DNA of 64,000 nucleotides. Source: Nonomuraea indica. Lineage in GTDB: Bacteria > Actinomycetota > Actinomycetes > Streptosporangiales > Streptosporangiaceae. A program made the position numbers and the translations under genes. Where the stretch lies: assembly GCF_002850745.1 (NCBI RefSeq), contig NZ_KZ559467.1, positions 124,001 to 188,000 on the forward strand, given 5' to 3'. Below are positions 1 through 64,000 of this stretch, piece after piece (the stretch's first letter is position 1; every line of letters begins with the position of its first letter). Under the pieces are notes generated by a model, which did not search any database, had not been told where the DNA came from, and was given only the letters and a program-made list of their open reading frames with translations.

Positions 1-2
1 AC

Positions 3-194
3 GAAGCGTTGGTGGGCCGGGGCATCGCCGCCGGTCTGGGACCGGAGGCGGGCCCAGCCGCCACCAAGGTGCTCGCCTGCCTGCTGGCCGACCCGGCGGC
101 GCGCGAGGAGCTCGGCCGGCGCGGCCACGGCCTGGTCGACGGCAAGGGGCGCGAACGCGTCGCCGACACCCTGCTCGCGCTCATCGGCGGCTGA
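3..194 (+). CDS. pseG: PseG-like nucleotide-sugar hydrolase, C-terminal end (5' truncated by window)
   Basis: Only the last 63 codons are present; the reading frame enters the window at base 3 and ends at a TGA. The peptide (GLGPEAGPAATKVLACLLAD, then a GHGLVDGKGRERVADTL stretch) resembles the C-terminal helix region of GT28-like PseG proteins. These remove UDP from UDP-2,4-diacetamido-trideoxy-altrose in pseudaminic acid synthesis. The assignment leans on the neighbouring pseI and pseH-type genes, which run the opposite way. Another GT28/MurG-type glycosyltransferase is possible. The catalytic part lies outside the window, so function cannot be confirmed. Confidence 0.5.
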   Translation, partial: EALVGRGIAAGLGPEAGPAATKVLACLLADPAAREELGRRGHGLVDGKGRERVADTLLALIGG

Positions 195-273
195 CAGGGT
201 CCACTGGGCGACGTCCCGTGCGACGTCCAGGGCGGGCAGGGACCGGCGGCGCGGCGCGCGTGAGCGTCACCTG

Positions 274-591
274 TCAGCGTGGGCGGCTGAGGGCGGCCTC
301 GGCCAGATCCGTCCAGGTCCCGGCGGAGGAGTGGGGCACGACCACCCAGTCCTTCACCACCCTGCCCCGCCCCGAGGGGTCGAACAGGGACGCGCCAGGC
401 AGCCCGAGCGCGGCCGTGTGTTCGGGAGTGTCCCTGACGAGCCGGAACACCATCGCGCCGTCGCGCCACAGGCTCGCGAACACCTTGCCCGCCTGGTCCT
501 TGAGCGCGGGGCTCCCCATCATCGTGGAGACCCGTACACCCAGGTCGGCCAGCTCGGCGCCGACCTGCCTGAAGTCCTCTTCCGCGCTCAT
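274..591 (-). CDS. TfoX/Sxy N-terminal-domain family protein
   Basis: A 105-residue cytosolic protein of the small TfoX_N type. It starts SAEEDFRQVGAEL and has a central KVFASLWRDGAMVFRL strand pair and a closing KDWVVVPHSSAGTW motif, typical of actinobacterial single-domain members. In Gammaproteobacteria TfoX regulates competence, but these short actinobacterial relatives have no established role. It sits between the convergent PseG-like end and pseI and is probably unrelated to glycan synthesis. No signal peptide or membrane segment is visible. The family call is fairly secure; the function is unknown. Confidence 0.6.
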   Translation of the reverse strand: MSAEEDFRQVGAELADLGVRVSTMMGSPALKDQAGKVFASLWRDGAMVFRLVRDTPEHTAALGLPGASLFDPSGRGRVVKDWVVVPHSSAGTWTDLAEAALSRPR

Positions 592-760
592 CGTCAGTAG
601 GTCCCCAACTCCATGGCGGTGTGGCCGGGCGGCTGGTCGTGGCCGGGGCCGCTCCCGTGTGACGCGATCGCCGCGGCTCCGCCTTCCGGCAGCACGGCGA
701 TCACGTTAGTCGCCCCGGCGGTGCCGATCAAGGCCGGGAAGGGGCCCCGTGCCCTCGCCT

Positions 761-790
761 CCTGGGACCCCGTCTAGACGAGGTCCCAGG
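761..790. repeat. Near-perfect 30-bp palindrome spanning the pseI stop codon
   Basis: The arms CCTGGGACC (761-769) and GGTCCCAGG (782-790) flank a smaller perfect palindrome, CGTCTAGACG (771-780). One mismatched pair (770/781) lies between them. The pseI TAG stop is inside the inner palindrome. It could fold as a terminator-like hairpin at the very end of pseI transcripts or act as a protein site. Confidence 0.6.
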
Positions 791-1817
791 TGAGCGGGGT
801 GCCGAGCGGGACGTCGCGGGTGAAGCGGCGGCCCATCACCTCGGCCAGCGCCGCGGGGGGCAGCCCGCCGGCGGGCCGGACGGACCGGACGTTGCCGTCG
901 GTCACCGCCTCGCCCGCGCGCACGTCCCTGACCACGTACAGCGACCGGCGGAAGCGCAGCCCCTCGCGCTCCGACGGCCGCGGCCCCAGCTCCGGCCGCC
1001 CGAGCGCCTCCCAGGCGCGCCCGCTCTCGGTGACGAGCGCCGCCAGTTCGCCGGGCTCCAGCGAGAAGGCCGCGTCCACCCCGCCGCCCCGCCGGTCGAG
1101 CGTGACGTGCTTCTCGATCAGGCAGGCGCCGAGGGCCACGGCGGCGAGGGCGGCGCCGAGTCCCGGTGTGTGGTCGGAGACGCCGACCACGGCCCCGGTC
1201 AGCCCGGCCAGCAGCGGCAGCGCGCGCAGGTTGCTCTCGGCCGGGTCGGCGGGATAGCTCGCCGTGCAGGCCAGCACGGCGAGCTGGGCGCACCCGGCCT
1301 CGCGGGCGGCGCGCACGGCCGCGTCGATCTCGCCGGCCGACGCCATGCCGGTGGACAGGATCAGCGGCTTGCCGGTGGCGGCGGCGAGCCGGATCAGCGG
1401 CAGGTCCACGATCTCCGACGACGCGATCTTGTACGCCGGGACGTCCAGCTTCTCCAGCAGGTCCACGGCGGTGGGGTCGAACGGGGACGAGAACGCGACC
1501 AGGCCCCGCTGCCGGGCCCTGGCGAAGATGGGCTCGTGCCACTCCCAGGGCGTGTGGGCCCGCTCGTAGAGGTCGTAGAGGCGCTCGCCGCCCCACAGCT
1601 CGTGCCCGTCGCCGAGCCGGAACGCCGGCCCGTCGGCGTTGACCGTGATCGTGTCGGGCCGGTAGGTCTGCAGCTTGACCGCGTGCGCGCCGGCGTCGGC
1701 CGCCGCGTCCACGATCGCCAGGGCCCGCTGGAGGCTGCCGTCGTGGTTGCCGGACATCTCGGCGATGACGAACGGCGGATGGCCCGCCCCGACGGCGCGG
1801 CCCGCGATCGTGATCAT
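774..1817 (-). CDS. pseI: Pseudaminic acid synthase (NeuB/PseI family)
   Basis: A 347-residue enzyme expected to condense a 6-deoxy-AltdiNAc-type sugar with phosphoenolpyruvate to make pseudaminic acid. The N-terminal TIM-barrel domain has the family signature IAEMSGNH at residues 18-25 and KLQTY at 48-52. The C-terminal part (about 280-345) is an antifreeze-like SAF domain with SLYVVRDVRAGE and a closing FTRDVPLGTPL. The form of the signature (SGNHDGSLQRAL) is closer to PseI than to sialic acid NeuB. The ATG at 1817 overlaps the TGA of the upstream acetyltransferase by 4 bp, indicating translational coupling. An open frame extends further upstream but is out-of-frame overlap with pseH. Whether the product is pseudaminic or legionaminic acid cannot be settled from sequence alone. 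Confidence 0.85.
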   Translation of the reverse strand: MITIAGRAVGAGHPPFVIAEMSGNHDGSLQRALAIVDAAADAGAHAVKLQTYRPDTITVNADGPAFRLGDGHELWGGERLYDLYERAHTPWEWHEPIFARARQRGLVAFSSPFDPTAVDLLEKLDVPAYKIASSEIVDLPLIRLAAATGKPLILSTGMASAGEIDAAVRAAREAGCAQLAVLACTASYPADPAESNLRALPLLAGLTGAVVGVSDHTPGLGAALAAVALGACLIEKHVTLDRRGGGVDAAFSLEPGELAALVTESGRAWEALGRPELGPRPSEREGLRFRRSLYVVRDVRAGEAVTDGNVRSVRPAGGLPPAALAEVMGRRFTRDVPLGTPLTWDLV

Positions 1818-2314
1818 GTGGGGTCCTTCCTGGTCAGCTCGACGGTGACGACGTCCACGGGCGTCCCGTCCACCTCGCGCCGGTGGACGCCGACCTCGGC
1901 GAAGCCGAAGCGGCGGTGCAGCCGCCGGACCGGTTCGTTGCCCGCGAGCACCTGGCCGCGCAGCGTGGTCAGGCCGAGCGGGCCGAAGGCGTGGCCGATC
2001 GCGGCCCGCTCCAGCCCGGCCCACGCCCCGAGCACCGCGCCCGTCCGCTCCAACCCGTCCAGGTCGAGGTAGAAGCCCCACTCACCGGTCGTGGCGGCGG
2101 GATCGAGCCCGGAGAAGGTCACCACGCCCGCGTCGCGCCCGTCGTGCTCGTACACCAGCACGCGCCTGGCCGGATCGTGGCGCACCGCCGCCCACCAGCG
2201 GGCGTGCTCGGCCGCGCCGATCACATGGGTGGTGAAGCTGGCCGCGCGCACACGCGGGTGGTTGCGCCAGCGCAGCAGCGCCGGCAGGTCGTCGTCGCGA
2301 ACCGGCCTCAGCAC
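1814..2314 (-). CDS. pseH: GNAT acetyltransferase, PseH-like
   Basis: A 166-residue GNAT protein that starts LRPVRDDDLPALLRWRNHP, the classic opening of PseH and RimJ-like sugar N-acetyltransferases. It has a central GEWGFYLDLDG strand and the acetyl-CoA-side segment LRGQVLAGNEPVRRLHRRFG. PseH acetylates the 4-amino group of UDP-4-amino-4,6-dideoxy-AltNAc with acetyl-CoA. The GTG start at 2314 follows a close AGGAGGAGT ribosome site. The 3' end overlaps pseI by 4 bp, so both should be made from one transcript. The promoter should lie in 2315-2471, divergent from the GT2 gene. The PseH assignment depends partly on this coupling. Confidence 0.78.
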   Translation of the reverse strand: MLRPVRDDDLPALLRWRNHPRVRAASFTTHVIGAAEHARWWAAVRHDPARRVLVYEHDGRDAGVVTFSGLDPAATTGEWGFYLDLDGLERTGAVLGAWAGLERAAIGHAFGPLGLTTLRGQVLAGNEPVRRLHRRFGFAEVGVHRREVDGTPVDVVTVELTRKDPT

Positions 2315-2471
2315 GACTCCTCCTACGCTCCGTGTCGGTACGAACTCACACCGTAGCGGATTATGTGTCTGGTAAAGACCTGATCAGGGAGGGGCAGCGC
2401 GACCCGCCGACCGGCGACGGCCGGGGCATGCTGCCGTCTAACCATCCCCCGCACGCAAGGAGCCCGCTCAT

Positions 2472-3920
2472 ATGGCGCCCCTGGTCAGCGTCGTCGTCCC
2501 GTTCTACAACGTCGAGCCGTACATCACCGAGTGCCTGGAGTCCCTGGCGGCGCAGACGCTCGCCGACATCGAGGTCATCCTGGTCGACGACGGCTCGACG
2601 GACGGCAGCAGGCGGATCGCCGACGCCTTCGCCTCCCGCGACCCGAGGTTCGTGGTGGTCCGCCAGCCCAACCGCGGGCCCGGGCCGGCCCGCAACGAGG
2701 GCATCCGGTGGGCCCGCGGGTCCTACCTCGCCTTCGCCGACAGCGACGACGTCGTGCCGCCCGAGGCGTACGAGACGCTGGTCTGCTCGCTCGAACGCAC
2801 CGGCTCCGACCTGGCGTGCGGTGGCGTTCGGCGGATCAGGGACGGCGGCCTGGCCGCCTCGTCGCTGCACGAGAAGGTCTTCAGGCGGGCGGTGCGGCGC
2901 ACCCACATCATGGACCGGCGGGTGCTGGTGCGTGACCGGACCGTGTGGAACAAGGTCTACCGCCGGGACTTCTGGCAGGAGCACCGGCTGCGCTTCCCCG
3001 CCGGGATCTACGAGGACGTGCCGCTCAGCATGCGGGCGCACGTGCTGGCCGACAGCGTGGACGTGCTGCCCGACGTCGTCTACCACTGGCGCAAACGCGA
3101 GTCGGGCGAAGGCTCGATCACCCAGCGCCGCGCCGAACTGGCCAACCTGAGCGACCGGCTGGAGGCCATCTGCGCGGTCCGGGCGTTCCTGCGGGAGGAG
3201 GCGCCGGAGCTGATCCTCGCGTTCGACGGGCTGGTGCTGGAGAAGGACATCGTCTTCCTGTTCCAGGCGCTGGAGCAGGCCCGCGACGAGGACGTCCCGC
3301 CGCTGCACGACCTGGCCCGCCAGTGGCTGGCCGTCCTCAGCCCCGCCGTGCTCGGCACCGCCCCGTCCCTGCGCCGGCTGGAGCTCCACCTGGTGGAGCG
3401 CGGTCTGATCAAGCAGTTCCGCGAGGTGCGGGAGTTCAGGCGGGCCACGGCCGACTCGCCGCGCATCGTGCCGCGCGGGCTGCGCAGGACGGGCTGGTAC
3501 GGCGACTACCCCTACTTCCGGGATCGCTCGCTGCGCATCCCGGACACGGTGTACGACGCCACCGACGAGCTGAAGCTGATGGCCAGGGTGGAGGAGTGCC
3601 GGTGGACGGGCAGCCGCTTCACCGTGCTCGGCGAGGTGGCCGTCCACCGGGTCGAGCGCCGGCCGCGCAAGGTGCGGCTCTTCCTCAGCGACGGCAACCG
3701 CGAGGTGCCCGTGCCGTCCCGCCGGACGAAGAACGGCAGGTACGTGGCGGAGATCGACCCGGCGCACCTCAAGGGCGGCGGGCCGACCTGGCGGCTGCAC
3801 GCCCTGGTCGACGCCCGTGGGGTGGAGCTCACCGGGCATTTCCGCGACGGGGACGCCAACCGGCCGTGGCGGCTGTCGGTTCCGGGATGGTCAAGAACCG
3901 GCATGGACATCGCCCATTAG
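2472..3920 (+). CDS. Family 2 glycosyltransferase with C-terminal extension
   Basis: A 482-residue protein with an N-terminal GT-A fold: VSVVVPFYN at residues 5-13, DDGS at 39-42, a GPARNEG loop at 72-77 and the metal-binding ADSDD at 89-93. The sugar-transfer domain occupies about the first 230 residues. The remaining 250 have no clear catalytic motif and resemble the accessory halves of actinobacterial teichoic-acid-type transferases. There is no membrane segment. A strong AAGGAGCCC ribosome site precedes the ATG. The next gene begins 20 bp after the stop on the same strand, so it likely forms an operon with the CDP-alcohol transferase and sulfotransferase. The donor and acceptor are unknown. 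Confidence 0.85.
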   Translation: MAPLVSVVVPFYNVEPYITECLESLAAQTLADIEVILVDDGSTDGSRRIADAFASRDPRFVVVRQPNRGPGPARNEGIRWARGSYLAFADSDDVVPPEAYETLVCSLERTGSDLACGGVRRIRDGGLAASSLHEKVFRRAVRRTHIMDRRVLVRDRTVWNKVYRRDFWQEHRLRFPAGIYEDVPLSMRAHVLADSVDVLPDVVYHWRKRESGEGSITQRRAELANLSDRLEAICAVRAFLREEAPELILAFDGLVLEKDIVFLFQALEQARDEDVPPLHDLARQWLAVLSPAVLGTAPSLRRLELHLVERGLIKQFREVREFRRATADSPRIVPRGLRRTGWYGDYPYFRDRSLRIPDTVYDATDELKLMARVEECRWTGSRFTVLGEVAVHRVERRPRKVRLFLSDGNREVPVPSRRTKNGRYVAEIDPAHLKGGGPTWRLHALVDARGVELTGHFRDGDANRPWRLSVPGWSRTGMDIAH

Positions 3921-3940
3921 TTCCAGAGAGTAATACGGAC

Positions 3941-4777
3941 ATGACGTTGCGTAGCCATGCTGAATCCATGAGCACCTATTCGCTCGCCGAGGTCTACGCG
4001 GCCCGTAAGCGCAGAGACTCCTGGTGGACCGTCTACTTCGTGGACCCGGTCGCCTGCCGGGCGGCTCTGGCGGTGGCCAACCACACCCGGATCACGCCGA
4101 ACGCGCTCACCGTGACCTCGCTGGTGCTGGGCCTGCTCGCCGCCGGGTGCTTCGCGATGGACGAACTGGCCGCGGGGGCGGCCATGTTCTACCTGAGCTT
4201 CATGATCGACTGCGTGGACGGCAAGATCGCCAGGCTGAAGGGCACGGGGACGCCCTTCGGGCTCTGGCTCGACTACGTGGGCGACCGGGTGCGGGTGGTC
4301 TTCTGCGCCGCGGGCCTCGCCTACGGCCAGTACGCGCTCACGGGGGAGGCGCGCTGGATCGTGCTCGGCGCCGGGGTGGCCGTGCTCGACCTGTTCAGGT
4401 ACGTCAACGCCCCCCAGATGAAGCGGGTCCGCGAGACGATCAAGGAAGCGCGGGCCCAGGCCGCGGAGTGCGCCACGGCGGCCGGGCTGGTGCCCGCTCC
4501 GCGCGGCGCGGGCAGGCGGCGGTCCTTCGGCAGGCGGCTCAACCGGTATCTCGCCCGCCGCCGGGTCCGTACGCACCTGATCAGCGGCATCGAGTTCCAC
4601 GCGGCGGTGTTCGTGGTCGCGCCCCTCGTCGGGGCGGCGGCCCTGGTGCCGGTCGCGGCCGTCGCCGGCGTCCTGCTGCTCGGCAACGAGATCTTCCTTG
4701 TCTACCGGATGTGGCTCTTCACGCGCAGGCACACCGTGTCCGCCCCGCAGGAGAGCCGAGAGCACGTTCTCGTCTAA
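3941..4777 (+). CDS. CDP-alcohol phosphatidyltransferase family membrane protein
   Basis: A 278-residue integral membrane enzyme that transfers a phospho-alcohol group from a CDP-linked donor. The complete signature is present: D90, D93-G94, A97-R98, G107, D111 and D115, preceded by RITPNALT at 50-57. Hydrophobic segments surround the motif (about 58-90 and 120-150), and a final pair lies near 215-260. An arginine-rich loop (about 190-210) separates them. The ATG at 3941 has AGAGAG upstream; an internal ATG at 3968 is the alternative. It lies between a GT2 transferase and a sulfotransferase, so the likely role is building or priming a phosphodiester-linked surface polymer rather than bulk phospholipid synthesis. 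The substrate is not predictable. Confidence 0.82.
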   Translation: MTLRSHAESMSTYSLAEVYAARKRRDSWWTVYFVDPVACRAALAVANHTRITPNALTVTSLVLGLLAAGCFAMDELAAGAAMFYLSFMIDCVDGKIARLKGTGTPFGLWLDYVGDRVRVVFCAAGLAYGQYALTGEARWIVLGAGVAVLDLFRYVNAPQMKRVRETIKEARAQAAECATAAGLVPAPRGAGRRRSFGRRLNRYLARRRVRTHLISGIEFHAAVFVVAPLVGAAALVPVAAVAGVLLLGNEIFLVYRMWLFTRRHTVSAPQESREHVLV

Positions 4778-4797
4778 GTTTCGGGGGTTAGAACCAG

Positions 4798-5847
4798 ATG
4801 TCCGATCGGCCAGTGTTCGTCGTCGGCTGCCCGCGCTCCGGCACCACCATGCTGCAGCTCATGCTGCACTCGCACCCGCGCATCGCGGTGCCGCCGGAGA
4901 CGCGGTACCTCATTCCCGCCTACATGCGCCGCCGGACGTTCGGCGACATGCGCCTCGCCCAGCGCCGCCGCGCGCTGGCCGAGTGGGTGGCAGGGGACCG
5001 CACCACCAAGTTCAAGGAACTCAAGATCGACAACGACGACTACGTCCGGCAGGCCGTGGAGGGGCCCGGCTCGCTCGGCTCGGTGCTCGGCATCACCTTC
5101 CGCATGTACGCCGAGCGGTTCGGCAAGGCCCGCTGGGGCGACAAGCGGCCGAGCTACGTCAAGCAGGTCGAGTACCTGCTCAGGCTCTTCCCGGACGCCC
5201 AGTTCATCCACCTGATCAGGGACGGCCGCGACTGCGTCTCCTCCCTGAAGGAGATGCCCTGGTACACCCACAACTCCTTCCACGCCGTCTCCACCTGGGC
5301 CGAGGCGATCGACGCCGGGGTCCGGCTGCGCAAGACGATGCCCGAGGACAGCTACTACGAGCTGCGCTACGAGGACCTCACCGACGACCCGTCGACCGAG
5401 CTGAAGAAGCTCTGCCTCTTCCTGGAGGAGGACTTCGACCCGGCCATGGTCTCGCCGCGCGAGGCCGCCGCGGTGGCGGTGCCGCCGCACAAGGTCTGGC
5501 ACAGCAACACCCACGGCGACGTCACCCGTTCCCGGGTCGGGAGCTGGGCCAACCGGCTCGACGCCTGGGAGATCTCGCTGTGCGAGCAGGTGCTCGGCGA
5601 CCGGCTGGTGGCCAACGGCTACGAGCTGACCGGCGCGCCGCCGGCCTCCAAGGCGCACCTGGCGATCTTCCAGAAGACCGCGCAGAAGCGCCGGGCGAGC
5701 CGGGTGCGCAAGCACATGCGCGACCGCATCAACCGGCTGCGCGAGCCCGGACCGGTGGCCGCGCTGCTCACCACGACACAGCGGGCGCTCGCCGGGGTCC
5801 CGCAGCAGCGGGCCGAGGAGCCCGAGCTGGCCGACCGCTCGCGGTAG
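4798..5847 (+). CDS. PAPS-dependent sulfotransferase
   Basis: A 349-residue cytosolic sulfotransferase. The 5'-phosphosulfate loop GCPRSGTT is at residues 10-17 and the 3'-phosphate segment LIRDGRDCVSS at about 139-149. A later ELRYEDLTDDP motif is typical of the bacterial Sulfotransfer_3 group. It would move sulfate from PAPS to a hydroxyl, here probably on the polymer made by the surrounding glycosyltransferases. It begins 20 bp after the CDP-alcohol transferase stop with GGGGG upstream of the ATG. The C-terminal 50 residues are basic and arginine-rich, perhaps for membrane contact. A role in modifying a lipid or peptide rather than a glycan cannot be excluded. Confidence 0.85.
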   Translation: MSDRPVFVVGCPRSGTTMLQLMLHSHPRIAVPPETRYLIPAYMRRRTFGDMRLAQRRRALAEWVAGDRTTKFKELKIDNDDYVRQAVEGPGSLGSVLGITFRMYAERFGKARWGDKRPSYVKQVEYLLRLFPDAQFIHLIRDGRDCVSSLKEMPWYTHNSFHAVSTWAEAIDAGVRLRKTMPEDSYYELRYEDLTDDPSTELKKLCLFLEEDFDPAMVSPREAAAVAVPPHKVWHSNTHGDVTRSRVGSWANRLDAWEISLCEQVLGDRLVANGYELTGAPPASKAHLAIFQKTAQKRRASRVRKHMRDRINRLREPGPVAALLTTTQRALAGVPQQRAEEPELADRSR

Positions 5848-5850
5848 AGC

Positions 5851-5895
5851 CGGATGCCCGGGGCGCCGCACGGGGGTGGGCGCTCCGGGCATCCG
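5851..5895. terminator. Bidirectional hairpin between sulfotransferase and GT4 genes
   Basis: An 11-bp perfect stem (CGGATGCCCGG 5851-5861 with CCGGGCATCCG 5885-5895) continues inward as GCGC/GCGC (5863-5866 with 5880-5883). It lies between two convergent genes, so it can stop transcription from both sides. No U-tract follows, which is usual in very high-GC actinomycetes. Confidence 0.65.
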
Positions 5896-5907
5896 CCTGT
5901 CGTCCGC

Positions 5908-6972
5908 TCAGCGGGAGATGTGGGTGAACAGCGCCTCCCACTCGTCCAGGACGCGGTCCAGGCGGAACCTCCCGGCCCTGGCCCGGGCGGCGGCTCCCAG
6001 CCGGCGCCGCTCCTGCTGCGACTCGGCGAGCCGGGCCAGCTCCCGCGCGAACGCGTCCACGTCGCCGGCCGGCACGAGCACCGGACCGGCCGACCGCACC
6101 CCGCCCGACACGTCGAACGCCACCGCCGGCACCCCGTGCGCGGCGGCCTCCAGCAGCACGATCGGCAGCCCTTCGTGCTCGCTCGTCACGGCCACGATCG
6201 AGGCGGCCAGGTACTCGCCCGGCATCCGCGCCGCCGCCACCCGCCCCTTGATGACCACCCGGTCGGCCACGCCCTCCTCGGCCGCGTGGACGCGCAGCCG
6301 CTCCAGTTCGCCGCCCTCGCCGATCAGGTGCAGCTCCCACGGCCGGGGCACGCCCGACCGGGCGAACGCGGTGATGAGCCGGTCGAACCGCTTGACCCCC
6401 TCCAACCGGCCCACCCCCAGCACCCGGGGGGTCTCCAGCGTCGCGGTCTCCTGCGGCCAGGTGGCCAGCGGGTTCGGCACCGCCCACGCGTTGGGCAGCA
6501 GCGCGTGCTCGGAGAACATCCACGCGTCGTCCCGGCTGAGGAAGACCGCCTGGTCGAGGGCGGGGTAGTGCTTGCGGATGGAGCCGAGGTGCCAGCAGTC
6601 GCGGGCGTGCTCGTACGAGCCGTGATACTGGCCGATGGTGCGCAGCGAGTCGGGCAGCAGTCGCGCCAGCCGGGTGACCACCGAGGGCGAGGTCATGACG
6701 GCGAAGCCGGGCTGCACGGAGCCGAGCAGCCGGGCGAGGCGCCGGTCGGCGTGACAGCGCGCCAGGCGCCCCTGCCGGTCCACGGCCGTCCGGCTGATCA
6801 CGTGCTCCTCGTACAGCGGGCTGTCGACGTAGTGGAACGGCGATGCCGCCTGGTACAGGCCGATCACGTGGACGTCGTGGCCGCGCCCGGCCAGACCCTG
6901 CGCGAGGGTGTGCGTCACCTGCTGGACACCGCCGAGAGTGTCGGCTTCCAGGCACGCGAAGACAATGGTCAC
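5908..6972 (-). CDS. Family 4 glycosyltransferase
   Basis: A 354-residue GT-B enzyme of the retaining GT4 group. The N-terminal domain carries the LGGVQQVTHTLAQGLAGRGH acceptor-side loop near residues 14-34. The C-terminal domain has GVGRLEGVKRFDRL (about 182-196) and the donor-binding EX7E element in SEHEGLPIVLLEAAAHG (about 265-281). The GTG start at 6972 follows a GGAGGG ribosome site and overlaps the stop of the upstream 883-residue transferase by 4 bp, so the two are coupled. It probably adds a nucleotide-activated hexose to the wall polymer. Donor identity is not visible. Confidence 0.85.
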   Translation of the reverse strand: MTIVFACLEADTLGGVQQVTHTLAQGLAGRGHDVHVIGLYQAASPFHYVDSPLYEEHVISRTAVDRQGRLARCHADRRLARLLGSVQPGFAVMTSPSVVTRLARLLPDSLRTIGQYHGSYEHARDCWHLGSIRKHYPALDQAVFLSRDDAWMFSEHALLPNAWAVPNPLATWPQETATLETPRVLGVGRLEGVKRFDRLITAFARSGVPRPWELHLIGEGGELERLRVHAAEEGVADRVVIKGRVAAARMPGEYLAASIVAVTSEHEGLPIVLLEAAAHGVPAVAFDVSGGVRSAGPVLVPAGDVDAFARELARLAESQQERRRLGAAARARAGRFRLDRVLDEWEALFTHISR

Positions 6973-9620
6973 GGCACCCTCCGCGCCTCGATGAAAGCTC
7001 CGAAGAAGTCCTCGACGACCCGGGCCGCGGCGTCGCCGCGCTCGTCGGCGCACCACGTCTCGCGGAAGGCGGCGTACCGCCCGGCGTGGGAGGCGTGCAC
7101 GGCGGGCAGGTCGCGCAGGCAGGCGACCAGCTCCTCCGTCGTGGTCACGCACGGGCCTGGGGCGATCGACGGAAGGTCGTGGTAGACGCCACGCTCGCGC
7201 AGCCGGTAGTCGTCCCAGTCGTCGATGAGGAAGAGCATCGGCCTGCCGGTCAGCGCGTAGTCGCACATCACCGACGAGTAGTCGGTGAGCAGCGCGTCGG
7301 AGGCGAGCATGAGGTCGTTGACCTCGGGATAGGTTCCGGCGGGCCGGACGAAGTGCAGCAGGTGCCGCGGCACCGCGTAGCGCTCCACCGGGTGGGTCCG
7401 CAGGATCACCACCCACTCGCCGGCCAGCTCCTCGGCCATCAGCTCCAGGTCGGCCCGTACCGACCTGCCGTCGCCCTTGGCCTGGTCGCGGTAGGTGGGG
7501 GCGTACAGCAGCACCTTGCGGCCGGGCGGGATCTCCAGCCTGGCCCGCACGTCCGTGGTGGATCTGCCGTGCACCAGGGCGTCGCAGCGCGGCGTGCCGT
7601 ACCGGTAGACGGGCCCGGTGTAGCCGTTGGCGCGGACGAAGTGCCGGGTGAACTCGGCGCTCGGCGAGACCAGCGCGTCCCAGCGGGCGACGGCGGCGCG
7701 CCAGCGCCGGCGCGGCCGGTCGAAGTCCGCGCGCAGGTCGGGCGCGTCGAAGCCGATCGACTTGATGCCCTGGCCGTGCCAGGTCTGCAGGTAGCGGGTA
7801 CGGCGCGGCTTGGGGTAGTCGAGCGGGAAGCCGTGGCTGTCCACCCAGAGGCCGGCCCTGGCCAGGGTCCAGACGTAGCGCCAGCCGCCGCGCCGCACCA
7901 GCCGGGCGCCCTCGGGCGCGCCGCCGCGGCCGGGCGCCACCGACCAGACCACCTCGACCGGCAGCCGGCGACGGCGCAGCTCCTCGTAGATCGCCCGCGG
8001 GCTGCCGGTGCAGCCCTTGCCGACGTCCGACTCGAACAGGGCCAGATTCCGGCGCGGCGGCAGGATCCTGATCAGCGTCCGGTAGGCGCGCAGCTTGTTC
8101 GCCGGGGTGCCGGCCCGGCGCAGCAGCGCCCGCCGGATCCGCGGCAGGAGAGGCCGGCGCGGGTGGGGGGCGCGCACGATGAGGTGGGCCGCCGGGCCGC
8201 CCGCCGAGACCCGGACGCCGCCGGGCAGCTCGATCGGCTCCATGGCGGGGTTCACCAGCAGCCGGTCGGTCGTGGTGTGGCCGGTGGCGAGGCTGGTGAA
8301 GCCGATGCGCGGGTCGCACTGGGCCCGCGGGACGAAGCTGACCTCGCTGACGTAGCCGCCCTCACCGGACGCCTGCGGGTGGATCGGCACGCGCTCGCGG
8401 CCGAGTCCCAGGAACGCGGTCCACTCCAGCGGCAGCGCGCCGAACGGGTCGTAGGTGCGCACGGTCATCCTGACCCGCGGGCCGTCGGCGGAGAGCTCGG
8501 TCACCTCGTGCCGCAGCCGGCTGGCGCTGAAGGGCAGCTCGGCCAGCCGCAGGCGGGTGATGTCCATGCCGGGGGAGACCGTGGTGCCCCAGTACGTCCG
8601 GCCGGCCTGCCGCACCGCGGCCCGTGGCGGCGCCTGCGGCCCGGTCAGCGAGGTGGCCGCGACCAGCAGGTCGTCAATCCGGTCGGACAGGATGAGGTGG
8701 CAGCACACCCTGGCCATCGGGTCCAGCCGGTCCAGCACCTCGGCGGGGACCCCCTCCAGGTACGGCCGGACGACCGCGGCGAACTCCTTGGCCCACACCC
8801 TGTCGCGGGTGGGCAGCGGGTTGAGGTAGACGCGCAGGTCCTGGCGCAGGAACCGTTCCTGGCGGGCCGGCACCAGGTCGGCCGCGCCGTGGGCGCGCAG
8901 CGCCGCGTCGCTCCGGCGGGCGGCGGCGACCCGGTGGCGGACGTTGTCCATGTCGCCGATGCTGAGCGAGATGGACGAGCGGTCGCGGGTGCGGTGCCAG
9001 AGGTAGACGACCCACGGGACGACGGCGAACCGCTCGGCGACGGCGTACAACTCGCTGGAGAAGACGTGGTCCTCGTAGTGGATGTCCTCGGGGAAGCGCA
9101 GCAGGCGGTCGCGCAGGAAGCGCACGCTGTAGATCTTGTTGGTGGTGAAGGAGTCGAGGAACAGCTCCGGTTCCTCGCGGATGCCGGACACCACCCTGCG
9201 CCGGGCGAACAGCGCCGGGTAGTAGCGCTGGGTCCGCCCGTTCCACTCGTACAGGCGGGTGATCTGCCCGGAGACGAAGTCGGCGCCGGTGCGTTCGATC
9301 TCGGCGAGCAGGCTCTTGCAGGAGTGCCGGGGGAGCTCGTCGTCGCTGTCGAGGAACATGACGTACGGCGACTCGGCGGCGTCGAGGCCGTCGTTCCTGG
9401 GCGCGCCGCAGCCGCCGCTGTTGGCGGCGCGGCGCAGGTAGCGCACCCGGGGGTCGGCGCGCATGAGCTCCTCGGCGACCCTGGGGGTGGCGTCGGTGCT
9501 CGCGTCGTCGGCGATCAGGACCTCGAGGTCGCCGAGGGTCTGGGCGAGCACGGAGCGTACGGCCCTCGGCAGGCGGTCCGCGTCGTTGTAGGCGATCACG
9601 ACAACAGTGCAGGCCGGCAT
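6969..9620 (-). CDS. Bifunctional GT2 glycosyltransferase / CDP-glycerol glycerophosphotransferase
   Basis: An 883-residue two-domain enzyme. The N-terminal GT2 part has VVVIAYND, a DDASTD nucleotide site and LDSDDE (all within the first 110 residues). The C-terminal third (from about residue 530) is a TagB/TagF-type polyol-phosphate polymerase with TWHGQGIKSIG (about 613-623), LLYAPTYRDQ (about 705), ILRTHP and LLTDYSSVMCDYA (about 783-795). That domain normally moves glycerol- or ribitol-phosphate from a CDP carrier to build teichoic acid. An upstream in-frame ATG at 9674 exists, but the one at 9620 has a proper GGGGAGA site. The stop is coupled to the GT4 gene. The middle 330-520 is not recognised and may bind the acceptor. 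Confidence 0.85.
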   Translation of the reverse strand: MPACTVVVIAYNDADRLPRAVRSVLAQTLGDLEVLIADDASTDATPRVAEELMRADPRVRYLRRAANSGGCGAPRNDGLDAAESPYVMFLDSDDELPRHSCKSLLAEIERTGADFVSGQITRLYEWNGRTQRYYPALFARRRVVSGIREEPELFLDSFTTNKIYSVRFLRDRLLRFPEDIHYEDHVFSSELYAVAERFAVVPWVVYLWHRTRDRSSISLSIGDMDNVRHRVAAARRSDAALRAHGAADLVPARQERFLRQDLRVYLNPLPTRDRVWAKEFAAVVRPYLEGVPAEVLDRLDPMARVCCHLILSDRIDDLLVAATSLTGPQAPPRAAVRQAGRTYWGTTVSPGMDITRLRLAELPFSASRLRHEVTELSADGPRVRMTVRTYDPFGALPLEWTAFLGLGRERVPIHPQASGEGGYVSEVSFVPRAQCDPRIGFTSLATGHTTTDRLLVNPAMEPIELPGGVRVSAGGPAAHLIVRAPHPRRPLLPRIRRALLRRAGTPANKLRAYRTLIRILPPRRNLALFESDVGKGCTGSPRAIYEELRRRRLPVEVVWSVAPGRGGAPEGARLVRRGGWRYVWTLARAGLWVDSHGFPLDYPKPRRTRYLQTWHGQGIKSIGFDAPDLRADFDRPRRRWRAAVARWDALVSPSAEFTRHFVRANGYTGPVYRYGTPRCDALVHGRSTTDVRARLEIPPGRKVLLYAPTYRDQAKGDGRSVRADLELMAEELAGEWVVILRTHPVERYAVPRHLLHFVRPAGTYPEVNDLMLASDALLTDYSSVMCDYALTGRPMLFLIDDWDDYRLRERGVYHDLPSIAPGPCVTTTEELVACLRDLPAVHASHAGRYAAFRETWCADERGDAAARVVEDFFGAFIEARRVP

Positions 9621-9705
9621 GCCATCTCCCCCCGGTCGGACACGTGCCAGGGGCATTCCCGCAGGTCGCGGCATAGTGCCCGGCTTGGAGGGGTTTTTGC
9701 CGGAT

Positions 9706-10482
9706 TTAACGCTTTCGTCGCCTGATCAGCCGGCGGAGGAGCAGCAGTGCCACGACGGCCGCCGCGACGGGCGCCAGCCGCTTCAGCACCGGGGCTCCGG
9801 CGATCTCCAGCAGGTCGAGCGCCTGCTCGTCGGCCGTGCGCGAGGTGCGAGCCGCGGGCGCGTGCTCCGCGGCCACGGGCTCCTCGGTCGCAGGCTCCCC
9901 GCCCGCGGATTCCCCGCCTACGGACTTCTCGCCCACGGTCTCCCCGCCTACGGACGGCTCGCCCACGGTCTCCCCGCCTGCGGTCTCCCCGCCTGCGGGC
10001 TCGTCACGGGCGGGCCGGTCCTCGGCCGACGGATGCTCGGACAGCAGGTCGGACAGGTTGGCCGCGAAGCGGTCGATCAGTTTGCCGCCGACCTCCGCCA
10101 TCACGCCGCGTCCGAACTGCGCCGGCCGGCCGGTCACATTGAACGACGTCTCCACCGCGACGGCCGTCGCGCCGCCCGCCGGGCTGAGCCTGGCCCGGAC
10201 CGTGGCCGAGGCGGTGCCGGCGCCCCGGTCCTCCTTGCCGGACGCCTTGATCGTGAGCGTGTGGCCGTCCTTGTCCACGTCCTCGAACTCGGCCGTGCCG
10301 CGGTAGGCCACGGTGATCGGACCCACCTTCACCTTCATCCGGCCGGTGAACCGCTCGCCCTCGACGGTGTCGAGCGACGCCCCCGGCAGGCACGGCGCGA
10401 CCCGCTCGACGTCGAGCAGCACCGCCCACGCCTGCTCGACCGGGACCGGGACAGTGAACTCGTGCTCGAACCGCATCGCCAT
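9706..10482 (-). CDS. coxG: CoxG-like SRPBCC-domain protein with C-terminal membrane anchor
   Basis: A 258-residue protein. Residues 1-145 form a CoxG/SRPBCC fold: FEHEFTVPVPVEQAWAVLLD, LPGASLDTVEG and a closing FGRGVMAEVGGKLIDRFAANL helix. CoxG in Afipia carboxidovorans anchors CO dehydrogenase to the membrane. Residues about 150-200 are a low-complexity Gly/Glu repeat (GGETVGE and GGESAGG variants). A C-terminal hydrophobic helix LAPVAAAVVALLLL is followed by RRLIRRRKR, fitting a tail anchor in the inner leaflet. It is the last gene of the hydroxylase operon, 79 bp after the FAD subunit. It probably recruits the enzyme to the respiratory chain, but this is by analogy. Confidence 0.8.
   Translation of the reverse strand: MAMRFEHEFTVPVPVEQAWAVLLDVERVAPCLPGASLDTVEGERFTGRMKVKVGPITVAYRGTAEFEDVDKDGHTLTIKASGKEDRGAGTASATVRARLSPAGGATAVAVETSFNVTGRPAQFGRGVMAEVGGKLIDRFAANLSDLLSEHPSAEDRPARDEPAGGETAGGETVGEPSVGGETVGEKSVGGESAGGEPATEEPVAAEHAPAARTSRTADEQALDLLEIAGAPVLKRLAPVAAAVVALLLLRRLIRRRKR
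9898..10010. repeat. 15-bp coding repeats inside the coxG linker
   Basis: Imperfect 15-bp units of the type CCCGCCTACGGACTT/CCCGCCTGCGGTCTC recur through this stretch and encode pentapeptide-like G-G-E-T/S-V/A repeats on the minus strand. They lie wholly in the linker between the SRPBCC domain and the tail anchor. Confidence 0.6.
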
Positions 10483-10561
10483 CGGATCCGCTCCTCCTCC
10501 GCCGTTCCCTCGTACCTGGACGGGCGGGACGCCCCGGGAGGGGTCGCCCCGCCCCCGCGCC

Positions 10562-11416
10562 TCAGCCCCAACCGGCGGCGGTGCGCACCGCCCGGTGCGT
10601 CAGCACCCTGGCCAGATGCCGCCGGTAGTCCGGCTGGGCGTGCAGGTCCGCCGGCGGCGACGTGTCCGCCGCGGCCTCCTCGCACGCCGCCCGCACCCGG
10701 TCACCGGCCTCCGCCCCGCGCAGGGCGGCCTCCGCCGCGCGGGCCCGCACGGGCGTCGCGCCCATGTTGGTCAGCCCGATCCTGGCCTCCTCGATGCCGC
10801 CGTCGGAGCGCTTGACGGCAGCGGCCACCCCCACCACGGCCCAGGCCTGCGCCGTACGGTGGAACTTCTCGTAGTGGTAACCCCAGCCCGGACCGAGCTT
10901 GGGGATCCGCACCCCGGCGAGGATCTCGTCCGGCTCCAGCGCCGTCTCCAGGTAGTCGGCGAAGAACTCGGCCGCCGGGATCTCCCGCTCGCCGCGCGCC
11001 GACCTGGCCACCAGGACGGCGTCCAGCGCCAGCACCACGGCCGGCAGGTCACCGGCCGGATCGCCGTGGGCCAGCGAGCCGCCGAACGTGCCGCGGTGCC
11101 GCACGGCCGGGTCGGCCACCGTGGCGGCGGCCAGGGCGACCAGCGGGCAGGCGCCGTGGATCACGGGAGAGCGCAGGACGTCGTCGTGCGTGGTCATCGC
11201 GCCGATGTAGACGTGGTCGTCGCGGTCGTGCACGCCCGACAGCTCCGGCAGCCGGCCGATGTCCACCAGCGTCGACGGGTAGGCCAGCCGCAGCCGCAGC
11301 AGCGGCAGCAGCGACTGCCCGCCCGCCAGCACCTTGGCGTCCTCGTCGGCGGCGAGCGCCTGGCACGCCTCCTCGACCGACCCGGGCCGCACGTAGTCGA
11401 ACGGGGCAGGGATCAT
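10562..11416 (-). CDS. coxM: Molybdenum hydroxylase FAD-binding (medium) subunit
   Basis: A 284-residue flavoprotein subunit of the xanthine dehydrogenase/CO dehydrogenase family. The FAD-binding signature AGGQSLLPLLRLRL is near residues 31-44. A second FAD contact, TVADPAVRHRGTFGGSLAHGD, is around 105-125. The C-terminal CO_deh_flav_C domain begins near 175. It passes electrons from the 2Fe-2S subunit to the membrane acceptor. The ATG at 11416 overlaps the stop of the large-subunit gene by 4 bp. The order small-large-medium is usual for form II enzymes rather than the M-S-L order of form I CO dehydrogenases. The symbol is by homology only. Confidence 0.85.
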   Translation of the reverse strand: MIPAPFDYVRPGSVEEACQALAADEDAKVLAGGQSLLPLLRLRLAYPSTLVDIGRLPELSGVHDRDDHVYIGAMTTHDDVLRSPVIHGACPLVALAAATVADPAVRHRGTFGGSLAHGDPAGDLPAVVLALDAVLVARSARGEREIPAAEFFADYLETALEPDEILAGVRIPKLGPGWGYHYEKFHRTAQAWAVVGVAAAVKRSDGGIEEARIGLTNMGATPVRARAAEAALRGAEAGDRVRAACEEAAADTSPPADLHAQPDYRRHLARVLTHRAVRTAAGWG

Positions 11417-13812
11417 GACCGGGCTCCTTCCAGCGCGCGCCAGATCCGCTCGGGCGTGCAGGGCATGCGGATGTCGTCGATCCCGTACGGGCGCAACGCG
11501 TCCACGACGGCGTTCACCACGGCGGGCGTGGAGGCGATCGTGCCCGCCTCGCCGACGCCCTTGACGCCCAGCGGGTTGCCGGTGGACGGCGTCTCGGTGC
11601 GGTCCGTGGTGAAGTCAGGCAGGTCGGCCGCCGACGGCAGCAGGTAGTCGGCCATCGTCGTGGTCAGCAGGTTGCCGTCGGCGTCGTAGACGGCCTCCTC
11701 GAACAACGCCTGGGCGATGCCCTGCGCGATGCCGCCGTGCACCTGGCCCCGCACGATCAGCGGGTTGACCACCCTGCCGACGTCGTCCACGGCCACGTAC
11801 GAGCGGATCCGCGCCTGCCCCGTCTCGGTGTCCACCTCCACCGCGCACAGGTGCGTGCCGTGCGGGAAGGAGTAGTTGTCCGGGTCGAACGTGGCGTCGG
11901 AGTCGAGCCGCGCCTCCACGCCCTCGGGCAGGTCGTGCGCCGTGAACGCGGCGAACGCCAGCTCCTGGATCGTCTTGGCGGACCCGGTGCCCCGCACCGT
12001 GAACGCGCCGCCGTCGAACTCCAGGTCGTCCGGCGAGCACTCCAGCAGGTGCGCGGCCAGCTTGCGTGCCTTGGCCTTGACCTTCTCGCACGCCTGCAGC
12101 ACCGCGACGCCGCCGATCACTAGCGAGCGCGAGCCGTAGGTGTCCATGCCCTTGTGCGCGATGGCGGTGTCGCCGTGCAGCACCGTCACGTCGTCGAACG
12201 GCACGCCCAGCGAGTCGGCCACGATCTGGCTCCACGCCGTCACGTGCCCCTGGCCGTGCGGCGAGGTGCCGGTGATCACCTCGACCTTGCCGGTCGGCAG
12301 CATGCGCACCGAGCCGTGCTCCCAGCCGCCGGCGCCGTAGTTGGCCATGCCGAGCATCCGCGACGGGGCCAGCCCGCACATCTCGGTGTAGGTGCTGACG
12401 CCGATGCCGAGCTGGACGGGGTCGCGCCGGTCACGCCGGTCGGCCTGCTCGGCCCGCAGCTTGTCGTAGCCGAACAGGGCCAGCGCCCGGTCCGTGGCCG
12501 CCTCGTAGTTGCCCGAGTCGTAGGTCAGGCCCGAGACGGTCGTGTACGGGAACTCCTCGTGCCCGATCCAGTTGCGCCGCCGCACCTCGACCGGGTCCAT
12601 CTTCAGCTCGGCGGCCAGCTCGTCCATGATCCGCTCGATCGCGAACGTCGCCTCCGGCCGGCCCGCGCCCCGGTAGGCGTCGGTCGGCATCTTGGTGGTG
12701 AAGACGCCCGTGCAGCCGAACTCGTAGGCGTCCATCTTGTAGATGCCGTTGAACATCGACGCGCCCAGCATCGGGATGCCCGGCGTCACCAGCATCAGGT
12801 AGGCGCCCATGTCCGCCAGCAGCCGCACCCGCAGCCCCCGGATGCGCCCGTCGGCCTCGGCCGCGAGCGTCAGGTGCTGGATCTGGTCGCGGCCGTGGTG
12901 CACGGTCAGGTTGCCCTCGGAGCGCGACTCGGTCCACTTGACCGGCACGCCGAGCCGCCGGGTGAGCAGCAGGCACAGCACCTCCTCGGCCGTGACCTGC
13001 AGCTTCGAGCCGAACCCGCCGCCCACGTCGGGCGCGATCACCCTGAGCCGGTGCTCGGGGATGCCGGTCGTCACGGCCAGCATGACCCGCAGCACGTGCG
13101 GGATCTGGGTGGACGACCAGAGCGTGAACGTGTCGCCGTCGGTGCTCGCCAGCACCGCGCGGGGCTCCATCGCGCTCGGGATGAGCCGCTGCTGGACGTA
13201 CGTCCGGTCGATGACCACGGGCGCGTCGCGCAGCGCCGCCTCGACGTCCCCCGAGGTGATCGTGACGCTGAAGGCCTTGTTGCCCGCTTCGTGCACCTTC
13301 GGGCTGTCCGGCGCGAGCGCCTCGTTCATGTCCATGACGGCCGGCAACGGCTCGTAGTCGACCTCGACCGCCTCCAGCGCGTCGGCCGCCCGGTAGCGGT
13401 CGGTGGCGATGACGCAGGCGACCGCCTCGCCGACGTAGCGCACCTGCGACACGGCCATCGGCGGGTGGTCGGGGATCACGATGTCCTCGCTCACCGGCCA
13501 CGCGCACGGCAGGCTGCCCTGCTCGTCGGCGAAGTCACGGCCGCTGAAAGCGGCCACCACACCCGGCAGGTCGCGCGCCGCCGACACGTCCACCCGCGTG
13601 ATGCGGGCGTGCGCCATCGGGCTGCGCACGAACATCACGTGCAGCATCCCCGGCTGCTGGAGGTTGTCGGTCCACCGGGTGTGCCCGGTCAGCAGCCGCC
13701 GGTCCTCCTTGCGCCGCCGGGCGCGGCCGATCTCGCGGGCGCCGTCCGGCTCGGAGATCTGCCCGCTCTCCGCGATCTGCTCGCCGACCAGGCCGGCGTC
13801 CAGTTCGGTCAT
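11413..13812 (-). CDS. coxL: Molybdenum hydroxylase large subunit, form II CoxL-like
   Basis: A 799-residue molybdopterin-binding subunit with the aldehyde oxidase a/b hammerhead near 35-145 and the Mo-binding domain after it. The active-site loop reads AYRGAGR (about 375-383). True form I CO dehydrogenases carry AYXCSFR with the Mo/Cu-ligating cysteine, which is absent here. The C-terminal GVKGVGEAG motif (about 750) supplies the catalytic glutamate. The ATG at 13812 sits in a 4-bp overlap with the small-subunit stop; an upstream in-frame start would read back through coxS. The substrate is therefore unknown: an aldehyde, purine or other heterocycle is as likely as CO. Confidence 0.87.
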   Translation of the reverse strand: MTELDAGLVGEQIAESGQISEPDGAREIGRARRRKEDRRLLTGHTRWTDNLQQPGMLHVMFVRSPMAHARITRVDVSAARDLPGVVAAFSGRDFADEQGSLPCAWPVSEDIVIPDHPPMAVSQVRYVGEAVACVIATDRYRAADALEAVEVDYEPLPAVMDMNEALAPDSPKVHEAGNKAFSVTITSGDVEAALRDAPVVIDRTYVQQRLIPSAMEPRAVLASTDGDTFTLWSSTQIPHVLRVMLAVTTGIPEHRLRVIAPDVGGGFGSKLQVTAEEVLCLLLTRRLGVPVKWTESRSEGNLTVHHGRDQIQHLTLAAEADGRIRGLRVRLLADMGAYLMLVTPGIPMLGASMFNGIYKMDAYEFGCTGVFTTKMPTDAYRGAGRPEATFAIERIMDELAAELKMDPVEVRRRNWIGHEEFPYTTVSGLTYDSGNYEAATDRALALFGYDKLRAEQADRRDRRDPVQLGIGVSTYTEMCGLAPSRMLGMANYGAGGWEHGSVRMLPTGKVEVITGTSPHGQGHVTAWSQIVADSLGVPFDDVTVLHGDTAIAHKGMDTYGSRSLVIGGVAVLQACEKVKAKARKLAAHLLECSPDDLEFDGGAFTVRGTGSAKTIQELAFAAFTAHDLPEGVEARLDSDATFDPDNYSFPHGTHLCAVEVDTETGQARIRSYVAVDDVGRVVNPLIVRGQVHGGIAQGIAQALFEEAVYDADGNLLTTTMADYLLPSAADLPDFTTDRTETPSTGNPLGVKGVGEAGTIASTPAVVNAVVDALRPYGIDDIRMPCTPERIWRALEGARS

Positions 13813-14291
13813 GGCGTCCTCACCGCCTGCCCCATCTCCTGGGCGCCCCTGCGCACCGCGCGGACGATGTTGCAGTAACCCGTGCACCGGCACAGGTTGC
13901 CCTCCAGGCCCCGGCGGATGGTCTCCTCCGACGGGTCGGGGTCGTCCCTCAGCAGGTCGATCGCGGCCATCACCATGCCGGGCGTGCAGTAGCCGCACTG
14001 CAGCGCGTGCTCCTCGTGGAAGGCCTGCTGCATCGGGTGCAGCGAGCCGTTCGCCCCCAGGCCCTCGATCGTGACGACGTCGCAGCCGTCGGCCTGGACG
14101 GCGAGCACCGAGCAGCTCTTGACGCTCCTGCCGTCGAGCATGACCGTGCAGGCGCCGCAGTTGGTGGTGTCACAGCCCACCGGCGTGCCGGTCCTGCCCA
14201 ACCTGTCTCGCAGCAGGTGAACGAGCAGCAGTCGCGGCTCGACGTCCTCTTCGTGTTTGATCCCGTCGACGGTTATGGCGATGCGGGGCAT
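13809..14291 (-). CDS. coxS: Molybdenum hydroxylase 2Fe-2S (small) subunit
   Basis: A 160-residue electron-transfer subunit. The plant-type cluster ligands are C40, C45, C48 and C60 (CDTTNCGAC then SC). The second, all-helical cluster domain has CGYC near 99-102 and CRCTGYCN near 134-140. This layout is diagnostic of the XDH/CODH family small subunit. The protein takes electrons from the molybdenum site and hands them to the FAD subunit. The reverse-strand ATG at 14291 is the first gene of the coxSLMG-type operon, so the promoter should lie in 14292-14364. Confidence 0.9.
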   Translation of the reverse strand: MPRIAITVDGIKHEEDVEPRLLLVHLLRDRLGRTGTPVGCDTTNCGACTVMLDGRSVKSCSVLAVQADGCDVVTIEGLGANGSLHPMQQAFHEEHALQCGYCTPGMVMAAIDLLRDDPDPSEETIRRGLEGNLCRCTGYCNIVRAVRRGAQEMGQAVRTP

Positions 14292-14364
14292 ACGTCCTCC
14301 CTCAGAGCAGGGGGGAATAAGTGGATAAATGCCAAGGTACGCCGGTGTTTTTCCCGGTCAAGGG

Positions 14365-14592
14365 TTACTTACCTCTGACGACCCTGGCGACCACCGCCAC
14401 CAGCCCCGCGAAACCCAGCCCCATCACCACCAAGCCGGACAGGACCAGCGGATCCGTGATCGAGCGGGTCAGTAGGAGGATGCCCAGCACCACGAACAAC
14501 AATCCGCTCAGCAGCGCCATCCAGTCGGTCCGGTGCGCCCGCCCCGGCCGGTCCAGCTCGGACCCCGGCATGCCGTCGTGCTCACGCGGCAC
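14365..14592 (-). CDS. Small two-helix membrane protein
   Basis: A 75-residue (GTG 14592) or 68-residue (ATG 14571) protein. Two hydrophobic helices (LLSGLLFVVLGILLL and LVLSGLVVMGLGFAGLV) are separated by a short TRSITDP turn and end in RVVRGK. It is not recognised beyond this. Its 5' end overlaps the stop of the PspC-domain gene by about 11 bp if the GTG is used. It is thus likely co-transcribed and may assist that membrane protein. The start is uncertain because neither candidate has a strong ribosome site. Confidence 0.6.
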   Translation of the reverse strand: MPREHDGMPGSELDRPGRAHRTDWMALLSGLLFVVLGILLLTRSITDPLVLSGLVVMGLGFAGLVAVVARVVRGK

Positions 14593-16273
14593 GCCGCACC
14601 TCCACGTCGCCCATGCCGCCGCGCAACTGCAGCTCGATCGTCGGCGGCTCGCCCTGCGGCCGGACCTCCGGCTCCAGCACCTTGTCCCACGTCACGTCCA
14701 CGCCGCCGCGCAGCGACTGGTCGAGCTTGATGTCGCCGACCCGGTTCTCGGCGTGCACCTCCACCCTGGCCTCGGGCGGCACGATCACCAGCAGCTCGCC
14801 GACCCGCACCGAGGCCCGCACCGTGAGCTCGGCTCCCGGCGCCAGCTCGATCTGCGACAGGTCCAGCCGCCCGCTGCCCAGCCCGATGTCGTACGACCGG
14901 CTCGCGGCGGCGTTCGCGGTGAGGGGGACCCAGACGGTGTTGCCGACCTCGCGGGGCCTGCCTCCGAAGGTCATCACCGCCGCGATCAGCAACGCCACGG
15001 CGGTGCCCGCCGCCACCAGCCCCGCCCCGCGCCCCCACCAGGCGGCGACCAGCAGGCCCGCCCCTATGGTGACCAGCACGGCGCCGCCCACGATGGTGGG
15101 ATTCGCTCCCGTGCCCGATCCGGCTTGGACCGCCACGACGATGCCTCCAATGACGATGGCCAGCAACACGGTGATGAGGCCGATGAACGATCTGGGCCGC
15201 CGGCGGCGCGGCGCCGGCCGGCCGTACAGGGCGGGGTCGTAGGGGGAGGAGTGCCCGGCCCGCCTGCGCGGGTCCAGCGGCTGGTAGCCGTCCGCCCGGG
15301 GGAGCCCGCCCTCCTCGGTGACACCGGCCGCCTGGAAGGCGTCTCGTCGCCGGTGCGGGCCACTCGGCTGGAACGGGCCGCGCGGGGCGAACGGCCGGCC
15401 GTACACGGCGTTCTCCTGCGAGTTGCCGGACCCGCCCCGACGGCGCTCCGTCCCGCCCGCCTCGCCGTAGGGAGGCGGCTGCTCGTCCGCCTCGCCGTAG
15501 GGGAGCGGCTGCTCGCGCGTCCCGCCGTACGGGAGCGGCTGATCGTCCGCCGCCTCGACGGGGACGGGCGCGGGCCGGTCGCGCTCGGGCTCTGGCACGC
15601 CCGCCGGGGACCCGTCCGCCGCCGGCGAGGGGCGCGCCTCCTCGGCGGGACGCGGAGCCGGCCCCTGCGCCGGGCCCCGGAGCTCGCCGGGCACGGGGGC
15701 CGGCGGCCGGTCCGCGTCGGGCGCGGGCGTGCCGACCCCGGCGGGCGCCCGCTCGGACGGCGTGGAGACCGGAGGGTAGGCCGACGGGTAGGCCGACGGG
15801 TAGGCCGACGGCGGGGCCGCCCGGCGGTTGAGCCGCTCGGGCATCGATCGGACCAGGGCCACCAGGTCCACGCCGCTGGAGTGGGCGGCGAGCAGCGAGA
15901 CGGCGAGCAGCAGCCCCACCACCAGCGTCCCCGTGTCGAGCCACACCGTCGTGAGGTTGATCGCCAGCCCGAACCCCAGCACCGCCGTGAGCAGCGCCAG
16001 CACCGTCTCGGCGTCGAAGTCGCGCTGGGTCCAGGTCTCGATGTACCCGGGCCGGCCGCTCGGCTCCTTCATCAGCAGGAACGCCGCGATGTACAGGAAC
16101 AGGCCGATGCCCGAGCCGAACAGCAGCACCGCGAAGGCGACCCGGAACACCACCGGGTCGATGCCCGTGTGCCGTCCCAGCCCGGCGCAGATGCCCAGGA
16201 GGAGACGTCCCTCGCTGCTGCGCCGCAGCGCGCGGGGAGGCGCGCCGGCTTCCTTGGGCGGTGCTTGCGTCAT
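14582..16273 (-). CDS. PspC-domain membrane protein with proline-rich linker and LiaF-like C-terminus
   Basis: A 563-residue protein. The N-terminal PspC domain has RSSEGRLLLGICAGLGRHTG (about 16-35) followed by hydrophobic helices up to residue 145. Residues about 160-360 are a long Pro/Ala/Glu-rich linker with repeats PSAY and EQPLPYG/EQPPPYG. Four further membrane helices lie near 370-450. The final 110 residues form a beta-rich domain (ASRSYDIGLGSGRLDLSQIEL, ending GMGDVEVRRA) like the LiaF/DUF2154 or adhesin fold. LiaF-type proteins hold a LiaS-like kinase inactive. The adjacent divergent gene encodes such a kinase, so this is probably its membrane-stress partner. The ATG at 16273 directly precedes the PspC motif. 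Confidence 0.75.
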   Translation of the reverse strand: MTQAPPKEAGAPPRALRRSSEGRLLLGICAGLGRHTGIDPVVFRVAFAVLLFGSGIGLFLYIAAFLLMKEPSGRPGYIETWTQRDFDAETVLALLTAVLGFGLAINLTTVWLDTGTLVVGLLLAVSLLAAHSSGVDLVALVRSMPERLNRRAAPPSAYPSAYPSAYPPVSTPSERAPAGVGTPAPDADRPPAPVPGELRGPAQGPAPRPAEEARPSPAADGSPAGVPEPERDRPAPVPVEAADDQPLPYGGTREQPLPYGEADEQPPPYGEAGGTERRRGGSGNSQENAVYGRPFAPRGPFQPSGPHRRRDAFQAAGVTEEGGLPRADGYQPLDPRRRAGHSSPYDPALYGRPAPRRRRPRSFIGLITVLLAIVIGGIVVAVQAGSGTGANPTIVGGAVLVTIGAGLLVAAWWGRGAGLVAAGTAVALLIAAVMTFGGRPREVGNTVWVPLTANAAASRSYDIGLGSGRLDLSQIELAPGAELTVRASVRVGELLVIVPPEARVEVHAENRVGDIKLDQSLRGGVDVTWDKVLEPEVRPQGEPPTIELQLRGGMGDVEVRRAA

Positions 16274-16384
16274 GGCACCATCGTGGCCCCTGCCGGCCGT
16301 CCCTGCATCCGGGGAACCCCTGACCCGACCCGGGGGTTGTTCCGGATGCCGTTTTCGTCCCGCGCGTGTGACGATGGCGATGTT
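16274..16384. promoter_or_regulatory. Divergent promoter region between the PspC gene and the PspC kinase, with inverted repeat
   Basis: These 111 bp separate the two starts. An inverted repeat, AACCCC (16315-16320) and GGGGTT (16333-16338), lies centrally and could be a regulator site for both promoters, for instance for the neighbouring LuxR-type regulator. No convincing -35/-10 pair could be fixed by eye. Confidence 0.35.
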
Positions 16385-17593
16385 ATGGCTGACCAGAAGA
16401 CTCTTGCCGAACCCGGTGGCGACGCCCCCTACCGCCGGTTGATGCGGCCCATGGAGGGCCGCCTCCTCGGCGGCGTGGCGCAGGGGCTGGCCGCACAGCT
16501 CAAGCTCGATCCCGTGGTGATCAGGCTGATGTTCGTGCTGCTGAGCGTGGTCGAGGGAGTCGGGGTGGTCGCCTACGCGGTGCTGTGGATGATCTCGCCC
16601 CGCGAGCCGTACGAGGGCCGGCCGCCCGCCCGCGACTGGAGCCAGCTCGCGGCGTTCAGCGCCATCGGCGTGGCGCTGCTCGCGTTCGGCTGGCTGACCG
16701 GCGCGTCCAAGGGCGGCATCGGCGTGCTCCCGTTCGCGGTCGGCGGCATCGGCGCGCTCATCCTGTGGCAGCAGGCCGATCCGGAGCGGCGCAAGGGCTG
16801 GGTGAGCGGCGCCACCACGAGCATCAGGAAGAACCGGGCGCGCACCCTGCTCGGTGTGGCGCTCGTCGTCGGCGGGGCCGCGGGCTTCCTGGTCATCGAG
16901 GGGCGGCTCGCCGAGGCCGGCCAGGGGCTGCTGTTCACCGCGGTCGTGGTCGGCGGGCTCGCCGTCATCGCCGCCCCCTGGCTCGCGGGCCTGTGGAAGG
17001 AGCTCCAGCTCGAACGGCGTGAGCGCATCCGGCAGGAGGAGCGCGCCGAGGTCGCCGCGATGATCCACGACTCGGTGCTCCACACGCTCACCATCATCCA
17101 GCGCGTCGCGCACGACCCCCGCGAGGTCAGCCGCCTCGCCCGCGCGCAGGAGCGTGACCTGCGCAACTGGCTCTACCAGCCCGCCCAGGACGCCGACGCC
17201 ACGCTCGCCGCCGCCGTGCGCCGGATCGCCGCCGAGGAGGAGGACGCCCACGGCGTGGCCATCGAGGTGGTGTGCGTGGGCGACGTCGAGCTCGACGCGG
17301 AGGGCAGGCTCGCCGCCATGCTGAAGGCCTCCCGACAGGCCATGGTCAACGCGGCGAAGTACTCCGGGAGCCCCTCCATCTCCGTGTACGCCGAAGTCGA
17401 AGGTGAAGAGGCCACGATTTTCGTGAAGGATCGGGGCAAAGGGTTCGACCTCGACGCGGTGCCGGCCGACAGGATGGGGATCAGGGAGTCCATCGTCGGC
17501 CGGATGGAACGCCACGGCGGCACGGCCAGGGTGCGCACCGAGCCGGGCGAGGGCACGGAAGTGATGCTGACCATGAAGGTGGCGAAAGAGTGA
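16385..17593 (+). CDS. PspC-domain sensor histidine kinase
   Basis: A 402-residue kinase. Residues about 17-75 are a PspC domain (MEGRLLGGVAQGLAAQLKLD plus a membrane helix), and more helices follow to about residue 205. The dimerisation helix has MIHDSVLHTL with H228 as the probable phospho-accepting histidine. The ATPase domain shows the N-box QAMVNAAKYS, the G1 box DRGKGFD and a GIRESIVGRMERHGG lid. This is a HisKA_3/LiaS-NarX type kinase with the sensor built into a PspC membrane domain, which suggests detection of envelope stress. The ATG at 16385 is preferred over an upstream extension reading through the promoter. The stop overlaps the regulator start by 4 bp. Confidence 0.85.
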   Translation: MADQKTLAEPGGDAPYRRLMRPMEGRLLGGVAQGLAAQLKLDPVVIRLMFVLLSVVEGVGVVAYAVLWMISPREPYEGRPPARDWSQLAAFSAIGVALLAFGWLTGASKGGIGVLPFAVGGIGALILWQQADPERRKGWVSGATTSIRKNRARTLLGVALVVGGAAGFLVIEGRLAEAGQGLLFTAVVVGGLAVIAAPWLAGLWKELQLERRERIRQEERAEVAAMIHDSVLHTLTIIQRVAHDPREVSRLARAQERDLRNWLYQPAQDADATLAAAVRRIAAEEEDAHGVAIEVVCVGDVELDAEGRLAAMLKASRQAMVNAAKYSGSPSISVYAEVEGEEATIFVKDRGKGFDLDAVPADRMGIRESIVGRMERHGGTARVRTEPGEGTEVMLTMKVAKE

Positions 17594-18228
17594 ACGTGAT
17601 CCGGGTGCTGATCGTGGACGATCACCGGTTGTTCCGGTCGGGTGTGCGGGCGGAGCTGGGCGACTCGATCCAGGTCGTCGGCGAGGCCGAGGACGTGGAG
17701 ACCGCCGTGCGCGCGATCTCCGAGCTTCAGCCCGACGTGGTGCTGCTCGACGTGCACATGCCCGGCGGCGGCGGCCAGGAGGTGCTGCGCCGGGTCCTCG
17801 GCTCCGGCTCGCAGGTGCGCTTCCTCGCCCTGTCGGTCTCGGACGCCGCCGAGGACGTGATCGGCGTCATCCGGGGCGGCGCCCGCGGCTACGTGACCAA
17901 GAACATCAGCGGCAGGGAGCTGACCGACGCGATCCGCCGGGTGGCCGAGGGCGACGCGGTGTTCTCGCCGCGGCTGGCGGGATTCGTGCTGGACGCGTTC
18001 GCCTCGTCGGAGGCGCCCTCGATCGACCCTGAGCTCGACTCGCTGACGCAGCGTGAGCGGGAGGTGCTGCGGCTGATCGCGCGCGGTTACGCGTACAAGG
18101 AGATCGCCAAGGAGCTGTTCATCTCGGTCAAGACGGTGGAGACGCACGTGTCGTCGGTGCTGCGCAAGCTTCAGCTCTCCAACCGGCACGAGCTCTCCCG
18201 CTGGGCCACCGCCCGCCGGCTCGTCTGA
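17590..18228 (+). CDS. NarL/LuxR-family response regulator
   Basis: A 212-residue regulator coupled to the PspC kinase by a GTGA overlap. The receiver domain (1-120) has D10-D11, the phosphorylation site D54 in LLDVHMPGG and YVTKN near 100-105. The C-terminal HTH (about 150-212) reads LTQREREVLRLIARGYAYKE and then SVKTVETHVSSVLRKLQ, a complete LuxR-type motif. It should be phosphorylated by the upstream kinase and probably acts on the divergent PspC gene and on its own operon. It resembles LiaR/DesR-group regulators; target genes are not deducible. Confidence 0.9.
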   Translation: MNVIRVLIVDDHRLFRSGVRAELGDSIQVVGEAEDVETAVRAISELQPDVVLLDVHMPGGGGQEVLRRVLGSGSQVRFLALSVSDAAEDVIGVIRGGARGYVTKNISGRELTDAIRRVAEGDAVFSPRLAGFVLDAFASSEAPSIDPELDSLTQREREVLRLIARGYAYKEIAKELFISVKTVETHVSSVLRKLQLSNRHELSRWATARRLV

Positions 18229-18240
18229 CGGCCCCGGCCC

Positions 18241-18310
18241 CGCGCCCCCGCTCTCCAGGCCGCGCCCTCGCTCTCCCGGCCGTGCCCCTGTTCTCCCGGC
18301 CGCGGCCCGC
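18241..18310. repeat. 20-bp tandem array after the response regulator
   Basis: Three consecutive 20-bp units of consensus CGCGCCCYCGCTCTCCMGGC occupy 18241-18300, and a partial fourth begins at 18301. The array starts 12 bp after the regulator stop. It is C-rich on the plus strand with no coding sense visible. Confidence 0.75.
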
Positions 18311-18473
18311 GATCACGGTCCCGCCTCCGGTCCCGTGCCCGGCTCGCCGGGGCCGTTCCGGGGCCGGGACGTGCGGTCGTTCGCGGGGACGAAGGAGGTC
18401 GACAGGGGAAAGGTGAGCGGGCCGTTGCCGGAGCGGGCTGGTACAACGGCTGGTGACGTGCGACATTTCCGAT

Positions 18474-19937
18474 ATGGGCAAAGATGTGCCGGTCGTTGTC
18501 TTCAGCCGGGACGACCGCCGGAAATACCGGGAAAAGGTGCGTCGATGTCTCGACGTCTTCGCCCAGATGCTCGCCGCGTCCCGCTTCGCCGACGAACGCC
18601 CCCTGGCCGGCCTGGAGATCGAGCTCAACCTCGTGGACGCGGGCGGCGAACCCGCCATGTGCAACGCGGCCGTCCTCGACGCCATCCAGCGGCCCGACTG
18701 GGCGACCGAACTCGGCCAGTTCAACATCGAGATCAACATCGAGCCGCAGGACCTGGCCGGCGACGGCGCGCTCCGGCTGGAGAACGACGTGCGGGCCCGG
18801 CTCGACCACGCCGAGGAGCGCGCCCGCTCCCTCGGCGGACACCTGGCCCTGATCGGCATCCTTCCCACGCTGCGCGAACGGGACGTCGACGAGGGCACGC
18901 TGTCGGCCAACCCCCGCTACCGGCTGCTCAACGAGCAGATCTTCGCCGCCCGCGGCGAGGACCTCCACCTGTGCGTCGAGGGCGTCGAACGGCTCGACAC
19001 CCACGCCGCCAGCATCGCCCCCGAGGCGGCCTGCACCAGCGTCCAGCTCCACCTGCAGGTCAGCCCCGAGGCGTTCGCCGCCCACTGGAACGCCGCCCAG
19101 GCGGTCGCCGGGGCCCAGGTGGCGGTCGCCGCCAACTCGCCGTACCTGTTCGGCAAGGAATTGCACCGCGAGACCAGGATCACGCTGTTCGAACAGGCCA
19201 CGGACACCCGTCCGGCCGAGCTGAAGGCGCAGGGCGTGCGCCCGCGCGTCTGGTTCGGCGAACGGTGGATCACCAGCGTCTTCGACCTGTTCGAGGAGAA
19301 CGTCCGCTACTTCCCGGCCCTGCTGCCCATCTGCGCCGAATCCGACCCGGCGGCCGAGCTGGCGGCGGGCCGGACCCCCGAGCTGGACGAGCTCACCCTG
19401 CACAACGGCACGATCTACCGCTGGAACCGGCCGGTCTACGCGGTGGTCGGCGGCGTCCCGCACCTGCGCGTGGAGAACCGGGTGCTGCCCGCCGGCCCGA
19501 CCGTGCTGGACATCGCGGCCAACGCCGCCTTCTACTACGGGCTGATGCGCGTCCTGCCGTTCGGCGAGCGGCCCATCTGGAGCCAGATGTCGTTCGCGGC
19601 GGCGGAGGACAACCTCACCACCGCCGCCCGGCACGGCCTGGACGCGCGGCTGTACTGGCCGGGGATCGGCGAGGTGCCCGCCGCCGAGCTGATCCTGCGC
19701 CGCCTGCTCCCCATGGCGTACGAGGGGCTCGCCGTGCGCGGCGTGGACACCGCCGTCGCCGACCGGCTGCTCAGGGTCATCGAGGGCCGCTGCCTGACCG
19801 GCCGCACGGGCGCGACCTGGCAGGTGGAGAAGGTACGCGCCCTCGGCGGCGACAGGCACGAGGCGCTGCGCCTGATGACGCTGGAGTACATCGAGCGCAT
19901 GCACACGAATGAACCCGTGCACACCTGGGAAGTCTGA
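18474..19937 (+). CDS. Glutamate-cysteine ligase family (GCS2) protein
   Basis: A 487-residue carboxylate-amine ligase. It carries GLEIELNLVD (about 44-53), the active-site strand FNIEINIEP (about 83-91) and an LHLQVSPEAF segment with NSPYLFG further on, the pattern of the GCS2 superfamily. Members join glutamate to an amine with ATP. In an actinomycete that should use mycothiol, a true glutathione role is not expected, so the substrate may differ. The ATG at 18474 (MGKDVPVVVFSR) fits the usual start of actinobacterial members better than the GTG at 18453. The next gene starts 4 bp after the stop, indicating an operon with the zinc lipoprotein. Confidence 0.75.
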   Translation: MGKDVPVVVFSRDDRRKYREKVRRCLDVFAQMLAASRFADERPLAGLEIELNLVDAGGEPAMCNAAVLDAIQRPDWATELGQFNIEINIEPQDLAGDGALRLENDVRARLDHAEERARSLGGHLALIGILPTLRERDVDEGTLSANPRYRLLNEQIFAARGEDLHLCVEGVERLDTHAASIAPEAACTSVQLHLQVSPEAFAAHWNAAQAVAGAQVAVAANSPYLFGKELHRETRITLFEQATDTRPAELKAQGVRPRVWFGERWITSVFDLFEENVRYFPALLPICAESDPAAELAAGRTPELDELTLHNGTIYRWNRPVYAVVGGVPHLRVENRVLPAGPTVLDIAANAAFYYGLMRVLPFGERPIWSQMSFAAAEDNLTTAARHGLDARLYWPGIGEVPAAELILRRLLPMAYEGLAVRGVDTAVADRLLRVIEGRCLTGRTGATWQVEKVRALGGDRHEALRLMTLEYIERMHTNEPVHTWEV

Positions 19938-19941
19938 CCGC

Positions 19942-20577
19942 GTGACACGCGCCCTCGCCCTGGTCCTGGTGCTCCTGCTCGCCGGGTGCGGGCTCACGGG
20001 CGTGCCCTCCAGGGACGTCCGGGGCGCCGACACCTTCGCGGACGACGTCCAGGGGGCGCGGGAGCTGGGCGAGACGTTCTGGAAGCAGCAGTTCGGCGAG
20101 GCCGGCCGGACCTACCGGCCGATCAACGGCTTCGTGCCCTACTCGGGGCGGTCCGGCCCGCGCTGCGCCGGGGAGCGCTCCGTGCCCAACAACGCCTTCT
20201 ACTGCCCCGCCGGGCATTTCGTCGCCTTCGACCGCGACTGGATGGAACGGCTGTGGAGCGAGATGGGCGACGGATCGGTGTACCTGATCGTGCTGCACGA
20301 GCTCGGCCACGCCGTCCAGGCGCAGCTCGACTCCCGGTTCGAGCTGAACGTCCAGGCGGAGCTGCAGGCCGACTGCTACGCGGGCGGCACGCTGTCGGCC
20401 CTGGTCCAGGCGGGGTCGCTGCGCGCCGAACCGGGCGACGAGGAGGAGTTGCTGCTCAACCTCGAAGCCGCCGGCGACCCCACGGACGACTGGCTCAACC
20501 CGGCCGCCCACGGCACGGCCGAGCAGCGCCAGCAGGCGTTCGCCACCGGCTACAACCGTGGGGTGAGCGCCTGCTGA
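19942..20577 (+). CDS. Neutral zinc metallopeptidase lipoprotein (YpfJ family)
   Basis: A 211-residue secreted protein. The lipobox LLAGC gives C16 as the lipidated residue. The zinc site HELGH is at 119-123, and a downstream ELQADCYAGG motif supplies the third ligand, as in the putative neutral zinc metallopeptidase family PF04228. An earlier NNAFYCPAGHFVAFD stretch is also family-typical. The GTG at 19942 gives a normal signal peptide; an ATG at 19909 would overlap the upstream ligase gene and put 11 extra residues ahead of it. Natural substrates of this family are not known. Confidence 0.82.
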   Translation: MTRALALVLVLLLAGCGLTGVPSRDVRGADTFADDVQGARELGETFWKQQFGEAGRTYRPINGFVPYSGRSGPRCAGERSVPNNAFYCPAGHFVAFDRDWMERLWSEMGDGSVYLIVLHELGHAVQAQLDSRFELNVQAELQADCYAGGTLSALVQAGSLRAEPGDEEELLLNLEAAGDPTDDWLNPAAHGTAEQRQQAFATGYNRGVSAC

Positions 20578-20667
20578 TCGCGGGCCTCCGGGTCCGGCCC
20601 GAGATGTATCCGAGCGTCAACCCCCAGGATGATGCGAGCGATCATGAACACGGCATAGCGTGGCCTC

Positions 20668-20925
20668 ATGCCCTTGGAGGAGACCGGCTGGCTGCGCGGG
20701 GGCGCGTGCAGATCCAGCGACCCTGAGCTCTTCTTCCCCCTCGCCCCCTCACCGGCCCAGGAGGCGCGCGCCAAGGAGATCTGCGCCGGGTGCCGGGTGC
20801 TGCAGGAGTGCCGCTCCTACGCGCTGCGGGCGGGCGAGGCGGAGGGCATCTGGGGCGGCCTCACACCGCAGGAGCGCCGCCGCAGCCGCTTCCCGGCCGG
20901 CTGGCGCACCCCCGCAGCGTCCTGA
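20668..20925 (+). CDS. WhiB-family iron-sulfur transcription factor
   Basis: An 85-residue Wbl protein. The four cluster ligands are C14, C39, C42 and C48, in the C-Xn-C-X2-C-X5-C pattern. The G-I-W-G-G turn is at 60-64, followed by the basic DNA-binding tail TPQERRRSR. Wbl proteins bind a 4Fe-4S cluster and work with the principal sigma factor to control development, redox or drug response. The subclass is not obvious from length alone. The gene is monocistronic on the plus strand with a TAGCGT hexamer (20656-20661) close to the start, so a leaderless or short-leader transcript is possible. Confidence 0.9.
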   Translation: MPLEETGWLRGGACRSSDPELFFPLAPSPAQEARAKEICAGCRVLQECRSYALRAGEAEGIWGGLTPQERRRSRFPAGWRTPAAS

Positions 20926-21017
20926 CCCGGGCGTGCGCGGCACCGCGCGGGCGCTTCGGCGTGTCCGGAGTGACGTGTGGGCCCGCGGGCGCACACGGGG
21001 CGACATAGCCTGCAGGA

Positions 21018-21722
21018 GTGCTGCTTCCCTCGATCGCCGTGCTGGTCGCGGCCAACGTCCTCAACAACAAGGTCGCCCCCCGGCTCGGCCCGCTGACCTC
21101 GGCCGCCGCCACCGCCGCGCTGGTGGCGATGGCGCGCAGGTCGGGGGCGTCCTGGCGAGAGCTCGGGTTCGAGCAGCCCCGGCGCGGCGCCCTCGCCGGG
21201 GCGGCGCTGGCCACCGGGGTCGTCGCCGCCTACACGGCGGGCGTCGCGCTGCCGCGCACCCGGCCGCTCTTCCACGACGAGCGCGCGCTGTCCCTGTCAC
21301 GGGCGCGCGTGCTGGAGGAGGTTCTCGTACAGGTCCCGTTCGGCACGGTCCTGCTGGAGGAGGTGGGCTTCCGCGGCGCCCTGTACGGCGGGCTGCGCCG
21401 CACCCACGGCACGGCGACGGCGACGGCCGTGTCGTCGGCGCTCTTCGGGCTGTGGCACATCCTGCCGGCGATCGACATGGCCCGCGCCAACCCCGCCCTC
21501 GGCGCCCTCACGGCGGGCGAGTCGCCGGGCCGTCTCGACACGGCCCGGGTGGTCGCGGGCAGCGTGCTGTCCACCGGGGTGGCGGGGGTGCTCTTCTGCG
21601 AGCTGCGGCGCCGTGCCGGTCTGCTGGCCCCCTCGATGCTGCACCTGTCCACCAACTCCCTCGGCTACGTCTTCGCCCGCCTCGCGAGCAGGCGGGGCAC
21701 ACGGATTCCGCCCGAGGGGTAG
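21018..21722 (+). CDS. CPBP-family intramembrane metalloprotease
   Basis: A 234-residue membrane protein with about six helices. The CPBP signature motifs are LLEEVGFRGALYGG (about 112-125, containing the EEXXXR catalytic pair), SALFGLWHI (about 141-149, zinc histidine) and a late SMLHLSTNSLGY. Family members include CAAX prenyl protease-like and bacteriocin self-immunity proteins. The GTG start is 16 bp after a TAGCCT hexamer, suggesting a very short leader. It stands alone between whiB and the toxin-antitoxin pair. Its substrate is unknown. Confidence 0.82.
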   Translation: MLLPSIAVLVAANVLNNKVAPRLGPLTSAAATAALVAMARRSGASWRELGFEQPRRGALAGAALATGVVAAYTAGVALPRTRPLFHDERALSLSRARVLEEVLVQVPFGTVLLEEVGFRGALYGGLRRTHGTATATAVSSALFGLWHILPAIDMARANPALGALTAGESPGRLDTARVVAGSVLSTGVAGVLFCELRRRAGLLAPSMLHLSTNSLGYVFARLASRRGTRIPPEG

Positions 21723-21822
21723 AGATCCTCCACCGCCGTCCCGACGTGCACGCCGAGGGAGGGCTTCGGTGCAGTACGTTCTCCGCTGCGCACGTTCCGT
21801 TCCGGACGATGTGCGGAGCGTG

Positions 21823-21853
21823 CGTATATCAAGATCACTGTCTGTGATATACG
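21823..21853. promoter_or_regulatory. Palindromic operator upstream of vapBC
   Basis: A perfect 9-bp inverted repeat, CGTATATCA (21823-21831) and TGATATACG (21845-21853), lies 25 bp before the antitoxin start. A nested pair ATCAC/GTGAT (21834-21838 and 21844-21848) lies between the arms. The AT-rich sequence stands out against the GC-rich surroundings. Antitoxin-mediated autorepression through such palindromes is known for VapBC systems, and this site has the expected position. Confidence 0.65.
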
Positions 21854-21878
21854 GTGGAGGTAGCGGAGGTGATGCCCC

Positions 21879-22079
21879 TTGCGTACGGTCATCGACATCG
21901 ACAAGGAGCTCCTGGAGGTCGTCCAGGAGGAGCTTGGGACGAAGAACATGAAGGAGACGGTCCACGCCGCCCTGACGGAGGTCGCCGAAAGGGCAAAGCG
22001 TCGAGAAGCGTTCGAATACTGGACCTCACGGGACAATACCGATCTCTTGGATCCGGAGATCATGAAGCATCCGTGGTAG
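21879..22079 (+). CDS. vapB: VapB-type antitoxin
   Basis: A 66-residue protein starting at TTG behind a strong GGAGGTG ribosome site. The N-terminus RTVIDIDKELLEVVQEELG is a ribbon-helix-helix of the kind found in VapB antitoxins (DUF2191-like). The C-terminal half (EAFEYWTSRDNTDLLDPEIM) is the expected toxin-binding tail. It should neutralise the following PIN-domain toxin and repress the operon. Its stop overlaps the likely toxin start by 7 bp. The start choice rests on the ribosome site and the ribbon strand beginning at residue 2. Confidence 0.85.
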   Translation: MRTVIDIDKELLEVVQEELGTKNMKETVHAALTEVAERAKRREAFEYWTSRDNTDLLDPEIMKHPW

Positions 22080-22501
22080 CCACCGGCGTGGTCTACCTCA
22101 TCGACAAGAGCGCTCTGGCGCGCATGCCCAACCCGCTGGTCGGACGCGCCCTGAAACCGCTCATGCTCGACAAGATGTTGGCGATCTGCACGGTCACGCA
22201 GCTCGAAGTGCTCTTCAGCGCCCGAGACCCCGCGGGGTACGAACTTGACGCACAGCATCTGCGCGACGACTTCCGGTGCTTGGAGCTCAATGCCGACGTG
22301 CAGGCACGAGCCCTCGACGTGCAGGGCTTACTCGCCCGTAAGTCGCAGCACCGGGGCGTCGGGCCGAACGACCTGCTGATCGCGGCCTGTGCCGAGGTGC
22401 ACGGGGCGACGGTCCTGCACTACGACCGCGACTACGACGTCATCTCCGAGGTCACCGGGCAGCCCTCTCTGTGGGTGGTGCCGCCGGGCTCCGTGTCGTG
22501 A
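22073..22501 (+). CDS. vapC: VapC-type PIN-domain toxin ribonuclease
   Basis: A 142-residue PIN-domain protein. The acidic metal site is visible as D11 (YLIDKSALAR), the glutamate in TQLEVLFS, the aspartate in PNDLLIAACA and an aspartate in HYDRDYDVIS. VapC toxins cut RNA, often tRNA or rRNA, when VapB is degraded. The GTG at 22073 overlaps the antitoxin gene; GTG 22088 (VYLIDKSAL) is an alternative start that would remove five residues. A terminator hairpin follows within 10 bp. The module is compact and complete and probably active; the RNA target is not predictable. Confidence 0.85.
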   Translation: MVATGVVYLIDKSALARMPNPLVGRALKPLMLDKMLAICTVTQLEVLFSARDPAGYELDAQHLRDDFRCLELNADVQARALDVQGLLARKSQHRGVGPNDLLIAACAEVHGATVLHYDRDYDVISEVTGQPSLWVVPPGSVS

Positions 22502-22509
22502 TCCGCCCT

Positions 22510-22535
22510 CGGCCTCCGTCCGCGCACGGAGGCCG
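22510..22535. terminator. Terminator hairpin after vapC
   Basis: A perfect 10-bp stem, CGGCCTCCGT (22510-22519) with ACGGAGGCCG (22526-22535), and a 6-nt loop begin 8 bp after the vapC stop. The position fits the end of the vapBC transcript. Confidence 0.7.
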
Positions 22536-22597
22536 CGTCCGTGGCGGATGGTCTGCCGCACCGGCGCAGGTGAGTGCCGGTGGGCGGGGGCAGTGGG

Positions 22598-22666
22598 GTG
22601 GGGCCGGTGGTGCAAAGGCCGTGGGGCCGGTGGTGCAAAGGCCGTGGGGCCGGTGGTCAGGCCGTG
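22598..22666. repeat. 23-bp tandem array between vapC and the PIG-L gene
   Basis: Copies of GTGGGGCCGGTGGTGCAAAGG plus CC begin at 22598 and 22621. A third, partial copy begins at 22644 and runs into the stop codon of the PIG-L gene at 22657. The degenerate third copy suggests that the unit arose from the 3' end of that gene. Confidence 0.7.
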
Positions 22667-23376
22667 GGGACGATCTGGAAGGCCTCCGCGTAGCGGCCCG
22701 CGCCGAAGCCGGCCCGCGTCGCCCACTCCGCCCAGCGCGCCTTGACCGCCTCCTCGAACCCCTCCACGTGCGCGATCTGGCTCACGTGCGACTGCAGGGC
22801 CGCCAGCTTGCGGTCGAGCACGGCGGTGACGTCCACCCAGTGGTCGGGCGTCATCCCGCCCATCAGCCACACCTCCGGCACCGTCCACGCCTCCAGGCCC
22901 TCCTCCCGCAGCAGCTCGGGGAAGGCGTACGGGTTGCGGGCGTCGGGGTAGACCGCGTCGAGCGCGGCGCCGCCGACGGCGCGGTGGTCGGGATGGCTGG
23001 GCGCCACGAACTGGTAGTTGCGGTCGGGATGGTGGGTGATCACCAGGTCGGGGCGCACCTGGCGGATGACGCGGGCGATGTCGCGTCGAAGCTCCAGCGA
23101 CGGCGTCACCGTCCCGTCGGCGTAGCCGAGGAAGCGCACGTCGGTGACGCCGACGGCCTTGGCGGCGGACGTCTGCTCGGTCCGGCGCAGCTCGGCCATG
23201 CCGGAGTTGTCGAGGTCGCGGTCGTTGCCGCCGGCGTCGCCGTCGGTGACCAGCAGGTAGGTGACCTGGACGCCCCGGTCGGCGAAGAGCGCAGCCGACC
23301 CCGCGGCGCCGAAGTCGACGTCGTCCGGATGGGCCGTGACGGTCAGCACCCTGTTGATCTCACTCTCGGCCAGCAT
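22657..23376 (-). CDS. PIG-L family N-acetylglucosaminyl deacetylase
   Basis: A 239-residue LmbE-like zinc deacetylase. The metal site is HPDD at residues 16-19 (TAHPDDVDFG), with a second histidine motif SHPDH near 125-130 and a YLLVTDGDAGG loop. This family includes MshB and Mca of mycothiol metabolism and many natural-product deacetylases. The sequence alone does not place it in one of these. The ATG at 23376 follows GGGAGACC; upstream in-frame codons lie in the gap to pcrA, which is divergent. It appears monocistronic. Confidence 0.83.
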   Translation of the reverse strand: MLAESEINRVLTVTAHPDDVDFGAAGSAALFADRGVQVTYLLVTDGDAGGNDRDLDNSGMAELRRTEQTSAAKAVGVTDVRFLGYADGTVTPSLELRRDIARVIRQVRPDLVITHHPDRNYQFVAPSHPDHRAVGGAALDAVYPDARNPYAFPELLREEGLEAWTVPEVWLMGGMTPDHWVDVTAVLDRKLAALQSHVSQIAHVEGFEEAVKARWAEWATRAGFGAGRYAEAFQIVPTA

Positions 23377-23471
23377 GGTCTCCCTTTCTGATCTCCTGTC
23401 GGGAGACAACCGCCGGTTCCCGGTCGGCATTCCGGGCACCGATTGTCGGTGGGGCGTCTTAACCTAGATGC

Positions 23472-25724
23472 GTGCCGACCACCCAGGTCTCTGTTGACCA
23501 CCCCTTGCTCGACGGACTCAACGCGCAGCAACGCGAGGCCGTGATCCACCACGGCAGCCCGCTGCTGATCGTGGCGGGAGCGGGCTCGGGCAAGACCCGG
23601 GTGCTCACCCACCGCATCGCCTACCTGCTCGCCGAGCGCGACGTGCATCCGGGCGAGATCCTGGCGATCACGTTCACCAACAAGGCCGCCCGCGAGATGA
23701 AGGAGCGCATCGACAAGCTGGTCGGCCCGCGCTCCCGCGCGATGTGGGTGATGACGTTCCACAGTGCCTGCATGCGCATCCTGCGCCGCGAGGCCAAGCG
23801 GCTCGGTTTCCCCTCCAGCTTCTCCATCTACGACCAGGCCGACTCCCAGCGGCTGATGGCCATGGTCTGCCGCGAGATGGACCTCGATCCCAAGCGCTAT
23901 CCGCCGAGGTCGTTCTCGGCCCAGGTGAGCAACTTCAAGAACGAGCTGGTCGACTACGAGACCGCGCTCGACAAGGCGGGCTCCCACCTGGAGAAGGTGC
24001 TGGCCGAGGCCTACAAGAGCTACCAGCTCAAGCTCACCGAGTCCGGCGCGATGGACTTCGACGACATCATCATGAACACGGTGACGCTCTTCCAGCTCTT
24101 CCCCGAGGTGGCCGAGCACTACCGGATGCGGTTCAGGCACGTCCTCGTCGACGAGTACCAAGACACCAACCACGCCCAGTACATCCTGATCAGGGAGCTG
24201 GTGGGCCGTCCCGAGCTGCGCACCGGCGACGGCGAGCTGATCCGGTCGGGCGCCGACCAGTCGGAGCTGTGCGTGGTCGGCGACGCCGACCAGTCGATCT
24301 ACGCGTTCCGCGGCGCGACGATCCGCAACATCCTGGAGTTCGAGCGCGACTACCCCGACGCCCGCACCATCCTGCTGGAGCAGAACTACCGCTCCACCCA
24401 GAACATCCTGGCCGCCGCCAACGCGGTCATCTCGCGCAACGAGGCGCGCAAGCCCAAGAACCTCTGGTCCGACCAGGGCGACGGCCCCAAGATCGTCGGA
24501 TACGTGGCCGACAACGAGCACGACGAGGCGGTGTTCGTCGCGCAGGAGGTCGACCGGCTCTGCGACGAGGAGGACGTCCGGCCGGGCGACGTGGCCGTCT
24601 TCTACCGCACCAACGCCGCCTCCCGGGTCTTCGAGGAGATCTTCATCCGCACCGGCCTGCCCTACAAGGTGGTCGGGGGCGTGCGCTTCTACGAGCGCAA
24701 GGAGGTCAAGGACCTGCTGGCCTACCTGCGGGTGCTGGCCAACCCCAACGACGTGGTGTCCCTGCGGCGCATCCTCAACGTGCCCAAGCGCGGCATCGGC
24801 GACCGCGCCGAGGCGATGATCGAGGCGCTGTCGTCCCGCGAGCGCATCTCCTACTGGGAGGCGCTGCGGCGGGCCGACGAGGCGTACGGCATGGCGACCC
24901 GCTCGCTCAACGCCGTGCGCGAGTTCGTGGCGATGATCGACGAGCTGATCAGCAAGGCCGCGGGCATGCCGCCGTCGGCGCTGGCCGAGGAGGTGCTGGT
25001 CGCCACCGGCTACCGCGCCGAGCTGGAGGCGTCGGAGGATCCGCAGGACGAGTCGCGCCTCGAAAACCTCAACGAGCTCGTCTCGGTGGCCTCGGAGTTC
25101 GAGGAGGCCAATCCCGAGGGCACGCTGGTGGAGTTCCTGGAGCAGGTGTCGCTGGTGGCCGACGCCGACCAGATCCCCGAGGCCGACGGCGGCCAGGGCG
25201 TGGTCACGCTGATGACCCTGCACACCGCCAAGGGCCTGGAGTTCCCGGTGGTGTTCCTGACGGCCATGGAGGACGGCGTCTTCCCGCACGTCCGCTCCCT
25301 GGGCGAGCCCAAGGAGCTGGAGGAGGAGCGCCGGCTCGCCTACGTCGGCATCACCCGGGCCCGGCAGCGCCTCTACCTGACGCGGGCGGCGGTGCGCAGC
25401 TCGTGGGGCTCGCCGTCGTTCAACCCGGCCTCGCGCTTCGTGAACGAGGTGCCCGGACAGCTCGTCGACTGGCGGACACCGCCGGAGAAGACGGCCTGGA
25501 CCGCGGCCACCCGGCGCGAGCCCGCTCCCACGGCGGCCCCCAAGAAGAGCGCGCGGGTCGTGCCGTCGCTGACGCCGGGAGACCGGGTGTCGCACGACGC
25601 CTTCGGCCTGGGCACCGTCGTGTCGGTCGACGGGGTGGCGGAGAAGACCAAGGTCAAGATCGACTTCGGCAGCGGCGGCGAGAAGACGCTCCTCCTGGCA
25701 TACGCGCCCCTGGAGAAGCTCTAG
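23472..25724 (+). CDS. pcrA: ATP-dependent DNA helicase PcrA/UvrD
   Basis: A 750-residue superfamily 1A helicase. The Walker A box AGAGSGKT is at 35-42, LAITFTNKAAREM at about 64-76, the Walker B DEYQDTN near 226-232, QSIYAFRGA near 275 and the motif IV region EQNYRS near 304. The motif VI YVGITRARQRLYL is near 620. A C-terminal Tudor-like domain (GDRVSHDAFGLGTVVSVDG) closes the protein, as in PcrA. It unwinds DNA in nucleotide excision repair and removes RecA and stalled polymerase. The GTG start gives a normal-length protein. A long 22-bp tandem array starts 5 bp after the stop. Confidence 0.95.
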   Translation: MPTTQVSVDHPLLDGLNAQQREAVIHHGSPLLIVAGAGSGKTRVLTHRIAYLLAERDVHPGEILAITFTNKAAREMKERIDKLVGPRSRAMWVMTFHSACMRILRREAKRLGFPSSFSIYDQADSQRLMAMVCREMDLDPKRYPPRSFSAQVSNFKNELVDYETALDKAGSHLEKVLAEAYKSYQLKLTESGAMDFDDIIMNTVTLFQLFPEVAEHYRMRFRHVLVDEYQDTNHAQYILIRELVGRPELRTGDGELIRSGADQSELCVVGDADQSIYAFRGATIRNILEFERDYPDARTILLEQNYRSTQNILAAANAVISRNEARKPKNLWSDQGDGPKIVGYVADNEHDEAVFVAQEVDRLCDEEDVRPGDVAVFYRTNAASRVFEEIFIRTGLPYKVVGGVRFYERKEVKDLLAYLRVLANPNDVVSLRRILNVPKRGIGDRAEAMIEALSSRERISYWEALRRADEAYGMATRSLNAVREFVAMIDELISKAAGMPPSALAEEVLVATGYRAELEASEDPQDESRLENLNELVSVASEFEEANPEGTLVEFLEQVSLVADADQIPEADGGQGVVTLMTLHTAKGLEFPVVFLTAMEDGVFPHVRSLGEPKELEEERRLAYVGITRARQRLYLTRAAVRSSWGSPSFNPASRFVNEVPGQLVDWRTPPEKTAWTAATRREPAPTAAPKKSARVVPSLTPGDRVSHDAFGLGTVVSVDGVAEKTKVKIDFGSGGEKTLLLAYAPLEKL

Positions 25725-25729
25725 CCCAC

Positions 25730-25985
25730 CCGCGACCGGCGCCACGTCCGCCCGCGACCGGCGCCACGTCCGCCCGCGACCGGCGCCACGTCCGCCCGCG
25801 ACCGGCGCCACGTCCGCCCGTGACCGGCGCCACGTCCGCCCGTGACCGGCGCCACGTCCGCCCGTGACCGGCGGCACGTCCGCCCGTGACCGGCGCCACG
25901 CCCGCCCGAGACCGGCGGCACGTCCGTCGGCGGCACGCCCGCCCGTGACCGGCGGCACGTCCGCCGGTGCCCGCCCGGCTCCGGC
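25730..25985. repeat. 22-bp tandem array after pcrA
   Basis: The unit GACCGGCGCCACGTCCGCCC plus two bases recurs exactly every 22 bp. Copies begin at 25734, 25756, 25778, 25800, 25822, 25844, 25866, 25888 and 25910. After one copy shortened by 7 bp, another begins at 25947. The first three copies have GC at the variable junction and the next ones GT. Copies 7 and 9 onward carry GGCGGC in place of GGCGCC. Since 22 is not a multiple of three, each frame reads a 66-bp super-repeat without stops, which creates spurious open frames on both strands. There are no spacers. Confidence 0.92.
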
Positions 25986-26051
25986 GCTTGAGCCGGGTGG
26001 GCGGGATGGCGTCGGGCGCCGGGCGGGCGACGGGTCGAGCCGGTGGCGGGG

Positions 26052-27086
26052 TCAGCTCCTGAGCGCGCTGCCCTTCTTCCACTGGGTCCAGTTGAGCTGC
26101 CAGTAACTCCAGCCGTTGCGCCAGTCCAGCTTGCGCTTGGTGCCGACGATCTTCACGACGTCACCGCGCTGGGCGATGCCGTAGAACCACTTGGCGCCCG
26201 CCGGGGTGGCGCGCACGCAGCCGTGGCTCTGGTTGGACCGGCCGAGGTACTGGTAGTCGCCGTAGCTCTGGTGCACGTACTCGCCGCTGTCGGAGATGCG
26301 GACCGCCCAGGGGATCTCCTCCTTGTAGTAGCGCGGGTCCTTGGGGTCCGTGACGCCCATCCAGGAGGACGTCATCGTCTCCACGGCCTTCTTGCCCATG
26401 GTCAGGTGGACGCCGCTGGTCGTCAGGTAGACGTCCACGCCGTTCCTGATCATGCCGCCGCGGCCCGCGCTGATCGGGATGGTCCGGGCGAGCTTGCCGT
26501 CGCGGCGGACCTTCATCACGTGCCGGCGCGTGTCGACGAGCGAGATGTTGGCCGTGCCGACCGCGAAGCGGCGCGAGACGTCCTTGGCGGCCTCGTTGCC
26601 CGGGATCTGGCTGAGGCGGGCCTTGAAGAGCACCTTCTGGTGCGGCTTCCAGTACGTCTTCGTCCGGTAGATGACCTTGCGGTGCGACACCCACCGCCAG
26701 GCGCCCTCGACCGGCTTCTCCGGCCGCACCTCCAGTGCCGCCTCGGCCGCCGCCTTGTCGCGGACGTCGCGGTCGAAGGTGACGATGATCGGGAAGCCGA
26801 CGCCGACCTTCTCCGCCTTCTCACCCATGGGGGTGATGTCGGCGATGCCGAGCCGCGGCTTGCCTGCGGACGTCTTCGTCGAGGTGGCGGTCGGCGTGGG
26901 GGCCGGCGTGGTCGCGGCGGCCTTGGCGGCGACACCCGCGGCGTTGACCACGCCGGGGGCGAATGAGGTGCTCGCGGCGCGGACCGCGGCCGCGGGCGGG
27001 GCGGACGTGCCTTCCGCCGCGCACGCGGTCGCCGTGGCCAGGGCGAGGAGTGCGGCGACTATCGGCATCCGGGGGAGGGGATTCAC
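26052..27086 (-). CDS. L,D-transpeptidase (YkuD) lipoprotein with Ig-like domain
   Basis: A 344-residue exported enzyme. The signal LLALATATAC ends in a lipobox-like cysteine, followed by an Ala/Thr/Pro-rich linker (about 25-80). An Ig-like domain (about 95-185) comes next, then the YkuD catalytic domain. The active site is the late YVHQSYGDY histidine and the SHGCVRAT nucleophile motif (cysteine near 291). Actinobacterial Ldt enzymes form 3-3 cross-links in peptidoglycan. The GTG at 27086 has a GGAG site upstream; the ATG at 27068 is an alternative. A final tryptophan-rich tail (WRNGWSYWQLNWTQW) is unusual and may hold substrate or wall. It is a single-gene unit convergent with pcrA. Confidence 0.88.
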   Translation of the reverse strand: MNPLPRMPIVAALLALATATACAAEGTSAPPAAAVRAASTSFAPGVVNAAGVAAKAAATTPAPTPTATSTKTSAGKPRLGIADITPMGEKAEKVGVGFPIIVTFDRDVRDKAAAEAALEVRPEKPVEGAWRWVSHRKVIYRTKTYWKPHQKVLFKARLSQIPGNEAAKDVSRRFAVGTANISLVDTRRHVMKVRRDGKLARTIPISAGRGGMIRNGVDVYLTTSGVHLTMGKKAVETMTSSWMGVTDPKDPRYYKEEIPWAVRISDSGEYVHQSYGDYQYLGRSNQSHGCVRATPAGAKWFYGIAQRGDVVKIVGTKRKLDWRNGWSYWQLNWTQWKKGSALRS

Positions 27087-27327
27087 GGGGGTTACTCCAG
27101 GAGTAAGTGCTACGTCGCATAGGTAGACAAACGAAAGCCTTTCTCCGTAGGCAAGATGGCCCTAACGATCCGGTAACGGGTGGCTGCCCGTGCTGCCACG
27201 CTGTGACCCCGGCGCGGGCGGTCCGGCGGTCGGGGATGATCAGAACTGGGCGGGGTCGGGGAGATTCCGACGCCCTGGTTGCACGACGACTGCGCGTGAC
27301 GCGCGCCATGGGAGGCAGGGGACTGGC

Positions 27328-28314
27328 ATGAGCGTGTTGATTTCCGGCGGTGCGGGATTCATCGGGAGCACGGTGGCGTCCGCGTGCCTGGACGCGGGGA
27401 TCGAGCCGGTGATCCTCGACAACCTGGTGACGGGACGGCGGGAGTTCGCCGAGGGGAGGGCGTTCCACGAGGGCGACATCAGTGACGGCGCCCTGGTGGA
27501 CAAGGTGTTCGCGGAGCATCCCGACATCGAGGCGGTCGTCCACTGCGCGGCGTTGATCGTGGTGCCCGACTCGGTGGCCGACCCGGTGGGTTACTACCGG
27601 GCGAACGTGGCCAAGAGCCTGGAGTTCGTGGACCACCTGCTGCGCAACGGGTGCGAGCGGATGGTCTTCAGCTCGTCGGCGTCGATCTACCGGGCAGGGG
27701 CGGACCACACGGTGGACGAGGGCTCGCCGCTCGACCCGCAGAGCCCGTACGCGCGGACGAAGGCGATGTGCGAGGCGATGTTCGCCGACATCGCGGCCAC
27801 CCGGCCGATCCGGGTGCTCTCGCTGCGCTACTTCAACCCCATCGGCGCCGACCCGCGGATGCGCACCGGGCTGCAGCTGCGCCGGCCCAGCCACGCGCTC
27901 GGCAAGCTCATCGAGGCCTACGAGGACGGCGTGCCGTTCCGGCTCACCGGCACCGACTACCCGACCCGTGACGGGTCCGGCATCCGCGACTACGTGCACG
28001 TCTGGGACCTGGCGACGGCCCACGTGGAGGCGCTGCGGCGCTTCGACGGGCTGTTCCCCGAGGGAGCGGTGATCAACCTGGGCACCGGCACGGGCACGAC
28101 GGTGCGGGAGCTGGCCGAGGCGTTCAACCGCGTGGTGGACCGGCCGGTCGAGGTGGTGGAGGCGGAGCGCAGGCCCGGTGACGTGGCGGGGGCGTACACG
28201 CGCAGCGACCTGGCCGAGCGGCTGCTGGGCTGGCGGGCGCGCCACTCGGTGGAGGAGGGCATCAGGCACTCCCTGGAGTGGGCGCGGGTGCGCGACTCCC
28301 GGCTGCGAGGCTAG
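27328..28314 (+). CDS. galE: NAD-dependent epimerase, UDP-glucose 4-epimerase-like
   Basis: A 328-residue short-chain dehydrogenase/reductase. The Rossmann GGAGFIG is at 7-13, the SSSAS catalytic serine region near 115, Y141-X3-K145 (PYARTK), and the ISLRYFNP-type motif appears as LSLRYFNPIGAD. A GIRDYVHVWDLATAH segment closes the substrate-binding part. This is the GalE pattern, interconverting UDP-glucose and UDP-galactose; related epimerases with other sugars cannot be ruled out. A second GalE is encoded at 56930-57877, so one may serve cell-wall or exopolysaccharide synthesis. The ATG at 27328 is chosen as the only start adjacent to the Rossmann strand. Confidence 0.83.
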   Translation: MSVLISGGAGFIGSTVASACLDAGIEPVILDNLVTGRREFAEGRAFHEGDISDGALVDKVFAEHPDIEAVVHCAALIVVPDSVADPVGYYRANVAKSLEFVDHLLRNGCERMVFSSSASIYRAGADHTVDEGSPLDPQSPYARTKAMCEAMFADIAATRPIRVLSLRYFNPIGADPRMRTGLQLRRPSHALGKLIEAYEDGVPFRLTGTDYPTRDGSGIRDYVHVWDLATAHVEALRRFDGLFPEGAVINLGTGTGTTVRELAEAFNRVVDRPVEVVEAERRPGDVAGAYTRSDLAERLLGWRARHSVEEGIRHSLEWARVRDSRLRG

Positions 28315-28392
28315 GCCGTACGCGCCGGTCACGACCTCGGACCACCGGCGGGTGAGCGCCGGGACGAGACGTTCACCCGCCGGGAACCAGAC

Positions 28393-28529
28393 ATGCCTCG
28401 GCCGCCCGGAGGGCGAGGCGAGGCATGCGGTGCCGAAACGAGAGACCCCTCTCCCGCCCGGAGGGGGAGACGAGGCATGCGGTGCCGGAAACGAGAGACG
28501 CCTCTCCCGCCCGGAGGGGGAGAGGCGTC
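28393..28529. repeat. 52-53-bp hairpin repeats after the epimerase gene
   Basis: Two full units and one partial unit share the GCCCGGAGG core at 28404, 28456 and 28509, with flanks GAGGCATGCGGTGCC and ACGAGAGAC. Each unit can fold: the first as ATGCCTCG/CGAGGCAT, the later ones through CTCTCCC/GGGAGA arms. The series ends in the strong terminator at 28497-28529. Confidence 0.82.
28497..28529. terminator. Strong bidirectional terminator
   Basis: A perfect 12-bp stem, GACGCCTCTCCC (28497-28508) with GGGAGAGGCGTC (28518-28529), and a 9-nt loop. It lies between the convergent epimerase and secreted-protein genes, 13 bp from the latter's stop. Confidence 0.8.
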
Positions 28530-28541
28530 GACGCCGCCGCG

Positions 28542-29429
28542 TCAGTGCACGATGGCGCTGAGCGGGATGCTCTTCGGGCCGGGGAGGTCGATGGCCTCCT
28601 CCAGGGTCTTGGCCACCTCCAGCTCCGGCGGAGCGGTGACGGTGACCGGCGTGCCCCAGTCGCTGTAGCGGGTTTCGACGCTGATCGTCACGCCCTTGGG
28701 GGTCATGCCGAGCACCGACGACGGGAACGCCGACGCCAGCCGCACCGGCAGGCCCTTGGCGTCCACGGAGAGCTTCCAGCTGATGGCGCCCTTGGCCTTC
28801 TTCACGTTGATCCCGGGCGTGTTGCGGAACGTCGGCGACACCTTGCTCAGCTCGCCCGCCGAGATCTTGCCGTAGAAGCCGTCCTTGGTCGCCTTGGCGC
28901 CCTTCATCAGGGTCTTGAGCGTGGCCGGCTCGCCGACGATGTTCAGCGGCTGGCTGTAGGTGCTCGTCAGGCCCACGGGGGCGGTTCCCGGGATCTTGAT
29001 CCAGCCCTTGTTGGAGTTCAGCAGGGCACTCCACAGGCCGCCCGTCAGGTAGGTCGACTTGCCGACCGTGACGATCCGCTCGGGCGTGGTGAGCGCCGTG
29101 ACGAGGGTCTCGCCGAGCTCGGGCTCGTCCTCGTCCGCGAGGATGTCGGACAGCGCTTCGACGTCGCTCCTCTTGATGTTGAGCTGGCCGGTGATGTCCG
29201 AGGCGACGACGCCCGAGCTGCCGAACTGCAGCGTGCCGCTGCGCCGCAGGAGGATGTCCCGCTCGCCCTTGTACACCATCTTGACGACCTCGGCGAATTT
29301 GACGCCCTTGCCGGCCGCGTACTGCTTCTGGACGGCGGCGGCCGGGTTCACCGGCGCGGCCTGTGCCGGAGCGGCCGCGATGAGCGTCGCAGCCGAGGCC
29401 AAGGCCAGGCCGGTGACGATTCGCTTCAT
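28542..29429 (-). CDS. Secreted LppX/LprG-fold-like protein
   Basis: A 295-residue protein with a Sec signal peptide (KRIVTGLALASAATLIAAA, cleavage likely after AQA near residue 25). There is no lipobox cysteine. The body alternates short beta strands (GTLQFGSSGVVASDITGQLN, STYLTGGLW) and ends with a helix. The pattern resembles the half-barrel fold of LppX/LprAFG lipid carriers common in actinobacteria, but no signature is conserved strongly enough to assign a ligand. It is probably wall-associated or released. The ATG start is followed directly by the signal peptide. Confidence 0.6.
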   Translation of the reverse strand: MKRIVTGLALASAATLIAAAPAQAAPVNPAAAVQKQYAAGKGVKFAEVVKMVYKGERDILLRRSGTLQFGSSGVVASDITGQLNIKRSDVEALSDILADEDEPELGETLVTALTTPERIVTVGKSTYLTGGLWSALLNSNKGWIKIPGTAPVGLTSTYSQPLNIVGEPATLKTLMKGAKATKDGFYGKISAGELSKVSPTFRNTPGINVKKAKGAISWKLSVDAKGLPVRLASAFPSSVLGMTPKGVTISVETRYSDWGTPVTVTAPPELEVAKTLEEAIDLPGPKSIPLSAIVH

Positions 29430-29902
29430 TATGAATCCCTCTCTTTTCTCATTGCGCGAGGAGATCCTGCCAAGCGAAGATCACGATGTTATCTCGGTCT
29501 ATGGCGTACTTGAGGGAAAAGTGTGGATTTCTCGTGCAGAAGGCTGACCGGTTTACGGTGAGGTCGGTGAACGTCACTTTGGGCGATGCCTCCGGCCATT
29601 TCGGGGCGCCATGACGAAGCCGGGAATGGCGTTTATCGCCCCCGGGCACTTTGTGGGAAGGCGTGGTGGATTGTGAGGGTTATCCGAGATCGCCCTGCCG
29701 GATGGTCGCCACGGTACGCCGCCGGGCGCCCGCCCGTCCGGAGGCTCGCGACAGTGAGATCACCGTCACATCACGGCATATCGCCCACCCGGTGACCTGG
29801 GGAGGTCGGGCTTGGGGCTAGGCTTCACTGGCGGAAACGCCCGGCACGCACGGGGTGGCCCGGGCCGTCGAACATCAGTCGGATAAGCAAGGACGGACCC
29901 TC
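29430..29902. other. 473-bp intergenic region upstream of sucC
   Basis: This gap separates the divergent secreted-protein gene and sucC and has lower GC than its neighbours. It should hold both promoters. A TAGGCT hexamer at 29819-29824 is a possible -10 for sucC, but a matching -35 was not clear. No RNA gene, riboswitch or convincing small ORF was seen in it. Confidence 0.5.
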
Positions 29903-31084
29903 GTGGACCTGTTCGAACATCAGGCGAAGGAGCTCTTCGCGGACTACGGCATCCCGGTGCCGCGCGGCATCGTCGCCCACACCGTGGAGGAGGCGCGGGC
30001 GGCAGCCGAGCAGCTCACCGGCCGCGTCGTGGTCAAGGCCCAGGTGAAGACCGGCGGCCGTGGCAAGGCCGGCGGCGTGAAGGTGGCGGACGACGCCGCC
30101 GACGCCGTCGAGAAGGCCAAGGCCATCCTGGGCATGGACATCAAGGGCCACACGGTCCACAAGGTGCTCGTGGAGGAGGCAAGCGCGATCGCGGAGGAGT
30201 ACTACTTCTCCTTCCTGCTCGACCGCGCGAATCGTACATTCCTCGCGATCTGCTCCGCAGCGGGCGGAATGGACATTGAAGAGGTCGCGCACTCCACTCC
30301 CGAAAAGGTGGCCAAGGTCCCGGTCTCCGCGCTGGACGGCGTCGACCGGGCCAAGGCGCGCGAGATCGCGGTCGCGGGCGGGCTGCCCGAGCAGTCGCTC
30401 GACGGCGCGGCCGAGCTGATCGAGAAGCTGTGGTGCTGCTTCGTCGACGAGGACGCGACGCTGGTCGAGGTCAACCCGATGATCCTGTCGGCCGACGGCC
30501 AGGTGAAGGCCCTCGACGGCAAGGTCACGCTCGACGACAACGCCGTCTTCCGCCAGTCCGAGCACGAGGCGTACGCCGACAAGGCCGCCGAGGACCCGCT
30601 CGAGGCCAAGGCCAAGGAGAAGGACCTCAACTACGTCAAGCTCGACGGCGACGTCGGCATCATCGGCAACGGCGCCGGCCTGGTCATGTCCACCCTCGAC
30701 GTGGTGGCCTACGCGGGCGAGGCCTTCCCCGGCAAGCCGTCCCCCGCCAACTTCCTCGACATCGGCGGCGGTGCCTCGGCCGAGGTCATGGCCGCCGGCC
30801 TGGAGATCATCCTCTCCGACCCGTCGGTGAAGTCGATCTTCGTGAACGTCTTCGGCGGCATCACCTCCTGCGACGCCGTCGCCAACGGCATCGTGGCGGC
30901 CTTCAAGCTGCTGGAGAGCCGCGGCGAGGCCGTGACCCACCCGCTGGTGGTCCGCCTCGACGGCAACAACGCCCAGCTCGGGCGGCAGATCCTCGCCGAT
31001 GCCGCGCTCCCGCGGGTCGAGCTGGTTGACACGATGGACGAGGCGGCCAAGCGCGCCGCGGAGCTCGCTGCGGTAGGTGCGTGA
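29903..31084 (+). CDS. sucC: Succinyl-CoA synthetase beta subunit (ADP-forming)
   Basis: A 393-residue ATP-grasp subunit of the TCA-cycle enzyme that converts succinyl-CoA, ADP and phosphate to succinate and ATP. Recognisable parts are [19 protein letters not shown] at the start, the [16 protein letters not shown] nucleotide loop, EVNPMILS and FLDIGGGAS near the CoA ligase domain. The length is usual. The GTG at 29903 follows AAGGA; an ATG at 29855 would add an unlikely 16-residue leader. sucD starts 3 bp after the stop. Confidence 0.95.
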
Positions 31085-31087
31085 GAC

Positions 31088-31963
31088 ATGGCTATCTGGC
31101 TGACCGAGAACAGCAAGATCATCGTTCAGGGCATGACCGGCGGTGAGGGCACCAAGCACACCCGGCGCATGCTCGCCTCCGGCGCGCGCGTCGTGGGCGG
31201 CGTGAACGCCCGCAAGGCCGGCATCACCCACGAGGGCCTGCCCGTGTTCGGCACGGTCGCGGAGGCGATGGCGGAGACCGGCGCCGACGTGTCGGTCGTC
31301 TTCGTGCCCCCGGCGTTCACCAAGGCCGCCGTCAAGGAGGCCATCGACGCCGAGATCCCGCTCTGCGTGGTCATCACCGAGGGCGTCCCGGTGCACGACT
31401 CGACCGAGTTCTGGGCCTACGCGGTGGCCAAGGGCAACAAGACCCGCATCATCGGCCCCAACTGCCCGGGCATCGCCTCGCCCGGCGCGTCCAACGCCGG
31501 CATCATCCCCGCCGACATCACCACGGCGGGCCGCATCGGCCTGGTCTCCAAGTCGGGCACGCTGACCTACCAGCTCATGTACGAGCTGCGCGACTTCGGC
31601 TTCTCGACGGCCGTGGGCATCGGCGGCGACCCCGTCATCGGCACCACCCACATCGACGCCCTGCAGGCGTTCCAGGAGGACCCCGACACCGACGCGATCG
31701 TGATGATCGGCGAGATCGGCGGTGACGCCGAGGAGCGGGCCGCCGCCTACATCGAGCAGCACGTGACCAAGCCGGTCGTCGCCTACGTCGCGGGCTTCAC
31801 CGCCCCCGAGGGCAAGACGATGGGCCACGCGGGCGCCATCGTGTCCGGCTCGGCCGGCACGGCCCAGGCCAAGAAGGAGGCACTGGAGAAGGTCGGCGTC
31901 CGCGTCGGCAAGACCCCCTCCGAGACGGCCCGCCTCATGCGCGAGATCATGCAGGCCCGCTGA
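31088..31963 (+). CDS. sucD: Succinyl-CoA synthetase alpha subunit
   Basis: A 291-residue partner of SucC. It binds CoA through the N-terminal Rossmann part ([19 protein letters not shown], residues about 11-29) and carries the phospho-histidine H247 within [21 protein letters not shown] and SKSGTLTYQ are further family motifs. The ATG is 3 bp after sucC, so the two form one operon. A strong terminator begins 11 bp after the stop. Confidence 0.95.
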
Positions 31964-31974
31964 ACACCCTGTCG

Positions 31975-32005
31975 AAGGCCCCGCACCGGTCCGGTGCGGG
32001 GCCTT
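31975..32005 (+). terminator. Terminator after sucCD
   Basis: Arms AAGGCCCCGCACCGG (31975-31989) and CCGGTGCGGGGCCTT (31991-32005) are perfect complements around one central base. In practice the innermost pairs must open as a loop. It lies directly after sucD and is the best candidate for ending the sucCD transcript. Confidence 0.85.
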
Positions 32006-32010
32006 CGCGC

Positions 32011-32175
32011 GCCGCACCGGCGCTCCCGTCGCCCCACCGGCCCGTCCGCCCCCGACGGCTCCCCGTCCACCGGCCCGTCCCGCTCCGACGGTCCGGCATC
32101 CACCGGCTCCGACGCTCCGGCATCCACCGGCTCCGGCGGTCCGGCATCCACCGGCCCCAACGGTCCGTGCCCCAG
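32011..32175. repeat. 24-bp degenerate tandem array between sucD and the DUF6350 gene
   Basis: The clearest units, CTCCGACGGTCCGGCATCC plus ACCGG, begin at 32083, 32107, 32131 and 32155. More decayed copies extend back to about 32011. As 24 is a multiple of three, one plus-strand frame reads an eight-residue repeat (APASTGSD type), which is continuous with the downstream gene's frame. Confidence 0.75.
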
Positions 32176-32284
32176 TGACCCGTCCGGCTTCGGCGGCCTG
32201 TGCGGCCCGGAAAGGCCACAAAGCCGGACCGGCGCGGCGCGTCAACCAAGCGGCGGTCGGAAAAGATTGCGAAAATCGTCTACT

Positions 32285-33910
32285 GTGACGGCGATTCTCG
32301 ACCAGCTCCGAGCAGCCCCCCGCTCGGTGCTCGGCAAACTCCCCGGGGTGCCGGACGACGACGAGTCCCGGCGGCCGCTGCCCGTGTCGGGGATGCTGGC
32401 CGCCGCCTGCACGCTGGGCGTCGGACTGGCCGCGCTCACCACGCTCACCCTCGTCGGCTGGATCGCCGCGCCCAACGGCACGCTCGGGGCCGGCCTGCCG
32501 GGGGTGTTCCGCACGGCGGCGCAGGCCTGGCTGGCCGCCCACCACGCCGGGTTCGCGATCCCCGGCGGCCGGGTCGGGCTGCTGCCCCTCGGTCTGATCA
32601 TCCTGCCCGCGCTGCTGCTGTACCGCGCCGCCCGCTGGATGGCCCGCGACGCCGACCTGCGGCTGCGGCTGCCGGCCCGGCTGCCGAAGAACAGCCCCCG
32701 CGAGAAGGCCGGCGCCCGCCGCCGGGCGCAGCTCGTGCTGGTCGCGCAGGCCGGGGTCTCGCTGGCGGCGCCGTACGCGCTGCTGGCCGGGCTGATCGCG
32801 GTCGTGGCGCGCAACGACATCACCCAGCCGTTCATCGGCGAGGCGCTGCTGAGCCACTTCACGCTCGCCTTCCTGGCGGGCTCGCTGGCCACGGCCCGCA
32901 CGATCGGGCCGTGGCGGGCGATGCTGCGGCTGCTGCCCGAGCGGGTGCGCGCGCTGACCCTCGGCACGGCGGTGGCCACGGCGCTGCTGCTCGCCGCCGG
33001 GCTGGTGCTCGTGGTCGTGGCGGTCGGGGTCAACTTCGGGCAGGTGCGCGAGCTGTCCGGGGTGCTGTCGCCCGGGTTCGTGGGCGGGGTGCTGCTCCTG
33101 CTCCTCCAGCTGCTCTACCTGCTCAACGTGGTCATCTGGGCGCTGTCCTACATCGCCGGGCCCGGGTTCGCCATCGGCACCGGCACGCTGGTGGCGCCCA
33201 CGGGCGTGCAGCTCGGCACCGTGCCGAGCCTGCCGATCCTCGGCGCGCTGCCCGACAGCGGTCCGGTGCCCGGCTGGGTGATGGCGGTGGTCGCGCTGCC
33301 GTTCCTGGCCGGCGCGGTGGCGGGCGTGGTGTTCGCCCGGATCTCGCCCTCTCCCTCGTACGAGGCCGCCCCGCTGTGGGGCTTCTTCACCGGCGTCACC
33401 ACGGGCCTGGTGGCGGGGCTGCTGGCGGCCCTGTCGGGCGGCCCGATCGGCGGCGGGCGGCTGGCCGCCGTCGGGCCGTCGCCGTGGGAGGTCGCCGTGT
33501 CGGTCGCCCTGGAGGTGGGCGTCGCGGCGGGCATCTCCGCCGGGGTGACCAACCTCCTGCTGCTCAACCGGCGGGCTCGCGTCCCGCTCGACAAGGCCGC
33601 GGCACCGGTGCGCAAGGCCGGGGCGGCGCTCGCCCGGGCGGCGAGCAAGGTCGGCCTGGCCGAGGCCGACGCCCGCCCGCTGCCGGGTCACTGGATGGAC
33701 GCCACCGAGGCCGACACCCAGCCCATCCCCGTCATCCGCGACGACTGGCAGGACGAGCACGCCTCGGCCGAGGCGGAGACGCTGGCCCAGGCGCGGCCCC
33801 GTCCGGCCGACGGCGGCCGGACGGGGCCGCGCAGGGACATCGTGGACGAGTCGGACGACCGCGGCGGGCACGTCATCTACCTCGACCCGTACGCCTGGGA
33901 CCGCGACTGA
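32285..33910 (+). CDS. DUF6350-type polytopic membrane protein
   Basis: A 541-residue integral membrane protein with roughly ten to twelve hydrophobic helices between residues 35 and 430 (for example LLQLLYLLNVVIWALSYIA). A cytosolic acidic tail follows (DATEADTQPIPV, ending YLDPYAWDRD). It matches the uncharacterised membrane protein that lies between sucD and purN in many actinomycetes. No transport or enzymatic motif was recognised. The GTG at 32285 is taken as the start because upstream sequence is repetitive. The same frame is open to 31994, so a longer repeat-bearing N-terminus is conceivable but unlikely. Confidence 0.75.
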   Translation: MTAILDQLRAAPRSVLGKLPGVPDDDESRRPLPVSGMLAAACTLGVGLAALTTLTLVGWIAAPNGTLGAGLPGVFRTAAQAWLAAHHAGFAIPGGRVGLLPLGLIILPALLLYRAARWMARDADLRLRLPARLPKNSPREKAGARRRAQLVLVAQAGVSLAAPYALLAGLIAVVARNDITQPFIGEALLSHFTLAFLAGSLATARTIGPWRAMLRLLPERVRALTLGTAVATALLLAAGLVLVVVAVGVNFGQVRELSGVLSPGFVGGVLLLLLQLLYLLNVVIWALSYIAGPGFAIGTGTLVAPTGVQLGTVPSLPILGALPDSGPVPGWVMAVVALPFLAGAVAGVVFARISPSPSYEAAPLWGFFTGVTTGLVAGLLAALSGGPIGGGRLAAVGPSPWEVAVSVALEVGVAAGISAGVTNLLLLNRRARVPLDKAAAPVRKAGAALARAASKVGLAEADARPLPGHWMDATEADTQPIPVIRDDWQDEHASAEAETLAQARPRPADGGRTGPRRDIVDESDDRGGHVIYLDPYAWDRD

Positions 33911-33940
33911 CACCCGCGCGGATCGAGGCCGGACGGCGAT

Positions 33941-34018
33941 GCCCGTGCGGCTCAGGGCTGGAGGGCGGTGCCCGTGCGGCTCAGGGCTGGAGGGCGGTGC
34001 CCGTGCGGCTCAGGGCTG
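33941..34018. repeat. 29-bp tandem array after the DUF6350 gene
   Basis: GCCCGTGCGGCTCAGGGCTG plus GAGGGCGGT recurs at 33941, 33970 and 33999. The third copy covers the stop codon and last codons of the convergent DUF4190-like gene. That suggests the array grew by duplication of that gene's 3' end. Confidence 0.85.
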
Positions 34019-34429
34019 GACGGTGCCCAGCATCTCCAGCACGTCGGCGGGGAGCTTCTGCTGGGCCGCGTCCCTGAACCGGGTGAAGCACTCGCCCTGC
34101 GAGGTGACCGTGCCGGCCGCCTGCATGCACTCCTGGTAGGCGGAGTATTCGTCCATCAGGTAGACCTGCATCGCGGTGGCGCCGCCCGACAGCGCCAGCG
34201 CGATCACCGAGACGGCGATGCCGCCCACGGCCGTGCCGGTCGGCCTGCCCGCGCTCCTGAGCTGCGGCAGCGCGCGGATGCCCGCCATGAGGGCGAACAG
34301 CGCCATCACCAGCCCGGCGAGTGGCAGCATGAACGTCATGGCCAGCGCTGCGATGGACAACCAGATCGCGCGACGGCCCGCGGAATCCGCGGGCTGCTGG
34401 CCCGCCGGCGCCTGCACCGGTGTCGACAC
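34010..34429 (-). CDS. DUF4190-like small membrane protein
   Basis: A 139-residue protein with a proline/glutamine-rich N-terminus (STPVQAPAGQQPADSAGRR) and three hydrophobic segments: IWLSIAALAMTFMLPLAGLV, MALFALMAGI and GGIAVSVIALALSGGATAM. The outer tail has two cysteines (YQECMQ and QGECF) that could form a disulfide. It resembles DUF4190/DUF4352-type membrane proteins. The GTG at 34429 has a GAGGTCAG site. It is divergent from purN and may share a short promoter region with it (34430-34505). Function is unknown. Confidence 0.7.
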   Translation of the reverse strand: MSTPVQAPAGQQPADSAGRRAIWLSIAALAMTFMLPLAGLVMALFALMAGIRALPQLRSAGRPTGTAVGGIAVSVIALALSGGATAMQVYLMDEYSAYQECMQAAGTVTSQGECFTRFRDAAQQKLPADVLEMLGTVQP

Positions 34430-34505
34430 CTGACCTCCTCTGCGTGACCGGGCGAGGAGCGGATACGCTGGCAGCCCCACCCCGGTTTTCCCATTGGAGT
34501 GATGC

Positions 34506-35135
34506 GTGTCTAAGGCTGGGCGGCTCGTCGTCCTCGTCTCCGGCTCTGGAACCAACCTACAGGCCCTGCTGGACGCTTCCGCCGACCCGTCGTACGGGGC
34601 ACGCGTGGTCGCCGTCGGCGCGGACCGGGACGGGATCGCGGGGCTGGACAGGGCGGAGAAGGCCAAGGTGCCGACTTTCGTCGAGAAACTGGCGGACCAT
34701 CCGTCGCGGGCGGAGTGGGACGACGCCCTCGCGGCCAGGATCGCCGCGTACGAGCCCGATCTCGTGGTCGCGGCGGGATTCATGAAGATCCTGGGGGAGC
34801 CGACGATCGGCGCCTTCCCGGTGGTCAACACCCATCCCGCGCTGCTGCCGTCCTTCCCGGGCGCCCACGGCGTGCGTGACGCGCTCGCCCACGGCGTGAA
34901 GGTGACGGGCTGCACGGTGATGCTGGCCGACTCGGGCGTCGACACCGGGCCCATCATCGCGCAGGAGGCGGTGAGCGTGCTGCCCGACGACGACGAGGCG
35001 TCCCTGCACGAGCGCATCAAGAGCGTCGAGCGCCGCCTGCTCGTCGACATCGTCGGCCGGATGGTCCGCGAGGGCTGGACGGTCAGCGGACGCGTGGTCC
35101 GCATCGGGAACCAAACAGGAGGGGAATCCAAGTGA
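34506..35135 (+). CDS. purN: Phosphoribosylglycinamide formyltransferase
   Basis: A 209-residue GAR transformylase of purine synthesis that uses 10-formyl-tetrahydrofolate. The catalytic residues are N108 and H110 in [17 protein letters not shown] and the aspartate in [10 protein letters not shown] near 146. The N-terminal [14 protein letters not shown] phosphate loop is intact. A GTG start is used. The last bases overlap purH by 4 bp (GTGA), so the two are translationally coupled. A TACGCT hexamer at 34464-34469 may be the -10 element. Confidence 0.95.
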
Positions 35136-36673
35136 CTCGCATCGCCATCCGGCGCGCGCTGATCGCGGTGTACGACAAGTCCGGGCTGGAGGAGCTGGCC
35201 AGGGCGCTCGACGGGGCCGGCGTGGAGATCGTGTCGACCGGCGGCACCGCGGCCGCCATCGCGTCCTACGGCGTCCCGGTGACCAAGGTCGAGCAGCTCA
35301 CCGGGTTCCCCGAGTGCCTCGACGGCCGGGTCAAGACCCTGCACCCGCGTGTGCACGCCGGGCTGCTGGCCGACCTGACCAAGCCCCACCACGTGGCCCA
35401 GCTCGACGAGCTGGAGATCGACCCGTTCCAGCTCGTGGTCGTCAACCTCTACCCGTTCGCCGAGACGGTCGCCTCCGGCGCGTCGCCGGAGGAGTGCGTC
35501 GAGCAGATCGACATCGGCGGGCCGGCGATGATCCGCGGCGCGGCCAAGAACCACAGCACCTGCGCCGTCGTCGTCGACCCCGGCGCCTACGGTGCCGTGC
35601 TGAACGCCCTGAACGAGGGCGGCTTCACCCTGGCCGAGCGCAGGCGGCTGGCGGGCCTCGCCTACGCCCACACGGCCTCCTACGACGTGGCCGTCGCCTC
35701 CTGGTTCGCCGACGTGTACGAGCCCGACGGCGAGTGGCCGGCGTTCATGGGGGCGACCTGGGAGCGCAAGGCGACCCTGCGCTACGGCGAGAACCCGCAC
35801 CAGGCCGCCGCCCTCTACACCGGCGGCTCGGGCGGCCTCGCCGAGGCCGAGCAGCTGCACGGCAAGGAGATGTCCTACAACAACTACCTCGACGCCGACG
35901 CCGCCTGGCGGGCCGCCTGGGACTTCACCGACCCGTGCGTGGCGATCATCAAGCACCAGAACCCGTGCGGCATCGCCGTCGGCGCAGACGTGGCCGAGGC
36001 GCACCGCAAGGCCCACGCCTGCGACCCGGTGTCGGCGTACGGCGGGGTGATCGCCGTCAACGGGCCGGTCACGGCCGAGCTGGCCGGGCAGATCGCCGAG
36101 GTGTTCACCGAGGTCGTGGTGGCGCCGTCGTTCGAGCCCGCGGCGCTGGCCGTGCTGACCAGGAAGAAGAATATCCGGCTGCTGGCCTGCCCCGAGGGCC
36201 CGGCCAACACGTCGGAGTTCCGCCGGATCGACGGCGGGCTGCTCCTGCAGCGGGCCGACCGGGTCGACGCGCCCGGCGACGCGCCCGAGCAGTGGGAGCT
36301 CAAGGCCGGCGCGCCCGCGAGCCCCGAGGTGCTGGCGGACCTGGCGTTCGCCTGGCGGGCCAGCCGTTCGGTCAAGTCCAACGCCATCCTGCTGGCCTCC
36401 GGCGGGGCGACCGTGGGCGTCGGCATGGGCCAGGTCAACCGGGTCGACTCCTGCCGCCTGGCGGTCAGCCGGGCCGGTGAGCGGGCCGCCGGGTCGGTGG
36501 GCGCCTCCGACGCGTTCTTCCCGTTCGCCGACGGGCTGGAGGTGCTGATCGAGGCCGGGGTGAAGGCCGTGGTGGAGCCCGGCGGGTCCGTCCGCGACCA
36601 GGAGGTCGTCGACGCGGCCGAGAAGGCGGGCATCACGCTCTACTTCACCGGCACGCGCCACTTCTTCCACTGA
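35132..36673 (+). CDS. purH: Bifunctional AICAR transformylase / IMP cyclohydrolase
   Basis: A 513-residue enzyme for the last two steps to IMP. The MGS-like IMP cyclohydrolase part occupies about residues 1-150 ([37 protein letters not shown]). The transformylase part carries [23 protein letters not shown] and KHQNPCG, and ends in the usual [10 protein letters not shown]. It is coupled to purN by a 4-bp overlap and followed by a terminator. The length is normal for the family. Confidence 0.96.
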
Positions 36674-36680
36674 CCGGCGT

Positions 36681-36718
36681 CCCCGGCCGGCCGTACCGGC
36701 CGGGGTGGTTTTCGCCAC
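36681..36718 (+). terminator. Terminator after purNH
   Basis: A perfect 10-bp stem, CCCCGGCCGG (36681-36690) with CCGGCCGGGG (36696-36705), and a 5-nt loop are followed by TGGTTTT, one of the few U-rich tails in the window. It starts 8 bp after purH. Confidence 0.82.
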
Positions 36719-36803
36719 GAGCCCGGCCGAACGGCGGCGAGCATCGGCGAGGTCCGGTTACCCTATGGGCCTCGCCGTCTGTTTCTCCCCTCGGAGTCCT
36801 CTT

Positions 36804-36989
36804 ATGGTGCTGCTCGACTCGATCCTGTACGCCTTCGTGACCGTGAACGGGTTCGCCACGAGCCCTTTCATGCTGGTGGTGCTCGCGTTCCTGGGTGCCT
36901 ACCTGGGCGTCCGGGCCGTTGAGCTGATCCCCTTCACCCGCAGGATCATCGAGCGGCGCGAGGCTCAGGCCGCGGCGGAGTCCGAGTAG
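36804..36989 (+). CDS. Small single-helix membrane protein
   Basis: A 61-residue protein with one long hydrophobic helix (SPFMLVVLAFLGAYLGVRAV) and a basic then acidic cytosolic tail (RRIIERREAQAAAESE). The ATG follows a CGGAG site at normal distance, and a TACCCT hexamer lies at 36759-36764. It is not recognised beyond this. Its 3' end overlaps the convergent ROK kinase gene by 25 bp. Confidence 0.6.
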   Translation: MVLLDSILYAFVTVNGFATSPFMLVVLAFLGAYLGVRAVELIPFTRRIIERREAQAAAESE

Positions 36990-37882
36990 TCGAAGGCCAG
37001 CTTGGCTGCCCCGGCCAGGCCGGCCCGTACGCCCAGCATGGTGGGCTGGACGTCCACCGCCCGGACGAACCCCAGCCCGGCCACGTCGTCCAGGGCCCGT
37101 TCCAGCGGCTCGAAGAGCACCGGGCCGGCCCCCGACACGCCGCCGCCGATGACGACCCGGGTCACCTCGGCCGCCGCGGTGGCGGAGGCGATCATCCCGG
37201 CCAGCGCCCTGGCGGCCCGCTCGTAGGCCGCCACCGCGACCGGCTCGCCCTCGGCGGCGTCCCGGGCCAGGTTCCGCGAGTCGGCCGGTTCGCCCTCCGG
37301 CGCCTTCCAGCCGTTGTCGAGCGCCCAGCGGGCCAGGTTGGGGCCGCTGGCGTAGCGTTCGACGCAGCCGCGCCCGCCGCACTCGCAGCGCTCGCCGTAC
37401 GGGTCCACCGTCATGTGGCCGACGTGCCCGGCGTTGCCGGTCGGGCCGAGCAGCGGCACGCCGTCGATGACGAGCCCGCCGCCGATGCCGGTCGAGACGA
37501 CGATGCCGAGCAGCGCCGAGCTGCCCCGCCCGGAGCCCAGCCAGTGCTCGCCCAGCGCGAAGCACTGCGCGTCGCCCGCGAGCACGGTCGGCAGCCCGGT
37601 CAGCTCCCGCACCTCGTCACGGAGCGGGAAGTCGCGCCAGCTCGGCATGTTCACCGGGCTGACGGTGCCGGCCGCCAGGTTCAGCGGTCCGGCGCAGCCG
37701 ACGCCGACGGCCCGGGGCCGCTCCCCGCCGTCGCACACCTCGTCCATGAGGGCGGCCAGGGTGGACATGACGTCCGTACGCGGTGTCGGCCGGATGGCCG
37801 AACGCGTGACGGAACCGTCCTCGCCCACCAGGGCGGCGGCGAGCTTGGTTCCCCCGATGTCGATGGCGAGGACGGAGCTCAT
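36965..37882 (-). CDS. ROK-family sugar kinase (glucokinase-like)
   Basis: A 305-residue ROK protein without an HTH domain, so a kinase rather than a repressor. The ATP loop AIDIGGTKLAAALVG is at the start, and the zinc-binding signature CECGGRGCVERYASG is near 165-180. Catalytic GNAGHVGHM-type residues lie just before the zinc site. Such enzymes phosphorylate glucose, N-acetylmannosamine or other hexoses. The ATG at 37882 has a GGGAGC site; the ATG at 37894 is less likely. Its 3' end overlaps the small membrane protein gene. The substrate is unassigned; a glucokinase is the default expectation. Confidence 0.82.
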   Translation of the reverse strand: MSSVLAIDIGGTKLAAALVGEDGSVTRSAIRPTPRTDVMSTLAALMDEVCDGGERPRAVGVGCAGPLNLAAGTVSPVNMPSWRDFPLRDEVRELTGLPTVLAGDAQCFALGEHWLGSGRGSSALLGIVVSTGIGGGLVIDGVPLLGPTGNAGHVGHMTVDPYGERCECGGRGCVERYASGPNLARWALDNGWKAPEGEPADSRNLARDAAEGEPVAVAAYERAARALAGMIASATAAAEVTRVVIGGGVSGAGPVLFEPLERALDDVAGLGFVRAVDVQPTMLGVRAGLAGAAKLAFDYSDSAAA

Positions 37883-38039
37883 CGACGCTCCCACGGGGTG
37901 ACGGACAAGGGGGCTCCTCGGTGCGCGGTGGATGGGCGAGCGTCACTTTATGTCCTTCTACGCCCGATGACAACGATGTCACCACCGGGACGGACACCGG
38001 AGTGCGGCCGCCCTGGCAGCCGTGGAAGGATGGGGCGAC

Positions 38040-38885
38040 ATGAGCGCAGTGAAACTCGACGGCAAGGCCACGGCCGCCAGGATCAAGGCAGACCTCGCGG
38101 CCCGGGTGGCCGCGCTCAAGGCCCGCGGCGTCACGCCCGGCCTGGGCACGGTCCTCGTGGGAGACGACCCCGGCAGCCAGATCTACGTCGCCGGCAAGCA
38201 CCGCGACTGCGCCGAGGTGGGCATCGCCTCCATTCGTGTGGACCTGCCGGCGACCGCCACGCAGGCCGACGTCGAGGCCGCCATCGACGACCTCAACTCC
38301 TCGCCCGAGTGCACCGGTTACATCGTGCAGCTCCCGCTGCCGCGCCACCTCGACACGATGGCGCTGCTCGAGCGGATGGACCCGGCCAAGGACGCCGACG
38401 GCCTGCACCCGGTCAACCTCGGCCGGCTCGTCCACATGGTCGACGCGCCGCTGCCCTGCACGCCGCACGGCATCGTGCTGCTCCTGCAGGAGTACGGCGT
38501 GCCCATCAAGGGCGCGGAGGTGGCCGTGGTCGGCCGCGGCATCACCGTGGGCCGGTCCCTGGGCCTGCTGCTCACCCGCCGCAGCGAGAACGCCACCGTC
38601 ACGCTCTGCCACACCGGCACCCAGGACCTGGCGGGCCACGTCCGCCGGGCCGACATCGTGGTGGCGGCCGCGGGCGTGCCCGGCCTCATCACGCGCGACA
38701 TGGTCAAGCCCGGCGCGGCCGTCCTCGACGTGGGCGTCTCCCGCGTCGACGGCAGGATCGCCGGTGACGTGGCGGCCGACGTGGCCGAGGTGGCGGGTTT
38801 CCTGACCCCCAACCCGGGCGGCGTGGGCCCCATGACCCGCGCCCTCCTCCTGTCCAACGTCGTGGAAGCCGCCGAACGCCGGTAG
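38040..38885 (+). CDS. folD: Methylenetetrahydrofolate dehydrogenase / cyclohydrolase
   Basis: A 281-residue bifunctional enzyme linking 5,10-methylene- and 10-formyl-tetrahydrofolate, which feeds PurN and PurH. The motifs are [17 protein letters not shown] with the catalytic lysine (about 45-58), [26 protein letters not shown] and the NADP loop [11 protein letters not shown]. The last reads GRGITVGRS in place of the common GRSNIVGKP. This is usual for actinobacterial FolD. The ATG at 38040 is preferred over GTG 38022 because the AAGGATGGGG site sits ahead of it. Confidence 0.94.
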
Positions 38886-38898
38886 CCCGGCGGGCCGT

Positions 38899-38927
38899 GC
38901 CCCTACGCCCTGCAGGCCCCTACGCCC
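38899..38927. repeat. Two-copy 17-bp direct repeat after folD
   Basis: GCCCCTACGCCC occurs at 38899-38910 and again at 38916-38927 with a 17-bp period, between the folD stop and the end of the convergent DUF6157 gene. It is a minimal version of the arrays seen after other genes. Confidence 0.5.
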
Positions 38928-39342
38928 GGCGGGAGCGCATGGCCTTGAGGACCGTGACGCCGGGCACGTCACCGGCGACGAGCCGGTCGTACTCCGCCGA
39001 CCCGGCCGGGCACAGGCTCACCCGGCCGGCGCCGTCGAAGAGCAGCCCCCAGCCGTACTTCTTCGGCAGCGGCGACGCCCGCAGGCAGGCCTGCGGCCTG
39101 GCGAAGAACTCCGCGCGCAGCCGGGCCCGCTCGGCCGGGTCCGGCTCCGGCTCGTCGCGGCGGCGAAGCCACGTCTCGAAGAGCACGTCCTCCTGGGTCA
39201 GCTCGCCCGGGTGCTCGGCGAGGAGTTCGTGCTGCACCACCGCGACGGTCTTCCTGCCGCCCCGCGGGGCCGGCACCACGGCGCCGGCGGTGGGACAGTC
39301 GTCGGCGATCGCGATGAGGGTGTCGTAGTAGTTCAGGTCCAC
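38920..39342 (-). CDS. DUF6157-family protein
   Basis: A 140-residue cytosolic protein with the family-typical start DLNYYDTLIAIADDCP and core motifs GGRKTVAVVQHELLAEHPGEL, TQEDVLFETWLRRR and KKYGWGLLFDGAGRV. The role is not known. The GTG at 39342 places the NYYDTLI motif at the N-terminus as in relatives; GTG 39360 would add six residues. It begins within 25 bp of the transporter stop on the same strand, so the two may be one transcript. Confidence 0.68.
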   Translation of the reverse strand: MDLNYYDTLIAIADDCPTAGAVVPAPRGGRKTVAVVQHELLAEHPGELTQEDVLFETWLRRRDEPEPDPAERARLRAEFFARPQACLRASPLPKKYGWGLLFDGAGRVSLCPAGSAEYDRLVAGDVPGVTVLKAMRSRRA

Positions 39343-39364
39343 GACGGCATGATGCCCCACCGCG

Positions 39365-40525
39365 TCAGCGCGCGGGGTGCGGACGGGCGGCGAAGATCCC
39401 GGCGACCGCCTGGACGAGGCAGAACGCCAGGCCGGCCAGCAGCGGCGTGGTCCAGCCGCCCGAGGTCTGCCGGAGCAGCCCGATCAGCAGCGGCCCGGCC
39501 GCGGCCAGCACGTACCCGCACGACTGCGCGACCGCCGACAGGGCCGTGACCGACGACGGGTCGGGGGCGCGGAGCGTGATGATGAGCAGCGCGAGGGCGA
39601 TCGCGGCGCCCTGGCCGAGACCGAGCACGATCATCCACAGCCAGGGCAGGGTCGCGGGGGCGAGCAGCACGCCGAGGTAGCCGGCGATGGTCAGGACCGT
39701 CGCGACCGTCACGTGCGGCACCTGGGAGGCGCGCCGGCCGGCGTGGACGGGGACGGCGAGGGTGGCGGCGATCTGCGCGAGGTTCGTCAGGCTGAGCAGG
39801 TATCCGGACTGGTCGGCGGGCAGGCCCGCCTCCTGGAAGATCGTCGGCAGCCAGGCCAGCATGATGTAGAAGGTCAGCGACTGCACGCCCATGAACACCG
39901 TCACCCACCACGTGACCGGGCTGCGCAGGATGGCGGCGAAGTGGCGGGGCCGGTCGCCGGTGCGGGCCGGCCTGCGCAGCGCCTGGGGGAGCCACAGCAG
40001 GGCGGCGGCCACGGCCGGCACCGCCACGAGGGCGGAGACGCCGCGCCAGCCGTGGCCGGTGAGCCGCTCCAGCGGGATCATCAGCGCGGAGGCGGCGGCG
40101 GCCCCGGCCACCAGCCCGGTGACGTAGACCGACGTGTACGCCCCGACCTGGTGGGGGAAGTGCTGCTTGACCACGCCCGGCATGGCCACGTTCATGATCG
40201 CGATCGCGGTGCCGGCCAGCGCGGAGCCGAGGTAGAGCGCGGGCACGCCGTCCACGGTCCGCACGAGCACGCCGACGGCGAGGAGGAGCAGGCCCGCCAT
40301 CAGGGTGCGGTCGAGCCCCGTGTGCCGGGCCAGGACCGGGGTGAGCCCCCCGAACACCCCCAGGCACACCACCATGACCGTGGTGATGGCGCCGCCTCCG
40401 GCCGGGGTCAGGCCGAGATCCGTCATGATCTCGTCGAGGAGTGGGGACACGCCGGCGAGCGCGGGCCGGAGGTTGAGCGACGCGAGGACGAAGCCGCCGA
40501 GCAGGAGGACGCTGCGTGGCGACAT
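39365..40525 (-). CDS. MFS transporter of the CynX/NimT (cyanate permease) type
   Basis: A 386-residue protein with about twelve membrane helices. The N-terminal SLNLRPALAGVSPLL segment is characteristic of the CynX/NimT subfamily (cyanate, 2-nitroimidazole and related anions). The ATG start is followed directly by the first helix. No cyanate-lyase gene is nearby, so the substrate cannot be stated. The DUF6157 gene follows on the same strand. Export or uptake direction is not evident. Confidence 0.85.
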   Translation of the reverse strand: MSPRSVLLLGGFVLASLNLRPALAGVSPLLDEIMTDLGLTPAGGGAITTVMVVCLGVFGGLTPVLARHTGLDRTLMAGLLLLAVGVLVRTVDGVPALYLGSALAGTAIAIMNVAMPGVVKQHFPHQVGAYTSVYVTGLVAGAAAASALMIPLERLTGHGWRGVSALVAVPAVAAALLWLPQALRRPARTGDRPRHFAAILRSPVTWWVTVFMGVQSLTFYIMLAWLPTIFQEAGLPADQSGYLLSLTNLAQIAATLAVPVHAGRRASQVPHVTVATVLTIAGYLGVLLAPATLPWLWMIVLGLGQGAAIALALLIITLRAPDPSSVTALSAVAQSCGYVLAAAGPLLIGLLRQTSGGWTTPLLAGLAFCLVQAVAGIFAARPHPAR

Positions 40526-40719
40526 TCAGCCGGTCCGCGCCGGACGGGGTCCCTGCAAGGTCATCTGGACAGGGTACGCCGTGGCGCCGGACGGCCCACG
40601 CGGCGGGTGAGCCGTGAGGTCCGTCCGGCGGTCCGGATCGCCCCCGGGCGGCGCGCCGGGACGCGGCGGAAGCGGGTACGGGAAGGGAGGTCGAGGCCGC
40701 CCTGTCAGAGGAGTCGAGC

Positions 40720-41637
40720 ATGCGCATCGGATTCGCGGTGCCCCAGTACGGCCCGTTCGCCGACCCGGACTTCATCCGGGAGGCCGCGACGAGGCTGGAG
40801 GACATGGGCTACGACAGCCTGTGGGCCAGCGACCGGATCATCGTGCCGCTCGCCCCCAGCCACCCCTATCCGGGCGGCGGCGGGATCCCCGCGGCCTACG
40901 GGACGTTCTTCGACCCCCTCGCGGCGCTGACGCTCGCGGCCGTCGGCACCCGCCGCGTCAGGCTGGGCACCAGCACGCTGAACGCGCTGTGGCAGCCGCC
41001 CGTCCTGCTGGCCCGCAGCCTGACCTCGCTCGACCTGCTCAGCCACGGGCGGCTCGACGCGGGTTTCGGCCTGGGCTGGCTGGGCGACGAGTACGCAGCC
41101 GCAGGGGTGCCCTGGCGGGGGAGGGGCGCGCGGCTGGAGGAGACGCTCGACCTGCTGGAGACCCTCTGGACCGCGGAGGTGGTGGCGCACGAGGGGCCGC
41201 GGTGGACGGTGCCGCCGTCCCGGGTGGACCTCAAGCCCAGCCAGCGCCCACGCCCGCCGATCCTGCTGGCCGGCTTCACCGTGGCCGCCCTGGAACGGGT
41301 CGGCCGCCGGGCCGACGGCTGGCTGGGGGCCGCGATGCCCGCCCCCTACCTGAAGACCCTGTGGGACACGGCGCTGCGGTCGGCCGAGAAGGCGGGCCGC
41401 GACCCGGCCGCGCTGCGGATGGTCGTCCGGATCAACCCGCGGATCACCCGGGACCCCGCGCCCGCCGCCGAGGTGCCGCGCGCCTGCACCGTCGCGCAGC
41501 TCGCCGGCCACCTCCAGGTCCTCGCCGAGGCGGGCGCCCACGAGGTCTTCGTGGACGTGCAGACGACGACGTCCGCGCGGGAGGAGCTGATGGACGTCGC
41601 GGCGGAGTTCGCGGCGCGGACGCGCGACCTGCGCTGA
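40720..41637 (+). CDS. LLM-class, probably F420-dependent oxidoreductase
   Basis: A 305-residue TIM-barrel of the bacterial luciferase-like monooxygenase superfamily. It starts MRIGFAVPQYGPFADPD and carries ATRLEDMGYDSLW, VRLGTSTLNALWQPP, GRLDAGFGLGWLGDEY and PILLAGFTVAALERVGR, the usual motif series of F420-dependent members in actinobacteria. It transfers hydride between F420H2 (or FMNH2) and an unknown substrate. The gene is isolated, between a divergent transporter and the convergent salvage cluster. Cofactor preference is inferred from the subgroup. Confidence 0.82.
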   Translation: MRIGFAVPQYGPFADPDFIREAATRLEDMGYDSLWASDRIIVPLAPSHPYPGGGGIPAAYGTFFDPLAALTLAAVGTRRVRLGTSTLNALWQPPVLLARSLTSLDLLSHGRLDAGFGLGWLGDEYAAAGVPWRGRGARLEETLDLLETLWTAEVVAHEGPRWTVPPSRVDLKPSQRPRPPILLAGFTVAALERVGRRADGWLGAAMPAPYLKTLWDTALRSAEKAGRDPAALRMVVRINPRITRDPAPAAEVPRACTVAQLAGHLQVLAEAGAHEVFVDVQTTTSAREELMDVAAEFAARTRDLR

Positions 41638-41644
41638 GCCGGGG

Positions 41645-42547
41645 TCAGGAGCGGTGGCGGTAGCGGTCCGTGGCCTCGCGGGTGGCGCGGATGGCCGCGC
41701 CGGCCGTGTCGTAGGTGCGCTGGGCGAGGCCGACGAAGACGCAGTCGACGATCAGCAGCTGGCTGATGCGGCTGGCCAGCGCCCCCGGCCGGAAGGCCGT
41801 CTCGCGGCCCGCCGACACCATCGTGTGGTGGGCCACCTCCGCCAGCGACGAGCGCGGGTTGTTGGTGATGCCCACGACCACGGCCCCCGCCTCGGCGGCG
41901 GTGCGGGCGGGCACCAGCACGTCGGGCGTCTCACCGCTGCAGCTGATCGCCACGGCCACGTCTCCCGGGCGCAGCAGGGCGGCGCTGGTGAGGGCGAGAT
42001 GGGCGTCGGCGAACGGATGGCTCGACAGGCCGATCCGCAGCAGCTTCTGCGACATGTCGGCGGCCACCAGCCCCGAGGCGGCGACGCCGTACACGTCGAC
42101 GCGGCGGGCGGCGGCGATGGCGGTCACCACCTCACCGAGCAGCCCCGGGTCGAGCTGCGCGGCCGTGTCCGCCAGCGCCTCCGACTCCGAGCGGGCGACC
42201 TTGGCGATGACGTCGGTGAGCGGGTCGTCGGGGCCGAGGTCGCCGGGCACGAGCCGGTCCGGCTCCCTGGCCTGTTCCTTGGCGACGGCCGCGGCCAGCG
42301 CGAAGCGCAGCTGCGAGTAGCCGGAGAAGCCGAGCACGCGGGAGGTGCGCACGATCGTCGCCTCGCTGGTGCCGGACACCGCGCTGAACTCGGTGATGGT
42401 GCTCCGGACCACCAGCTCCGGGTCGTCGAGGATGATCCGGGCGATGGCCCGCGCGGCGGGGGTGAGCGACGGCAGCACGGCCCGCACCGCGGCCGCCGGG
42501 TTGGCCGGCGCCTGGGGGGTGGCGTCGGCCGACCGGCCGCCGCTCAT
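41645..42547 (-). CDS. MurR/RpiR-family transcriptional regulator
   Basis: A 300-residue regulator. The N-terminal RpiR HTH (about 25-95) has TPAARAIARIILDDP, TITEFSAVSGTSEATIVRTS and VLGFSGYSQLRFAL. The C-terminal SIS domain (about 125-265) binds phosphosugars: DVYGVAASGLVAADMSQKL and ISCSGETPDVLVPARTA. In Escherichia coli MurR, the ligand is MurNAc-6-phosphate. The ATG at 42547 overlaps the nagZ stop by 4 bp, so it is co-transcribed with NagZ, whose cell-wall role agrees with a MurNAc-6-phosphate or GlcNAc-6-phosphate sensor. Confidence 0.88.
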   Translation of the reverse strand: MSGGRSADATPQAPANPAAAVRAVLPSLTPAARAIARIILDDPELVVRSTITEFSAVSGTSEATIVRTSRVLGFSGYSQLRFALAAAVAKEQAREPDRLVPGDLGPDDPLTDVIAKVARSESEALADTAAQLDPGLLGEVVTAIAAARRVDVYGVAASGLVAADMSQKLLRIGLSSHPFADAHLALTSAALLRPGDVAVAISCSGETPDVLVPARTAAEAGAVVVGITNNPRSSLAEVAHHTMVSAGRETAFRPGALASRISQLLIVDCVFVGLAQRTYDTAGAAIRATREATDRYRHRS

Positions 42548-43983
42548 CGCACCAGCCATTCGGCCGCGGCCCGAGCCGAGACGCGGGAGACGCCGTGCGT
42601 GGCGACGTGCGTGGCGCGCGGGTCCGCCGGCGGGTCCGCCGGGATGCCGGTGTCCACGACGATCACGTCCGGCCGCGCCCGTACGGCCCGCTCCACCCGC
42701 TCCCGGACCCAGGCGTGCCGGGCGGCGTCGTGCACGACGAGCACCACCGGCCGGTCGTCGAACGGCGGCAGTTCCCCCTCCTCCGGGAGCCGGGCACGGG
42801 ACGTGCCGGGCAGCAGCTCGGTGATCGCGGCCGTCAGCCCGGTCGGCATGGCCGGGTCCACGGCCTGGCTGAAGCGGGTGTTGACCTCCACGACGAGCGG
42901 CGGCCGCGTCAGCCGGCCGGTGCCGGAGGTGGTGAGCGCCGCCCGCGCCGCCTCCAGGCCCACTCCGGGGTCGGCGTCGGCCAGCGCCTTCTCGCGCAGC
43001 GCCGCCCGCCCGCCGTACCAGTCGGACACGGCCCGCACCCGGGCGGCGGCCTGAGCCAGGCGCTCCTCGGGCAGCGCGCCCTCGCGGACGCCCGCCACGA
43101 TGGCGTCGCGCAGCTCGTACAGCGTGCGCTCGGTGGTGAGGCCGGCGCAGATGGCGTCGGCGCCGGCGGCGAGGGCGCGCACGGCGATCTCGCCGGGGGA
43201 GAACCGGGCGGCCACCGCCCGCATCTCGATCGCGTCGGTGACCAGCATGCCCTCGAAGCCGAGCTCGTCCCTGAGCAGTTCGGTGAGGATGGTACGGCTG
43301 AGCGTCGCGGGCAGCTCGGGGTCGAGGGCGGGCACCAGCAGGTGACCGCACATGATCGCCTGGACGCCGGCCCGGATCGCGGCGCGGAACGGCGGCAGGT
43401 CGCGCTCGGCCAGCACCTGGCCTGAGGCGTGCACGGCCGGCAGCGCGAGGTGCGAGTCGGTGGTGGTGTCGCCGTGGCCGGGGAAGTGCTTGGCGCAGGC
43501 GGCGACCCCGGCCCCCTGCACCCCGCGCAGGTAGGCGACGGTGTGCCGGGACACCAGGTCCGGTTCGGGGCCGAACGAGCGGACGCCGATCACCGGGTTG
43601 GCGGGGTCGGCGTTGACGTCGGCAGCGGGGGCGTAGTTCAGGGTGATGTCGGCCTCGGCGAGCATCCGGCCGATCTGGCGGCCGACCCGCTCGGTGAGCT
43701 CCACGTCGTCGACCACGCCGAGCGCGCGGTTGCCCGGGAAGGAACTGCCGGCGGCCACCTCCAGCCGGGTGACGGCCCCGCCCTCCTCGTCGACGGCGAC
43801 GACGACACCCGGGTTCTCGGCGCGCAGGGCTCGCACGTGCCGCGCGTCCGGCCTGTTGCGGGCGAACAGCACCGCCCCGCCCAGCCCCTCGCCCAGGGCC
43901 CTGCGCAGCCAGTCGGGTGCGGTGGTCTCTTCGTAGCCGGGCTGCAGGACTGCCAGGGCGAGTCGGTACAGGTCAGCGGACAT
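42544..43983 (-). CDS. nagZ: GH3 beta-N-acetylglucosaminidase (NagZ-like)
   Basis: A 479-residue glycoside hydrolase family 3 enzyme without a signal peptide, so cytosolic. Family motifs are VVAVDEEGGAVTRL, the catalytic-loop KHFPGHGDTTTDSH (about 160-175) and VTDAIEMRAV with the nucleophile aspartate (about 250). It should release GlcNAc from GlcNAc-anhydroMurNAc or GlcNAc-MurNAc fragments. The C-terminal 130 residues form an additional alpha/beta domain found in Gram-positive NagZ proteins. The ATG at 43983 follows GAAGGA. It is divergent from the exported glycosidase with a shared AT-rich control region. Confidence 0.88.
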   Translation of the reverse strand: MSADLYRLALAVLQPGYEETTAPDWLRRALGEGLGGAVLFARNRPDARHVRALRAENPGVVVAVDEEGGAVTRLEVAAGSSFPGNRALGVVDDVELTERVGRQIGRMLAEADITLNYAPAADVNADPANPVIGVRSFGPEPDLVSRHTVAYLRGVQGAGVAACAKHFPGHGDTTTDSHLALPAVHASGQVLAERDLPPFRAAIRAGVQAIMCGHLLVPALDPELPATLSRTILTELLRDELGFEGMLVTDAIEMRAVAARFSPGEIAVRALAAGADAICAGLTTERTLYELRDAIVAGVREGALPEERLAQAAARVRAVSDWYGGRAALREKALADADPGVGLEAARAALTTSGTGRLTRPPLVVEVNTRFSQAVDPAMPTGLTAAITELLPGTSRARLPEEGELPPFDDRPVVLVVHDAARHAWVRERVERAVRARPDVIVVDTGIPADPPADPRATHVATHGVSRVSARAAAEWLVR

Positions 43984-44001
43984 GCGGCATTTTCCTTCAC
44001 A

Positions 44002-44032
44002 GTTGTTGAATTGAAGGTAATTTTCTGTCATC
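44002..44032. promoter_or_regulatory. AT-rich control site between nagZ and the GHL10 gene
   Basis: This stretch (GTTGTTGAATTGAAGGTAAT and then TTTCTGTCAT) is clearly AT-rich in a GC-rich region and lies 19 bp before nagZ and 39 bp before the GHL10 start. RpiR-family regulators often bind TGAAA/TTTCA-type sites, so this is the natural operator candidate for the co-encoded regulator. No perfect palindrome was found. Confidence 0.45.
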
Positions 44033-44071
44033 GTCGCCCTCGACACAACCGCTTCCCGGAGGCCGCCCCCC

Positions 44072-45631
44072 ATGCCCACCAGAAGGACCGTTCTCAAGGG
44101 TCTCGCCCTCGCCGCCGCCGCGTCCGCCGTGCCGCTCCCCGCCTCAGCCTCCTCCACAGCCGCCCTCGCCACGCTCGACGGCGCCCACGTTCCGCCGCTG
44201 CGCCAGATGCGTGGCATGTGGATCGCGTCGGTGGCCAACATCAACTGGCCGTCCAAGCAGGGACTGAGCGCCGACGAGCAGAAGGCGGAGTTCGTCGCCT
44301 GGATGGACCTGGCCGTCCAGCGCAAGCTCAACTCGGTGTTCGTCCAGATCAGGCCGACCGCCGACGCCTTCTGGCCGTCACCGTTCGAGCCGTGGTCGCA
44401 CTGGCTGACCGGCACCCAGGGGCAGGACCCCGGCTACGACCCCCTCGGGTTCGCGGTGGCCGAGGCCCACAAGCGCGGTCTGGCCTTCCACGCGTGGTTC
44501 AACCCGTACCGGGTGTCCATGCAGCCGGACCCGGCCAAGCTGCACCCCGACCACCCCGGCCGCAAGCACCCCGACTGGATCCTGCCGTTCGGCGGCAAGC
44601 TCTACTACAACCCGGGCCTGCCCGAGGTGCGGAAGTTCTGCCAGGACGCCATGCTCGACGCGCTCAACCGCTACGACATCGACGGCCTGCACTTCGACGA
44701 CTACTTCTACCCCACCAACACCACGGCCTTCGACGACAGCGCCGCCTTCGCCCAGCACGGGGCCGGCTTCCCCGACCTGGCCACCTGGCGCCGCCACAAC
44801 GTCGACCTCATGGTCTCGGAGATGCAGCAGCGCGTCCGGGAGGCCAAGCCGGAGGTCGCCTGGGGCATCAGCCCGTCCGGCATCTGGCGCAACAAGGCGA
44901 GCGACCCGCTCGGGTCCGACACCAACGGCGGCCAGTCGTACGACAACCTGCACGCCGACACGCGCGGCTGGGTGAAGAAGGGCTGGCTCGACTACATCGC
45001 GCCGCAGCTCTACTGGTACATCGGCCAGCCGCCGGCCGACTACTCCAAGCTCGTCCCGTGGTGGTCGGACGTGGCGAGCGGCACGAACACGCTGCTGTGG
45101 ATCGGCCAGGCGGCCTACAAGGCGGGTGACCCGGCGCAGGCGGCCCCGTGGCAGGACCCGGCCGAGCTGTCCAAGCACCTCACCCTCAACCGCGCCCACC
45201 CCGAGATCTCCGGCGACATCTGGTACAACGCCAACGACCTGCGCGCCGACCGGATCGCCTCGATCAGCACGGCGGTCGGCGACCACTACACCCGCCCCGC
45301 GCTCGCGCCGGTGCTGCCCAGGCTGGCGGACGGCGAGGCGCCGCGGCGGCCCGTCGTGGCGTACGCGCTGCGCCGCCCGGCCGGCGGCGTGGAGGTGCGC
45401 GCGGTCGCGACCGGACGGGACGAGCCGTTCCAGTTCGCCGTGTTCCGCTTCCCGCAGCGGGCGTCCGCCGAGGCCTTCGGCGACGCGCGGCACCTGGTCG
45501 CCGTCGTGCCCGGCGACCGCCAGGTCCGCTGGGTGGACCCCGACGGCAAGCGGGGCGACCACTACTACGTGATGGCCGTCGACCGGGCCAACCGGACGAG
45601 CCGGCCCAGCCACGGGTTCCGGGTCCTCTAG
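44072..45631 (+). CDS. Tat-exported GHL10/DUF187 (YngK-like) glycoside hydrolase
   Basis: A 519-residue exported enzyme. The signal [17 protein letters not shown] has a twin-arginine motif, suggesting Tat export. The catalytic TIM barrel (about 45-400) has [52 protein letters not shown] (the likely acid) and [13 protein letters not shown]. These are GHL10 (PF02638) signatures shared with Bacillus YngK and DigH. DigH cleaves denuded peptidoglycan glycans. A C-terminal fibronectin-like domain (about 420-519) follows. It is divergent from nagZ and 8 bp ahead of anmK, so the natural substrate is probably amidase-stripped peptidoglycan. Confidence 0.85.
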
Positions 45632-45639
45632 GGAGCGTG

Positions 45640-46764
45640 ATGCGGGTTCTCGGCCTGATCTCCGGCACGTCGCACGACGGCATCGACAGCGCGGTCGTCG
45701 ACTGGTCGCTCGACGGCGGCACACTCACCGGCAGGATCGTGCACGTCGGCGAGCGGCCGTACGAGGCCGGGCTGAGGGCCCGCATCGTGGCGGCCCTGCC
45801 GCCCCACCGGGTGGACATGGGGGAGGTGTGCGCGCTCGACACGCTCGTCGGCCAGGCGTTCGCCGACGCGGCGAGGGACTGCCCGTGGGCCGACCTGATC
45901 TGCTCGCACGGGCAGACGTTCTTCCACTGGGTGGCCGACGGCCGGGTGCTGGGCACGCTGCAACTCGGCCAGCCCGCCTGGATCGCCGAGCGCACCGGCC
46001 TGCCGGTGGTCTCGGACGTGCGGGTGCGCGACGTCGCCGCCGGCGGGCAGGGCGCGCCGCTGGTGTCCTACCTCGACCTGCTGCTGCTGGCCGGGCTGCC
46101 GGGACGGACCGGGGCGCTCAACCTCGGCGGCATCGCCAACCTCACGGTCGCCGAGGCCGGCTCCGGCGGACCGGTCGCCTACGACACGGGGCCCGCGTGC
46201 GCGCTCATCGACGCCGCCGCGCCGCCGTACGACGCGGACGGCGCGCTCGGCGCGGCCGGCACCGTGGACGAGAAGCTGCTCGCCGAACTGCTGGCGGAGC
46301 CCTACTACGCCCAGGACCCGCCGAAGACGACCGGCAAGGAGCTCTTCACGCCCGGCTACGCCCGCGCCCGTGCCGGGGACGGCCTGCCGCTGCCCGACCT
46401 GGTGGCGACGCTGACGGCGCTGACCGCCGAGACGGTCGCCGCCGAGCTGCGCCGGCACCGGCTCGACACGGTCGTCGTGTCGGGCGGCGGCATCCGCAAC
46501 CCCACGCTGATGGGCATGCTGCGCGCCCGCGCGCCGCACACGCGGCTGGTGGCCAGCGACGAGCTCGGCGTGCCGGCCGGAGCGAAGGAGGCCGTCGCCT
46601 TCTCGCTCTTCGGCTGGCTCACCGCGCACGGCCTGCCGGCCACCGTGCCCGGGTGCACGGGCGCCGCGGGGGCGCGCGTGCTGGGCACGCTGACACCCGG
46701 CTCCGGCCCTCTTACGCTGCCGGAACCCCTCGCCGAAGCCCCGGTCGCGATCCGGCTGCTATGA
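45640..46764 (+). CDS. anmK: Anhydro-N-acetylmuramic acid kinase
   Basis: A 374-residue ASKHA-fold kinase that opens 1,6-anhydroMurNAc and phosphorylates it to MurNAc-6-phosphate. Motifs: [12 protein letters not shown] at 5-16 (histidine where many proteobacterial enzymes have methionine), [38 protein letters not shown] and [14 protein letters not shown]. The ATG at 45640 follows GGGAG and lies 8 bp after the GHL10 stop, so the two are one operon. MurQ, the next enzyme in the path, is not in this window. Confidence 0.92.
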
Positions 46765-47403
46765 AGCCCTGCGTCCGGCGGCCGACGGCTGGTCGGCCGA
46801 GGCTCCCGCCCGCTGCGGTGGCACCACAGGGGTGGGACGCACCAGGCCCAGCGCGACGACCTCGTTGGCCAGCCGCGTGCGCCGGTTGGTGCCCTCCGGG
46901 ATCCGGAACTTCTGGTAGAGCCGCAGCAGATGCTGCTTGACCGCGGCTTCGGTCACGACGAGGTCGTCGGCGATCTCGCGGGCGGTCGCCGGGGCGACGA
47001 ACGCCTCGTCGGACAGCGCCGGCCGGCAGAGCGAGGTCAGCACGTCGACCTCGCGCCTGGTCAGCTCGGGCGCCGCCGCCCTGCGGAGCTCGATCTCGGG
47101 GGTGAAGTCCTCGCGGGGGACTCCGCCGATGCGACCGCGCGCCGCGCCGAAGGAGACGACGTCGCCGTCGTCCAGCACCCTCCGGGCGATCGGCCTGCCA
47201 TTCACCCGCGTGCCGTTGCGGGACAGGCCCAGATCAACGACATACAGGTAGGGTCCTCGCCTGACGAACTCGGCATGGAGTCGAGACACGCTCGGATCGG
47301 TGAGCCGGATGTCGACACCACGGCCCCTCCCCACCGTCGTGATCTCGGGGCGCAACGGGATCACCTCGCCGGTGTCCTCGATGCGTATGAACGGCCCCTC
47401 CAC
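46759..47403 (-). CDS. FHA-domain protein with C-terminal helix-turn-helix
   Basis: A 214-residue cytosolic protein. Residues about 20-90 are a forkhead-associated domain: [22 protein letters not shown] and [10 protein letters not shown], the phosphothreonine-binding pattern. The second half has [16 protein letters not shown] and then [20 protein letters not shown], a winged or LuxR-like helix-turn-helix. The protein could respond to Ser/Thr kinases such as the one at 53343. The GTG at 47403 follows GGGAGGAA. The gene is divergent from citrate synthase and its 3' end overlaps anmK by 6 bp. Targets are unknown. Confidence 0.82.
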
Positions 47404-47584
47404 GGCAGTTCCTCCCCAGGTAGCCCGCCGTAACTATTACTACAGCTCCGGCTTACCCAACCGAGGGGATGCGGAATCGCCTTTGCCATAAGGAGAATCC
47501 CGCTTGAAATTGGTCTGGACCTCTGCCGACGGTTTTGCCTGCTCACAGGTAGACTTCGAGGGACGATAAGCGGAGGAAACACTC

Positions 47585-48706
47585 ATGGCGGACAAGCCCA
47601 CGAAAGGCCTGGCCGACGTCGTAGCCGCGTCCACTGCGCTGAGCGACATCGACGGGAAGGCCGGTCGCCTCTTCTACCGTGGATACGACATCCATGACCT
47701 GGCCGGCCGAGCGACGTTCGAGGAGACCGCGCACCTGCTCCAGCGGGGCAAGCTGCCGAACCGCGCGGAGCTGGACGACTACGGAGCCGAGCTGGTCCGG
47801 GGCCGCGAGCTGGGCGCGCTCGTGTCCGCGAACATCGCCGAGATCGCCGAGAAGCAGAAACCGATGGAGGCGCTGCGCAGCCTCGTCTCCCTGTCGGGCG
47901 CCGACGACCCCGACAAGGACTCCATCGAGCCCGGCGCCAACCTGCGCAAGGCCGCCCGGCTGACCGCGCAGCAGCCGCTGCTCGTCGCCCGCTACCACGC
48001 CGCGCGCACCGGCACCGAGACGCCCGAGCCCGACCCGGCGCTCAGCATCGCCGCGAACTTCCTGCTGCAGGTGACCGGCCGCGCGCCGGAGCGGCGCGAG
48101 GTCGAGATCTTCGACGCCTGCCTGGTGCTGCACGCCGACCACACCATGAACGCCTCCACCTTCGCCGCCCGCGTGTGCGCCGCGACCCTGTCGGACATGC
48201 ACTCCGCCATCGTCGCCGCGATCGGCACCCTCAAGGGCCCGCTGCACGGAGGCGCGAACGAGCAGGTCATGAAGACGCTGGAGTCGATCTCGCCGTCCGG
48301 CGTGGCCCAGGCCGTGCGCGACAAGCTCGCCGCGGGCGAGAAGATCATGGGCTTCGGGCACCGGGTCTACAAGACCGAGGACCCGCGCGCCACGCACCTG
48401 CGCAAGATGTCGCAGGAGCTCGCCGAGGCGTCCGGCGACGACACCTACTACCGGATGTCGAAGGAGATGGAGGAGGTCGTTCTCGAGACCAAGGGGCTGT
48501 ATCCGAACGTCGACTTCTACGCGGCGTCGGTCTACCACTACCTTGGCATTCCGACCGACCTCTTCACGCCGGTCTTCTCGATCAGCCGGATGTCGGGATG
48601 GACGGCCCATGTCATCGAGCAGCACGCCGACAACCGGCTGATCCGCCCCGACAGTGAATACATCGGGGAGCGTGACCAGAAGTGGAAGCCGATCGAGGAA
48701 CGGTGA
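47585..48706 (+). CDS. Citrate synthase (2-methylcitrate synthase group)
   Basis: A 373-residue short citrate synthase. Catalytic residues sit in LHADHTMNAS, GPLHGGANEQVM and GFGHRVYKTEDPR, with the late aspartate in TDLFTPVFSISRMSGW. The length is that of the actinobacterial citA/prpC group rather than the long hexameric enzyme, so it may use propionyl-CoA as well as acetyl-CoA. The ATG follows GCGGAGGAAA. The stop overlaps the GTG of the next gene, which is DUF3017. icd follows further downstream. Confidence 0.9.
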   Translation: MADKPTKGLADVVAASTALSDIDGKAGRLFYRGYDIHDLAGRATFEETAHLLQRGKLPNRAELDDYGAELVRGRELGALVSANIAEIAEKQKPMEALRSLVSLSGADDPDKDSIEPGANLRKAARLTAQQPLLVARYHAARTGTETPEPDPALSIAANFLLQVTGRAPERREVEIFDACLVLHADHTMNASTFAARVCAATLSDMHSAIVAAIGTLKGPLHGGANEQVMKTLESISPSGVAQAVRDKLAAGEKIMGFGHRVYKTEDPRATHLRKMSQELAEASGDDTYYRMSKEMEEVVLETKGLYPNVDFYAASVYHYLGIPTDLFTPVFSISRMSGWTAHVIEQHADNRLIRPDSEYIGERDQKWKPIEER

Positions 48707-48996
48707 ACCGTTCCGGCGAGACCTGGGGACCGTACCCGCTGATCCTGGCGGGTGCGGTCGTCGCCGTGGCCACGGCACTGCTGGCGGACCTGAGGTGGGG
48801 CGGGTTCGCGCTGGGGGGAACGATCATGGTCGCGGCGGCGCTCCGGTTCGCCGGGTACGGCGGGGCGCTCGCCGTGCGGAGCAGGAAGACCGACGTCATC
48901 ACCCTGGGCGTGTTCGGGTTCGTGCTCGTGCTGACCTCCATGTTGCTGGGGAACAACGAGCTGAAGGCGTTCATCATGTCCCTTTTCGCACGGTGA
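48703..48996 (+). CDS. DUF3017-family membrane protein
   Basis: A 97-residue protein with three hydrophobic segments (WGPYPLILAGAVVAVATALL, ALGGTIMVAAALRFAGYGG and LGVFGFVLVLTSMLLG). It matches the small DUF3017 protein that usually follows folD in actinomycetes. Here it is coupled by GTGA to citrate synthase instead. The GTG at 48703 is chosen for that overlap. Function is unknown. Confidence 0.8.
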   Translation: MNRSGETWGPYPLILAGAVVAVATALLADLRWGGFALGGTIMVAAALRFAGYGGALAVRSRKTDVITLGVFGFVLVLTSMLLGNNELKAFIMSLFAR

Positions 48997-49049
48997 CATG
49001 GCGGTCCGATAGCCTCAACGCATCCATTCATTGAAGGGGAACCATTCGC

Positions 49050-50267
49050 ATGCCCAAGATCAAGGTGGAGGGTCCTGTCGTCGAGCTTGACGGCGACGAG
49101 ATGACCCGGATCATCTGGCAGTTCATCAAGGACCAGCTGATCCTGCCCTACCTCGACGTCGACCTGAAGTACTTCGACCTCGGCATCGAGCACCGTGACG
49201 CCACGGACGACCAGGTGACGATCGACGCCGCCAACGCCATCAAGCAGTACGGCGTCGGCGTGAAGTGCGCCACCATCACGCCGGACGAGGCGCGGGTCGA
49301 GGAGTTCGGCCTGAAGAAGATGTGGAAGTCCCCGAACGGGACCATCCGCAACATCCTCGGCGGCGTCATCTTCCGTGAGCCGATCATCATGTCCAACGTG
49401 CCGCGTCTGGTGCCCGGCTGGACCAAGCCGATCGTCGTCGGCCGTCACGCCTTCGGTGACCAGTACCGCGCCACTGATCTCAAGGTTCCCGGCGAGGGCA
49501 CGCTGACCCTCACCTTCACCCCGAAGGACGGCTCCGAGCCGATCGAGCTGGACGTCTACGACTTCCCCGGCTCCGGCGTCGCGCTGGCCATGTACAACCT
49601 GGACGAGTCGATCCGCGACTTCGCCCGCGCGTCCATGCGCTACGGCCTGGCGCGCAACTACCCGGTCTACCTCTCCACGAAGAACACGATCCTCAAGGCC
49701 TACGACGGCCGGTTCAAGGACATCTTCGCCGAGGTCTACGAGGCCGAGTTCAAGGAGGACTTCGAGAAGGCCGGGCTCACCTACGAGCACCGCCTGATCG
49801 ACGACATGGTCGCCGCGGCCCTGAAGTGGGAGGGCGGCTACGTCTGGGCGTGCAAGAACTACGACGGCGACGTGCAGTCCGACACGGTCGCGCAGGGCTT
49901 CGGCTCGCTCGGCCTGATGACCTCCGTCCTCATGACGCCCGACGGCCGCACCGTCGAGGCCGAGGCCGCCCACGGCACCGTGACCCGTCACTACCGTCAG
50001 CACCAGCAGGGCAAGCCGACCTCCACCAACCCGATCGCCTCGATCTTCGCGTGGACGCGTGGCCTGGCCCACCGCGGCAAGCTCGACAACACCCCCGCGG
50101 TGACCGAGTTCGCCAACACGCTGGAGCGGGTCTGCATCGAGACCGTCGAGGGCGGCCAGATGACCAAGGACCTCGCGCTCCTCGTCGGCGGCGACGCCGA
50201 GTGGCTGACCACCCAGGACTTCCTGGCGGCGCTGGACGAGAACCTCAAGAAGAAGATGGCCGTCTGA
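49050..50267 (+). CDS. icd: NADP-dependent isocitrate dehydrogenase
   Basis: A 405-residue homodimeric IDH of the eukaryote-like type II group. It oxidises isocitrate to 2-oxoglutarate with NADP. Motifs include [27 protein letters not shown] (substrate phosphate loop), [12 protein letters not shown] and [12 protein letters not shown] with the NADP contacts. The ATG follows AAGGGGA. A TAGCCT hexamer at 49010-49015 may be the -10. A tandem-repeat terminator begins 4 bp after the stop. Genes for citrate synthase, IDH and malate dehydrogenase lie within 9 kb. Confidence 0.95.
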
Positions 50268-50270
50268 GCA

Positions 50271-50322
50271 ACCCCGTAACGGCACCCCGTAACGGCACCC
50301 CGTAACGGCACCCCGTAACGGC
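50271..50322. repeat. Four tandem 13-bp units after icd
   Basis: ACCCCGTAACGGC is repeated four times without change (50271, 50284, 50297 and 50310). The last unit forms the outer left arm of the terminator at 50314-50350. Confidence 0.93.
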
Positions 50323-50350
50323 CTCCGCCCGGCGGGCGGAGGCCGTTACG
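50314..50350. terminator. Very strong terminator hairpin after icd
   Basis: A perfect 17-bp stem, CGTAACGGCCTCCGCCC (50314-50330) with GGGCGGAGGCCGTTACG (50334-50350), and a 3-nt loop. The outer seven bases of the left arm belong to the 13-bp repeat, so upstream copies can compete for the right arm's CGTTACG. Confidence 0.9.
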
Positions 50351-50523
50351 CCTCCCCGGCGCCGGGCGGAGGCCGTTCCGCGGTCCTGGCGCCGGGCACC
50401 CTGCCGCCGGACGCCGCCCGTGAGGCGGCCCTTTTCGCTGCTCAGAGCCTCTCTTGGACATCCCGTGTCGATCAGTTGGGTATGACCCAGGCGTAACAGT
50501 CGTGCGCGTCTCGGGGGGTTCGG

Positions 50524-51561
50524 ATGCGACTGCGTGTCATCACTGGGGTGGGTACGGTCACGATCGCCGCGATCGTGAGCGGCTGCGGCTCCGAGCCCGC
50601 CCCACAGGCCAAACCGCCGGCCAAGGCCGACGCGGCCGCGGCGAAGCAGAGCAAGGCCGAGAAGGCCGCCGCCGCGGCGAAGGTCAAGGCGAACGAACTG
50701 GGGCAGGTGCCGGTGCTCATGTACCACCGGATCATCCCCAACCCCGCGACCACGGATGACCGCACTCCCGCACAGTTCCGCGCCGACCTCGACCGGCTGG
50801 CCCGCGACGGGTACGTCCCCGTCACCGCCGCCGAGTTCGTCACCGGCAGGATGGACATCCCCGCGGGCCGGCACCCGGTCGTGATCACCTTCGACGACTC
50901 CTCGCCCTCGCAGCTCACGCTGGACGAGACGGGCCAGCCGAAGCCCGACACGGCGGTCGCCATCCTGCGTGAGGCGGCGGCCAGGCACCCCGGCTTCCGG
51001 CCGGTGGCGACCTTCTACGTGACGCGCGACATGTTCGGCAAGTCCGTCAAGGAGGAGCAGGCACAGGTCCTGCTCTGGCTCAAGGACAACGGCTTCGACG
51101 TCGGCAACCACACCCGCGACCACCTCAACCTGCGCGGCATGGCCAAGGCCGGAGTCCAGGAGCAGATCGGCTCCATCGCCAAGGAGGTCGGCACGCTGGC
51201 CGGGATCAAGCCGGTCACCATCGCCCTGCCGTACGGCAACCAGCCGAGCACCAAGGAGTGGGCCGCGCGCGGCCGGCTCGGCGACGCCTCCTACCACCAC
51301 AAGGGCGTCTTCCTGGCCGGGTACACGCCGTCGGCGTCGCCGTTCAGCAGGTCGTTCGACCCGCTGGGCATCCCCCGGATCAAGGCCATGGACAAGAAGG
51401 GCGACTGCGCCCAGTTCTGCTCCACGGCGTGGCTCGACTGGCTGAAGAGCAACCCCGACATGCGCTACACCTCCGACGGCGACGTGGCGACGGTGGCGTA
51501 CCCCAAGTTCAAGAACCCGTTCCTGAGCACGACGTACAAGACGTACGCGCTGCCGTACTGA
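50524..51561 (+). CDS. Polysaccharide deacetylase (NodB/CE4) lipoprotein
   Basis: A 345-residue exported protein. The signal VTIAAIVSGC gives a lipidated cysteine near residue 21, followed by an Ala/Lys-rich linker (about 28-60). The NodB domain has PVLMYHRII, VVITFDDSSPSQL (metal aspartates; the usual TFDDG glycine is serine) and VGNHTRDHLNL (metal histidines). It probably removes acetyl groups from wall glycans such as peptidoglycan or poly-GlcNAc. The C-terminal 80 residues include two cysteines (KGDCAQFCST). The gene is monocistronic. Confidence 0.85.
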   Translation: MRLRVITGVGTVTIAAIVSGCGSEPAPQAKPPAKADAAAAKQSKAEKAAAAAKVKANELGQVPVLMYHRIIPNPATTDDRTPAQFRADLDRLARDGYVPVTAAEFVTGRMDIPAGRHPVVITFDDSSPSQLTLDETGQPKPDTAVAILREAAARHPGFRPVATFYVTRDMFGKSVKEEQAQVLLWLKDNGFDVGNHTRDHLNLRGMAKAGVQEQIGSIAKEVGTLAGIKPVTIALPYGNQPSTKEWAARGRLGDASYHHKGVFLAGYTPSASPFSRSFDPLGIPRIKAMDKKGDCAQFCSTAWLDWLKSNPDMRYTSDGDVATVAYPKFKNPFLSTTYKTYALPY

Positions 51562-51599
51562 CAGGTCAGGGCACCGTGCGCCCGCCGCCCTGGGTCAGG

Positions 51600-52580
51600 T
51601 CACGGCACGGTGCGCACGGCGCCGTCGGCCAGGTCGAGCAGGCGCAGGGCGCGCTCGTGGTGCGGCGCCCGGACCGTGACGGCGAGCGTGCCGTCGTCCG
51701 CCCAGCTCAGGATCCGGTCGATCCACCAGCCGGCGGGCAGCCGGGGGACGACCGTCCGGACGGTCCGGCCCGTGCGCGTGTCGGTCAGGACGACACCCCG
51801 ATGGTCCACGCCGTCCGGGAAGACCTCGGCGGCCGGCGAGGCGATCACGTCCACCGCGGGCGACGGCAGCCCGCCGTGCGCGAGGTTGCCGGGCAGCGTG
51901 AAGCGGCGGACGGCGCGGCCCGTGGCCGAGCGGATCACGTAGGCGGCCGAGGTGACGTGCCCCGGGGAGCCGTCCTCGGGCTTCTCGGCCACCAGGACGA
52001 GCCCGGCGGGCGTCCAGGCGACGCCCCGTTCGCCGCGCGGCAGGCGGCGGGTGGTGCCCCGCTCGACGTCGACGATGATCCCGCCGCTGGGCAGCGACGA
52101 GCTCCGCCTTCCGCGCCGCTCCCACCGGCCCGGCTGCAGGAGCAGGTGACGGCCGTCGGGTGACAGCAGCGGAGAGGGCTCGGCCAGGTTGAGCGTGTCC
52201 TTCCCGGGCGGGTACGGCAGGGGCCTGGTGACCCCGGTGGTCAGGTCGCGGAGCACGTACCGGGCCTGCCCGTCGTGCCAGTGAACCGCCCGGGTGCCGC
52301 CCCCGCCGAGGGCGAACGCGTCCCCGCGCAGGGCGTGGCGCAGCCACCACCGCTCGCCGCGCGCCGACACGAGGATCCGGTGCTCGCACGCGCGCCTGTC
52401 GTCCCGGCAGGCCGGCTTGACGCCGAGTGCGAGCACGGCCCACCCGCGTTCGGCGACGCCGACGTCCATCCGGAACGAACGCACCACCGTGCTGAGGGCG
52501 ACGGCGGCGGAAAGCGCGGCAGAGAATCGCCAGATACCGACGAGCTGCGATGAGAAAAGACTTCCGTGCGGGCGGCGCAT
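51600..52580 (-). CDS. Membrane-anchored beta-propeller-like protein, start uncertain
   Basis: About 326 residues from the ATG at 52580. An N-terminal anchor (WRFSAALSAAVALSTVV, about 17-33) precedes a region of short repeated strands ending in turns such as LSPDGRHLLLQPG, GVAWTPAGLVLVA and LSWADDGTLAVTV, the pattern of WD40-like or TolB propellers. The outer face has CRDDRRAC, a possible disulfide. Function is unknown. Open frame continues upstream to 52721, but the codon pattern degrades there. Fragments of membrane helices in two other frames suggest that the original gene was longer (see the following region). Confidence 0.5.
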   Translation of the reverse strand: MRRPHGSLFSSQLVGIWRFSAALSAAVALSTVVRSFRMDVGVAERGWAVLALGVKPACRDDRRACEHRILVSARGERWWLRHALRGDAFALGGGGTRAVHWHDGQARYVLRDLTTGVTRPLPYPPGKDTLNLAEPSPLLSPDGRHLLLQPGRWERRGRRSSSLPSGGIIVDVERGTTRRLPRGERGVAWTPAGLVLVAEKPEDGSPGHVTSAAYVIRSATGRAVRRFTLPGNLAHGGLPSPAVDVIASPAAEVFPDGVDHRGVVLTDTRTGRTVRTVVPRLPAGWWIDRILSWADDGTLAVTVRAPHHERALRLLDLADGAVRTVP

Positions 52581-52930
52581 ACGGGGTCGGAAACGGGTGA
52601 AGACGAATTCCGCCGCCACTCGGCCCAGAATCCAGCCGGTGATCGGAAAGTACGGGGAGAGGAGGCGTCGTGCACCACGACGGCCACGGCCAGGGCCGTT
52701 CCCGCGCTCCCGCCGATCCACCGGAACCGCCTGTTGACCTGGAGATACCGGATGATCGGTCGCCGTTGAGAACGGTCACGGTGACCTTCTGCCTGTCCGC
52801 GAAATGGCCGGCGAGTGACCGGGGCAGCGGCATGGCGACCGGAACAGTCAGCGCCGAAAGGGCCAGAAAGACGACAGCTAACAAGGCTCGGTTTCCGTCA
52901 CGCCGGAGAAAGCAGCAGAATTCGGAATCT
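52581..52930 (-). pseudogene. Possible frameshifted N-terminal membrane region
   Basis: Read on the minus strand, three hydrophobic segments follow each other in three frames: RALLAVVFLALSALTVPVAM (frame of 52920), then RWIGGSAGTALAVAVVVHDA, then SPYFPITGWILGRVAAEFV. The last is in frame with the gene at 51600-52580. One-base shifts near 52760 and 52650 would join them into one multi-helix protein. GC at third positions is lower than in neighbours. Either the gene is decaying or the assembly has indels. The original family is not recognised. Confidence 0.35.
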
Positions 52931-52951
52931 CGAGGAAGTTGGCCATGATGG

Positions 52952-53212
52952 GTGGTGCGGGGGCCCGGCCTGAGACTCGTGTCGGTGACGGTCGCGGGTG
53001 GCGGCTCGTTTCCCGTGACGATCCCGCCGGGCGGGCGGGCGGCGTTCGTCCTCGGCGTCGACGTCACCGACTGCGGGGCCGCCCGCGCGGCGGCCCCGGA
53101 TCTCGTCGTCGACGCCGAGCGCTGGTGGGGGAGCGGTGTCACCACGGTCGGCCGCCCCGACGACGCGGACCCGAACCTGGGCTTCCACCTTCGCTCGCTC
53201 TGCGGGCAGTGA
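52952..53212 (+). pseudogene. Short C-terminal fragment of an unrecognised protein
   Basis: An 86-codon frame opens directly after a TGA at 52946 and encodes GPGLRLVSVTVAGGGSFPVT and PGGRAAFVLGVDVTDC, ending LRSLCGQ. Strand spacing and the two cysteines resemble the last Ig-like domain of larger actinobacterial membrane proteins. No ribosome site or signal peptide is present. It looks like the end of a gene whose front part is lost, but a small functional protein cannot be excluded. Confidence 0.35.
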
Positions 53213-53342
53213 TTCGAGGGCTGGACGAGACGGCGCGGTACCGAAGAGTCACGTCACGAACGGTTAACGCCTCCCTGAGAACTTTCTGAAGGTCGTAAAG
53301 TTTGCCTCGTCGGGCCGTTTGCACACGTGGGGACATGACGAC

Positions 53343-55664
<2,322 letters not shown>

Positions 55665-55709
55665 CGAACGGGTAGCATCCGAACGTCAATCAATCGTCCT
55701 GCGAGTTAG

Positions 55710-56693
<984 letters not shown>

Positions 56694-56714
56694 GGTCCTC
56701 GCCCCATCGACACA

Positions 56715-56753
56715 GCGAAGGCGCGCGTCCCGTCCGGGGTCGCGCGCCTTCGC
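56715..56753 (+). terminator. Terminator after mdh
   Basis: A perfect 13-bp stem, GCGAAGGCGCGCG (56715-56727) with CGCGCGCCTTCGC (56741-56753), and a 13-nt loop directly after mdh. Confidence 0.8.
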
Positions 56754-56799
56754 CGCGTACGGCGGCGTACCGGCCGAGGGCCGTCCTGGAGCCGGGCCG

Positions 56800-56935
56800 G
56801 GAGCCGTCCCTGGAGCCGGGCGGTGAGCCCGGGAGGTGGGGCGCCCCGTGGGCCCGCCCGGGTGCCGGGTGGTGGGGCGGGACGTGAGGCGGCCCGTGTG
56901 CCGGGTGGTGGGGCGGGCCGTGGGCCGGGTCAGGA
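56800..56935. repeat. ~36-bp degenerate array between mdh and galE
   Basis: GTGCCGGGTGGTGGGGCGGG occurs at 56862 and 56898 (36-bp period) with alternating ACGTGAGGCGGCCC and CCGTGGGCC tails. A more decayed copy lies ahead of them, and GGAGCCGGGC units lie at 56787-56820. The array runs into the galE stop at 56930. Confidence 0.65.
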
Positions 56936-57877
56936 GCCGGAGAGCGCCGTCCACGCGTCCGCGACGATGTCGCGGAGTTCCGCCCGCTCCGCCTTCCAGC
57001 CCAGCTCGCTCTGGATCCGCTGCGAGGAGGCGACCAGCACGGCCGGGTCGCCGGGACGGCGCGGGCCCACGACGGCGGGGATCTCGTGGCCGGTCACCTC
57101 GCGGCAGACGGAGATCACCTCCTGGACCGAGAACCCCGTGCCGTTGCCCAGGTTGTAGATCTGGTGCCGGCCCTCGGCGACCGCGTCCAGCGCCAGCAGG
57201 TGGGCGCGCGCCAGGTCGGCGACGTGGATGTAGTCGCGCACGCAGGTGCCGTCGGCCGTCGGGTAGTCGGTGCCGAACACGTGCACCGACTCGCGCTCGC
57301 CGGTGGCGACCTTGAGCACGTTGGGGATGAGGTGCGTCTCCACGGTGTGCCGCTCGCGGTGGCGGCCGTAGGCGCCGGCCACGTTGAAGTAGCGCAGGCT
57401 CACCGCGCCCAGCCCGCGCAGCCCGGCGTAGGCGGTCAGGGCCGTGTCGACGGCCAGCTTGGAGGCGCCGTAGGGGTTGGTCGGGCGGGTGGGGTCGCCC
57501 TCCTCGACGGGGGAGCGCTCGGGCTCGCCGTACGTGGCTGCCGTGGAGGAGAAGACGATCCGGCGCACGCCCCGCTCGTGCATGGCGTCCAGCAGGGCCA
57601 GCGTGCCGCCGAGGTTGTGCGACCAGTACAGGCCCGGCTTCTCCACGGACTCGCCCACCAGCGACTTGGCGGCGAAGTGCAGCACCGCCTCCGCGCCCTC
57701 GAGCGCCTCGCCGGCCTCGGTGATGGACCCCTGGACGAACCGGGCGCCCTCCGGCACGGCGTCGGCGTGGCCGGTGGAGAGGTCGTCGAGCACGGTCACC
57801 TCGTGCCCCGCCTCGACGAGCTGGGCCGCGACGACGCTGCCGATGTATCCGGCGCCTCCGGTGACCAGTAGCTTCAT
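56930..57877 (-). CDS. galE: UDP-glucose 4-epimerase
   Basis: A 315-residue epimerase with GGAGYIG at 7-13, the SSTAATYG catalytic serine strand and Y136-X3-K140 (PYGASK). LRYFNVAGA and [15 protein letters not shown] follow. These are classic GalE motifs for UDP-glucose/UDP-galactose exchange. The ATG at 57877 has an AGGAG site. It is divergent from the CNNM/CBS gene, with their promoters within 57878-57961. It differs from the epimerase at 27328, so two sugar epimerases are present. Confidence 0.9.
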
Positions 57878-57961
57878 GTCCACTCCTGTTGGAATATGTT
57901 CGATTTGGTCGGCTTGCCGTTCAGCATAGGTGAAAAGCCGTTGAGTACGCTGCCAACCACC

Positions 57962-60309
<2,348 letters not shown>

Positions 60310-60537
60310 CCCCACCCGCCGGGGGCGTCAGGAGCGGCTCGGAGCTCCGGCCGCCCGGCGCGGCGTCCGCGTCGCTCGGTTTCGGTGACGGTCCGGCCTG
60401 CCTGCCCATGTCCGCGGTGTGGACGACGTCCGCCGGGTCCGGCGCTTGACCTGGGCGGGGCTGGGCAGGGACCTGTCACCGGAGAGGCGGACGGCGGGGA
60501 CCGGTGGCCCCGTGCCGGGAAGAGTGGGGCGGACGAG

Positions 60538-61590
60538 ATGGCCGGTCTGGGCGGGCGGATCGAGGCGGCGAAGGCATGGGGCCGTGGCCGGGTCGAGTAC
60601 TGGCGGGTCCGGCGGCCCTCGATCGACCACCTGATCCGCACCGTCCAGCGCTACCAGCTCCAGTCCGGCGACCGGCTGGCCGGCGCGGTGACCTACTTCG
60701 CGTTCCTGTCCTTCTTCCCGCTGGTCGCGCTGGCGTACGCGCTGCTCGGCTACGTGCTGACCAACGACCAGAGCGCGATGGAGGCGTTGGACAAGGCCAT
60801 CACCGAGCAGGTGCCGGGCGTGGCCGACCGGCTCGACCTCGACGGCATCGCCACGGCCAAGGCGACCGCCGGGATCATCGGCCTGCTCGGCCTGCTCTAC
60901 GCCGGGCTCGGCGCCATCGACGCGCTGCGCGGGGCGCTGCGCGAGATGTCGATGACCACGACGCCGCCGCTCGACCTCGTCCGCGGCAAGCTGCGCGACC
61001 TGGCCTCGCTGGTGATGCTCGGGGCGACGATGCTCGCCTCCGTCGTCGTCACGGGGTTCGCGACGCAGGCGACGGCCGTGGTGGCGAGGTTCATCGGCCT
61101 GGGCGACACGCCGGTGAACAAGGCCATGCTGTTCCTCGTCGGCCTCGGGGCGAGCCTGGTGGCCGACTGGCTGCTCTTCGTGATCGTGCTCGGCTGGGTG
61201 GCGCGGCCGACGCAGCCGTTCAAGGTCATCGCCAGGGGGGCGTTGCTGGGCGCGGTCGGTTTCGGGCTGCTCAAGCAGCTCGCCGGCCTGCTGCTGGGCA
61301 CGACGCTCAGCAACCCGCTCTACGGCACGTTCGCGGTGATCGTGGGGCTGCTGCTGTGGATCAACTTCTCGGCCCGCCTCGTCATGTACGTGGCCGCCTG
61401 GACGGCGACGGCAGGGTACGCCCCGCCGCCGACGCCCTCGCCCATCCCCTCGCCGACTCTTCCGGCCGGCGCGGCCGCCGAGCTTTCCGGGACCGCCGAG
61501 CCGTCCGGGACCGCCGAGCCGCCCGGGACGGCCGAGCCGTCGCGGGGCACGCCGGCCGCCCGGTCACTCGCCGAGGGCCGGGGGACGTGA
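60538..61590 (+). CDS. YihY/BrkB-family membrane protein
   Basis: A 350-residue protein with six to seven membrane helices and the family motifs RTVQRYQLQSGDRLAGAVTY, LSFFPLVALAYALLGY, YAGLGAIDALRGALREM and the closing LLLWINFSARLVMYVAAW. The C-terminal tail repeats SGTAEP/PGTAEP units. The old RNase BN name for this family is a misassignment; function is unknown. The ATG at 60538 is preceded only by a weak GGCGGACGAG. Its last 27 bases overlap the convergent carboxypeptidase gene. Confidence 0.84.
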   Translation: MAGLGGRIEAAKAWGRGRVEYWRVRRPSIDHLIRTVQRYQLQSGDRLAGAVTYFAFLSFFPLVALAYALLGYVLTNDQSAMEALDKAITEQVPGVADRLDLDGIATAKATAGIIGLLGLLYAGLGAIDALRGALREMSMTTTPPLDLVRGKLRDLASLVMLGATMLASVVVTGFATQATAVVARFIGLGDTPVNKAMLFLVGLGASLVADWLLFVIVLGWVARPTQPFKVIARGALLGAVGFGLLKQLAGLLLGTTLSNPLYGTFAVIVGLLLWINFSARLVMYVAAWTATAGYAPPPTPSPIPSPTLPAGAAAELSGTAEPSGTAEPPGTAEPSRGTPAARSLAEGRGT

Positions 61591-62685
61591 GCCGCGGCGC
61601 CGGCGCAGGCCGTACCCGAGCCAGACCAGCCCGAACAGCAGCCCGGCCCCGATGACGACGACGCCCACCGTGCGGCTGGTGCCGGTCTGCTTGGCCGCGG
61701 CCGATTCGAGCAGCGGCGCCGGCTCGGCGGAGGCCATCGGCGTGGTCGTGACCTGCTGCGGGGCGGGCGCCGCGGCCTCGACGGGCAGTGGGTCGACCAG
61801 CCGGCCCACCGGAGTGACCTTGCCGCGGGCGGCGAAGCCCCAGTCGAGCAGCTGGGCGACCTCCTCCCAGAAGAAGCCCTCGTGCCGCATGATGGCCACG
61901 ATGATCGTGTGCCCGCCGCGGGTGGCGGCGCCGACGAAACTGGCCCGCGCCTTGGTGGTCCAGCCGTTCTTGACGCCGATCATGCCGTCGTAGCGCCACA
62001 GCAGCTTGTTGTGGTTGCTGATCTCGTAGTACTTCTTCGGCGCGGGGAACTTCGCGATCTTCGTGCCGACGTAGCGGCGGAACTCGGGGTTGGCCAGCCC
62101 GGCCCGCGCGATGAGGGCGAGGTCGTAGGCCGAGCTGCTCTGGCCCGGCTTGTCGAGCCCGCTCGGCGTCTTGGCGACGGTGTCGTTGGCCTGCAGCCGC
62201 CTGGCCGCGGTGTTCATGTCCTGGAGGGTCTTGTCCAGGCCGCCGTTGGCCTCGGCCAGCGCCATGGCGGCGTCGTTGCCCGACGACATCATCAGCGCCT
62301 TCATCAGGTCGTCGACCTTGTAGATCGGTTTGGTCGTCAGGCCGACGGCGCTGCCTTCCTGGTTGACCGCGTTGTGGCTCGGCTTGACCCGGAGGTCCTT
62401 GTCGAGCAGCGGGATGAGCGTGACCGCGGTCAGCATCTTGAGCGTGCTGGCCGGGCGGTAGCGACCGTGGGCGTCCTTGGCCGCGAGCACCTCGCCCGTC
62501 TCGGCGTCGGCGATGACGAAGGAGGTCGCCTTCGTCGTGGGCGGCGCCTTGATGCCGTCGGGACGCACCAGGCCGCGGCTCGCGAGCTGCTCGCCTCCGA
62601 CCGGTGGCGTCGGTGAGGCGTGTGCGGTCCCCGTGAGTGCGACCGCCGCGATGAGTGCCGTCACCGGCAGGAGTCTGTTCCACAT
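61564..62685 (-). CDS. D-alanyl-D-alanine carboxypeptidase (PBP, S11 family)
   Basis: A 373-residue exported penicillin-binding protein. The signal peptide is residues 1-24. The catalytic triad motifs are S80-T-L-K83, S135-G136-N137 and KNG near 245 (in place of KTG). It trims the terminal D-alanine from peptidoglycan stem peptides. An Ala/Pro linker leads to a C-terminal helix (VGVVVIGAGLLFGLVWLG) with an RRRRG stop-transfer, so it is anchored at the membrane. It is divergent from the SCO4848-type gene, the order known from Streptomyces. Confidence 0.9.
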   Translation of the reverse strand: MWNRLLPVTALIAAVALTGTAHASPTPPVGGEQLASRGLVRPDGIKAPPTTKATSFVIADAETGEVLAAKDAHGRYRPASTLKMLTAVTLIPLLDKDLRVKPSHNAVNQEGSAVGLTTKPIYKVDDLMKALMMSSGNDAAMALAEANGGLDKTLQDMNTAARRLQANDTVAKTPSGLDKPGQSSSAYDLALIARAGLANPEFRRYVGTKIAKFPAPKKYYEISNHNKLLWRYDGMIGVKNGWTTKARASFVGAATRGGHTIIVAIMRHEGFFWEEVAQLLDWGFAARGKVTPVGRLVDPLPVEAAAPAPQQVTTTPMASAEPAPLLESAAAKQTGTSRTVGVVVIGAGLLFGLVWLGYGLRRRRGSRPPALGE

Positions 62686-62768
62686 GGCGATCTCAGCGTA
62701 GCTTCGAGTTCTTCCACATGCGCCGACACATCCCCAGATGGAGCGCCCTCGATACTGGAGGGGTGATG

Positions 62769-62972
62769 ATGTCGCGAAAGATCGCCCTTTTCCTCACACT
62801 GCTCGGCGTGTTCATGATCTTCGAGTGGGTGAACCTGGGGTTTAACCTGGCCGACGGCCATCGGACGAGCTTCTACGTGGTGCACGGCGTCCTGATCGCC
62901 GTCAACGTCGTGCTCGGCGCCGTGCTGGGCGTCATCGGCTGGAAGGCGTTCCGCAGAGCGCGAGGCGGGTGA
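62769..62972 (+). CDS. SCO4848-family membrane protein
   Basis: A 67-residue protein with two hydrophobic helices (IALFLTLLGVFMIFEWVNLG and VVHGVLIAVNVVLGAVLGVIG) and a basic C-terminus. Position beside the carboxypeptidase gene and the SRKIALFLTLLGVF start match the SCO4848 family. An ATG at 62766 is equally in frame; 62769 gives better spacing to GGAGGGG. Its last 41 bases overlap the convergent ATP-grasp gene. Function is unknown. Confidence 0.78.
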   Translation: MSRKIALFLTLLGVFMIFEWVNLGFNLADGHRTSFYVVHGVLIAVNVVLGAVLGVIGWKAFRRARGG

Positions 62973-64000
62973 GCCGGTGCAGCTCGTCGGCCTCCTCGCG
63001 GGAGTCGCCGATCGAGGTGAAGCCCAGCTTGCCGTGCTCGGGGATCGCGCCGAGCAGGTGGAAGACGTTCCCGGTACGGCGGGCGGCGTCGAAGCCGAGG
63101 CCCAGCCGTTCGGTCATCCGCACGACCTCGCCCGGCGAGCGCCCGCGCAGGCACGCGGCGGCGCAGTTGTCAGTGGCGGTGTAGTACTTGGGCTGGTCGC
63201 CGACCATGAGCAGCCCGGTGCCGGGATCGTAGGTGGCGCCGGTCGTCAGCAGCGCGGCGCCGAACGGATGGGTGGTGCCGCCGATGCGCAGGTTGATCTC
63301 GCACAGCAGGGCCGCGTACCCGGCGTCGGCCTTCAGGGCGAAGAAGTCCATGCCGAACAGCCCCACCACGCCGCGCTCGGCCATGATGCGGGCGATCCGC
63401 GCGGCCGACGCGCCGACCTCGGCCCGGTACTCCGGCGCCGCGGGGAACGTGCAGCCCTGGTAGACGTCGTTGTTGGCGCCGCCGAGCACCTGGTCGTGGG
63501 TGGCGACGACGTCGTAGTGGCCGCCCGGCGTGATCCTGGCCAGCGCGCTCGGGAAGTACAGCGGCTGGTGCTCGATGAACTCCTCGACCACGGCCCCCCG
63601 CTCGGCGATCTTGGCGCTGAAGGACTCCCAGGTCTCGCCGGTGGCCGAGAAGCTGACCGCCGAGCCGGCGTCCTTGCTGACGATCGCGTTGCCGAGGCCG
63701 GAGTAGCCGTCGTTGAGCTTGACCATGACGCGCTCGCCGGGCAGCGCGTCGATCGCGTCCTGGATCTCGGCCGCGGTCCGCAGGTCGCCGAAACCGCGCG
63801 CCATCGGCACGCCCGCCTCCTGGCCGACCTCGCGCGCCCCGCTCTTGGAGCCGTAGTACGCCAGCGACGTGGCCGGTCCGTAGAGGGGTACGCCGAGTAG
63901 CGAGGCGAGCTCCTCCTCCAGCTCGCTCAGCACGAACGGGACCATCCACGCGTCGCCGTCCACGGCCTGCCGGATCCGCTCGACGGCGTCGGGTCGCGAG
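62932..64000 (-). CDS. ATP-grasp ligase, PGM1-like (5' end beyond window)
   Basis: At least 356 codons; the frame is open through the right edge, so the start is missing. LYGPATSLAYYGSKSGAREV and VMVKLNDGYSGLGNAIV are the ATP-grasp entry and phosphate-binding strands. GLFGMDFFALK and LLCEINLRIGGTTHPF carry the metal-binding acidic residues. This pattern matches proteins related to PGM1, the peptide ligase of pheganomycin synthesis, which joins an amino-acid-like carboxylate to a peptide. The visible part has no signal or membrane segment. The substrate is unknown, and neighbours to the right are not visible. Confidence 0.75.
   Translation of the reverse strand, partial: SRPDAVERIRQAVDGDAWMVPFVLSELEEELASLLGVPLYGPATSLAYYGSKSGAREVGQEAGVPMARGFGDLRTAAEIQDAIDALPGERVMVKLNDGYSGLGNAIVSKDAGSAVSFSATGETWESFSAKIAERGAVVEEFIEHQPLYFPSALARITPGGHYDVVATHDQVLGGANNDVYQGCTFPAAPEYRAEVGASAARIARIMAERGVVGLFGMDFFALKADAGYAALLCEINLRIGGTTHPFGAALLTTGATYDPGTGLLMVGDQPKYYTATDNCAAACLRGRSPGEVVRMTERLGLGFDAARRTGNVFHLLGAIPEHGKLGFTSIGDSREEADELHRLTRLALCGTPSSR

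Follow-up and report, generated by a model that had tools for sequence, protein, structure and literature searches.

Pseudaminic acid (Pse)-containing wall polymers are known from actinomycetes. At the left edge of the DNA stretch studied here, Pse genes lie next to genes for a CDP-alcohol phosphotransferase (CDPOH) and a sulfotransferase (ST), which raises the question of whether Pse synthesis and sulfation form one dedicated pathway, as a sequence-only reading of this stretch had proposed, or whether these genes are separable parts of a more variable system. The stretch as a whole, referred to as the window, comprises 64,000 nucleotides of the 8.29 Mb Nonomuraea genome (C2:124001-188000, with C2 being the contig that bears it).

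Gene content of the locus

Gene parts were assigned by gene calls together with Pfam and NCBIfam models (Table 1), which bore out the genes named from the window sequence alone: PseI, PseH, PseG, CDPOH, ST, the glycosyltransferases (GTs), and the GT2-TagF fusion. The GT2, CDPOH, and ST genes form a block with gaps of 47 bases (GT2 to CDPOH) and 20 bases (CDPOH to ST), to which the GT4 and GT2-TagF genes are convergent; for the latter, an alternative start is possible at 9599. Neither an exporter nor an LCP ligase was found among the locus proteins scanned.

Table 1. Coordinates of the features of the locus within the window.
Feature	Position	Strand	Evidence
PseG-like UDP-sugar hydrolase, 3' end	1..194	+	TIGR03590 108 bits, below cut-off 153.6; gene call
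PseI, pseudaminic acid synthase	774..1817	-	TIGR03586 442.7 bits, cut-off 340
PseH-like N-acetyltransferase	1814..2314	-	TIGR03585 90.9 bits, just below cut-off 93.1
GT2 glycosyltransferase	2472..3920	+	PF00535
CDP-alcohol phosphotransferase (CDPOH), core	3968..4777	+	PF01066 (CDP-OH_P_transf)
PAPS-type sulfotransferase (ST), core	4798..5847	+	PF13469 (Sulfotransfer_3) 145.8 bits
GT4 glycosyltransferase, usual core	5908..6972	-	PF00534
GT2 + TagF-type (Glyphos_transf) fusion, usual core	6969..9674	-	PF00535; PF04464 266 bits

From window position -3714 onward, the gene order is PseC (-), PseB (-), a PseF-like cytidylyltransferase (+; with a GTG start codon at L009:8501), and PseG (+), whose gene begins 727 bases before the window edge. 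Still further left are genes for a large GT2 of 773 aa and for two proteins, U211 and U533, that have no Pfam match. With pseB and pseC encoded left of the window, along with a pseF-like gene and the first part of pseG, the Pse set is near-complete. The sequence-only reading had advised a leftward search for pseB, pseC, and pseF and had held that an absence of other Pse genes nearby would count against it; the search recovered the first two, as well as a pseF-like gene by position only, and contradicts such an absence.

PseB (496 bits; curated cut-off 408) and PseI score above their curated cut-offs, and the best solved relative of PseI is the pseudaminic acid synthase 8h2c. For PseC (402 bits; cut-off 423.5), PseH, and PseG, the corresponding models were the best-scoring ones, with scores below the cut-off. 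The CTP_transf_3 protein in the place of PseF scored 23 bits with the PseF model, below its cut-off of 205.7, and scored higher with Kdo cytidylyltransferase models; its identity is therefore assigned by position, and it is called PseF-like throughout.

Regarding the supply of donors, an APS-kinase domain protein scoring above its cut-off, a candidate for providing PAPS, is encoded on contig C9. The model for glycerol-3-phosphate cytidylyltransferase (TagD; TIGR01518) matched a single protein in the genome, which is HldE-like; glycerol phosphate as a constituent of the polymer is thus not supported by this search. At C2:342-349 kb, an IspD-SDR fusion, a glycerol-1-phosphate dehydrogenase-like protein, and two CDP-OH proteins are encoded, and in another genome (G040), clustering points to a relative of the IspD-SDR fusion at a distance of about 2 kb from CDPOH. 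Our guess is that the donor for CDPOH might be a CDP-polyol from such an IspD-SDR-type fusion.

The CDPOH-ST pair in the genus and beyond

CDPOH shows both the motif and the fold of CDP-alcohol phosphotransferases. Among 25 aligned proteins, residues D81, D84, G85, A88, R89, G98, D102, and D106 are invariant, corresponding to the motif D-x2-D-G-x2-A-R-x8-G-x3-D-x3-D, which we take to be the signature of this class. The AF2 model (pLDDT 87.3) matched AF2299 best (Z 19.3, rmsd 2.4, 203 aligned), followed by IPCT-DIPPS (Z 18.5, rmsd 2.3, 196 aligned), with phosphatidylinositol-phosphate synthases (PIPS) at Z 16-17 (180-207 aligned). Judged by this model, the enzyme class is clear.

ST is a predicted PAPS sulfotransferase according to its Pfam model, motifs, and modeled fold. 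It contains GCPRSGTT, and R141-D-G-R-D-C-V147 as well as S149 are invariant among 27 sequences; both motifs are presumably phosphate-binding. The AF2 model (pLDDT 89.5) was closest to tyrosylprotein sulfotransferase 5wrj (Z 22.6, rmsd 3.1, 239 aligned) and the OLS domain 4gox (Z 22.3, rmsd 3.5, 249 aligned), with lower values for heparan and cytosolic sulfotransferases (Z 12-14). While the tyrosylprotein and CurM/OLS sulfotransferases thus share the fold (Z about 22) and the GCPRSGTT start with the window ST, identity is about 20%, and the window ST lies in a glycan locus. The GT2-TagF fusion is of the TagF type by its Glyphos_transf score (Table 1) and its match to TagF 3l7i (E 1.8e-59). Accordingly, TagF/TarF, AF2299, IPCT-DIPPS, and PIPS belong to the same domain families as two core proteins of the locus; what differs here is that a sulfotransferase joins them as part of a conserved gene pair.

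In the genus, represented by 54 genomes including the one bearing the window, ST was found in every genome, and CDPOH directly adjoins it in all 54. For a broader view, genome contigs were scanned, and the best 80 of 382 confirmed stretches, ranked by ST similarity, were analyzed. All 80 are from Streptosporangiaceae by title or label, close kin dominating because the loci were chosen by ST similarity. In each of these 80 loci, CDPOH precedes ST and shares its strand, the spacing being within 240 bases in 69 and about 1.0-1.1 kb in the remaining 11, where a second ST lies between them; more than 1 ST was present in 18 of the 80. Chance adjacency was rejected on the grounds of this constancy. 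A lack of conserved linkage between the sulfotransferase and the transferases, which the sequence-only reading had named as a possible refutation, is likewise contradicted by the pair in all 54 congeners and in all of the best 80 of 382 loci.

The remaining genes are less constant. Within the same best 80 of 382 loci, GT4 was found in 61, GT2-TagF in 60, and PseI in 35, counts that are lower bounds because some of the stretches are short. GT4 was not found in 19 and GT2-TagF not in 20 of the 80; a few of these stretches are short, but CDPOH-ST is kept in all of them, which might mean that the pair has another role. Furthermore, another 33 loci were mapped, 22 of which, in other genera, bear ST, with the other 11 having been picked by their CDPOH match. 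CDPOH lies in the ST block, next to ST, in all 22 ST-bearing loci, and PseI in 5 of them. The 11 loci picked by CDPOH have no ST within 20 kb; two are paralogues in the genome bearing the window, and several are located at the same guaA-cox site. One of these 11 loci (L080, in G288) has PseC, PseB, PseF-like, and PseG genes beside CDPOH and no ST. Because of these ST-less CDPOH loci, L080 included, CDPOH, ST, and the Pse genes are each separable, and the older element would seem to be the CDPOH locus, with ST either added to it or lost from it.

Across the order, ST (E ≤ 1e-30) was detected in 213 and CDPOH in 273 of 297 genomes, counts that include non-adjacent paralogues. Of 396 genomes drawn from across the phylum, 18, including the one bearing the window, contain ST (E ≤ 1e-40). 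Among 20 loci of distant ST relatives (36-59% identity), CDPOH was absent from the stretch in 18, and the assumption that ST is always paired with CDPOH was dropped. The other 2 both come from the distant family f42, and here CDPOH homologues do accompany ST; for one of these loci (L187), Pfam was used to check the presence of a CDP-OH protein, two paired ABC transporter (exporter) proteins, and a GT2-TagF fusion. As most distant ST loci are without CDPOH, the CDPOH-linked ST constitutes a subfamily.

The persistence of the pair irrespective of the sugar cassette, and even in loci without GT4 or TagF, as well as the fold relation of CDPOH to phosphatidylinositol-phosphate synthases, would agree with a role outside of glycan synthesis, in which CDPOH and ST make a sulfated membrane phospholipid or lipid head group with CDP-diacylglycerol as the donor and the glycan genes are mere neighbors. 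We consider this unlikely: AF2299 and IPCT-DIPPS fit best, but only about 2 Z units above the lipid enzymes; the pair is repeatedly linked with TagF fusions, Stealth proteins, and GTs; and the f42 loci hold ST and CDPOH homologues in one stretch.

Exchange of the sugar cassette

PseI orthologues (over 588 bits) were identified in 45 of the 54 congeners, within about 4 kb of ST in 44 of them and at a distance of about 21 kb in one (G046). The 9 congeners without PseI retain CDPOH-ST. According to gene maps of 21 congeners, GT4 and GT2-TagF are likewise retained in all 9, and the place of the Pse genes is taken by others; in the 12 other maps, the Pse genes lie beside the core in 11, and the map of G046 ends before them. 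The replacing genes vary among genomes. In G038, which was taken as N. sediminis, a PEP mutase-cytidylyltransferase, a phosphonopyruvate decarboxylase, and an iron alcohol dehydrogenase adjoin an ST-CDPOH-ST arrangement (L037). In G037, DegT, GFO/IDH, UDP-sugar dehydrogenase, and hexapeptide transferase proteins are found, a cassette from which we infer a diacetamido-uronate-type sugar. Other PseI-less congeners have large GT2-type proteins in this place or, in G011 and G016, U533 alone. In other genera, Stealth-family and PMT-family proteins occupy the cassette place of several loci.

When the Pse label is mapped onto an ST tree with 95 rows (PseI present in 39, absent from 54, and 2 unlabeled, with at least four genomes represented twice), 6 changes are required, 5 of which are forced by well-supported branches. 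All six Pse genes are present in 34 of the 39 PseI loci; of the other 5, two (L087 and L124) are short contigs, and three (L104, L076, and L137) are without at least one gene in the stretch. The GT2 next to CDPOH was matched over 417 or more aligned residues (369-849 bits) in all 39 PseI loci. A match of at least 400 residues was also found in 38 of the 54 loci without PseI (0-407 bits across all 54, mostly weaker), and this GT2 is therefore not exclusive to Pse loci.

One pathway comprising ST and the Pse genes was rejected, as CDPOH-ST persists without Pse genes and, in L080, Pse genes lie beside CDPOH without ST. The sequence-only reading is thus borne out in part, namely for the near-complete Pse set, the sulfotransferase, the CDP-alcohol phosphotransferase, and the strong linkage of the latter two. 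Not supported, given the 9 of 54 congeners without PseI, the 6 label changes on the ST tree, and L080, is a single pathway dedicated to both sulfation and Pse. Instead, the locus is best explained as a polymorphic glycopolymer locus of the Streptosporangiaceae with a conserved core and an exchangeable cassette, which is a Pse cassette in this strain, and sulfation is predicted to concern the polymer or its linker generally and not Pse specifically.

Nature of the product

The PseB-C-H-G-I set and the teichulosonic acids described for actinomycete walls, in the parts of that literature covered here, speak for a teichulosonic acid of the classical kind, in which the nonulosonic acid is part of the backbone. 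A better candidate for such a polymer is encoded elsewhere in the genome, where a 679-aa protein on contig C13 combines CTP_transf_3, Kdn-9-phosphatase-like (below its cut-off), and NeuB domains and adjoins a polysialyltransferase-family protein (PF07388) and a GT2. In 52 of 54 congeners, PseI has another, weaker match within a long frame, its domain content being known from this genome only. According to the published descriptions, as far as covered, Streptomyces coelicolor SCO4873-SCO4882 is a teichulosonic acid cluster for a phosphate-free galactose-Kdn polymer. It resembles the window locus in being an actinomycete wall-polymer locus for a nonulosonic acid polymer, whereas the same descriptions set it apart from the Pse genes, the TagF-type and CDP-alcohol enzymes, and the sulfotransferase found here. 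The C13 locus fits the Kdn polymer known from Streptomyces in these partial accounts and is the likely counterpart of SCO4873-SCO4882. Among the window-locus proteins scanned, no PF07388-type transferase was found; a TagF-type fusion is present instead. A classical teichulosonic acid is thus improbable as the product of the window locus, and the name, as used in the sequence-only reading, is probably wrong. Least probable is that ST sulfates a protein or secondary metabolite and Pse decorates something else, since the closeness of ST in fold and sequence to tyrosylprotein and olefin-synthase/curacin sulfotransferases is opposed by the constant CDPOH linkage in the close ST group.

With gene content, folds, conserved linkage, and cassette exchange observed, we favor, with moderate confidence, a capsule-like polymorphic surface-glycopolymer locus, the core of which would build and sulfate an anionic phosphate polymer or linker end, with the cassette supplying the sugar of the strain. 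CDPOH and ST, usually together with GT4 and GT2-TagF, would form the anionic, phosphate-containing polymer or linker end and its sulfation, with ST acting either on the polymer or on the CDPOH product. The exchangeable cassette upstream would provide the strain-specific sugar. In this strain, Pse would be made by PseB-C-H-G-I, activated by the PseF-like cytidylyltransferase, and probably added by GT2 proteins found with the Pse cassette. Pse would end up in the same polymer, and the polymer would be located at the cell surface.

The product may be a sulfated polymer that has not been recorded before. More tentatively, the loci could define an unrecorded class of sulfated phospho-glycopolymers, in which a constant alcohol-phosphate unit set by CDPOH is then sulfated, and cassettes confer serotype-like sugars, such as pseudaminic acid, phosphonate, diacetamido-uronate-like sugars, or Stealth-type phosphosugars. 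In the open-licence literature, no sulfated teichoic-type polymer appeared in titles or abstract openings among the matches listed; no paper combining Nonomuraea and pseudaminic was found in full texts; and the match for sulfotransferase with CDP-alcohol phosphatidyltransferase concerns a human enzyme.

A close precedent is the wps-1 polysaccharide cluster of Actinoplanes missouriensis (PMC13390465, 2026), likewise an actinomycete cluster with predicted sulfotransferases, the sulfated product of which awaits verification according to the portions of that paper covered. Unlike the window locus, wps-1 is of the Wzx/Wzy type; the authors class its sulfotransferases with the Gal/GlcNAc/GalNAc and heparan sulfate types, and the terms "CDP" and "pseudaminic" are absent from the main text. 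Bacterial sulfated polysaccharides are stated there to have been reported exclusively from cyanobacteria, which is too strong because Cobetia has a sulfated capsule (PMC11766843, as far as covered).

In the covered parts of PMC13390465, sulfated polysaccharides in actinomycetes are considered possible but unverified. As the CDPOH-ST pair recurs in many genera of this large family of antibiotic producers, the question can be tested in culture-collection strains, among which those that naturally carry the Pse cassette, such as N. roseoviolacea subsp. carminata (L099), and those that lack it, such as N. corallina (L106), are built-in controls. If the proposal is true, it would mean serotype-like surface variation on a sulfated core, with relevance for phage receptors, spore sheaths, and soil contacts.

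Exchangeable cassettes and core arrangements in relatives

Pseudaminic acid (Pse) genes adjoin the CDP-alcohol phosphotransferase gene (CDPOH) and guaA in one compared genome (L080, G288) without any PAPS-type sulfotransferase gene (ST); the Pse cassette is also taken up by a form of the locus that lacks ST. In putative Nonomuraea sediminis, an ST-CDPOH-ST arrangement is adjoined by phosphonate genes (table), which suggest a hydroxyethylphosphonate-type group. Furthermore, CDPOH-ST-CDPOH-ST occurs in tandem in two genomes (L036 and L038), and gene maps of other genera display two or three consecutive ST genes. ST relatives with 48-59% identity, encoded in stretches without CDPOH (L171-L186), are a subfamily of their own.

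Features mapped in and around the window locus and in other loci
Feature	Location	Strand	Basis or remark
LuxC, LuxE and SDR protein block	window -13548 to -8770 (C2:110452-115230)		Pfam
U211 and U533, adjacent proteins	L009 1592-3819		
Candidate ORF, 105 aa, between PseG and PseI	window 274-591	-	
PEP mutase fusion, phosphonopyruvate decarboxylase, iron alcohol dehydrogenase	L037 5418-8955 (G038)		phosphonate genes
Cytidylyltransferase/Kdn-phosphatase-like domain/NeuB fusion and neighbours	L012 (G000:C13) 5769-10120		outside window
IspD-SDR fusion, glycerol-1-phosphate dehydrogenase-like protein, two CDP-OH proteins, DUF5941	L086 7526-13680 (G000:C2:342-349 kb)		cluster

Proteins left of and within the window

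No Pfam model matched U211, U533, the 105-aa candidate ORF or an 83-aa protein within the LuxC/LuxE/SDR block; the candidate ORF also belongs to none of the clusters formed from proteins of the mapped loci. U533 alone holds the cassette place in two compared genomes (G011 and G016). One protein of the LuxC/LuxE/SDR block is presumably AMP-ligase-like. LuxC relatives likewise lie near other loci of the genus in the gene maps.

Further loci of the same genome

On contig C13, a polysialyltransferase-family protein and a family GT2 glycosyltransferase adjoin the cytidylyltransferase/Kdn-phosphatase-like/NeuB fusion, and this region is, judging from its predicted proteins, probably a Kdn polymer locus. 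The IspD-SDR cluster is set apart from the window locus on contig C2 and represents a candidate source of a CDP-alcohol.
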